DNA of 33,408 nt from IMG/VR virus record IMGVR_UViG_3300022723_000281, positions 1 through 33,408 of that record, one strand, 5' to 3'. The notes under the pieces were generated by a model. That model had not been told where the DNA came from. It ran no database searches and was given only the letters and a program-made list of their open reading frames with translations. Made by a program: the position numbers and the translations under genes. Below are positions 1 through 33,408 of the stretch, one piece after another (within the stretch, counting starts at the first letter, position 1; every line of letters starts with the position of its first letter). Origin of the DNA: a virus.

Positions 1-1182
1 TTAAGCGACTCTGCGGAGACCTCGGGATCCGCATTTGTCAAGAAACTGGCAAGAAACCCGCCAGCCTTCCTCCCCGAGCCCTCCCTCCAAGCGGGCAAAA
101 TACCGATCGACCGCAGCCCGAGCCTTGCTCAGATAGGCCGGGTCGTAGGCCGCGTATCGGTCGGTTGATCGCGCCCCCTCTCCCTTGTGTCCCAAGAACC
201 CCTCCACTTCCCATTTTGGCACGCTGGCCCGGCGTAACGCCTTGGCCATCGTGTACCGGAACGCATACGGGGTGAACCGCCGGTCGAGCCCAGCCCGATC
301 GACCGTTTCGGCCATCGCCTTTTTGACCGAGCCGACCGGTCGACCTTGATAGGTCACCAACCGCCCCTTGGCTTGTTGGATGATCGGCAACACGATGTCG
401 GTCATCGGGACGGTCGGTCTGCGTTTTTTCGTCTGCCTGCGGCCCGGCGGGTTCAGCCTTATGAGTCGGTCTTTGACGCTGCACTGGAACCGGGTTAGCT
501 CCAAGATGGCATCCGGCCGTCCGCATGTGTTCAGACTCAGCATGGCGAACATCCACAGGTGCTTCGACTTGCAGGCCCGAAACCACGCGGCCATTTCGTC
601 CAGATCCATCGCCCGGTCGATCTCACGTTCGGCCGTCCCCTTGTCAGCGATTTCGTGGACGCTCGTAATGAAGTGGGGGTGTCTTAACACGTTGCGCTTG
701 TAGGCCCGGCCGATCGCCGCCCGCAGGACGTCCATCGTCCGGCTGATATAGCGGTCGGAATGACCCAGCCCGCGCAGGTGCCGCATGAAAGCGATCTGCT
801 TGTCGAACGTCACGTCACCGACCGTATCGCCCTCGAAGAACCCTGTGATCGCCGGCAAGCCGCGATCGGGGTCTGTGTCCCGGCCGAGGATGTAGGCGGC
901 TGCCATTTTGGCGGCTTCGGCCGACGGTCGGGCTGCGATGTAGTCTAGGTATGGGCCGAACGCCACCGCGAGGTACACGTCTTCTGGCAGTGCTTTTTTT
1001 GGCTGCCTGTGCGCGAGGATGTGTTCGGCTAGGGCCTGCTTGGCGGCTTCGTGAGTTTCCGACCGAGCCGAACGGCGGCGGACCTGTCGGGTGGCGGGGT
1101 CGTACCAGCAGATTTCCCAGTATCTTCGGCCGGCGCGGCGTTCGACCCAGACTTCGCCCGGGTCTCGTCGTCGTTTTGACAT
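1..1182 (-). CDS. int: Phage integrase, tyrosine recombinase
   Basis: 393-residue site-specific recombinase that would integrate and excise the phage genome. The C-terminal catalytic domain shows Arg222 in CGRPDAILELT, a Lys near 252-253 in KKRRPTVPM, Arg309 in YAFRY, His332 in LGHK and the probable nucleophile Tyr343 in DRYAAYDP. The usual His of the HxxR box is Tyr306. Residues 5-60 resemble a basic arm-binding region and 70-180 the SAM-like core-binding domain. The ATG at 1182 is chosen because longer in-frame starts only add a non-conserved stretch. The reading frame upstream overlaps the excisionase-like gene. No attachment core is visible; it may lie just beyond position 1. Confidence 0.93.
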   Translation of the reverse strand: MSKRRRDPGEVWVERRAGRRYWEICWYDPATRQVRRRSARSETHEAAKQALAEHILAHRQPKKALPEDVYLAVAFGPYLDYIAARPSAEAAKMAAAYILGRDTDPDRGLPAITGFFEGDTVGDVTFDKQIAFMRHLRGLGHSDRYISRTMDVLRAAIGRAYKRNVLRHPHFITSVHEIADKGTAEREIDRAMDLDEMAAWFRACKSKHLWMFAMLSLNTCGRPDAILELTRFQCSVKDRLIRLNPPGRRQTKKRRPTVPMTDIVLPIIQQAKGRLVTYQGRPVGSVKKAMAETVDRAGLDRRFTPYAFRYTMAKALRRASVPKWEVEGFLGHKGEGARSTDRYAAYDPAYLSKARAAVDRYFARLEGGLGEEGWRVSCQFLDKCGSRGLRRVA

Positions 1183-1385
1183 TGCCGGTCGCTGCCCTCC
1201 ACGTAATCGATCAACTGATCCTCTCCGAACAGCAACCGGCCAGCGATCTTCCGGCACCGCAGCCGTCCGCGGTCGACGTCCCGCCGGAGGGTCTTGGTCG
1301 AAATCACGATGCCATGATGGGCCAAATAGTCAACCGCCTGGACGGCGGTGAAGTGCCGCGGGAGTTCTCGGACGGTAGCGGTCAT
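1029..1385 (-). CDS. xis: Excisionase-like helix-turn-helix protein
   Basis: 118 residues. Residues 10-65 form a MerR/excisionase-type winged helix (FTAVQAVDYL, then KTLRRDVDRGRLRC and an LLFGEDQLIDYV tail); the rest is a low-complexity tail read across the start of the integrase gene. Position next to int and the small basic domain suggest a recombination directionality factor, but small HTH proteins of this type can also be regulators. The start ATG overlaps the stop of the upstream gene (ATGA at 1382-1385), which suggests coupled translation. Confidence 0.7.
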   Translation of the reverse strand: MTATVRELPRHFTAVQAVDYLAHHGIVISTKTLRRDVDRGRLRCRKIAGRLLFGEDQLIDYVEGSDRQCQNDDETRAKSGSNAAPAEDTGKSAGTTPPPDRSAAVRLGRKLTKPPSRP

Positions 1386-1966
1386 TCGACGAACATTACG
1401 TCTTCGGCTCGGACCTGGCCCGATCTCGGGTAGTCGATCAGGCCCAGGGTCCGCAGCTTGCCAAGGTAGTTGTTGAACGTGCCGGTCCCGGCCGTGTAGC
1501 CGGTCCGTCCGGCGAGTTCATCGCGCCCAATGGGGTCCGGGTATGCGGCGACCAGCTCTTGCAGGATCTTTTGGTGCGGGCCCGACAGTCGGGCATAGAC
1601 GGCCCGGTGCAGCTCGTCGTTGGTCGCCCGGCGGGACGGCCGCTTGGCGATCTGCCTGCCTTGGTCCGTCAGGGCGATCCGTCCGCCGGCCGGGTAGGTG
1701 ACCAAGCTTGCCGACCGCAATGACCCGAACGTGTTGTTGACGGTGCCGCTGCCCGCCTTGTACCCGGCCATGAAGGCGACCTGGATCTTCGACGGTTCGT
1801 CGATCCGCAGAAAGGCAAACCACGCGATCGCGTCCAGCACCCGCCGCTGTGACTGGGTGACCTTCTGCCGTTCCGGGCTGGGCGGCTCGTCGATTTCCGT
1901 TTCGGCCGGCAAATTATGCGTCGAATTATGCACCGAATTATTCCTGGCGGCGGGCCGGGTATGCAT
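1382..1966 (-). CDS. Protein with two tandem winged-helix repeats
   Basis: 194 residues, family not identified. After a polar N-terminal tail, residues about 38-105 and 120-190 are two versions of the same winged-helix unit: FMAGYKAGSGTVNNTFGSLR and, later, LAGRTGYTAGTGTFNNYLGK. Both share a G-Y-x-A-G-(S/T)-G-T-(V/F)-N-N core followed by a leucine-rich helix and a glycine turn. This points to DNA binding by an internally duplicated domain. The ATG at 1966 lies inside the preceding 27-codon ORF. The 5' end of the gene carries three AT-rich 12-bp direct repeats. Confidence 0.7.
   Translation of the reverse strand: MHTRPAARNNSVHNSTHNLPAETEIDEPPSPERQKVTQSQRRVLDAIAWFAFLRIDEPSKIQVAFMAGYKAGSGTVNNTFGSLRSASLVTYPAGGRIALTDQGRQIAKRPSRRATNDELHRAVYARLSGPHQKILQELVAAYPDPIGRDELAGRTGYTAGTGTFNNYLGKLRTLGLIDYPRSGQVRAEDVMFVE
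1912..1947. repeat. Three 12-bp AT-rich direct repeats
   Basis: Three adjacent 12-bp units start at 1912, 1924 and 1936. The first two begin AATTATGC, the third AATTATTC. They stand out in GC-rich surroundings and lie in the first codons of the winged-helix gene and the end of the preceding small ORF. They could bind a protein, possibly the winged-helix product itself, or simply encode the NSVHNSTHN tail. Confidence 0.6.
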
Positions 1967-2021
1967 CGGTGGGGGTCAGCTTTTCAGCCAAAACTTTCTC
2001 CACTGCTTTTTCGGGCGTCAT
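1938..2021 (-). CDS. 27-residue small ORF
   Basis: A 27-codon ORF starting MTPEKAVEKVLAEKLTP. Its ATG overlaps the stop of the upstream gene as ATGA (2018-2021), the junction type used throughout this operon. Composition is protein-like and helical, but there is no domain to recognise. It overlaps the next gene by 29 bases. Coding is plausible, not proven. Confidence 0.4.
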   Translation of the reverse strand: MTPEKAVEKVLAEKLTPTDAYPARRQE

Positions 2022-2254
2022 CCCTTCGGCCTCGCTGCGATCATGGCCGCGTAGCACTTTCGCGCGCGCTCCTTGTGCGTCGTATGCCGCCGCGACCCAT
2101 CTTCCGTTATGACGTGCGAGATCGTGTAGAGTTGTCCTGCCGTCAGCATCTGTACAGTCGGCTCCATCGGCGCCACCACGGCCCATCCTGCCTCGATCTC
2201 GGCAAGCTGTTCCGGCGTGATGGCGTGCTGGTAGCGTTCAAGTTCGCTCGTCAT
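2018..2254 (-). CDS. Small hypothetical phage protein
   Basis: 78 residues starting MTSELERYQHAITPEQLAEI. The family is not recognised. It has an N-terminal amphipathic helix and a basic C-terminus (TTHKERARKCYAAMIAARPKG). The motif TPEQLAEIEAG resembles VSEKELAAIESG in the gene immediately upstream, so the two may be distant paralogues. The ATG at 2254 forms an ATGA overlap and has GGGAA nine bases upstream, so it is preferred over in-frame ATGs further upstream. Confidence 0.65.
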   Translation of the reverse strand: MTSELERYQHAITPEQLAEIEAGWAVVAPMEPTVQMLTAGQLYTISHVITEDGSRRHTTHKERARKCYAAMIAARPKG

Positions 2255-2550
2255 TTCCATGGGTTCCCGGGCTTCCCGAGTGCGTTCCGCAATGCTATCA
2301 AACAACGCATTTCTTCGTTTACAACTGGGCGGCCATGCTCAAAGTCAACGTCTTGGCGCTCATCGAAATACTCATCGATGATATCGAACTCACTGACGAC
2401 CACGACGCGCATAGCGCCACTCTCAATCGCGGCAAGCTCTTTCTCCGACACGGCGGCACGGTAACGGGCGAGCGTTGCTTCCAGTTCGAAAAACTCGGCA
2501 TCCTCACGCGACGCCGCGTCCACTTCAGCTTCTCGGTCGGCGGCGGTCAT
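2251..2550 (-). CDS. Small acidic hypothetical phage protein
   Basis: 99 residues, acidic, with a predicted helical N-terminal half (residues 5-45) and a segment VVVVSEFDIIDEYFDERQDV around 49-68. No family recognised. It shares the (T/S)(P/E)(E/K)(Q/E)LA(E/A)IE(A/S)G stretch with the downstream gene. Start and stop form ATGA junctions with both neighbours. Confidence 0.65.
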   Translation of the reverse strand: MTAADREAEVDAASREDAEFFELEATLARYRAAVSEKELAAIESGAMRVVVVSEFDIIDEYFDERQDVDFEHGRPVVNEEMRCLIALRNALGKPGNPWK

Positions 2551-2933
2551 GATCTTGATCCCTCAACGTCGCGCATCGCCCTGGTGAGCCGGCGGAGTAT
2601 CAGGCCGCCTTGGTCGACGTGTTTCTGCACCGCCAAAGGCATCGTCGCCAGTTCGGGCGCCGTCGGTCGGTACCATTCGTGCGAGGCGCCGATGCTTTGG
2701 TCGAAAACCCGATACATCGACGACTCCATCATGCCCTTGCAGCCGTGGGTTGCCCGGCAGCCAATAGCGAACGGGGTCACGCCCTGGTCGAAGTCGACCG
2801 TCACGATATGGCCTCGGCACTTTCGGCAGACGTAGATGTTCTTCCGCTGGTCTTCGAACCGTGTCCGGTCGAGCATTTGCTCTGTGACCGCTGCCGCCGT
2901 CTTTCCGTGCCGCATGTTCATCCCGTGTGACAT
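2547..2933 (-). CDS. Zinc-ribbon-like phage protein
   Basis: 128 residues. Four cysteines in CRKC and, after a spacer, GCRATHGCKG suggest a small zinc ribbon at about residues 36-66, followed by a conserved-looking SMYRVFDQ segment. The ATG at 2933 follows a GGGGCGAGG ribosome-binding site; the frame is open further upstream but that part looks non-coding. Role unknown. It lies between other small zinc-binding proteins of the early leftward operon. Confidence 0.7.
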   Translation of the reverse strand: MSHGMNMRHGKTAAAVTEQMLDRTRFEDQRKNIYVCRKCRGHIVTVDFDQGVTPFAIGCRATHGCKGMMESSMYRVFDQSIGASHEWYRPTAPELATMPLAVQKHVDQGGLILRRLTRAMRDVEGSRS

Positions 2934-3361
2934 CCTCGCCCCTTTCTCGGGTAGATGGTTTTTAGGACTGGCCACCGCCCGTCGAGTTCGATCACCAGCT
3001 TCACCTTGTCGTGCAGAAACCGGCCGCGGCTGTCCGTCTCGTTGCGCTCGAGCGCTTCGGTCGAGATCCTGACCAGCCAGCTATAAAGGCCCTCGTCTTC
3101 GGCACGACTCTCGTGCCAGGTTCGCCGGACCCGCAGGGATGCCCGGTCTATCGCGTGGCCGGAAATGTCGATTTCGGGTAACGGCGTGCCCCGTCGGTCG
3201 AGTTCAGCCTGGGCGATCGCCGCGCGGGAATGGTTGCACCCCACCATCCAGCGCAGGTAGCTGACCGGCATCTGGGTGTACGGGGTGCCCCTGTGGCGAC
3301 CGAAGTCGCATATCAAGCCATGCGGGTTGATAGGCTCGGTGATGTTGTGGGTCGGGTTCAT
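2918..3361 (-). CDS. DUF3820-like / exonuclease-X-C-terminal-like protein
   Basis: 147 residues. Residues about 16-60 (CDFGRHRGTPYTQMPVSYLR, then W and an alpha-helical AELDRRGT segment) match the pattern of DUF3820 and exonuclease-X C-terminal-type domains, where a phenylalanine-glycine-rich strand precedes PxxYLxW. The remaining 80 residues are charged and not recognised. It starts at an ATGA overlap. A nucleic-acid-processing role is inferred from the operon, which also holds SSB and RecT. Confidence 0.6.
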   Translation of the reverse strand: MNPTHNITEPINPHGLICDFGRHRGTPYTQMPVSYLRWMVGCNHSRAAIAQAELDRRGTPLPEIDISGHAIDRASLRVRRTWHESRAEDEGLYSWLVRISTEALERNETDSRGRFLHDKVKLVIELDGRWPVLKTIYPRKGRGCHTG

Positions 3362-3567
3362 AGGCGGTCTAGGGTCCAGTTGCGTAGGCACAGTCGGGAG
3401 CAAAAATGCTTCTCTGGGCCACCAATGGGCGGATCGACGGCCATTGCGGTGACGACACCGCCGGTCGACGGAATTGGTTCACTTCGCAATACGATTCGCC
3501 AATCCTCGCAGTTGGTTGTGCGTGTCAAGTCGCGCCCGCATTGGTCACAGCTGATTTTTTTGCTCAT
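3358..3567 (-). CDS. Small four-cysteine zinc-finger protein
   Basis: 69 residues. CDQCG at residues 6-10 and HFCSRLCLRNW near the C-terminus form a two-pair cysteine arrangement like small treble-clef or MYM-type fingers. No family assigned. The ATG at 3567 is chosen because the residues upstream in frame are basic and non-conserved. It ends in an ATGA overlap with the next gene. Confidence 0.65.
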   Translation of the reverse strand: MSKKISCDQCGRDLTRTTNCEDWRIVLRSEPIPSTGGVVTAMAVDPPIGGPEKHFCSRLCLRNWTLDRL

Positions 3568-3577
3568 TCTCGAAGCC

Positions 3578-3793
3578 CTAAAGGTGCCTAACCTGCATCG
3601 TGACGACCGACCCGACCCCGCCACAGCTACCGCAAGGTTCGGTTGCCTCGCCCTCTACGGAAATACCTTCGCCGCAGCACCCACCCCCAGGCAGGATTTG
3701 GCCGCAGCAACCGGTTTCGACCCATTGGTGAAAGACACCCCCATAACCGTCGCACTGCCGGCAGGTCGTTCGAATCGGGAGGGCGTTTGTCAT
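3578..3793 (-). CDS. DnaJ-type zinc-finger small protein
   Basis: 71 residues with cysteine motifs CRQCDGYG, GCCGQ and GCCGEG, then CGSCGGVG: the CxxCxGxG repeats of the DnaJ cysteine-rich domain without a J domain. Such standalone fingers are frequent in phage early operons; function is unknown. The ATG at 3793 lies two bases after the SSB stop. Confidence 0.7.
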   Translation of the reverse strand: MTNALPIRTTCRQCDGYGGVFHQWVETGCCGQILPGGGCCGEGISVEGEATEPCGSCGGVGSVVTMQVRHL

Positions 3794-3795
3794 GG

Positions 3796-4233
3796 TCAAA
3801 ACGGTATATCGTCGTCCAAGTCAGGGGCGCCGCGGTCGGCTGTCTCGGTATCTGACGCCGGCGTTGACGATGTCCGGTTATCTTGCCGGCCGCCCGGACT
3901 GCCGAGCATGTGGAGTTCGGCCTGATATCCCTGCAGGACGATCTCGGTCGAGTACCGGTCGGCGCCCGATTGGTCTTGCCATTTACGGGTCTGGATCTGC
4001 CCGACCACGCACAGCTTGTCGCCCTTGCGGACGTACCGGTCGATTACGTTCACCAGCCCTTCGTTCCAGACGACGATCCGGTGCCATTCGGTCCGTTCGC
4101 GCCGCTCGCCGGTTTGCTTGTCGCGCCACGATTCAGACGTCGCAAGGGACATGTTGGCGAGCCGCTTGCCCAATTGGGTCGTCTTGACCTCGGGGTCGCG
4201 GCCCACGTTGCCGATCAGGATGGCTTTGTTCAT
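3796..4233 (-). CDS. ssb: Single-stranded DNA-binding protein
   Basis: 145 residues. The N-terminal OB-fold begins MNKAILIGNVGRDPE and contains the typical segments RTEWHRIVVW and GDKLCVVGQIQTRKW. A flexible tail ends in the acidic DDDIPF tip that recruits host replication and repair proteins. It would coat single-stranded DNA during phage replication and RecT-mediated annealing, and RecT lies in the same operon. The start overlaps the upstream stop as ATGA. Confidence 0.96.
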   Translation of the reverse strand: MNKAILIGNVGRDPEVKTTQLGKRLANMSLATSESWRDKQTGERRERTEWHRIVVWNEGLVNVIDRYVRKGDKLCVVGQIQTRKWQDQSGADRYSTEIVLQGYQAELHMLGSPGGRQDNRTSSTPASDTETADRGAPDLDDDIPF

Positions 4234-4493
4234 GCGGCTTTCTTGCTCTTTTTCTTCCCGCTTCGGTCGGCGAGTCTGATCACGGCCGGTTGCGGACCGA
4301 CAGCCAACTTGTGGCTGAACACCCGAGCGTGCAGGTCGATCTCGACGGTCTTGCAGGCAACGTGTCCGGCCTTCGCGATCGTCTCGCCGTCTTCGACCGG
4401 CATGGTCCTGTTCGACACGCCGTCCATCACGTCGATCATCCGATCGTAGATCTTGGACAGCTTGGCCGGGTCGGCAGACAGATGGTTAGACAT
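4230..4493 (-). CDS. Conserved-looking hypothetical phage protein
   Basis: 87 residues starting MSNHLSADPAKLSKIYDRMI, ending in a lysine-rich tail (SGKKKSKKAA). No function known. The start has a strong AAAGGAG site in front of the ATG at 4493, unusually good for this operon, and overlaps by eight bases the broken TnpB-like frame upstream, so it can be translated independently of it. Confidence 0.75.
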   Translation of the reverse strand: MSNHLSADPAKLSKIYDRMIDVMDGVSNRTMPVEDGETIAKAGHVACKTVEIDLHARVFSHKLAVGPQPAVIRLADRSGKKKSKKAA

Positions 4494-5259
4494 GAAGAAT
4501 CTCCTTTTGCTTTTTGACGGATCGTTTTGCGCGCCGCACCGCCTTGCGGGTCGCGACGACGCGGTTGCCGACAGCCGTCTTGGCGTCGGCGCGGCGGCGG
4601 ACTTCGATCGTTCCGCCGGATTCCTCGACTTTGTAGGTGAGCATACCGATGGCGGTCTCGGGCGCCTGCCCGAGCAACGCCCGGTTGAAACTGGCCTTGA
4701 CTTGTGTGGCGGCGCCCCAGTTTCGGGCGTCGCCGCGCCCCGACTTCACATCTGCCGAGATCGACGCCGGCGCCGTAATGGTCAGGTCGTTAAATCGTCG
4801 GCTCAAGTCGGTCGTCCACATGTGGAGGGCTTCCCGCCGTCGGTTCGCGACCCGACGGTGCGCGCGGGCGATCTGCCTGGTTAGAAGACGGTATCGGTAC
4901 GACCCAGTGCGCTTGTTTGCGCGACTCCGTTGGAGCCTCTCTATCGTTTCTTTACTGTCGGCACCGCTAATCGCCGCGAACGTGAACCCCAAAGACCCGC
5001 GTTCACCGGCCGATTTGCCGGCGTCTGCACCGACGCTGACCACTGACCGCACGACACCCAACCCGCGTTCACCGGCCGATTTGCCGGCGTCTGCACCGGA
5101 TGTCTGGTTAACACCTTGCAATTCAGCGGTGATTCGCCCTTCGGAGAAGTAAAAATCCGTCGGGCCGGCCCCGCGTGGGCCGTAAACCGTGGCAAATTTA
5201 TCCACTAAATCGAAATCGACCGCCGCACGGCCGCTCCCCGCCGTCCGCCGGCACGGCAT
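4486..5259 (-). pseudogene. TnpB-like protein, C-terminal part (RuvC region, apparently dead)
   Basis: 257 codons from an internal ATG. VDFDLVDKFATVYG (residues 14-27) aligns by eye with the RuvC-I motif of IS200/IS605 TnpB (GIDLG..FAT). The segment from ERLQRSRANKRTGSYRY to ARAHRRVANRRREALHMWTT matches the TnpB helical region before RuvC-II. Where TnpB has the catalytic EDL, this protein reads DLTITAPASIS, with no Glu. The C-terminal zinc finger and RuvC-III Asp are absent; the end is a basic helix. Two copies of GADAGKSAGERG lie between RuvC-I and the helices. Either decay, or a domesticated RNA- or DNA-binding derivative. Confidence 0.55.
4995..5098. repeat. Two 38-bp direct repeats, 66-bp period
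   Basis: An identical 38-bp sequence occurs at 4995-5032 and 5061-5098. The 66-bp period keeps the frame (22 codons), so the TnpB-like C-terminal part carries GADAGKSAGERG twice; a third GAD follows at the next period. Each copy includes the palindrome-like CCGGCCGATTTGCCGG. Looks like an in-frame tandem duplication. Confidence 0.8.
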
Positions 5260-5728
5260 GTCGACCCCGAACCCTGATGGTCCTGGGCACGCCCTTGATT
5301 CGAAGCCTGCCGTGGGTCGGCCGGCCGTCACTGGCTTCACGGAACTCGACCGCCCATCCGCTCCGATGACGCTTGAACGAAAAGCCTGGATAAAACCGGC
5401 CCGACTTGAACCGCGGGAACCCTGCCCGGTGGCCCATACCCTGCTTGGCGCGGCGAAAGAATGCCTGGAAGGCCCGATCGACCCGCTGGGCGGTCGCCGC
5501 CATGCTGGCCGACGACATGGCCGCGTATTCGGGGTCGTCGGCCCGCAGGGCCGTCAGCTCCTTACACTGGTCGTAATAGGTCAGCGTGCGGCCCTGGCGG
5601 GAATAGGCTTCGATCCGCTGTTGGATGAGCCCGTTGTAAAGGTCGCAGTGCATTCGCCGTTGCCGCTCGAGCGCCGCTGCCTGGACGGCGTTCGGGTACA
5701 GACGGAAATTGCCGTAAGTCCTAATCAT
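5198..5728 (-). pseudogene. TnpB-like protein, N-terminal part
   Basis: 176 codons. The start MIRTYGNFRLYPNAVQAAAL, then CDLYNGLIQQRIEAY, LTYYDQCKELTALR, VDRAFQAFFRRAKQG and GFPRFKSGRFYPGFSF are the standard order of motifs in the N-terminal (REC/WED) half of IS200/IS605 TnpB and its phage relatives. The frame stops at 5198 just where the RuvC domain should begin; that domain continues in another frame from about 5259. Compared with TnpB about 25 residues seem missing at the junction. The ATG overlaps the RecT stop as ATGA, so the gene sits in the operon and not as an insertion with its own ends. Confidence 0.7.
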
Positions 5729-6897
5729 ACCAGGGTCCTGATATCGTCGGCCGGTCTGTCGGCCTTTTTGGCGTCGGCCGCTTCCCGTTCTTTCGCCTCG
5801 GCTTCGTCCCACTGACGGTCGGATTCCTGCTTGGCTTCGTAGGCCCGGGTGTCGGCTTGGTTGTTAAGTTTCTCGATCGTCTCCTGGCGGAACTCGCGGA
5901 GGTCCCCGACGCCCGACGGATGCTCGGCCTCGACCGGCCCGAGCACATGCTCGTTGTTGGCCCAGATGGCGTTGATCGACCGGACGTCGTCCTTCCAGGC
6001 CAGGTCTTCGATCCTGTCCCAAAGCTCGGCGACCCACGCATTGGCGCCGAACTCTCCGATGTCCTCGCCCTCGGCATCGACCAGCATGTACCCGGCAGGG
6101 CCGGCCGATTCGCCCTCGGCGGTTTCCGATTCGCCCTCGGCGGTTTCCGCCGGCTGGTCGTCCGATGCCGTTTCCGGCCCGCTGGTGGCCGCGGCAGCGG
6201 CCCCGTAGGCGGCCCGGTCCGGTTTTTCCACCCTAGCCGGGATACCGTACACGCCGTTCTGGCCCGGCTCGAAGTCGATCGCATCCTCGAGTTCTTCCGC
6301 GGAGTGTTGCAGCCCCAGTAGGACGTCCCCGTAGTTGTCCCGCAGGTTGAACGCGCGGGCGCGATACTTGAGCATCCGTTCCGGGTAGTAACACCACGGG
6401 GTGTCGCCGCCGCTTTTGCCCTTCTTCATCCACAGCCGGGCCCGCACGGCATCCGAGACGGAGAACTCCGTCCGCCTTTCCTTTTCTTCGCCAACCCGCT
6501 TAGTGATGCAGACGGCCTTGAACTCTTTCGAATAATCCATCGAGCCGTCGGCGGGCGCTTCGCCCTCGAATGTCTCGTCGATCGACTCCAACTGGCCCGA
6601 GTTGCGAACGATCGCGAGTTGGAAATCTCCATACCCGGCGTATCGGCCGTTGACGATCATGATGTTGGCGAGGGCGCTGATTGCGGGCACGCCGACCGTG
6701 GCGCCCATCTGGATCGCGCCGAATACCGCGGCGACGTTATCGTCGCTGCCGGGACGACCCGGATAGGACGACGGGACGACCCCAGAGAGGGAGAAATACT
6801 TGGCCATCTGCCAGCATTCCTCGATCGTGGTTGGCACCAACGGCATGATCGGCTGGCCGATCCGGGTGCGGGGCTTGCTAGGCAGGTGTTCGGTCAT
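5725..6897 (-). CDS. recT: RecT-family single-strand annealing protein
   Basis: 390 residues. AAVFGAIQMGATVGVPAISAL (about 56-76), NIMIVNGRYAGYGDFQLAIV, and WCYYPERMLKYRARAFNLRD (about 170-190) are the core signature of RecT-like annealases. Residues about 240-275 are an acidic, repetitive linker, followed by a charged C-terminal region that ends in a coiled coil. It would anneal single strands during phage recombination together with the SSB encoded downstream. No partner exonuclease of RecE or lambda Exo type is obvious here. The start overlaps the upstream stop as ATGA. Confidence 0.88.
   Translation of the reverse strand: MTEHLPSKPRTRIGQPIMPLVPTTIEECWQMAKYFSLSGVVPSSYPGRPGSDDNVAAVFGAIQMGATVGVPAISALANIMIVNGRYAGYGDFQLAIVRNSGQLESIDETFEGEAPADGSMDYSKEFKAVCITKRVGEEKERRTEFSVSDAVRARLWMKKGKSGGDTPWCYYPERMLKYRARAFNLRDNYGDVLLGLQHSAEELEDAIDFEPGQNGVYGIPARVEKPDRAAYGAAAAATSGPETASDDQPAETAEGESETAEGESAGPAGYMLVDAEGEDIGEFGANAWVAELWDRIEDLAWKDDVRSINAIWANNEHVLGPVEAEHPSGVGDLREFRQETIEKLNNQADTRAYEAKQESDRQWDEAEAKEREAADAKKADRPADDIRTLV
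6107..6148. repeat. Two tandem 21-bp repeats in the recT linker
   Basis: A 21-bp unit is repeated exactly at 6107-6127 and 6128-6148, giving the protein sequence ETAEGES twice in the acidic linker of the RecT-like protein. In frame, so probably a tolerated slippage event. Confidence 0.85.
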
Positions 6898-7151
6898 CCG
6901 GGCCTCCTATTCGGCCGCGTCTTTGATCTTCGGGGGTTGGCAGTGGGATCGAGAAAGTCGGCGATGTCGCGGAGCCGTTTAGCCGTGAAGACAACCTGAG
7001 CCAGAGCTTCCGAAATCGATATGGTTTCGCCGACGTTGAACGTCGGGCTGTCTTCTCTTTCGGGCGGCCAGTGCCCGACTAGCTGGGCGGGCTCCGTCGG
7101 CGTCATGTCGATCAGATATCCGGTTGCCGTCTGGGCAACTATCTTTGCCAT
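6894..7151 (-). CDS. Small hypothetical phage protein
   Basis: 85 residues, starting MAKIVAQTATGYLIDMTPTE. A short beta-rich N-terminus is followed by an amphipathic helix (ISEALAQVVFTAKRLRDIADFL) and a basic tail. No family recognised. It sits directly upstream of the RecT-like gene with an ATGA overlap, so it could be an accessory of the recombination module. Confidence 0.65.
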   Translation of the reverse strand: MAKIVAQTATGYLIDMTPTEPAQLVGHWPPEREDSPTFNVGETISISEALAQVVFTAKRLRDIADFLDPTANPRRSKTRPNRRPG

Positions 7152-7161
7152 GGGGGGCCTC

Positions 7162-7902
7162 CTACGCTGCCTTCCTGACTTGCCGTATCTCGACCCCCGG
7201 CGGGGGGTTCTTGATGTCGATCGACCCGTCCCGCAGCCCCTCGCGCACCACCTTGACTACCACTTCGGCCGGCACCTTGCGAAGAATCGAACTCGGCACC
7301 TTGGCCATGTCGGTGACGGTGATTTCCGTATAGGTCCGCAAGCTGGTCGCCCTGGTGCCGAGGTCGTGTTTGACCGCCGCCCGCTCGGGGACCGACTCGG
7401 TCTTCTTGGCTGCCGTCTCCGCTTGGGCGGCCGCTTCGTCGGCCTTCATCTTGTCGGCCAGGGTGTTGGATTCCTGGGCCCGCTTCTCCGCCTCGCGGGC
7501 GGTCCGTTCGCGCTCGGCCTGCTCGGCTTGGGCCTTGCGGCGGGCTTCGTCCGCCTCGCGCTGTTTCTTCTCGAGCCATCGGCCAAGCGGTCCCTTCAAC
7601 CGCTCGGCCGCCGCTTTCAGGTTGTCGACCAGCGGCTTATACCGTCTGTCGATCTGTCGACCCGCTTCCAGGTGCGGCTCCTTCTCGGCCTTCCGCATCG
7701 TCTCGGCCGTCTTGGCGAGTTGCCGGCACTGGTCGATGAACCCGTCGAGCGACTTGGCCATTTCGTCGTCGGTGACCTCTGGCCGCTTGGTAATCCACTT
7801 GTCAGCGACCTCGATCTGTTCAGCGATCCGCCCCTTAAGTTCTTCAAAATCGCTAGGCGGTTTGTTGTGACCCATGCGGCCGTTATTGACGTTCTCTGCC
7901 AT
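7162..7902 (-). CDS. Coiled-coil phage protein
   Basis: 246 residues starting MAENVNNGRMGHNKPPSDFE. Residues about 100-175 are a long Ala/Glu/Lys/Arg-rich helix that should form a coiled coil. The C-terminal 60 residues (LRTYTEITVTDMAKVPSSIL and onward) form a compact charged domain. Proteins of this build are common beside phage recombination genes, but the function is unknown. The ATG at 7902 has an AAGGAA site eight bases upstream; a longer open frame upstream overlaps the next gene and is unlikely to be used. Confidence 0.75.
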   Translation of the reverse strand: MAENVNNGRMGHNKPPSDFEELKGRIAEQIEVADKWITKRPEVTDDEMAKSLDGFIDQCRQLAKTAETMRKAEKEPHLEAGRQIDRRYKPLVDNLKAAAERLKGPLGRWLEKKQREADEARRKAQAEQAERERTAREAEKRAQESNTLADKMKADEAAAQAETAAKKTESVPERAAVKHDLGTRATSLRTYTEITVTDMAKVPSSILRKVPAEVVVKVVREGLRDGSIDIKNPPPGVEIRQVRKAA

Positions 7903-7913
7903 CGTGGTTCCTT

Positions 7914-8255
7914 TCAGAATATCGGTGCCATTTTGGTGATGTCGGGCGCAGTGGTTGGCCGCGCGATCGGATCGTCGGGCGCGTGGACAACAGCCCACCG
8001 GCCCAGATCGAGCAAATAGAGGTATTCGGCTTGGTCGATGGGGTAATCGGCGCAGTGCGGCCAGACCCAATCGACCGGGACGTCTTGGTCGCCCCGTCGG
8101 GCGCACAGATGCCAAGCCCGGTCGAGCCAGTTCCACGGCTCGACGTCGAACTCGATCGGGCAAGCGATGTAGATCAGCGTCGGCACCCACGGGCCGCCGC
8201 GAACCATGCGGACCTTGTAGTGGCCCGGTACCGCCTGATCGATCCGCACGGTCAT
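7914..8255 (-). CDS. Hypothetical phage protein
   Basis: 113 residues, tryptophan-rich (WVPTLIY, EPWNWLDRAWHLCARRG, VDWVWPHCADYPID). No family recognised by eye. The ATG at 8255 forms an ATGA overlap with the upstream stop. It lies in the leftward operon between two other small unknown genes. Confidence 0.65.
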   Translation of the reverse strand: MTVRIDQAVPGHYKVRMVRGGPWVPTLIYIACPIEFDVEPWNWLDRAWHLCARRGDQDVPVDWVWPHCADYPIDQAEYLYLLDLGRWAVVHAPDDPIARPTTAPDITKMAPIF

Positions 8256-8554
8256 GCCGATTTCTCTGGCGGTTCGATGCCGAGCATTTTCAGTTGCCCG
8301 CATAGCAACTTGCGGATTTCTGGCAGGATCGTTTGCGCGGTCTCTATGTCCAGCGTGACATGCAAGGACGATTCGCCGCCGTCATGGCCGCCATCCCATA
8401 GGGATAACTCGGCGTACCGACGGGCATAGCCCTTTTTCGGCTTGGTCCGCTCTGCGTCGTTGGTCAGTTCGTCCCATTCGGCCAGCGCGTCAAGTAGCGC
8501 AACAGCCCGATTCATCTTGGCTGCCACTTCCCGAGTCCTGTCTGGTGTCATCAT
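8252..8554 (-). CDS. Hypothetical phage protein
   Basis: 100 residues starting MMTPDRTREVAAKMNRAVALLDALAEW if read from its first Met. Helical N-terminus, then a segment LHVTLDIETAQTILPEIRKL that is alpha/beta-like. No known family. ATGA junctions on both sides. Confidence 0.65.
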   Translation of the reverse strand: MMTPDRTREVAAKMNRAVALLDALAEWDELTNDAERTKPKKGYARRYAELSLWDGGHDGGESSLHVTLDIETAQTILPEIRKLLCGQLKMLGIEPPEKSA

Positions 8555-8736
8555 GCCGCCCTCATTTGGTCGGCGGTGAGGTTGCCCTGGCGGGACCGGT
8601 CGTCGAAGGCGACATCGTACCGCATCGGGTGACCGAAGGTGCGGCCCACAACCACCCCGACCCGGCCGTCGACCCACACCCGCTGGTTCAGGTCGAAGTC
8701 GTACACGGGCCGTCTAGCTAGGGCGCGGCACGTCAT
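8551..8736 (-). CDS. Small hypothetical protein with SH3-like pattern
   Basis: 61 residues. The run YDFDLNQRVWVDGRVGVVVG with later YDVAFDD resembles small SH3-like beta-barrel proteins, which often bind nucleic acid; this is a pattern match only. The ATG at 8736 follows a strong AAAGGAGAT ribosome-binding site. Confidence 0.65.
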   Translation of the reverse strand: MTCRALARRPVYDFDLNQRVWVDGRVGVVVGRTFGHPMRYDVAFDDRSRQGNLTADQMRAA

Positions 8737-8908
8737 GGGGATCTCCTTTCGGCAGTCCATCGTTGGGCGGGTCGCAACAGGCGACGATGCCGTCGACGCA
8801 GCCCTCGTAGTCGCAAGCCACGTAGGCCCGAAAAATCTCGTGTCCGTCTGCCATGCCGACCTCGGACAACCCGATGCCGCGGCCGAAGCATTTGGGACAG
8901 ATGGCCAT
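8714..8908 (-). CDS. Small zinc-finger phage protein
   Basis: 64 residues. CPKCFGRGIGLSE at residues 4-16 and CDYEGCVDGIVACC further on resemble a DnaJ-type CxxCxGxG finger paired with a second cysteine pair. Function unknown. The start overlaps the upstream stop by one base (TGATG). Confidence 0.65.
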   Translation of the reverse strand: MAICPKCFGRGIGLSEVGMADGHEIFRAYVACDYEGCVDGIVACCDPPNDGLPKGDPHDVPRPS

Positions 8909-9129
8909 CAGGCGGCCTCGGGCCCTTGGGGCGGTTCGGTGTCACACGGGTAGGCGGTGTCGGTGAGCCGGTCGTTCCGCACGACCAACATCGGCTCTGG
9001 CCGTTCGACCGACATACGCAGATAGGCGGTCGCCTGTTCGCGCCGCACCTTTGCCAGCTCGACCGCGCCGAGCCGATCCGCCTCGTTCGCCAGCCTGTTG
9101 TATTGGCGACACCGCTCGAGCGGGCTCAT
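8908..9129 (-). CDS. Hypothetical phage protein
   Basis: 73 residues starting MSPLERCRQYNRLANEADRL, helical in the first 45 residues. Family not recognised. The ATG at 9129 is preceded by GGAGGGGGGC and forms an ATGA overlap; the much longer open frame upstream is out of keeping with the gene in front. Confidence 0.65.
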   Translation of the reverse strand: MSPLERCRQYNRLANEADRLGAVELAKVRREQATAYLRMSVERPEPMLVVRNDRLTDTAYPCDTEPPQGPEAA

Positions 9130-9416
9130 GCCCCCCTCCGTATCGGCCGCCCGCGCCGCAGGTACCATGCCAGCCGGTTGTGATGCCGGAACCGGTGCAG
9201 ATAGTCGGACATCACGGCCAATTCGTGCTCGTTTCGACCGTGCCGGCGCATCGATCCGATTATCTGCCCGGCCAGATGGCGAAACGTCCGCGCCCGCGCT
9301 TGGACCCGAACCAAGTCGGCGTCCGCTTGGTCGGCACGGTGTAGTGCCGAAAGCTGCCCGTGCTCGGAATCGGTCAACCGGTCCTTGTTCTCCAAAAAGG
9401 CCCGCTGGGGGTCCAT
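9126..9416 (-). CDS. First gene of the leftward early operon, unknown function
   Basis: 96 residues, basic and helical throughout (DRLTDSEHGQLSALHRADQA, then RTFRHLAGQIIGSMRR). No family recognised. It is the promoter-proximal gene behind P_L, a place that in lambdoid phages often holds an antitermination or host-takeover protein; that is only positional inference. The ATG at 9416 has GGAAAGGTAGCGG in front. Confidence 0.65.
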   Translation of the reverse strand: MDPQRAFLENKDRLTDSEHGQLSALHRADQADADLVRVQARARTFRHLAGQIIGSMRRHGRNEHELAVMSDYLHRFRHHNRLAWYLRRGRPIRRGA

Positions 9417-9433
9417 CCGCTACCTTTCCGATC

Positions 9434-9469
9434 CGTCCCGGCGGGATCTGGCGGCAACCCGCCGGGACG
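9434..9469 (-). promoter_or_regulatory. 12-bp stem-loop in the P_L leader
   Basis: 9434-9445 and 9458-9469 are a perfect 12-bp inverted repeat with a 12-base loop. In the leftward RNA it lies between the P_L start and the first gene and is preceded by a second hairpin (9487-9491 with 9496-9500, 4-base loop). No U-run follows, so it is not a standard terminator. It could act in antitermination, RNA stability or as a processing site. Confidence 0.6.
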
Positions 9470-9525
9470 CCTGATCGATCGAACTGCCTACGTCGGTAGG
9501 GCCCGCAGGCATGGCCCAGGTCCAT

Positions 9526-9554
9526 ATTATGAGCGAAAGTCATACCGGTGACAA
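9526..9554 (-). promoter_or_regulatory. Leftward early promoter P_L
   Basis: Read leftward: -35 TTGTCA (9554-9549), 17-base spacer, -10 CATAAT (9531-9526). Each hexamer differs from the consensus by one base. The predicted start is near 9519, about 100 bases before the first gene. The operator at 9528-9544 overlaps the -10 and spacer, so bound repressor would block RNA polymerase. Confidence 0.8.
9528..9544. promoter_or_regulatory. Operator O_L
   Basis: 17-bp site TATGAGCGAAAGTCATA, an imperfect palindrome with half-sites TATGA and TCATA seven bases apart. It differs at one position from the site in P_R (10359-10375) and sits at the same distance from the -35 hexamer, so both are probably bound by the CI-like and/or Cro-like proteins. 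Confidence 0.8.
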
Positions 9555-9621
9555 TAGGAAAAATGACCAACACTCATATATCGGGTCGCCATTAACCCAC
9601 TGGGTGCCTGTGTCCGGAGGG

Positions 9622-10293
9622 TCAGTTGGTCTGGATCAGTTCGACCGGTGCGGCCCAGTTGAGTTCGACGTCGTCCATGTCGGCGGCGTTCCAAGACCGG
9701 AGGTTGAACCGGCCTTTCTTGTAGCCCGGTCGGAGTTCTTTCACGTAGATCGCCCCGTCGGTGGTCGCGCAAACACAAAGCCGGTTGATACATCGGCTCG
9801 GGATGGCTTGGCTGTCCCGTTCGTACAGCAACCGCCATCCGTCTTTGAGTGGCAACATCGAGTCGCCCCGGACGGTGACCGCCACCAGGTCGCGACCCCG
9901 CATCTGTCCGACCAGGTCGACGACGTCTATCCCGCCGCCCAAGCCGTGGTCGTCGATCGGGAATATCTGATTCCCCGCCCCAACGTAGCCGACGACCGGC
10001 GTGACGACGTCATCCTGCTGCGACATCTGGCCAAAGGTTAGTTCGCCTGGGTCGGCGCCGACCATTTCGGCCATCGCGACCAGCCGTTCGTCGTTCGGCC
10101 GGTCTTTGTCGCGCTCCCAGTTTGATACCGCGCTTTGGTCTGGTCGCAGCCGCTTGGGGAAATGACGGGCGAACTGAGCCTGCGTCATCCCTAGTTGTTG
10201 CCGGATCGCCTTGATGCGACCGCCGAGGGTTTGCCTGTTGCCTCTGGCTGTCGCAAATGCGGCGAAACCGCCGCTGACCCCGAGCGCTTTCAT
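9622..10293 (-). CDS. cI: CI-like phage repressor with S24 self-cleavage domain
   Basis: 223 residues. A lambda-repressor-type HTH occupies about 23-60 (LGMTQAQFARHF, then SAVSNWERDKDRP). The C-terminal LexA/S24 domain has the Ala106-Gly107 cleavage site in GYVGAGNQIF, catalytic Ser145 in GDSMLPLK and Lys185 in IYVKEL. It should maintain lysogeny by binding the 17-bp operators and be inactivated by RecA-stimulated self-cleavage after DNA damage. The ATG at 10293 gives a normal length for the family; ATG 10323 is an alternative that adds ten residues. Confidence 0.93.
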   Translation of the reverse strand: MKALGVSGGFAAFATARGNRQTLGGRIKAIRQQLGMTQAQFARHFPKRLRPDQSAVSNWERDKDRPNDERLVAMAEMVGADPGELTFGQMSQQDDVVTPVVGYVGAGNQIFPIDDHGLGGGIDVVDLVGQMRGRDLVAVTVRGDSMLPLKDGWRLLYERDSQAIPSRCINRLCVCATTDGAIYVKELRPGYKKGRFNLRSWNAADMDDVELNWAAPVELIQTN

Positions 10294-10325
10294 GGGTCGA
10301 TTGTCGGTCGTCCTGTTAAGCATAT

Positions 10326-10346
10326 CAAATGGGCGCCGCTCATTTG
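10326..10346. promoter_or_regulatory. Second inverted repeat in the immunity region
   Basis: CAAATG and CATTTG flank a nine-base GC-rich centre. The site lies between the repressor start and the -35 of P_R. Its half-site differs from the TATGA operator, so it may bind a different protein (Cro-like or CII-like) or control the repressor's own promoter. Confidence 0.45.
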
Positions 10347-10348
10347 GC

Positions 10349-10377
10349 TTGACAGGAATATGAGCGAAGGTCATAAA
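10349..10377 (+). promoter_or_regulatory. Rightward early promoter P_R
   Basis: -35 TTGACA (10349-10354), 17-base spacer, -10 CATAAA (10372-10377). The operator at 10359-10375 begins five bases after the -35, exactly as in P_L. Transcription should start near 10384, only about three bases before the ATG of the Cro-like gene, so the first gene would have almost no leader. Confidence 0.8.
10359..10375. promoter_or_regulatory. Operator O_R
   Basis: TATGAGCGAAGGTCATA, 17 bp, one base different from O_L. It overlaps the spacer and the -10 of P_R. Confidence 0.8.
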
Positions 10378-10386
10378 CTGGCCGCC

Positions 10387-10632
10387 ATGAATTGGAGCCC
10401 GCCCCGTTATATCCGCGTCCGGGTTTTCGAGATGACCCAGGCCGCTTTCGGTGAACTGCTTGGCATCAGTCAATCGGGTGTGGCCCGGATTGAGGCATCC
10501 GGCGACCTATCGGCACGGTTGCAACGCCGGATCCTCGACCTGGCGGAGGAACGGGGGATCGCTTTCGACCCACAGTGGTTTTTCACCGTGCCACCGAGCG
10601 GCGACGATGACGATGAGGACGAAGCGGCATGA
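10387..10632 (+). CDS. cro: Cro-like helix-turn-helix regulator
   Basis: 81 residues. Residues 16-40 (MTQAAFGELLGISQSGVARI) form a clear HTH; the C-terminus is an acidic tail (DDDDEDEAA). First gene of the rightward operon, divergent from the repressor and behind P_R, which is the place of Cro in lambdoid phages. The ATG at 10387 is needed to keep the helix before the HTH. There is no Shine-Dalgarno and the promoter start lies about three bases upstream, so translation is probably leaderless or nearly so. Ends in an ATGA overlap. Confidence 0.8.
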   Translation: MNWSPPRYIRVRVFEMTQAAFGELLGISQSGVARIEASGDLSARLQRRILDLAEERGIAFDPQWFFTVPPSGDDDDEDEAA

Positions 10633-10835
10633 CCCCTGCGGCCTGCACTGGCGATTTTCTCGCCGGCGTCGTCGTCGGCACGGCGGCGGTTCTGACGACC
10701 ATGACGGTGGCGTTCGCATTTCAGCGCAATCGCCCCGGCAATCTCGCCGATCGATTTCCATCCCATACGGATGAGTCTGGCGCCCCCGAGGGCTACCGTC
10801 ACCCGGAAGGTCGGGGCGGGGGTTCCGCCCGATGA
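10629..10835 (+). CDS. Small single-span membrane protein
   Basis: 68 residues. Residues about 10-32 (FLAGVVVGTAAVLTTMTVAF) form one hydrophobic segment, followed by a polar, proline- and glycine-rich tail. Function unknown; small membrane proteins at this place in phage early operons are sometimes superinfection-exclusion or toxin-like products. Coupled to both neighbours by ATGA overlaps. Confidence 0.6.
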   Translation: MTPAACTGDFLAGVVVGTAAVLTTMTVAFAFQRNRPGNLADRFPSHTDESGAPEGYRHPEGRGGGSAR

Positions 10836-11329
10836 CCCGGGCCCTCATCATGTCCTACGGCGACCGCATCCACGGTTCGCTCAAGCACGCCGAAGCCAAA
10901 CTGATCGCGGATGTCGGCGGGGTTGTCGAGGCTGCCCATGGCTGCCGGCTTGGCAAGTCCCGCCTGTCCGACTGCGCCAACCCCCATCGGGACGACGACC
11001 ACCTGCCGGTCGACGTCGTGCGGTCGCTCGAGCGGCAAAGCCACCGGCCTGTCGTTACTGCCCATTTGGCCCATGCGGCGGGGTTTTTGCTTGTGCGGAT
11101 CGGCCGGCGCGACGCCGCCGCGGCCGATTGGCAGAAGCATAAGGACCGTCTGACAAAGGAATGCTGTGAGGCGGTCGCCATGGCGGCAGAGGCGGTAGCG
11201 GACGGCGAGATCACCAAGCGCGAGGCCGGCCAGCTCGTCAAGGAACTCGATGACGCCCTGCTGGCGACGATGGCCCTACGCCGGCGTCTGCTCGATGTGA
11301 TCGAACCCGAGCGCGAGGCGGCGGCATGA
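10832..11329 (+). CDS. CII-like regulatory protein
   Basis: 165 residues. The N-terminal part (YGDRIHGSLKHAEAKLIADV, GCRLGKSRLSDCANPHRDDD and LPVDVVRSLERQ) has the shape of the phage CII/regulatory HTH family found after Cro in many proteobacterial phages. The C-terminal 60 residues are helical and charged. In that family the protein is a transcriptional activator or regulator of the lysogeny decision. The family match is by eye and moderate; the position supports it. Confidence 0.6.
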   Translation: MTRALIMSYGDRIHGSLKHAEAKLIADVGGVVEAAHGCRLGKSRLSDCANPHRDDDHLPVDVVRSLERQSHRPVVTAHLAHAAGFLLVRIGRRDAAAADWQKHKDRLTKECCEAVAMAAEAVADGEITKREAGQLVKELDDALLATMALRRRLLDVIEPEREAAA

Positions 11330-11463
11330 CGCGCAACGACCTGATTGCGATCTTTGGCTGCGGCCAGATGCCCGACTGGGACGACATCATGATCCCGTGG
11401 CCGTCGTATTGGGCGCGTGACCCGCAGCGGCTCGTGTTTACCGTCGCGGCGAGGGTCGGTTGA
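11326..11463 (+). CDS. 45-residue small protein
   Basis: A 45-codon ORF starting MTRNDLIAIFGCGQMPDWDD, rich in tryptophan (three) and proline. ATG overlaps the upstream stop as ATGA, the normal junction in this operon. Composition looks coding. It is the last clear protein gene before the long structured region. Confidence 0.6.
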   Translation: MTRNDLIAIFGCGQMPDWDDIMIPWPSYWARDPQRLVFTVAARVG

Positions 11464-12222
11464 TGCGCCTTAAGGCACCAATGTTACTGGGGTCGTTCGT
11501 GCGGGAGCTGATGTCGATCGCTGCCATTCCGTCGTCCAATACAGGATCGCCGCATCGGCAAGGCCATCGCAACAACCCTTATCGGCAAAAGAAATACAGT
11601 GGTCGCCGTCTCCAAACGTGTGCGCGTGTCAATGGCGTCGGCTGCCCACCCGCTGTGAACCTCGCTCGACCCCATGTGCATAAGACCCGGCTGGTCGCCG
11701 GGAAGGTGCCGCTGTGATGCTGTGCCGGGCGACCTCGCTGCTATCAGCCGCCGTTCCTACGGGGGCGGGGTATGCCGACCGAAAGGAGGCATCTGGCGGG
11801 GCCGTCCGGCAGAGCTTCATGGAACCCCCTGCGAAAGCGCGCGAGAGCAAGGGCGGCCCATCCATAGGTGCTGACCGATGATTGGATGGGACCAAGCGTC
11901 TGCGCTTGACGACCGCGTGAGTAGGCTACCCGTAAGAGCGGCTGCGGGCGAAACGTCAGCGATGGGCGTGACAGCCGGGAGAGACCGGCACCCAATGGAG
12001 CATACCGAGGCGGTGGCGTGGAGTAGCGCGCCACGCAACAGGGTGTTGAGGGTTCGGGCTTTGGCAACCCGAGTAAGGCCGAAGCGTATTCCCTGTGCCA
12101 CCGCCGGATTTTGCGCCCGGCCCGCCTCGGTATGTTCCGGTCTTACGTTTAGGCGTGGGAATCACGCTCCTGTTGGGCGTTTCCCCCCGGAACTCGACGG
12201 GCGCTTTGGCGTCCGGCTTTTT
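11464..12222 (+). ncRNA. Large structured noncoding RNA candidate
   Basis: About 760 bases without a convincing protein gene but with nested complementarity. Helices read from the sequence: 11488-11495 with 11667-11674; 11501-11505 with 11649-11653; 11506-11515 with 11634-11643 (10 bp, three G-U pairs); 11688-11699 with 11728-11750 in two parts; 11857-11863 with 11884-11890; 11893-11898 with 11903-11908; 11974-11978 with 11985-11989; 12001-12008 with 12127-12134; 12009-12017 with 12097-12105; 12038-12043 with 12091-12096; 12054-12058 with 12068-12072; 12135-12140 with 12187-12192. GCGAAAGC and GCGAGAGC carry GNRA loops. G-U pairs fit the plus strand. The 3' end is a terminator-like hairpin with five T. 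Boundaries are estimates; no known RNA family was matched. Confidence 0.6.
12198..12222 (+). terminator. Intrinsic terminator of the structured RNA
   Basis: CGGGCGC (12198-12204) pairs with GCGTCCG (12209-12215) across a TTTG loop; one pair is G-U in plus-strand RNA. It is followed by GC and TTTTT (12218-12222). Rightward genes beyond would need read-through or another promoter. Confidence 0.6.
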
Positions 12223-12230
12223 ATTCAGTT

Positions 12231-12485
12231 GCGCGGCGTCGGCTTCGCATTATTGCGAAACCCTCTCCCTGACCACACCCGACTTAGTGGCCGACGTCGC
12301 GCTCTTGTTGCGCGGCGCCGCAGGCCGACGACCCCCGGCCCGGGCGGTTTGATCCCCTTGGCTGCCCAGCGGCGCCGTGCGCCCGATCGCCTTCCGCGAC
12401 ACTCCATGACCGGTGGGCCGGCGCATCGACACGGTCGGATGCGCGCCGTACAGGCGCGTAAACGGCGTTCGCGGAAGGGCAGCCC
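12231..12485 (+). ncRNA. Second structured RNA block or 5' leader
   Basis: 12231-12243 pairs with 12290-12302 (13 bp, one G-U). Inside lie a perfect hairpin (12244-12249 with 12254-12259, loop TTAT) and a short one (12273-12276 with 12287-12290). Further on, 12360-12367 pairs with 12477-12484 and 12392-12399 with 12469-12476, enclosing hairpins 12421-12427 with 12438-12444 and 12443-12447 with 12453-12457 (the last two share bases and may alternate). It ends about 50 bases before the next gene, so it may be its leader or the 3' domain of the larger RNA. Confidence 0.5.
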
Positions 12486-12538
12486 ATTTAAGCGCCGAAT
12501 CCAACCGGCCGCCGGCATCCCAACACAGGAGACCACCT

Positions 12539-12925
12539 ATGGCTAAACAGCTGAACCCCGAGAGTGCAGTCGACCAGCACAGCGTGGCAAACCGCGCGAC
12601 CGTGATCCGCGATGCCGCCAACGCCATGGCGGACATCCGCGCCAAGCGGAAAGAACTCAACGAACATGCGGCCGAAGTGCGGAAGCGGGTCAAGGACATG
12701 AACATCCGCACCGAAGCGTTCGACGCGGCCGTCCGGGCGCTCGAGACCGAGCAGCAGCAACGGGACGCCTATTGGGACTCGATGCACGAGTGCTTCAATG
12801 CCCTCGGTATCGGCGACCAGCTCGATTGGGAGAAGGTGCAGCAGCGGCTCGACGACCCCGCGACCACGACGGACGACTTGCCAAAGACCAACGGAGCCGG
12901 GTCGAAGAAGAAGCCCAACGGCTGA
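12539..12925 (+). CDS. Helical hypothetical phage protein
   Basis: 128 residues starting MAKQLNPESAVDQHSVANRA. Residues 25-85 are a long helix with coiled-coil character (ADIRAKRKELNEHAAEVRKR) and the C-terminus is disordered and lysine-rich. Family not assigned. The start has AGGAG seven bases upstream of the ATG at 12539, one of the few independent ribosome-binding sites in this arm, which fits its place after the structured RNA. Confidence 0.75.
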   Translation: MAKQLNPESAVDQHSVANRATVIRDAANAMADIRAKRKELNEHAAEVRKRVKDMNIRTEAFDAAVRALETEQQQRDAYWDSMHECFNALGIGDQLDWEKVQQRLDDPATTTDDLPKTNGAGSKKKPNG

Positions 12926-12932
12926 CCTGCCT

Positions 12933-13487
12933 ATGACGCCCCTGCTTGCCTTGGACCTCGCCACGGCGACCGGGTGGGCGGCCTTCGACCCCGAGGCCGA
13001 CCCGCCCGTCCGGTTCGGGCGGTTTCGACTCCCCCCAACCGGCAAGGACGTCGGCCGCTACCTCGATGGGTTCCACGCCTACATGGTCAACCTTGTCCGG
13101 CAATCGGAACCAAACCTGATCGTCTTCGAATCGCCCATCTTGCCGACCGAAACCGTGGACCCACAGACCGGCCGCAAACGCCACACTGCGATCGCCACGC
13201 TGCGAAAGCTCTATGGGCTGGCCGCGTTTACCGAGTGGTTCGCCCACCGGCACAGCATTCAGGTGTTCGAGGCGAACAACAAGAGCGTCCGCAAGCACTT
13301 CATTGGGACCGGCGGGGCAGCCCGCCAGCTGGCGAAGCGGTTGACCATGGAGGCGTGCAAGGCGCGCGGCTGGGACGTCGAAATGGACGACGAAGCCGAC
13401 GCCTTGGCGCTGATGGACTACGCGGTCCACTGCCTCCGCATCCCGGCCCCCTGGGCGTGCGGTGCCCTCTATGGAGCCACGGCATGA
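12933..13487 (+). CDS. RuvC-like Holliday-junction resolvase
   Basis: 184 residues with an RNase H fold of the RuvC type: LLALDLATATGWA at the N-terminus gives Asp8, NLIVFESPILP gives Glu66, and MDDEADALALMDYA near the C-terminus gives Asp152/Asp153/Asp156. It would cut four-way or branched DNA before packaging. Length and motif order match phage RuvC-like resolvases. Starts seven bases after the upstream stop and is followed by an ATGA junction. Confidence 0.8.
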   Translation: MTPLLALDLATATGWAAFDPEADPPVRFGRFRLPPTGKDVGRYLDGFHAYMVNLVRQSEPNLIVFESPILPTETVDPQTGRKRHTAIATLRKLYGLAAFTEWFAHRHSIQVFEANNKSVRKHFIGTGGAARQLAKRLTMEACKARGWDVEMDDEADALALMDYAVHCLRIPAPWACGALYGATA

Positions 13488-14356
13488 AAAGCCAACACGT
13501 TGTTTTCGAGCTGAACGGGGCCTGGATCGTCGCCCATTGGGACACCGAGCGGCCAGAGTGGCTGCGGGTGATTGGCCGGTTTACCGACCATACGCTGGCC
13601 CGACAGTACGCCGCATGGCGGGACGCGCCGAAGGACGGCGTCACGATCGCCGTCGGCAGCTACGACACTAAGGTCATCGGGGACCGGGCGATCGCAGTTC
13701 CCGCCGAGCCGGAGCCCGACTTGCCGGTGGCCGAGCCCGACGAGCCCGAGCCGCCCGAAGGGCCGGAGCCCGATGGGCCCGAGTCTGACGAAGATGAACC
13801 CGACGACCCCCCATGGGACCGAGAAGACCTCTCACCCCGCCAGCTTCAGGCGCTCGAATATTTCGAACGCTTGGCCGATAAGTCCGAGCTGCTGCCGGCA
13901 ACCGCGACCGAAGCATGTCGGAACGCCGGTTTTCCGACCGGTTCTCTTTCGCAACTTATTTCGACCCTTGAAGAACGTGGGTTCCTCACGCGGCTTAAGA
14001 ACGAAGCCACCTGGGCGATCGAACTGGCCGATGGTCGAGTCATAAGGGCCGTCGAGGCGGCCGGGCCACAAAAGGGCCGCCGGGTTGGACGGCCTGCACA
14101 ACCGATGGGTGACATACCTCATCCGACCGACGCCGACGATGTCCCGGTCGACCTGGCGAACGGCGATTTCGAAGCTGTTTTGGATTTCCTCACCGAACAC
14201 GGGTTTGAGGTTAAGCGGACCTTCCAGGGATACGAAATGCCAGATTTCGCCGACGGCGTTTTGACGGCCAAGCAGGTCGTCCAAGTCGCCAACAACGAGC
14301 GCCGGCGGCTCGACCCGCCGTTGCCCCTGTATCGAATCGTGGAGCCTCCTGCATGA
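13484..14356 (+). CDS. Hypothetical protein with acidic linker and winged helix
   Basis: 290 residues in three parts. Residues 1-70 (VVFELNGAWIVAHWDTERPE, then TIAVGSYDTK) form a small alpha/beta domain. Residues about 72-110 are a proline-glutamate-aspartate-rich linker. Residues about 113-165 (LSPRQLQALEYFERL, then FPTGSLSQLISTLEERGFLT) resemble a winged helix, and the last 100 residues are another unknown domain. Probably nucleic-acid binding; no specific role visible. ATGA overlaps with both neighbours. Confidence 0.7.
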   Translation: MKSQHVVFELNGAWIVAHWDTERPEWLRVIGRFTDHTLARQYAAWRDAPKDGVTIAVGSYDTKVIGDRAIAVPAEPEPDLPVAEPDEPEPPEGPEPDGPESDEDEPDDPPWDREDLSPRQLQALEYFERLADKSELLPATATEACRNAGFPTGSLSQLISTLEERGFLTRLKNEATWAIELADGRVIRAVEAAGPQKGRRVGRPAQPMGDIPHPTDADDVPVDLANGDFEAVLDFLTEHGFEVKRTFQGYEMPDFADGVLTAKQVVQVANNERRRLDPPLPLYRIVEPPA

Positions 14357-14790
14357 GATGGAAAGCTGTCATCTGCGCGTGCGCCGACACCTACGGGGTG
14401 ACGGTCGACGCCATGTTGGCCGAGACGCACCAGCGGATCGTCGTCGAGGCCCGGTGGGCCGCCATGGTCGTCATGCGGCACTCACTCGGGTACACGCTGC
14501 ACCAGATTGCCCGGCGACTGCACCGGGACCATACGACGGTCATCTACGGGCTAAGGCAGGTCGGACTGGGCAAGGTCCGCAATCCCAAGACCTTTGCCGC
14601 CGCCCTCGCCGCGTCTCGGGGCGCTTTGGTGGGTCATTCCAAATATCTGCCCTACGGAATCCAGCCTCACCAGATGCACGTCCAGGTCGCCTACCACCAT
14701 GGGACAGCCAGCTTGTTTCCCGCCCTCGGGGTCCATACCCGGGTTCGGTACCTTATGCCGGACCGACCGAGCCAGAAAGTGAGCCTATGA
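14353..14790 (+). CDS. DnaA-domain-IV-like replication protein
   Basis: 145 residues. IVVEARWAAMVVMRHSLGYT followed by LHQIARRLHRDHTTVIYGLR (about 29-68) matches the C-terminal DNA-binding domain of DnaA, whose signature is the RDHTTV loop. The AAA+ ATPase part of DnaA is absent. Phages with such proteins may use them to bind DnaA-box-like sequences at their own origin or to interfere with host initiation. It lies upstream of DnaB and the DUF1376 protein, consistent with a replication role. Confidence 0.8.
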   Translation: MRWKAVICACADTYGVTVDAMLAETHQRIVVEARWAAMVVMRHSLGYTLHQIARRLHRDHTTVIYGLRQVGLGKVRNPKTFAAALAASRGALVGHSKYLPYGIQPHQMHVQVAYHHGTASLFPALGVHTRVRYLMPDRPSQKVSL

Positions 14791-15044
14791 GCAACCGATC
14801 GTATACGGCCGACGACGATGCTTTCATTGTCGACAAGCGGGCTCGGCGTCACCCGTGGACGTTTGGCCGGATTGCCGAGCACATGGGCCGGACCGCCGGA
14901 TCGGTCAGCGCGCGGTTTGCTTTGCTGATGCGGCGCGACGGGGTCGGCGTGGCGAGCGAGGGCAGCGGGGTTCGGTATCCAAGTCAGGAACGGATCAACG
15001 AGGTTTACGCCGGCTTCCCCGGCTACGAAAACGTCGGCGGCTGA
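14787..15044 (+). CDS. Myb/SANT-like DNA-binding protein
   Basis: 85 residues. YTADDDAFIVDKRARRHPWT, FGRIAEHMGRTAGSVSARFA forms the three-helix pattern of Myb/SANT-like domains, with the tryptophan-spaced core partly kept. A short unstructured tail follows. Probably a sequence-specific DNA-binding regulator. ATGA overlap with the upstream gene. Confidence 0.65.
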   Translation: MSNRSYTADDDAFIVDKRARRHPWTFGRIAEHMGRTAGSVSARFALLMRRDGVGVASEGSGVRYPSQERINEVYAGFPGYENVGG

Positions 15045-15046
15045 CC

Positions 15047-15688
15047 ATGTCGGCTCGCCGTCCCCCACTGCCATCGACTTATGACGACCGTCGGGAAGGC
15101 GGTCGCTGCGTGTGGTGCGGCAGGGCGACCCCGCCGGTGCTCAAGAAGAACGGCGAGCCGAGTAAACGGCAACTGCGCTGGCACCCCGAATGCCGCGACC
15201 TAAATGGGCTCGTCAAGATACCCGGGGCGGCGCGAATCCAAGTCTTTCTTCGCGACCGGGGCATTTGCGCCCAGACGGGCGAATATTGGGGGCCGCCATC
15301 GTTCCGCGGTTTTTGGGTCGGCAAGCCAGAACTGTGCTTCGACCTAACGGACCGCGAGACCCGCGACGAAGGTATCGACGCCTTGTGCGAGGCCATCGGT
15401 CCCTGGAAACACTGGGGGACACGAATCTATCTGGGTGATTTCGCCGTCGACCACATCATCCCCTTGTGGACGGTAGAGGATCTGCCGGACACGGAACGAC
15501 TCGAGTATTTCCTGCTTGGGAACCTCCAAACCCTTTCGCCGGCCGCCCACTCGGCAAAGACCGCCGCGGAAGCCACGCAGCGCGCGAAGGTCCGCCGCAT
15601 CCGATCCCGCCAGGGCTTGGCCAAGCCGCGCCAGTCGAAGCGTGCACGGCGGCTGGAAGCCATCCAGAAGTGGAACGACATGCCATGA
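15047..15688 (+). CDS. HNH endonuclease family protein
   Basis: 213 residues. N-terminal zinc site: CVWC at 21-24 and HPEC at 46-49. The HNH core is DFAVDHIIPLW (His136), LLGNLQTLSP (Asn159) and AAHSAKT (His168). A basic tail follows. It could be a structural nuclease of the phage replication or packaging machinery, or a homing-type nuclease; its smooth fit in the operon argues against a recent insertion. Confidence 0.8.
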   Translation: MSARRPPLPSTYDDRREGGRCVWCGRATPPVLKKNGEPSKRQLRWHPECRDLNGLVKIPGAARIQVFLRDRGICAQTGEYWGPPSFRGFWVGKPELCFDLTDRETRDEGIDALCEAIGPWKHWGTRIYLGDFAVDHIIPLWTVEDLPDTERLEYFLLGNLQTLSPAAHSAKTAAEATQRAKVRRIRSRQGLAKPRQSKRARRLEAIQKWNDMP

Positions 15689-16635
15689 GGCGCCTGTCAG
15701 GCGAAACGGTCGACCGGATCAACCATCTTGCCGCGGCAGGCGCTACCACGGACACGATTGCCGCCGACACAGGTGTGTCCCGGCAGACCGCGCGAAACTA
15801 TCGTGCCCGCTATATGGCCGCGTGCCGAGCCGCCGGGTCGCCGCTGCCAAAGTGCCGGTGCGGTCGTCCGGCCGACCACCCCGGCCAGTGTATCGGGCGG
15901 CTTTCCCAACGGGCCGGCCCACCAAGGTTGCGGCGATTCGAGACCATGCCGATCCTCGGCAACGGCGTGGTGCTGGAACGGTCTGACGGCGCGGCGAAAG
16001 ACCGCCGCACCCGATTTCCTTCCACGGTCGTCTCCCCCACCGAGGCGCCGCGGGTTTTGGTCTCGGGCATGAATAGCCGAAAGATCGGCAATCGGGTCAC
16101 CAAGGGCCGCTGGGCCGGTATGCTTATCTACACCCTCACCCTCGAAGAACGGGCGACCTGCCCGGCTAGCTGCCGGCACTGGCTGTCCTGCTATGGCAAC
16201 AACATGCACTGGGCCCGCCGGCACCGCCACGGGGCCTATCTCGAATCGGCCATCGAGGCTGAACTCGCCGAGTTGTCCGAATCGTACCCGGATGGGTTCG
16301 TGGTTCGGGTGCATGTGTTGGGCGACTTCTATTCGACCGCCTATGTGGCCCGTTGGGGCCGATGGCTCGGCATGTTTCCGGCCCTGCGGGTGTTCGGGTA
16401 CACGGCCCGGTCGCCCGACGGGCCGATCGGTCGAGAGGTCCTGCGGCTGCGCGAACGATTGTGGGACCGGTTCGCCGTTCGGTTTTCGGTTGACGGTATG
16501 TCGGCCCGATCCGTGACCACCCCTGACACACCGGGGTCGATCATTTGCCCTCAACAGACCGGCCGAACCAACTGCTGCGGTACTTGCGGGCTGTGCTGGC
16601 AAACCGACCGAAACATCGCTTTCTTGGATCACTAG
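15685..16635 (+). CDS. gp88-like protein with N-terminal HTH
   Basis: 316 residues. Residues 5-45 are a helix-turn-helix (TTDTIAADTGVSRQTARNYR); CRCGRPADHPGQC (57-69) is a short zinc motif. The main domain has CPASCRHWLSCYGNNMHWAR, VVRVHVLGDFYSTAYV and CPQQTGRTNCCGTCGLCW, a cysteine-rich arrangement like the mycobacteriophage gp88-type family of unknown function. Nine or more conserved cysteines suggest a metal or Fe-S site. ATGA overlap with the HNH gene. Confidence 0.65.
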   Translation: MRRLSGETVDRINHLAAAGATTDTIAADTGVSRQTARNYRARYMAACRAAGSPLPKCRCGRPADHPGQCIGRLSQRAGPPRLRRFETMPILGNGVVLERSDGAAKDRRTRFPSTVVSPTEAPRVLVSGMNSRKIGNRVTKGRWAGMLIYTLTLEERATCPASCRHWLSCYGNNMHWARRHRHGAYLESAIEAELAELSESYPDGFVVRVHVLGDFYSTAYVARWGRWLGMFPALRVFGYTARSPDGPIGREVLRLRERLWDRFAVRFSVDGMSARSVTTPDTPGSIICPQQTGRTNCCGTCGLCWQTDRNIAFLDH

Positions 16636-16636
16636 C

Positions 16637-17236
16637 ATGTGCCCCGCCCCCGCCAGCCAATCATCCGTGGACCGCCCCGGCGACGACCATTATCCGACGC
16701 CGCTTAACGCCATTTACCCGCTTATCCGGTCGGTGCCGCTACCGCATCGAATCTGGGAGCCTGCGTGCGGGGAAGGGCATATTGCCGAAGTGCTCGCCAC
16801 CTATGGGCACGACGTGGTGTCGACCAATCTCGAAGACCGCGGGTATGGCAAGACCGGGGTCGATTTCCTTATGACCAGAAAGCCCCGGGCCGATTGCATC
16901 GTTACCAACCCGCCGTTTTCGGCCGACGAGAACTTCGTGCTTCATGCGATCGACCTTGGGGTCGAAGTCGCCTGTTTTTTCCTGCGGAGCAAGTTCCTCG
17001 AAGGCAAAGACAGGTATCGGGACATTCACAGCCGCTACCCGCCGTTCGCGATGCTGCAGTTCATCCAGCGGATCAAGATTTTTTCGGGCGACATCGACCA
17101 ATCCGACCAGCCCGGAATGACCAACGAATCCTTCGCCTGGTTCGTATGGGTCAAGGGGTTCGTCGGCCGGCCGACGGTCGGGTGGCTATCGCGGGACGAC
17201 GGGCTGCAGCTGTCGTTCATAGAGGGGACCCGATGA
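16637..17236 (+). CDS. DNA adenine methyltransferase-like protein
   Basis: 199 residues. RIWEPACGEGHIAEVLATYG (about 37-56) is an S-adenosylmethionine-binding motif I, followed by DFLMT and the catalytic motif IV IVTNPPFSADENF (about 88-100), the NPPF form typical of N6-adenine methyltransferases. The target-recognition part is short. It probably modifies phage DNA against host restriction. The ATG lies one base after the upstream stop; the 3' end is an ATGA overlap with dnaB. Confidence 0.82.
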   Translation: MCPAPASQSSVDRPGDDHYPTPLNAIYPLIRSVPLPHRIWEPACGEGHIAEVLATYGHDVVSTNLEDRGYGKTGVDFLMTRKPRADCIVTNPPFSADENFVLHAIDLGVEVACFFLRSKFLEGKDRYRDIHSRYPPFAMLQFIQRIKIFSGDIDQSDQPGMTNESFAWFVWVKGFVGRPTVGWLSRDDGLQLSFIEGTR

Positions 17237-18678
17237 ACAGGGACACCGTCACCCACTTAGCTGACCGGGCCGGCACCGACCCCAAGCCGCCGCACAACCA
17301 CGAAGCGGAAATGGCCCTGCTGGGGGCGGTTCTGGCGAACAACCTGGTCTACGATTCTGTCCGGGAATTTTTGCTGGCCGACCACTTTATTGACGATCGC
17401 CACGCTGACATCTACGGCACGATCGGTCGCATGTTGGACGCCGGCCGAACGGCGGATCCGATCACCCTTCGGAACAAGTATGAGACCGATGACCGGCTCA
17501 ACGACGTCGGAGGGGCGGCCTACATCGCCCGACTGGCGACCTCCGCGGTCAGCATCCTGAACGCGGTCGACTATGCCGGCACGATCAAGGAAATGTATCT
17601 GCGCCGGCAGCTGATCGGGTATGCCCAGGACGTCGAGATTCAGGCGCGGGACTATGACGTCGACGGCACCGAACTGGCCGAGTCGGCGTTCGCCCGTTTG
17701 GAAAAGGTCACCGACCTCGGCGCCGATCGGGCGGAAATAGTGAGCCTGGACGGGGCGGCCCGAAGGGCTTTGGTGTCGATCGACGCCCGGTGCAAGCACG
17801 ACGTGGGTCTGATCGGGCTGCCGACAGGGCTTGTCGACCTCGACAACACCATGTGCGGGCTGCAGCGGCAGCATTTAACGCTGTTCGCCGCTCGGCCCGG
17901 CATGGGCAAGTCGACCCTGGCCCGGCAGATTGCATGGAACGTCGCCCGGGCCGGGACGGGCGTTGCCTACGTCAGTCTCGAGATGTCGGCCGAGGAACTG
18001 GCGACCCAACAGCTAGCCGACCTCTCTAACATCAACCTGCAGGCGATCCGCCGCGGCAAACTGAACACCGATGACTTCCGCTTGGTTATGGATACGGCTC
18101 GGCAGGTGGCCGAAATTCCGATCTATTTCGACGACCAGCCGAACCTGTCGGTCGCCCAGATCAAGCTGCGAGTTAGGCGACTAGCCCGGCGCTATCAGAT
18201 CGGCTTGTTGATTGTCGACCACATGGCGCTCGTGCGGCCGGAAAAGGGCCGAAGCCGTTACGAGGAAGTCGGCCAGATCAGCCGCGACCTCAAGCGGCTG
18301 GCCAAGGCCCTCGGTATTCCGGTCGTAGCCCTGGTGCAGCTCAACCGGCAGGTCGAGTACCGGGAGAAAAAGCGGCCCATGTTGGCCGACATGCGGGACT
18401 CTGGCGACATAGAGCAGGACGCCGACAACGTGATTGGGATCTACCGGGATCATTACTACCAGAAGACCCCGCCAGAGGAACGCAAGGGCGAGACGGCTGA
18501 CGAACTGGCCGCCCGCCGGAAGGCTTGGTACGACGACGAGAATGTCGCCGAGCTGATCGTGCTCAAGCAGCGCATGGGCCCCCTGACGACCGTCCGGGTC
18601 CACTACGACGGCACCCATTCGCGGTTTCGAAACCTAAGCCAAAACGAACAAGAATCGACCGAGGAATTTATCCTATGA
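17233..18678 (+). CDS. dnaB: Replicative DNA helicase, DnaB type
   Basis: 481 residues. The N-terminal helical domain starts HNHEAEMALLGAVLANN (about 21-37). The RecA-like motor shows Walker A ARPGMGKST (220-228), YVSLEMSAEEL, Walker B region LLIVDHMALV and the arginine-finger region NVIGIYRDHYY. It unwinds DNA at the phage fork. A loader is not certain; the DUF1376 protein just downstream is the obvious candidate. Coupled to its neighbours by ATGA overlaps. Confidence 0.95.
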   Translation: MNRDTVTHLADRAGTDPKPPHNHEAEMALLGAVLANNLVYDSVREFLLADHFIDDRHADIYGTIGRMLDAGRTADPITLRNKYETDDRLNDVGGAAYIARLATSAVSILNAVDYAGTIKEMYLRRQLIGYAQDVEIQARDYDVDGTELAESAFARLEKVTDLGADRAEIVSLDGAARRALVSIDARCKHDVGLIGLPTGLVDLDNTMCGLQRQHLTLFAARPGMGKSTLARQIAWNVARAGTGVAYVSLEMSAEELATQQLADLSNINLQAIRRGKLNTDDFRLVMDTARQVAEIPIYFDDQPNLSVAQIKLRVRRLARRYQIGLLIVDHMALVRPEKGRSRYEEVGQISRDLKRLAKALGIPVVALVQLNRQVEYREKKRPMLADMRDSGDIEQDADNVIGIYRDHYYQKTPPEERKGETADELAARRKAWYDDENVAELIVLKQRMGPLTTVRVHYDGTHSRFRNLSQNEQESTEEFIL

Positions 18679-19550
18679 GCGGCGCGAAACCCGACACCTG
18701 GATGCCGATTTTTTGGGGCGATTACACCCGCGATACCGCTCACCTTTCTGCGGCAGAACACGGCGCATATTTGATGCTCATTGGACACTACTGGACGAGC
18801 GGAAAACCGCTACCCAACGACGACGATCGGCTTGCCAGGATCGCCCGAATGACCCCAAGGGAGTGGAAGAAGACCAAGCCGGTTTTGGCCGAGTTCTTTG
18901 AAATCACGGAACAATCCTGGGCCCACAACCGGGTCGAGCGCGAACTGTCACTGGCCAGATCGCGGACCGAACGAAAGGCCGAAGCCGGCCGCAAGGGGGC
19001 AGAGCGCCGATGGCAATCCGATCCTTCTGCCAATGGCAAAACGGATGGCAACCCTAATGGCACAGCCATGGCACAGCCATCCGACAGCCAAAGGCAAACC
19101 CCATGGCAAACCGATGCACAGTCACATTCACATTCACAGCCACCAAAAGACAAAGCATCGTCTTCTGGTTCTAAGTCTGTAGGGCAGCGGCGCCTAACCC
19201 AGATGCCGGACGATTTCACCATGCCGGCCGAGTGGCGGTTGGTCCCGCAGTGCCAGGGCTGGTCGGATCAGAAGATCGACAAGGTCGCCGCGGCGTTTGG
19301 CGAGTTTTACCAAAACGGCCGCGGGGCAAATCAGAAATTCCGCGATTGGCGCCGCGCCTGGAACAACTGGTGTGCCAAGGAGCGGGAATTCGCCAGGGAG
19401 CGGGGAGAGGCCGACACCGCGACCGACCCGCACTTCAAGCCCAACCCGGAGGTCGACCGCAAGGCCAACTTGCTCCTGTTCAGGGATACGGGCAAGTGGC
19501 GACCCGACTGGGGCGATCCGCCTACCGACGAGGAAATGAGCCAGTTATGA
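18675..19550 (+). CDS. DUF1376 (YdaU-like) replication-associated protein
   Basis: 291 residues. DTWMPIFWGDYTRDTAHLSA, EHGAYLMLIGHYW and LPNDDDRLARIARM (7-62) are the DUF1376 domain of lambdoid prophage YdaU proteins, found next to DnaB or DnaC homologues. Residues about 105-170 are a Gln/Ser/Asn-rich linker coded by repetitive DNA. The C-terminal domain (WRLVPQCQGWSDQKI and RDWRRAWNNWC) resembles phage replication-initiator or helicase-loader tails. Likely origin binding and/or helicase loading. Confidence 0.8.
   Translation: MSGAKPDTWMPIFWGDYTRDTAHLSAAEHGAYLMLIGHYWTSGKPLPNDDDRLARIARMTPREWKKTKPVLAEFFEITEQSWAHNRVERELSLARSRTERKAEAGRKGAERRWQSDPSANGKTDGNPNGTAMAQPSDSQRQTPWQTDAQSHSHSQPPKDKASSSGSKSVGQRRLTQMPDDFTMPAEWRLVPQCQGWSDQKIDKVAAAFGEFYQNGRGANQKFRDWRRAWNNWCAKEREFARERGEADTATDPHFKPNPEVDRKANLLLFRDTGKWRPDWGDPPTDEEMSQL
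19009..19165. other. Candidate replication origin with iteron-like repeats
   Basis: TGGCA occurs at 19011, 19034, 19046, 19058, 19069 and 19104. The middle four, read as (A/G)ATGGCA units, are spaced 12, 12 and 11 bases, close to one helical turn. They are followed by ACATTC repeats (19122-19137) and an AT-richer stretch. The arrangement lies inside the replication gene, as the lambda origin lies inside gene O. The DUF1376 or DnaA-like protein could bind here. Confidence 0.45.
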
Positions 19551-19768
19551 CCGAGCATGAGGCCGAGGCCGAAGACCTCCGGACAACGGACTATTTCAAC
19601 GCCGCGGTGGCGGTCGCCCAAGAGAGCGGCGGCGGCTACAGGGAAGCCTGTGCGTTCCTCGCCCGGCTGCTTGCCCGGCGGGAAAGGGGTTACTCGCCGG
19701 CGATGCTGTACGACCGTTGGCCGGCGGGGAAAAGGGCCGGCGCGACAGAAGAAGGGAATACCGAATGA
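19547..19768 (+). CDS. Small hypothetical phage protein
   Basis: 73 residues starting MTEHEAEAEDLRTTDYFNAA, acidic then basic, helical. No family recognised. ATGA overlaps with the DUF1376 gene before and the methyltransferase gene after. Confidence 0.65.
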   Translation: MTEHEAEAEDLRTTDYFNAAVAVAQESGGGYREACAFLARLLARRERGYSPAMLYDRWPAGKRAGATEEGNTE

Positions 19769-20193
19769 ACGGGCTGCTCGTTGACAATTTCGCCGGCGGA
19801 GGCGGCGCCAGCCTCGGCATCGAGCAGGCCCTTGGCCGGCCGATTGACCTGGCGGTCAACCACGATCGGTTTGCCCTTGCGATGCACGAGGCAAACCACC
19901 CGGAGACCGAGCATCTTTGCCAGAATGTCTGGCAGGTCGACCCTGCCGATATCCGCCGGCGAGGTCCAATCGGCCTAGCTTGGTTCAGCCCGGACTGCAC
20001 CCACCATAGCAAGGCGAAGGGCGGGCGCCCGCGCACCAAGGGGATCCGAGATCTGGCTTGGGTCGTCGTCCTTTGGGCCCAAAGGGCGAAGCCGGACGTC
20101 ATCATGCTTGAGAACGTCGAGGAATTTCGCCACTGGGGACCACTCGACCCCGACGGGAAGCCGATTGCCGACCTTCGGGGGTCGAGTTTCTGA
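19765..20193 (+). pseudogene. C5-cytosine methyltransferase, N-terminal part (frameshifted)
   Basis: 142 codons. FAGGGGASLG (9-18) is the cofactor motif I, FSPDCTHHSKAKGG holds the catalytic cysteine (Cys78), and MLENVEE (114-120) is motif VI. The frame stops at 20193 in the middle of the catalytic domain; the remainder continues in the -1 frame from the G5 run at 20177-20181. One extra G there, or a -1 slip on GGG, would restore a single protein of about 515 residues. It may be a sequencing error, a mutation or an expression switch. Confidence 0.85.
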
Positions 20194-21311
20194 AGTGGGT
20201 CGGTTCGATCCGCCAAGCCGGTTACCGAGTCGAGCATAGGGAGCTCAGGGCGTGCGACCATGGCGCCCCGACGATCCGAAAGCGGTTGTTCCTGATAGCC
20301 CGGCGGGATGGCTTGCCGATCAGTTGGCCAGAGGCAACCCATGGGCCCGGGCTTCTGCCCTACCGGACGGCCGCGGACATCATCGATTGGTCGCTGCCCT
20401 GCTTGTCGATCTTTCTGACTCGAGACCAGGTGAAGGCGTTCGGGCTTCCGTGCAAGCGCCCGCTTGCCAAGGCCACTATGCGTCGAATCGCCCGAGGGGT
20501 CTGGAAGTACGTTATCGCGACCGACCGGCCGTTCTTGGTCGGGTCGACAGCGCCGTATTTTATCCAAAGGTACGGGGAGCGGCCCAGGCAGGAGCCTCGG
20601 ACCCGACCGGCAACCGAGCCCTTGCAGATTGTCGTACCGACCGGCAACGGGGCGAACCTGGTCGCCGCCCATTTGACGAAATTGAAAACCCGAAGCGTTG
20701 GTCAAGAGGCCGACGACCCCATTGCAACCGTCCTGCCGGGCGGTGATTCGGGTGTTGTCGCGGCGTTTCTGGCGCAGCACAACGGCGGCATGGTCGGACA
20801 CGACGCCCGCAAGCCTGTGTCGACGATCGTCGAAACGGGCTCCACCCAGGCAATCGTCGCGGTGAACCTTTGCCACCAGTACGGGTCGGCCACGAATGGC
20901 GGGCAGGGCGATCCGACCGAACCTTTGAAGACCGTCACCACTGGCGGGCACCACGCGCTGGTCGCATCGTTTCTGACCAAGTATTACGGGCATGGCGGGC
21001 AATGGCAGGATCCCCGACAGCCCTTGCACACGGTGACCGCGCGAGCCCGCATGAGCGCCGTCTTGGTCCAGATCGGCCCGGTCGATTTCGTCATCAACGA
21101 CATCGGGATGCGGATGCTGACCGCCCGTGAGTTGTTTCGCGCCCAGGGCTTCCCCGAGACCTACGTCATCGACCCGCCGGTCGATGGCAAGCCGATGAAC
21201 AAGACCCGACAGATCGCCATGTGCGGTAACTCGGTTTGCCCCGACGTAGCCCGGGCGCTGGTCAGGGCCAACATGCCAACCGAGCACGCCGATCGGGAGT
21301 GCGTCGCCTGA
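20181..21311 (+). pseudogene. C5-cytosine methyltransferase, C-terminal part
   Basis: Continuation of the methyltransferase in the second frame: FLKWVGSIRQAGYRVEHREL, ACDHGAPTIRKRLFLIARR (motif VIII region), then GMRMLTARELFRAQGFPETY and MCGNSVCPDVARALV (motifs IX and X). Between them five units of the form P-(L/I/V)-x-T-V-x-x-G-x-x-x-x-(L/V)-V-A are repeated, a stretch found in some phage Dcm-like proteins and possibly part of target recognition. Without the frameshift the only start in this part is a TTG at 20286, which would leave out the catalytic half. Confidence 0.8.
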
Positions 21312-21496
21312 TGGGAGAGCCCGTATTTCGTAACGCCATCACCGAAAAGACGCCAGCCGACCGCCGCGCCATGATGGCCAGGGCGTGGCACGAGTTCGGC
21401 CTCATTGTCATCGACCCTGATTTCGTCACCAACTGGACCGACCGGCAGCATGTCGTCAACCTGGCCAACAAACTCTACGGGCAAAGGGACGACTGA
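21311..21496 (+). CDS. Small hypothetical phage protein
   Basis: 61 residues starting MGEPVFRNAITEKTPADRRA. Polar, helix-rich; no family recognised. One-base overlaps (TGATG) at both ends tie it to the methyltransferase and the HNH gene. Confidence 0.65.
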   Translation: MGEPVFRNAITEKTPADRRAMMARAWHEFGLIVIDPDFVTNWTDRQHVVNLANKLYGQRDD

Positions 21497-21789
21497 TGAA
21501 CAACCGCCATATGTCCCGCCGGGAAATGTACCTGGTTCAGCTCGGCCTGTGTTTCTACTGCGAGGGTCCGATGCCGATAGTCGGGCAGAAGACCGTCCAG
21601 AATCGACACAAGGCGCCGACCGTCGACCATTTGTGGCCGCGGTCGTCGTGGCCGATGTTGCCGCTGGCAAAAGTGTTTTGTCATCAGCAATGTAACCAAC
21701 GCAAGGGTAGCCGCCAGCCTACCGATGCCGAAATAGACAAGTTCAACCGCATCTACCCGCACAGGACGCAGCATGATAACAGCGTCTGA
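21496..21789 (+). CDS. Small HNH endonuclease
   Basis: 97 residues. LCFYCEGPM (19-27) and FCHQQCNQRKGSR (about 60-72) form the cysteine zinc pairs, with TVDHLWPRS (42-50) providing the catalytic histidine. This is the compact phage HNH type. In many phages a small HNH protein works with the terminase; here it lies a few kb upstream of the terminase genes, so that link is only possible. Confidence 0.8.
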   Translation: MNNRHMSRREMYLVQLGLCFYCEGPMPIVGQKTVQNRHKAPTVDHLWPRSSWPMLPLAKVFCHQQCNQRKGSRQPTDAEIDKFNRIYPHRTQHDNSV

Positions 21790-22291
21790 TGTCAAAACGC
21801 GACTACGTGAGGCGGCCGACGTCGACCACCGGCTGCCGATCCGTGGTCTTCGGCCCGCGGGGTACAAGACGACCTGGCCGTTCGCAACAGGCTGGACGGG
21901 GAAAGAACTCTACGAGTGGAACTTGATGCAGGAAGGGATCAAGAGCGACCTCAAGAAGTGGATGGCCAACCCCCGCGGCGAACGGCCGATGGAACCCCAC
22001 AAGGCGACCCTCCGCCCGGCGGTCCCGACCCCCCAGGAGATCGACCGGATGTTCGAGGCGTTCGGTTGGATCCCCTTGGTCGACGACATCCGACAGCGCA
22101 AGGTACTGCTCGCCTGGGCCTACAAACCCCGCACAAAGGTTTACGATCCACGCAGCGATCGTTACCGCACAGCCTCCCTCGGAGACATCGCCGAAATGGC
22201 CAGGGTCAGCATCAGCACGGTCAAGCGGCTCGTCGACAACGCCGCCGCCACCATCGCGGTCGAAATCAGCACACGCAAAAAAACCGCTTGA
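21773..22291 (+). CDS. DUF6362-like phage protein
   Basis: 172 residues. ADVDHRLPIRGLRPAGYKTT (15-34), RPAVPTPQEIDRMFEAFGWI (about 82-101) and ASLGDIAEMARVSISTVKRL near the C-terminus, an HTH, follow the DUF6362 pattern of alphaproteobacterial phages. Probably a DNA-binding regulator. It overlaps the HNH gene by 17 bases and is the last gene of the rightward replication operon before the terminator. Confidence 0.7.
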   Translation: MITASDVKTRLREAADVDHRLPIRGLRPAGYKTTWPFATGWTGKELYEWNLMQEGIKSDLKKWMANPRGERPMEPHKATLRPAVPTPQEIDRMFEAFGWIPLVDDIRQRKVLLAWAYKPRTKVYDPRSDRYRTASLGDIAEMARVSISTVKRLVDNAAATIAVEISTRKKTA

Positions 22292-22387
22292 CCCGAAAGG
22301 GCCGATTCGGGCATAAACCGCCGCTACATTTCGCGGGCCTCATGCTGAGGTTCGCAACATCTAGTCCATTAGGACACCGTGTGCGCC

Positions 22388-22429
22388 AGAAAACCCGTCG
22401 GATCCCTCCCGGTTCGGCGGGTTTTCTTT
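22388..22429. terminator. Bidirectional intrinsic terminator
   Basis: AGAAAACCCG (22388-22397) and CGGGTTTTCT (22418-22427) are a perfect 10-bp inverted repeat with a 20-base loop. A-rich and T-rich outer arms provide U-runs on both strands. It closes the rightward replication operon and can also stop leftward transcripts, including one from the site at 22469-22487. Confidence 0.8.
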
Positions 22430-22470
22430 GCCAGATCCTATCGACCCGAAACTATCCGATCGTGCACCAT

Positions 22471-22487
22471 TATGATCGCAAGTCATG
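22471..22487. promoter_or_regulatory. Third copy of the immunity operator
   Basis: TATGATCGCAAGTCATG matches O_L at 14 of 17 positions. On the minus strand a CATAAT -10 (22474-22469) overlaps it in the same register as in P_L; on the plus strand CATGAT (22484-22489) matches the place of the P_R -10. Neither direction has a good -35. It lies between convergent gene groups, about 40 bases from the bidirectional terminator. Confidence 0.65.
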
Positions 22488-22521
22488 ATATGGGCGGGGC
22501 GGCCCGTGCGAAAGTTGCGGC

Positions 22522-22785
22522 CTAAAAGAGCGCGGTCTGACGGTTAGTCGGATTGAGGATTCGGGACCGCTGGTCGTGGAGCCGTGTGAGTTTGGCCGCC
22601 ATCTCGTCGGCGAAGGCTTGGTCGCGCATGCGGATGGCCTTGTTGGCCTTGCGGACGGTGATCGGCTGCATGAGGCCGTGTTGCCCGATCGATGCGGCCA
22701 GCTCGGCGAGCTTCGCGCTGTCGAAGTGCTTGCGCGGTTGTTCCGGGTTTGGCGTCACGTCCCCGGTGGGGAGTTCGACTACCAT
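22522..22785 (-). CDS. Short ParB-N-like protein
   Basis: 87 residues. NPEQPRKHFDSAKLAELAAS followed by IGQHGLMQPITVRK (about 12-46) is the start of a ParB/Srx-type N-terminal domain. The usual GERRxRA motif and the HTH are missing; after the first helices the chain switches to a basic helical tail ending TNRQTALF. Either a truncated ParB or a mini-domain protein. The start overlaps the upstream stop by seven bases. Confidence 0.65.
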   Translation of the reverse strand: MVVELPTGDVTPNPEQPRKHFDSAKLAELAASIGQHGLMQPITVRKANKAIRMRDQAFADEMAAKLTRLHDQRSRILNPTNRQTALF

Positions 22786-23021
22786 CGGGTGATCCCGCAC
22801 GCCTTGTCGTGGTGGGCGAAGTCGTACCCGGCGCCGTAGCACTGCCGGATCTTGTCCTGCTGGTAGCGGCGATCGCTATCGAGGCCAAGCAACGTCAGAA
22901 CGGCGGGACCGGTCAGCCGCGGCCGTCCGTTTTCGCGGTCCTGATAGCCGGCGACGAACGCCCGCTGGGCCGCATCCGCCAGCTCGTTACGGCTGGCGGT
23001 TTCGAGAGATTTGTCTGCCAT
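22779..23021 (-). CDS. Hypothetical protein
   Basis: 80 residues starting MADKSLETASRNELADAAQR. Helical N-terminus, then KIRQCYGAGYDFAHHDKACG. No family recognised. It has its own GGAG site; the 5' context CTACCACGGAG is repeated in front of the gene starting at 23473, which suggests that the two leaders share an origin. Confidence 0.6.
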   Translation of the reverse strand: MADKSLETASRNELADAAQRAFVAGYQDRENGRPRLTGPAVLTLLGLDSDRRYQQDKIRQCYGAGYDFAHHDKACGITRW

Positions 23022-23062
23022 GGTGATCTCCGTGGTAGGAATAGTGTGATAGCAAACATTTA

Positions 23063-23127
23063 GCGGGCGAAGGTCGGGCTGGCGGTACCCCCGTTGGCCG
23101 GCGGTTCAACTCCGCCAGCCCGCTCCA
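23063..23127 (+). other. tRNA-Gly-like sequence with strong inverted repeat
   Basis: Starts GCGGGCG (23063-23069) and ends with a T-arm GGCGG TTCAACT CCGCC (23100-23116), AGCCCGC, T and CCA (23125-23127), the ends of a glycine tRNA. A D-arm-like part follows the 5' end, but the anticodon arm is too short and the total is 65 bases. The same stretch holds a perfect 11-bp inverted repeat (23075-23085 with 23112-23122). Opposite strand to the neighbouring genes. Possibly a decayed tRNA, a tRNA mimic, or chance. Confidence 0.3.
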
Positions 23128-23140
23128 CCCATTAGGCGGC

Positions 23141-23473
23141 CTACGTGCAGAACGGCGTGACGATGATGACGTACTCGCGGCCGTTGATGTCGACGGTCCG
23201 CCACGGCCCGTCGCCGCCGATCGCGTCGTAGACTTGGTCGATGTTGTCATCGAACAGCGAGTGGGCCGCCCTCTGTACGCCGTCGTCGTGTGCCGTAACC
23301 GCGTAGGCTTCGACATGGTGATGGACCCCGCCAAACATCAGGGTCGCCAGTAGGCTGGCCGTCGGGTCGTCGTCAGGCCCCACGTGTTCGAACTCGAACA
23401 CTTCGAGGGATATGTTCGGCCCAGGGTCTTGAATCTGCCTGGTGCCGTCGTGCACGATGATGTCGGTCATCAT
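23141..23473 (-). CDS. Hypothetical protein
   Basis: 110 residues starting MMTDIIVHDGTRQIQDPGPN. Acidic, with a His-rich segment (GGVHHHVEAYAVTAHDDG) and the C-terminus TVDINGREYVIIVTPF. No family recognised. Good GGAGG site before the ATG at 23473. Second gene of the accessory leftward unit. Confidence 0.6.
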   Translation of the reverse strand: MMTDIIVHDGTRQIQDPGPNISLEVFEFEHVGPDDDPTASLLATLMFGGVHHHVEAYAVTAHDDGVQRAAHSLFDDNIDQVYDAIGGDGPWRTVDINGREYVIIVTPFCT

Positions 23474-23504
23474 TTCCTCCGTGGTAGGGGGCGCGAGATA
23501 AGGG

Positions 23505-24068
23505 TTATCGATCGATCCGTTCCCGCAGCCGGTCGGCCGGCACCGGGAAGGTCGTTCCGTCGACCTCGTCTCGCACGACCGCTTGGCCTGGGTTGTCAGG
23601 ATCCTCCATGACGACCGAGTAAGCATGGCCGCTGTAGGTGAAAGTCTTGCCGATCAGGTCCGAGACGTCGGCGAACATGTCCGATGGTTGCGCGCCGCCC
23701 CGTTCCTCGACGAGCCCGTGGCCGATTTCCTCGATAGGGTGGCCGAGCGTGTCGCGAAACCAGGTGGCGACCATCCGGCGGTGGCACCAGTTCGAGACGG
23801 CGAACGGTGGCCGCTCGAAGCACAGCAAGACAGGTTCGTGCCCGCCGGCCAGATCGTGCAGCGAATCCCATTCGGTTTGTGGGTCGAGCGGACCCAAGAT
23901 GTCGCGGAAGAACGTCTCCCGGTACTGGCCGTAGGACATCCGCAGCATCGGCCACGTCGGGGCCAAGGTGCGGTAAAGCCGGTAGCCCTTCGGGGCGCCG
24001 CGCGGTGTCCCGCGCGTTATCGCCACCCGACCCGGGCCGTCGTAAGTCTTGAAGCAAGCCGTTTTCAT
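23505..24068 (-). CDS. DUF488-family protein
   Basis: 187 residues. FKTYDGPGRVAITRGTPRG, YRLYRTLAPTWPMLR, FRDILGPLDPQTEWDSLHDL and PVLLCFERPPF with NWCHRRMVATWF are the conserved blocks of DUF488; the cysteine-histidine CHRR part is its most conserved site. Function unknown. The ATG at 24068 lies six bases after a -10 element, so the transcript would be leaderless; an in-frame ATG at 24086 lies inside the promoter and is unlikely. Confidence 0.75.
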   Translation of the reverse strand: MKTACFKTYDGPGRVAITRGTPRGAPKGYRLYRTLAPTWPMLRMSYGQYRETFFRDILGPLDPQTEWDSLHDLAGGHEPVLLCFERPPFAVSNWCHRRMVATWFRDTLGHPIEEIGHGLVEERGGAQPSDMFADVSDLIGKTFTYSGHAYSVVMEDPDNPGQAVVRDEVDGTTFPVPADRLRERIDR

Positions 24069-24070
24069 TG

Positions 24071-24087
24071 TATGAGTATACCTCATA
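24071..24087. promoter_or_regulatory. Operator-like palindrome before the DUF488 gene
   Basis: TATGAGTATACCTCATA has the TATGA and TCATA half-sites of O_L and O_R with the same seven-base gap, but a different centre. It covers the -10 of the DUF488 promoter. Confidence 0.55.
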
Positions 24088-24103
24088 TTTAGGCGCTGTT
24101 GAA
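24075..24103 (-). promoter_or_regulatory. Promoter of the accessory leftward unit
   Basis: Leftward: -35 TTCAAC (24103-24098), 17-base spacer, -10 TATACT (24080-24075). Expected start lies at or next to the ATG at 24068. The palindrome at 24071-24087 overlaps the -10. Confidence 0.6.
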
Positions 24104-24114
24104 GGAAATGTGCC

Positions 24115-24525
24115 CTAGGTCCTGTGGACTCTAGGGATTCCCATTAGGGTGGAATTGTGATTCAAGACTGTTTTTTGGGAGGCAGTCTTGGGTGTTATGG
24201 ATCGTTTGGTGTTGAGCATGACGAGCGCTTCCCCGTAGGTGGCGCCGGCCTGTTGGAGTTCTTCGATCGCCGACCACATCGCTTGCTGGTTTTCCCGAGT
24301 GGCGATTTCGGCGCTGATCGGGCTCAACTCCCGGCACAGCGCGCGAATCTCTGGATCGAGAAGCTGGAAGCCTTGACGGCCGAGCGCGACGATTTCGTCC
24401 AACAGGACGTCGCGCTGAGTGGCGAGCTCGTCATTGGCCCATTGGCGGACTTCGGCTGTGGTTAGTTCGGTTCGTCGATGAGAACACCGAATGGCAGCAA
24501 CCCGACTACGAAGTCTACGACCCAA
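24115..24525 (-). CDS. Start-less leftward ORF
   Basis: The stretch from TTAEVRQWANDELATQRDVL to YGEALVMLNTKRS reads like a real helical protein. Upstream of about 24465 the frame turns basic and unlike protein, and only a TTG at 24525 is available as a start. It meets a rightward ORF with the same defect head to head. Likely the 3' remainder of a gene cut by a rearrangement. Family not recognised. Confidence 0.4.
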   Translation of the reverse strand: MGRRLRSRVAAIRCSHRRTELTTAEVRQWANDELATQRDVLLDEIVALGRQGFQLLDPEIRALCRELSPISAEIATRENQQAMWSAIEELQQAGATYGEALVMLNTKRSITPKTASQKTVLNHNSTLMGIPRVHRT

Positions 24526-24566
24526 ACGACCTGGCGGGGATCCTTGACGAGATCCATCAGTCGGGC

Positions 24567-25304
24567 GTGCCCTACGTGCTGCTGTCCGATCGGCTGTTTG
24601 AGGGCCACACTCCGGTCATCGAATACACTAGCGGTCGCAAGGTGCCCCATTACTGCTATGCGAGGACGGCGAAATCGTCCCGTCGGGCCCTCTATAACCG
24701 GCCGGCGCCGTTTCGGTACAACCGCATTAGGCCCGAGCGCCTGACGAAGAAATCCAAGGTCGCGATCGTCGAGACCGACGGGCCGCGGATGAACTTTCTC
24801 AAGGACGTCTACCTGGCGAAGTCCATCCAGCACTCGATCGGCGCGGCCAACTTTCTCGTCTACGTCGACGACATGCTGGTCGGCGGGTTGATCTACTCGC
24901 TGCCCAAATACGGGGCCTACGGGCCCGGGGCGATTTACCTGTTGTCGGACGTAACTTTGACCCGTGAAGGGAAGCTGTCGAAGCTGGTTGCCATGTTGGC
25001 CACGAGCCAACAGATCCTCGACGTGGTCGGCCGCAAGATCGTGAACCGGCTCGACTTCGTCGTCACGACTGCCCGCACCCACAAGCCGGTCAGCATGAAG
25101 TACCGGGGCATCTACCGCCTGCTGAGCCGCCGACCGTCCGAGGACAAGTCCGAAGGGAACGTGATCCAATATGGTGCGGAAAGCCGTCCCGAAACGCCGC
25201 AAGAAATCTACGCCGACTGGTGGCGACGCTACGGAAAAGAATCCGTCGGCCAATATCGCGACCGAGTTGCAGCGGGTCGACCCGAAGACCCTAAAGCTGC
25301 TTGA
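24567..25304 (+). CDS. Possible GNAT/Mom-like DNA-modification protein, 5' end unclear
   Basis: 245 residues from a GTG. The middle part has VYLAKSIQHSIGAANFLVYV, DDMLVGGLIYSLPK, LSKLVAML, and the ending FVVTTARTHKPVSMKYRGIY; the strand-helix order and closing S-M-K-Y-R-G resemble phage GNAT-fold proteins of the Mu Mom type, which modify adenines. That assignment is tentative. Protein-like sequence extends upstream in frame to about 24471 (DENTEWQQPDYEVYDPND) without a usable start, so the N-terminus is lost or begins unconventionally. It overlaps the ParB-like gene by 134 bases. Confidence 0.6.
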   Translation: MPYVLLSDRLFEGHTPVIEYTSGRKVPHYCYARTAKSSRRALYNRPAPFRYNRIRPERLTKKSKVAIVETDGPRMNFLKDVYLAKSIQHSIGAANFLVYVDDMLVGGLIYSLPKYGAYGPGAIYLLSDVTLTREGKLSKLVAMLATSQQILDVVGRKIVNRLDFVVTTARTHKPVSMKYRGIYRLLSRRPSEDKSEGNVIQYGAESRPETPQEIYADWWRRYGKESVGQYRDRVAAGRPEDPKAA

Positions 25305-25998
25305 CGTCAACGCCCGGTACATGACGGGGCCGCAAATGGCCCGGCTAGTCGAGAACGTGAAGCGTGACGGTCGGCTGACGAGTGTCCCTCTGGCCTATCG
25401 GCACGAAGACGGTTCGGTCGAGGTCCTGTCGGGCAACCATCGGGTCAAGGCCGCTGTGGATGCCGGGCTCGAGCAGATCGACGTCATGGTCATCACGACT
25501 CCGCTGGACGAGCGCCGGCGGGTCGCGATCCAGCTGAGCCACAACGCGATCGCCGGGCAGGACGACCCGAATGTCCTCTACGAGCTCTACGCCGGACTCG
25601 ACCTGTCGTACAAAGCCTACAGCGGGTTGACCGACGACGACTTTGCCGGGCTGGCCGAGGTCGACATAAGCGGCCTTTCGATCGGCAGCCTTCGGTATCA
25701 GGAGCTTTACTTCTGGGCGCTGCCCGAGGATGCCGAGGTATTCCGGCAGGTTTTGGTCGAGTGCGAGAAGCTGGCCAAGAGCCACACTGCCTACATCCTG
25801 CCACTGCGGGACTTCGACAAACTATTCGACGCGATCATCGGCGCGAAGCGTCTGGTGAACGTCCACAATGGCGCGATCGGCCTTCGGGTGATGGCCGACT
25901 TGGCGCTCGAGCGACTGGATCAGTTGCAAAAGGAAAAGGCCGATGGCCCGAACCGGGAAGTTCAAAGTAAAGCAGGTCGAGGAAGCCCTAAGGGCTAG
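25171..25998 (+). CDS. ParB-like protein of the packaging region
   Basis: 275 residues. VDPKTLKLLDVNARYMTGPQ followed by MARLVENVKRDGRLTSVPLA and VEVLSGNHRVKAAVDAG (about 36-98) is a ParB/Srx N-terminal fold in which the GERRxRA box is GNHRVKAA. The C-terminal half is not a normal ParB HTH. Such proteins occur next to methyltransferase, Mom-like or terminase genes in phages; here it lies between the possible GNAT protein and the terminase small subunit. Role unknown, perhaps CTP- or DNA-dependent. Confidence 0.75.
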   Translation: MVRKAVPKRRKKSTPTGGDATEKNPSANIATELQRVDPKTLKLLDVNARYMTGPQMARLVENVKRDGRLTSVPLAYRHEDGSVEVLSGNHRVKAAVDAGLEQIDVMVITTPLDERRRVAIQLSHNAIAGQDDPNVLYELYAGLDLSYKAYSGLTDDDFAGLAEVDISGLSIGSLRYQELYFWALPEDAEVFRQVLVECEKLAKSHTAYILPLRDFDKLFDAIIGAKRLVNVHNGAIGLRVMADLALERLDQLQKEKADGPNREVQSKAGRGSPKG

Positions 25999-26338
25999 CG
26001 GGGGCATTTTCTCCATCGCGGCTGTCCAACTTCGCTGCGCGCCCAACACGGTCAAGAACTATGTAAAGCGCCATCCGACCCTGCAGCGGGCGGTCGATTC
26101 GACCGTCGAGGAAAACCTCGACATCGCCGAGGCCCAGCTGTTGAAGCAAATACGGAAAGGAAATCTCGGAGCGATCTGCTTCTACCTTAAATGCAAGGGC
26201 AAGAACCGAGGGTATATCGAGCGCGGTGAGCTGACCGGGCCGGACGGGGGCGCGGTACAGACCGAGGCCACCATTGTTCGTCTGCCATCGAAATCGCCAA
26301 ATGCCGAACAGTGGGCAGAGCAAAACCGTCCGCAGTAG
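25943..26338 (+). CDS. terS: Terminase small subunit-like protein
   Basis: 131 residues. FKVKQVEEALRASGGIFSIA and AVQLRCAPNTVKNYVKRHPT form an HTH; DIAEAQLLKQIRKGNLGAIC and FYLKCKGKNRGYIER match the helical oligomerisation region of phage small terminases. It would recognise the packaging start on concatemeric DNA and recruit the large subunit encoded next. ATG at 25943 behind AAAAGGAAAAGG; overlaps the upstream gene by 56 bases. Confidence 0.82.
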   Translation: MARTGKFKVKQVEEALRASGGIFSIAAVQLRCAPNTVKNYVKRHPTLQRAVDSTVEENLDIAEAQLLKQIRKGNLGAICFYLKCKGKNRGYIERGELTGPDGGAVQTEATIVRLPSKSPNAEQWAEQNRPQ

Positions 26339-27732
26339 CCACGCCTGCGATCACGCCACAGCCTGGCCCGCAGACGTCCCTTCTGAAATGCCCGATTTTC
26401 GACGTCTTGTTCGGCGGCGCCCGCGGTGGCGGCAAGACGTTCGGCATGATCCTCGATTTCATCGAGCACGCCGCGACCTACAAGGAACTGGCCAAGGGGA
26501 TATTCTTTCGCCGGATCGCCAAGAACCTTGAGGACGTCAAGGATGAAACCCGCCTCATATTCCCCCGGCTGGGAGGCCGTTGGCTCAAGGGGGATGGCAC
26601 CTGGGAGTTCGGGCCCGGTCCCTGCGAGGGGGCGACCCTTAAGTTTCGCCACCTGTGGGACTCAGTTTCTGCGAGCGCCTATCTGGGGCACCAATACACT
26701 TGGATGTGCGTCGAGGAAATCACCCAGTGGCCACACTCGAGGCCGATCGACGAAGTCAAGGCAACCCTGCGGTCCGCCCAAGGGGTGCAGGTAAAGTTCC
26801 GAGCAACCGGCAACCCCGGCGGTGTCGGGCATTCGTGGGTGAAGGCCCGGTATGTCACGCCGGCCCCGCGTGGGTATGTGCCGATTGAAAACCCCCAGAC
26901 AGGCGACCTTCGGTGCTTCATCCCGTCGCGTCTCGAGGACAACCCGGCCCTGATGGAAGGCGACCCGGCCTATCAGAACCGCGTCTTTGGCCATTTGCCC
27001 CCGCACATGAAGAAAGCCTGGCGGTGGGGCGATTGGGACATCGTCGCCGGCGGGTTCTTCGAGGACGTCTGGGTGCCCGATAGGCAGATCCTACCGCGGT
27101 TCGAGCCGCCGCTGGACTTGCGGCATTTTCGCTCGTTCGACTGGGGGTCGGCGGTACCGTCGTCGCTCGGCCTGTGGGTCGAATGGGACGGCCGGCCTTT
27201 GCCGAGCGGTCGCCATATCCCGCGCGGCTCGTTTGTCAGATACAACGAATGGTACGCCGTCAAACGCGACCCACAGGGCTTTGCCGTGCCCAATGAGGGC
27301 CTGCGGCTGACCAACGACCAGATCGGCCAGAAGATCGCCGAGATGAGCCGGAATCGGAGATGGAGCGGCTGCGTCGCGGACCCGTCGGTATTCGTCGGTC
27401 AGGGTGGCCCGAGCATCTTCAAGCAGATCAAGGCGGCGGCGAAGAACCACGGTCACATACTGGTGATGCGTGAGGCCGATAACTCGCGGCCGGCGGGATG
27501 GCAGAAGCTCCGCGACATGCTCGAGGAATCATCGAAAGACCCGGCAGAAAGGCCCGGCTTCTACGTGACCGAAAACTGCACCGACTGGATCCGCACCGTG
27601 CCGGTCCTGACCGCGGACGACAAGAATCTCGAGGACGTCGACACCGACCAGGAAGATCATGCGGCGGACGAAACCCGCTATGCCGTCATGCACCGGCGCC
27701 GGACGATGACTCGCGGCAAATTGGAGCTGTAG
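26311..27732 (+). CDS. terL: Terminase large subunit
   Basis: 473 residues from a GTG start. Walker A GGARGGGKT (35-43), then YTWMCVEEITQWP as the Walker B region with two Glu, and FRATGNPGGVGHSWVKARYV as the coupling segment. The nuclease domain shows FRSFDWGSA and CVADPSVF with the metal-binding Asp residues. It pumps DNA into the prohead and cuts it. The GTG at 26311 overlaps the small-subunit gene by 28 bases; no in-frame ATG lies nearby. Confidence 0.95.
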   Translation: MGRAKPSAVATPAITPQPGPQTSLLKCPIFDVLFGGARGGGKTFGMILDFIEHAATYKELAKGIFFRRIAKNLEDVKDETRLIFPRLGGRWLKGDGTWEFGPGPCEGATLKFRHLWDSVSASAYLGHQYTWMCVEEITQWPHSRPIDEVKATLRSAQGVQVKFRATGNPGGVGHSWVKARYVTPAPRGYVPIENPQTGDLRCFIPSRLEDNPALMEGDPAYQNRVFGHLPPHMKKAWRWGDWDIVAGGFFEDVWVPDRQILPRFEPPLDLRHFRSFDWGSAVPSSLGLWVEWDGRPLPSGRHIPRGSFVRYNEWYAVKRDPQGFAVPNEGLRLTNDQIGQKIAEMSRNRRWSGCVADPSVFVGQGGPSIFKQIKAAAKNHGHILVMREADNSRPAGWQKLRDMLEESSKDPAERPGFYVTENCTDWIRTVPVLTADDKNLEDVDTDQEDHAADETRYAVMHRRRTMTRGKLEL

Positions 27733-29187
27733 ATGAGCGTTGAAGAACGCCATGACGACTGGCGGGCCAACGAAGAACTCTGGACCCGATCCCGCGACGC
27801 ATCGGCCGGCCAGAATGCAATCAAGAAGAAGCGGGAAACCTACCTACCCCGGCTGGGCGGGCAGGACGCGACCGACTATGACGCCTTTCTCAATCGTGCG
27901 CATTTCTTTGGCGCGACCGGCCGCACGGTCGACGGGTTGATCGGCATGATCTTTCGGATCGACCCCGTGGTCGACGCACCGAGCGCGATGGACGCATTCA
28001 TCGAGGACGTCACCCAGACCGGCGTGCCGTTTGTCAGCTTTGCCCAGTCGGTCACCGACGAGGTCATAACGGTAGCCCGGTGCGGCGTACTGGTCGATTT
28101 TCCGCGGTCGGTCGAAACCGAGCAGTCGCAACTCGACGTCGAGGCCGAAGGCAATCGACCGTTCTGGCGGCTGTTCACGGCCGAGGCGATCCGCAACTGG
28201 AAAACCAAATCGGTCAACAACCGGCGGATTCTGACCGAAGTCAGGCTCGATGATACCAAGGAGGTTGAAGGGTCTGACGAATTCGACACGACGGTCATCC
28301 CGATCATTCGGGTGCTCGATCTGAACCCCGAAGGCCAGTTTCGCCACCGAGTGTTCGTCGAAGATAAAACGGCTGGAAACTGGATCCAAGACGGCGCCGA
28401 CATCATCCCGCTGATGCAGGGCGAGCCGCTGCGGTTCATTCCTTTCGTCTTCATCGGTCCGCGCGATCTGACCCCGGACGTCAACAAACCGCCGATCTGC
28501 GACCTCGTCGACGCCAACATATCGCACTACCAGCTGAACGCCGACTATCGGCACGGCCTCCATTTCGCCGCCCTGCCGACCCCGTGGATCGCCGGTGTCG
28601 ACGACGAAGACGAGACACGGCATATCGGCCCGACCGAGGTTTGGAGATTCGGCGACCCCAACACCAGAGTCGGCATGTTGGAGTTCACCGGGTCCGGCAT
28701 GGAGGCGGTCCGGCTGGGCCTCAAAGACCTCGAGGGCCACATGGCCGTTCTCGGCGCCCGGATGCTCGCCCCGGAGAAACGGGCCGCCGAGGCCGCGGAG
28801 ACCGCAAGCATCCACCGGGCCGGCGAGCAAAGCTCGCTCGCGACGATCGCCAACACGATCTCGATGGGCATTAGCGACGCCCTGCGGATCGGGGCCGATT
28901 GGATGGGCAGATCGGAAGACGTCGGGGCCGAACTGAACACGGACTTTATGCCGGTCCCGATGGCGCCGGACGAACTGCGCGAGCTGATGAAGGCGTGGCA
29001 GGGCGGGGCGATCGCATGGACCGACTTTGTCCGCAAGCTGCAAAAGGGCGAGGTCGTCGCGGCCGATCGGACGCCGGACGACATTCGGGCGGAAATCGAG
29101 ACCGACCCGCCGGCCCAGCCGCTTGTGCCGAGTTTCGAGCCCGACCCGGACGACCAGCTTGACGAGACCGACGACGGAGACGTCTGA
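27733..29187 (+). CDS. Portal protein, DUF4055 type
   Basis: 484 residues. RETYLPRLGGQDATDYDAFL and NRAHFFGATGRTVDGLIGMI near the N-terminus and FIPFVFIGPRDL, DLVDANISHYQLNADYRHGL in the middle are typical of DUF4055 proteins, which occupy the portal position in many phages. The C-terminus is acidic and proline-rich. It forms the head vertex through which DNA passes. Starts directly after the terminase stop. Confidence 0.88.
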   Translation: MSVEERHDDWRANEELWTRSRDASAGQNAIKKKRETYLPRLGGQDATDYDAFLNRAHFFGATGRTVDGLIGMIFRIDPVVDAPSAMDAFIEDVTQTGVPFVSFAQSVTDEVITVARCGVLVDFPRSVETEQSQLDVEAEGNRPFWRLFTAEAIRNWKTKSVNNRRILTEVRLDDTKEVEGSDEFDTTVIPIIRVLDLNPEGQFRHRVFVEDKTAGNWIQDGADIIPLMQGEPLRFIPFVFIGPRDLTPDVNKPPICDLVDANISHYQLNADYRHGLHFAALPTPWIAGVDDEDETRHIGPTEVWRFGDPNTRVGMLEFTGSGMEAVRLGLKDLEGHMAVLGARMLAPEKRAAEAAETASIHRAGEQSSLATIANTISMGISDALRIGADWMGRSEDVGAELNTDFMPVPMAPDELRELMKAWQGGAIAWTDFVRKLQKGEVVAADRTPDDIRAEIETDPPAQPLVPSFEPDPDDQLDETDDGDV

Positions 29188-30308
29188 TGCCGCGGCGAGA
29201 TCCGCGCCTGGCAGACATCCCGACCAGCGTTAACGATGAGATTCAGGACCGGGCGATCAGGCATTTGCTGTTTCTGCTGCGCCTGCAGAACGGCGAGGCC
29301 CGCCAGGTCGTCGAATTTCTCGATACGGAGGTTTTGCCCGACGTGCTCGACCGGCTCGAGCGCCGATTGGGCCGGATAGCCGCCCGCGGGTTCGACACCG
29401 GCCCGGTTACAACAAGGCGCCTGCAGGAACTGGCCGCGGCGCTCAATCAGATCGTCGACGATGGCCTGCGCGGCCTGCGCGGCGAGGTCGTCGATCGGCT
29501 GGTTGCGCTGGCCAAGCAGGAGGCCACCTGGCAGGTCGGGGCGATCAATTCATCGCTGCCCGTCAAGCTCGAAATGGTGATCCCGTCCGCTGCGACCATG
29601 CGGGCGGTGGTCACCAAGCACCCGTTCGACGGCGCCCCGCTGGCCGATTGGTTTCGCGGCTTGGCTCGGCAGACGCAACGCGGCCTGATCGGGGCGATTC
29701 TCCGCGGGCTGGTCGAGGGCGAGACAGTAGGTCAGATCGTCCGGCGCATCCGGGGCACCCGGGCCAACCGGTTTCGGGACGGTGTCTTGGCTACGACCCG
29801 GCATAACGCCGAGGCGATCGCCCGGACGGCGGTCATCCATGTCAGCAACATCGCCCGGCAGGAGACCCTGACGGCGAACGCCGACGTTTTGAAGGGGGTC
29901 CAATGGGTCGCTACCCTCGACAGCCGGACCTGCCCGGAGTGCCAGGGCCTCGACGGCAAGGTCTTCCCGCTCGACAAGGGCCGCCGGCCGCCGGCGCATG
30001 TGAACTGCCGATGTACGATTAGTCCTGTGCTGAAATCGTTTCGTCAACTCGGCATCGACGCCGACGAGATTCCGCCGGCGACCCGAGCAAGCATAGATGG
30101 ACAGGTGCCCGAAACGACCACGTATAACCAGTGGCTTCGCCGTCAGAGCGCGTCCGTGCAAGACGAGGCGCTGGGTCCGACCCGAGGGGCGCTGTTCCGG
30201 CGCGGCGAGTTGTCCGTCAGCCAGTTCACCAACCGAACCGGCCGGGTTTTCACCCTAGACGAGCTGCGAGGGCGGGAGCCCGAGGCATTCGACCGGGCGA
30301 ACCTGTGA
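29187..30308 (+). CDS. Head morphogenesis protein, SPP1 gp7 / Mu F type
   Basis: 373 residues. The C-terminal part ARTAVIHVSNIARQETLTAN, then CPECQGLDGKVFPLDKGRRP and PAHVNCRCTISPV is the signature of the SPP1 gp7/Mu gpF minor head family with its cysteine-histidine motif. The N-terminal 200 residues are helical. It is a minor capsid component needed for head assembly or DNA ejection. TGATG overlaps at both ends. Confidence 0.9.
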   Translation: MPRRDPRLADIPTSVNDEIQDRAIRHLLFLLRLQNGEARQVVEFLDTEVLPDVLDRLERRLGRIAARGFDTGPVTTRRLQELAAALNQIVDDGLRGLRGEVVDRLVALAKQEATWQVGAINSSLPVKLEMVIPSAATMRAVVTKHPFDGAPLADWFRGLARQTQRGLIGAILRGLVEGETVGQIVRRIRGTRANRFRDGVLATTRHNAEAIARTAVIHVSNIARQETLTANADVLKGVQWVATLDSRTCPECQGLDGKVFPLDKGRRPPAHVNCRCTISPVLKSFRQLGIDADEIPPATRASIDGQVPETTTYNQWLRRQSASVQDEALGPTRGALFRRGELSVSQFTNRTGRVFTLDELRGREPEAFDRANL

Positions 30309-30604
30309 TGGAACCAATGTCGGCTATTCCACTAGCATGGGTGGGCCTAATTGGGGCAGAGATGGTGGCGATGGCGAGGCTCACGACCCACGACGGCAAA
30401 TCGGGCCCGCGCGACCCGGTCGAGCGGGTCCAGTGCCCGAAGTGCAACGGCCGCCTGGGGGTCGAAGTCCGGGCCGAACTGATCGAAGTGTGGATCGCCC
30501 CCGACCTGACCGAGGACGGGAAGCTGGTCGGTGGGCACAAGGTCTGGGTCTGTCGGCGCTGTTTGGCGCGGGACGAGTGGTCGCCGTTTGGGCCAAGCGG
30601 CTGA
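30308..30604 (+). CDS. Small zinc-ribbon protein
   Basis: 98 residues. VQCPKCNGRLG (42-52) and WVCRRCLARDEW (about 80-91) make a two-knuckle zinc ribbon; the N-terminus is hydrophobic (SAIPLAWVGLIGAEMVAMAR). Function unknown. Last gene before the long leader of the scaffold and capsid genes. Confidence 0.7.
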   Translation: MEPMSAIPLAWVGLIGAEMVAMARLTTHDGKSGPRDPVERVQCPKCNGRLGVEVRAELIEVWIAPDLTEDGKLVGGHKVWVCRRCLARDEWSPFGPSG

Positions 30605-30613
30605 AACCAATCT

Positions 30614-30636
30614 TTACATTGGGTGTAACAATGTAA
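30614..30636. promoter_or_regulatory. AT-rich inverted repeat after the head morphogenesis genes
   Basis: TTACATT (30614-30620) and AATGTAA (30630-30636) are perfect 7-bp arms around nine bases. A GC-rich hairpin follows (30658-30664 with 30670-30676). No good promoter spacing is visible, and neither hairpin has a U-run. Possibly a protein-binding site for late gene control. Confidence 0.4.
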
Positions 30637-30761
30637 TTCGGGCCCGATCAGGCTTGACGTGCCCCACTTGGGCACGGACGCCGGGACAGGTCCGGCCGCG
30701 ACCACCAGAATCCGAACCGGCCATTGAGGTCAACTCGCCGATCGTCCGCCGCCGCATCGAC

Positions 30762-30914
30762 ATGACCAAGGTGTTGATCTGCTACGGGGACGACGGCACT
30801 GACGAGCTACATCCGACGTGCGGCTGGTATGTCGGCGGCGCGCAAGGATCCGACGCGCTCGGGCTGATCGACCTGGTCAAATATGGCCTGCTGAAAGACA
30901 TTTTCGGAACATAG
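30762..30914 (+). CDS. 50-residue small ORF
   Basis: 50 codons starting MTKVLICYGDDGTDELHPTC, ending LIDLVKYGLLKDIFGT. Composition is protein-like, but there is no good ribosome-binding site and no family. The surrounding stretch is otherwise noncoding leader. Confidence 0.4.
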   Translation: MTKVLICYGDDGTDELHPTCGWYVGGAQGSDALGLIDLVKYGLLKDIFGT

Positions 30915-30929
30915 ATCGCGCCCGGCGGG

Positions 30930-31082
30930 CGGCCGCCCCGCTAGACGGCAACCCAACCGTGCCTGTTGCGGCCTGAAAAGGCACGCGGGGTCTGGCGGCG
31001 ACCTGGCAACAGAACGCCGCATTTACCTGAGCTTTTGGAGAGAAGGTTTCCGGGTCGGCATCGCGCCGGCCCTGTTTGTTTG
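30930..31082 (+). ncRNA. Structured leader ending in an attenuator-like hairpin
   Basis: Between 30915 and 31147 there is no gene. CCCCGC (30936-30941) pairs with GCGGGG (30985-30990), enclosing CGTGCC (30958-30963) with GGCACG (30980-30985). GCGGCG (30995-31000) pairs with CGCCGC (31015-31020), topped by CTG-GCAA-CAG, a GNRA loop. GGTCGGC (31053-31059) pairs with GCCGGCC (31065-31071) and is followed by CTGTTTGTTTG. The last looks like an intrinsic terminator or attenuator before the scaffold gene. Confidence 0.5.
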
Positions 31083-31147
31083 TGGCGAGGCCACTACGAC
31101 GCAACGGCGACGCCGTGCCCCTCGCCTGTCGATGACAGGAGACATCC

Positions 31148-31984
31148 ATGCCCTTACAGATGATTCGTGAAAACCTCGATGGGCTCGATGAGCCGATCGC
31201 CGCCCTCTACACCGAAACCGAAGATGGCAACTTCGTCCTCGACGTCACCGGGGTAGACGACCACCCCGAGGTCGGCGGACTGAAAAGCGCCCTCGAACGG
31301 CAGAAAGATACCAACAAGAAGCTCCGCGAGAAGGCGGAAAAGCTCGAACGGCAGGTCGGCGATCTGCCGACCGATTTCGACGCCGAGAAATGGGCCGAAT
31401 ACAAGGCCCGGATCGAAAAGCTCGACGACGACCTCGACGACGATGCCGACAAGGACAAGCTGCAGAAACTGCGCGAGCAGCTTGACGCCAAGTGGCAGGC
31501 CAAGCTCGACAAGCAGAAGACCGAGTACGAGGACAAAATCGCCGAACTCACCGGTGGTCGCGATCACTACCGCGAGAGCCTCCATCGAACCGTCAAGCGG
31601 GACGAACTGACCCGGGCCCTCGTCAAGCACAATGTCCGTAAGGAACTGATGGACGCTGCGCTCGACCGGCATGTCAACAAGGTCAAGGTGGTCGAAGACG
31701 AAGGCGAGTTGAAAGCGGTCGTCGAGGCCGACGGGGTCGAGCAGACCGTCGCCGAATACATCGAAGGCTGGACTCTCACCGACGAGGGCAAAGCCATGAT
31801 CGTCGCGCCAAAGAGCCACGGCAGTGGCGACAAGGGCGGCGGCGGGCCCGGTGGCGAGTTCAAGAACCCCTGGTCGGACAAGCATCGCAACCTGACCGAA
31901 CAGGCGAAGATCGTCCGAGAGGACTACGCCAAGGCGTGCCGCCTTGCGCGGGAGGCCGGCAAACCAGAACCGCGCCGGCCCTAA
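31148..31984 (+). CDS. Scaffold-like protein (DUF6651 type)
   Basis: 278 residues starting MPLQMIRENLDGLDEPIAAL. Residues 48-145 are a long charged coiled coil (ERQKDTNKKLREKAEKLERQ, DDDLDDDADKDKLQKLREQL). The C-terminus has GSGDKGGGGPGG and a helical, basic tail. This build and the place just before the major capsid gene fit a phage scaffolding protein that guides prohead assembly. Good GGAG site before the ATG. Confidence 0.82.
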   Translation: MPLQMIRENLDGLDEPIAALYTETEDGNFVLDVTGVDDHPEVGGLKSALERQKDTNKKLREKAEKLERQVGDLPTDFDAEKWAEYKARIEKLDDDLDDDADKDKLQKLREQLDAKWQAKLDKQKTEYEDKIAELTGGRDHYRESLHRTVKRDELTRALVKHNVRKELMDAALDRHVNKVKVVEDEGELKAVVEADGVEQTVAEYIEGWTLTDEGKAMIVAPKSHGSGDKGGGGPGGEFKNPWSDKHRNLTEQAKIVREDYAKACRLAREAGKPEPRRP

Positions 31985-31990
31985 TAGCCG

Positions 31991-32014
31991 ACGGACTTCG
32001 ATGATGTCCGTTTT
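31991..32014 (+). terminator. Weak hairpin with T4 between scaffold and capsid genes
   Basis: ACGGAC (31991-31996) pairs with GTCCGT (32006-32011), nine-base loop, followed by TTTT. The 3' arm can alternatively pair with 32066-32076 inside the capsid gene. Could lower or tune transcription into the capsid gene. Confidence 0.4.
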
Positions 32015-32046
32015 CCAACCCAACGGTCATTGAAAGGAGATTACTC

Positions 32047-33045
32047 ATGGCCAAAACCCAAATTGCGGACATCATCCAGCCGAAACCCTTGTTTCGCGAT
32101 TCAGTCGTGGAACGCACGGCCGCTGTGTCCCGGTTTTTCGCTGCCGGTATTGTCGAGGTTGACCTCGAACTGTCGTCCTTCGCATCCGGCAAAGGCTCGG
32201 TCTACGACCTGCCATTTTGGCAGGATCTGACCGGTGATTCCGAGGAACTGTCGGACTCGGGCTCGCTGACCCCGGGTAAGATCACCCAGGCCAAGGAGCG
32301 TGCTGTCAAGCATATGCGCGGCCGCGCGTGGAGTGCCAACGATCTGGCCAAGGCCCTGGCGGGCGACGACCCGATGGACGCGGTCGTCGATCTGGTCGCC
32401 GACTATTGGGCCCGGCAGCTGCAGTCCATTATCCTGCTGCCGTCCCTAAAAGGGCTGTTCGCCACCGCGCTGGCCTCGACGCACGTCCACGATGTTGCGA
32501 TCGACGCCGGCAACAGTGCGGCCGACGCCAACAAGATCGGCTCGGAGGCCGTCATCGAGGCCGCGGGCAAGCTCGGCGACCGGTGGGACCGCGTCACCGG
32601 CATGGCGATGCATTCGGTTCCGTTCCGCCGGCTGCAGAACCTCAACCTGATCGAGCCCGAACATCTCCAGGATCAGGGGATTACGATCAACCGGTTCCTT
32701 GGCCGGGAGGTTGTTGTCGACGACGGGATGCCGGCCGATGCCGCGCCCACGAACGGGTTCAAGTATACCACCTACCTGTTCGGCATGGGCTCGATCGGGT
32801 TCGGTGAGGGCGGCGCGCCTTCACTCGAGGATGACGAGGCGGTCGAGACCGATCGCGATTCGCTGGCCGGGGACGACATCTTCGTCAGCCGCCGGCATTT
32901 CATCCTGCATCCGCGCGGCGTGCAGTTCTCGGGCACCCCGGCCGGCGCCACGCCGACCAAGACCGAGCTCGAGAACGGCGGCAACTGGACGAAGGCGTGG
33001 GAGGACAAGAACATCCGCATGGTCAAGCTGGTGACCAACGGCTAA
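32047..33045 (+). CDS. Major capsid protein
   Basis: 332 residues starting MAKTQIADIIQPKPLFRDSV. ERTAAVSRFFAAGIVEVDLE, then DLPFWQDLTGDSEELSDSGS, MAMHSVPFRRLQNLNLIEPE and TINRFLGREVVVDDGMPADA are typical of a family of phage coat proteins lacking a long scaffold-delta region. The place after scaffold, the strong AAAGGAG site and the size of about 36 kDa support the call. It builds the icosahedral head. Confidence 0.88.
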   Translation: MAKTQIADIIQPKPLFRDSVVERTAAVSRFFAAGIVEVDLELSSFASGKGSVYDLPFWQDLTGDSEELSDSGSLTPGKITQAKERAVKHMRGRAWSANDLAKALAGDDPMDAVVDLVADYWARQLQSIILLPSLKGLFATALASTHVHDVAIDAGNSAADANKIGSEAVIEAAGKLGDRWDRVTGMAMHSVPFRRLQNLNLIEPEHLQDQGITINRFLGREVVVDDGMPADAAPTNGFKYTTYLFGMGSIGFGEGGAPSLEDDEAVETDRDSLAGDDIFVSRRHFILHPRGVQFSGTPAGATPTKTELENGGNWTKAWEDKNIRMVKLVTNG

Positions 33046-33062
33046 CCGGGCGGATTTCCCAT

Positions 33063-33088
33063 CGGGGCGGGCGCCTGAGCCCGCCTCG
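33063..33088 (+). promoter_or_regulatory. 10-bp stem-loop after the capsid gene
   Basis: 33063-33072 pairs with 33079-33088 (one G-U), loop of six bases. No U-run. Possibly stabilises the abundant capsid mRNA or slows transcription into the next gene. Confidence 0.5.
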
Positions 33089-33117
33089 CCCTTCCAGCCA
33101 AACGAAAGGAGATTCCA

Positions 33118-33408
33118 ATGCCCCGTAGGGACAAGACGCTGGCCTCGCGCCAGCTTCGGGACGTCGCCGCGATTGCGGATAGTTCGGGCGGGACCGCCTC
33201 GGACGCGATCGCCGCGGCCACCAACACCGACGCGCTGACCCATTCGGTCGGTGCCGCCGACGACACCGTCGACGACGTCGGCGCCAGTTTCAGCCAGGCG
33301 ACCTTGAACAACAACTTCAAGGAACTCACCGATCAGCTCGCGACCCAGCGGGCCCTCAACACCGTGCTGATCGACGCGGTCGCATCGCTGACCGCAAAGG
33401 TCAACGCG
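33118..33408 (+). CDS. Head-region protein, partial
   Basis: 97 codons run off the end of the window. Starts MPRRDKTLASRQLRDVAAIA; Ala/Asp-rich, with ASFSQATLNNNFKELTDQLA and then a helical segment. Placed directly after the major capsid gene with an AAAGGAG site; decoration, fibre or connector proteins lie there in related phages, but no family is recognised. Confidence 0.6.
   Translation, partial: MPRRDKTLASRQLRDVAAIADSSGGTASDAIAAATNTDALTHSVGAADDTVDDVGASFSQATLNNNFKELTDQLATQRALNTVLIDAVASLTAKVNA

Follow-up and report, generated by a model that had tools for sequence, protein, structure and literature searches.

The window, that is, the complete IMG/VR virus record IMGVR_UViG_3300022723_000281 with a length of 33,408 nt, carries the gene set of a temperate phage comprising an integrase, an HTH/S24 repressor, a CII-like regulator, RecT, a terminase and a portal gene. 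As outlined in Table 1, the gene of the CII-like regulator is followed by one small gene, which ends at 11463, and then by an untranslated, leader-like stretch of 1075 bases. Phage codon usage gives positive log-odds as far as about 11460 and once more from 12539 onwards; between these positions they stay at or below about zero in all frames, the sole exception being a small antisense bump around 12180. An 84-amino-acid ORF (11463-11717) overlaps the stop codon of the upstream gene (TGATG) and exhibits neither a coding signal in its codon usage nor a Pfam match. The initial annotation had described a long noncoding stretch without a convincing protein at 11464-12222; both points were borne out, the gap being even longer and extending to 12538.

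Two further loci of the window were recorded. On the minus strand at 4486-5812, two ORFs in different frames contain parts of IS605 OrfB/TnpB (HTH_OrfB_IS605, OrfB_IS605) and a repeated ADAGKSAGERG stretch; this pair is probably a degraded TnpB gene. On the plus strand, the phage gene at 14353-14790 encodes a DnaA C-terminal DNA-binding domain (PF08299, E 1.3e-13), and its product is perhaps an origin-binding protein.

Table 1. Features of the untranslated stretch and its flanks (positions in the window).
Feature	Position	Strand	Evidence or remarks
CII-like regulator gene (Phage_CP76)	10832-11329	+	Pfam PF06892, E 2.8e-6; upstream of the stretch
Untranslated, leader-like stretch, early right operon	11464-12538	+	phage codon usage in no frame
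Folded segment upstream of the conserved element	11690-11905	+	z -3.45, 0/300 shuffles as stable
GAGUAGGC box, alphaproteobacterial type	11919-11926	+	common to L150, L162, L199, L081, L171
Putative hairpin P0, CCCG 11929-11932 / CGGG 11945-11948	11929-11948	+	by eye and from folds of L081, L199, L150, L094
Helix P1, ACGUC 11953-11957 / GGCGU 11965-11969	11953-11969	+	exact complements, co-variants
GACA linker	11970-11973	+	nearly invariant in alignment A2
Hairpin P2, GCCGG [GAGAGA] CCGGC	11974-11989	+	consensus G-NNN-G[GARAGA]C-NNN-C; inner-pair covariation
Long branched hairpin domain 3' of the conserved element	11998-12140	+	z -4.5, 0/300 shuffles as stable
Intrinsic-terminator-like hairpin and T tract, between element and next gene	12198-12225	+	hairpin 12198-12215, then GCTTTTTATT
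Further folded untranslated segment before the next gene	12222-12538	+	z -3.33, 0/300 shuffles as stable
First gene after the untranslated stretch, 128 aa	12539-12925	+	coding signal

Folding of the untranslated stretch

In comparison with dinucleotide shuffles the plus strand of 11464-12222 folds more stably than chance (z -3.46, 0/100 shuffles as stable), the signal of the minus strand being weaker (z -1.88). This overall signal originates from the folded segment upstream of the conserved element and from the branched domain 3' of it (Table 1). The plus strand of 11464-11690, by comparison, folds at chance (z +0.41), and 11905-11996 gave z -0.06. The claim of a structured plus-strand RNA is thus borne out by the fold z-scores for parts of the stretch only. 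Relatives were found neither for 11690-11905 nor for 11998-12140.

Regarding the individual helices of the initial annotation, the one pairing 11506-11515 with 11634-11643 is present with its ten pairs, three of them G-U. It does not exceed chance, however, because 11 of 60 shuffles of 11464-11690 contain at least as many 10-bp helices as the native sequence (3 versus a shuffle mean of 1.4). The stems formed by 12001-12017 and 12097-12134, in contrast, are real and strong, and 12038-12043 with 12091-12096 constitutes a short helix of the minimum-energy fold. The terminal hairpin with its T run was likewise found; since three terminator-like sites occur in 2.4 kb against a shuffle mean of 1.7, similar sites are near chance and the evidence for a terminator is weak. 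Local folding is most extreme elsewhere in the window, namely on the minus strand at 22951-23150 (z -5.5) and 31351-31550 (z -5.2), inside ORFs or antisense to ORFs.

Comparison with known RNA families

A cmscan of the whole window against Rfam 15 yielded no match at gathering score. For 11300-12400 the search was extended to E = 10 and returned sub-threshold matches only, the best being suhB/mmgR on the terminator with 23.8 bits against a cut-off of 41. The GOLLD and ROOL covariance models gave no match at gathering score, nor at E <= 10 in 11300-12400. Neither the window nor the element copies from other phages described below matched a self-cleaving ribozyme model of Rfam, and these copies matched no other Rfam family. 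The suggestion that the untranslated structured RNA lies outside the known families is therefore supported. Furthermore, the motif strings of the element were absent from the phage papers of the open-access library that was searched, although an earlier description elsewhere is possible. The Pas sRNAs of E. coli prophages were considered and rejected as a different RNA from the late region.

Search for relatives

BLASTN of the region against phages and plasmids gave nothing meaningful, and the flanking proteins have no close relatives in viral contigs. Exact patterns taken from other parts of the region (AACCCGAGTAAGGCCGAAG; GTGAGTAGGCTACCCGTAAGAG) found no match. Relatives of TerL led to host genomes, but no RNA was present there. 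The TerL gene of one relative, IMGVR_UViG_3300045996_002949 (L003:1-1341), carries an apparent mini-intein before its C-terminal ADEVRY motif (Pfam Intein_splicing, E 1.3e-5, under the family cut-off). BLAST against 385 alphaproteobacterial genomes revealed one genome in which AGC.ATGG(C)GCGTGACAGCCGGGAGAGACCGGCAMCC occurs twice, directly before the ATG of a phage-like gene; a match to 12173-12217 from the same search (L082) lay in an unrelated context and was set aside.

In IMG/VR phage DNA the last hairpin was searched with the pattern GCGTGACAGNNNGGAGAGACNNNC, which matched in at least 120 phage stretches, about two matches being expected by chance if the collection comprises 60 Gb, a size that we estimated. 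Among the matches listed, the closest relatives of the untranslated stretch (L150, L199, L162, L171 and L081) align only over about 11896-12012, with 73-77% identity. Outside an element of about 75 nt at 11919-11993, neither 50,697 phage records nor the fetched loci yielded a convincing relative. The window itself holds no second copy, the next best hit (11.6 bits, E 0.11) lying inside the gene at 25171-25998. A looser pattern matched 6 of 399 Pseudomonadota genomes (reversed control: 0 of 399), at least some of these matches adjoining phage-like genes by inspection, and none of 300 Bacillota genomes.

Anatomy and covariation of the element

The element is a structured RNA whose helices co-vary; it is conserved, specific to one strand and associated with phages, and it represents a widespread phage RNA family that is missing from Rfam. 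From 5' to 3' on the plus strand it consists of GAGUAGGC, hairpin P0, the ACGUC...GGCGU helix, GACA and the hairpin G-NNN-G[GAGAGA]C-NNN-C. The first two parts are additions in the alphaproteobacterial copies; at P0 the relatives show a hexaloop, for example GGCGGA or CGCGGA. In the 115 non-redundant copies listed the last hairpin reads G-NNN-G[GARAGA]C-NNN-C, preceded by GGCGU and GACA and, further upstream, by the partner ACGYC.

An exact complement of the 3' strand of P1 occurs within 75 nt upstream in 67 of these 115 copies, compared with 11.4 in shuffles (maximum 20 in 200 runs); as the P1 partner was absent from the search pattern, this count is a fair test of P1. In seven copies ACACC/GGUGU replaces ACGCC/GGCGU. 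Within an alignment of 72 copies, which had been chosen for having a P1 partner, 97.6% of the cells pair and 87 double-sided changes were counted (shuffle mean 24.5). The covariation score of this alignment amounts to 0.375, in comparison with 0.112 for shuffles and at most 0.065 for slid versions. As the search patterns had dictated the loop of P2 together with its outer and top G-C pairs, only the three inner pairs provide a test of this hairpin; they co-vary with 15-41 double changes each. The window copy scores 51.8 bits (E 2.5e-11) against model R1, of whose training set it is a part. Covariation across at least ten diverged sequences, which the initial annotation had named as a decisive test for the whole stretch, was hence found for the element and only there; the element itself had not been singled out.

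Genomic position of the copies

In 12 of 13 annotated records the downstream neighbour of the copy lies on the same strand, the exception being Rhodobacter RcCWillis. In the lambdoid phages mEp390 and Klebsiella P7641 the element separates the repressor gene from the left early operon's first gene, which corresponds to the nutL/putL position. Pseudomonas Medea1 and Cruim01 as well as Stenotrophomonas BUCT708 likewise have a copy where an early operon starts behind the repressor, and no N gene is annotated in the displayed stretches of these five phages. Synechococcus MinM2 has a copy at the head of an operon, Cronobacter CS01 before the terminase, ctIqW946 before the DNA polymerase gene and ct7L0027 shortly upstream of the major capsid gene. 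In MD18, Pokken and Mwe-JY26 copies lie within or immediately before tRNA arrays.

Among the IMG/VR copies listed, 15 lie at most 400 nt from a tRNA, whereas random placement within these loci gives 4.5 (as many in 0 of 1000 randomisations); all 15 are on the tRNA strand. The end of the copy precedes a start codon with a Shine-Dalgarno sequence by 20-29 nt in 21 listed copies (2.5 expected) and a tRNA by 6-15 nt in five. In several phages copies occur in tandem or precede single genes and tRNAs. The nearest gene downstream of the window copy is 545 nt away, and the distances in the window, mEp390 and Medea1 are roughly 250-550 nt. Terminators downstream of the copies were not enriched (29/104 on the sense strand versus 30/104 on the antisense strand).

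Two related observations were made in other phages. The leader of BUCT708 (L211:2300-3190), with a length of about 700 nt, contains several element-like hairpins in series (GTGACGCCAGGGAAAGACCGG, CTGACAGCCCGGAAAGACGGGC, CTGACAGCCGGGAAAGACCGGC). A leader module of about 90 nt ending in GTGTGACGCC-TCGG-AAGAGA-CGAGG was found in L230:4795-5475, L231, L232:4735-5250 and L204:3718-3815; judged by model E-values of 0.016-0.054 in L204, L215 and L217, it is possibly a distant relative of the element. This module has matches in 1565 of 5426 complete E. coli genomes; in those inspected it is flanked by a LexA-family repressor and yfdP or precedes a phage tRNA-Arg by 70 nt.

Discussion

A probable role of the element is to assist the transcription or processing of genes or tRNAs of the phage that carries it. 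With not quite even confidence we propose a new phage-wide class of cis-acting RNAs in phages of Proteobacteria and cyanobacteria that controls the host RNA polymerase or cuts the phages' own transcripts. With the same reserve we take this class to be unrelated in sequence to put, nut or the catalogued ribozymes and to be placed in leaders, before genes and before tRNAs.

More specifically, the element may be a leader RNA that works in cis, targets the transcribing polymerase and resembles HK022 put in its action without being a member of the put family, a reading that we favour tentatively. The stretch 11464-12538 would then be an untranslated leader inside the early rightward operon with the element as its functional core. 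The nascent element RNA would fold as it emerges and, in cis, influence the host's transcription complex or its bound factors. RNA polymerase could thereby read through pauses and Rho-dependent termination of untranslated RNA such as leaders and tRNA arrays, and also through terminators such as the one at 12198-12225, so that the element would fulfil the function of lambda nut or HK022 put with no sequence in common. The head of early operons is the place of nut in lambda and of put in HK022, and tRNA arrays and long leaders, being untranslated, are exposed to Rho. A polymerase-sustaining role fits the copies that head early operons and those that adjoin tRNA arrays; the covariation controls, the copy upstream of the terminase and the enrichment beside tRNAs, always on the tRNA strand, are counted as further support. 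That a small RNA is able to sustain polymerase follows from the precedent of HK022 put. This RNA, with a length of about 70 nt, attaches to the zinc-binding domain of the polymerase beta' subunit, needs no phage protein and suppresses intrinsic as well as Rho-dependent termination (PMC9378689). Against this reading stand the lack of downstream terminator enrichment, the tandem, per-gene and per-tRNA copies, although one processive antiterminator per operon should suffice, the failure of the model and relaxed patterns to find a copy in HK022 itself, and the 545 nt between the window copy and the next gene.

The tandem copies and their tight placement before genes and tRNAs suit equally the main rival, an RNA-processing signal, perhaps a self-cleaving ribozyme or a nuclease site, that would cut polycistronic phage RNA directly upstream of a gene or tRNA and leave a defined 5' end. 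Small ribozymes typically combine short helices with numerous invariant bases that stay unpaired, and the HDV-like theta ribozymes beside phage tRNAs offer a precedent (PMC10879173). Yet close spacing is also predicted by compact phage genomes, the longer distances in the window, mEp390 and Medea1 do not fit, and Rfam, ribozymes included, gave no match; we regard processing as rather unlikely. Tandem copies and a location before Shine-Dalgarno sequences would also be in line with a protein-binding leader hairpin, in which a phage or host protein recognises P2 and the GARAGA loop and controls translation, stability or antitermination; the 5-bp hairpin with its conserved purine hexaloop and freely varying inner pairs is a further point in favour. 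Lambda N, for example, binds boxB. BoxB sequences are phage-specific, however, whereas the same loop occurs in phages of alpha- and gammaproteobacteria and of cyanobacteria, so the partner would have to be a host protein; moreover, tRNA leaders are untranslated and no conserved boxA-like sequence was seen. This possibility appears to us unlikely.

The suggestion of the initial annotation that the whole 759 nt form one large ornate RNA like GOLLD or ROOL draws on the overall plus-strand z-score and the terminator-like end, but was largely refuted and is now very improbable. The first 230 nt are at chance, relatives among the matches listed cover only about 11896-12012, folded sequence without coding signal extends beyond the terminator as far as 12538, and the conserved part is a module of about 75 nt that recurs alone in other phages. 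Least credible is a mere by-product of a decaying gene or of GC-rich intergenic sequence: the out-of-pattern ORF overlapping the upstream stop codon could hint at decay, but the core is conserved with covariation across unrelated phages, which refutes this origin for 11919-11993.

Lambda-type phages need antitermination, and to our knowledge it is unexplained how the long untranslated leaders and tRNA arrays of most phages escape termination. Should the element act on polymerase, it would constitute a second and far commoner family of antiterminators that need no protein; should it cut RNA, it would represent a natural ribozyme or processing signal of a new kind. Since it spans phages of very different hosts, including E. 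coli, Pseudomonas and Rhodobacter, this is testable directly in laboratory strains.

Comparison with known systems

Like GOLLD and ROOL, the stretch specifies a long noncoding RNA that is structured and stems from phage or prophage DNA, but it differs from them in its conserved part, a short independent module, and in matching no Rfam model. Theta (HDV-like) ribozymes are, like the element, small phage RNAs adjoining tRNA genes; their cleavage site lies at the tRNA 3' end (PMC10879173), whereas the element is located 5' of tRNAs and genes and matches no Rfam ribozyme. The lambda nut site resembles the element as a short hairpin with a purine-rich loop in an early leader. Unlike at nut, no conserved boxA-like column was seen beside the hairpin of the element, its loop is the same across unrelated phages, and the displayed left operons of the lambdoid phages (mEp390, P7641) are annotated without an N gene. 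A sequence relationship to HK022 putL/putR was rejected, as neither the model nor a relaxed pattern detected a copy in HK022. In form and place, though, put is similar: both are small two-stem leader RNAs of early operons on the transcribed strand, with two adjacent stem-loops in about 70 nt for put and P1 and P2 (plus P0 in the alphaproteobacterial type) in about 50-75 nt for the element. The lambdoid copies occupy the putL position, and the leader position is shared by mEp390, P7641, Medea1, Cruim01, BUCT708 and the window. Unlike put, the element also occurs in late operons and tRNA arrays, with several copies per phage.
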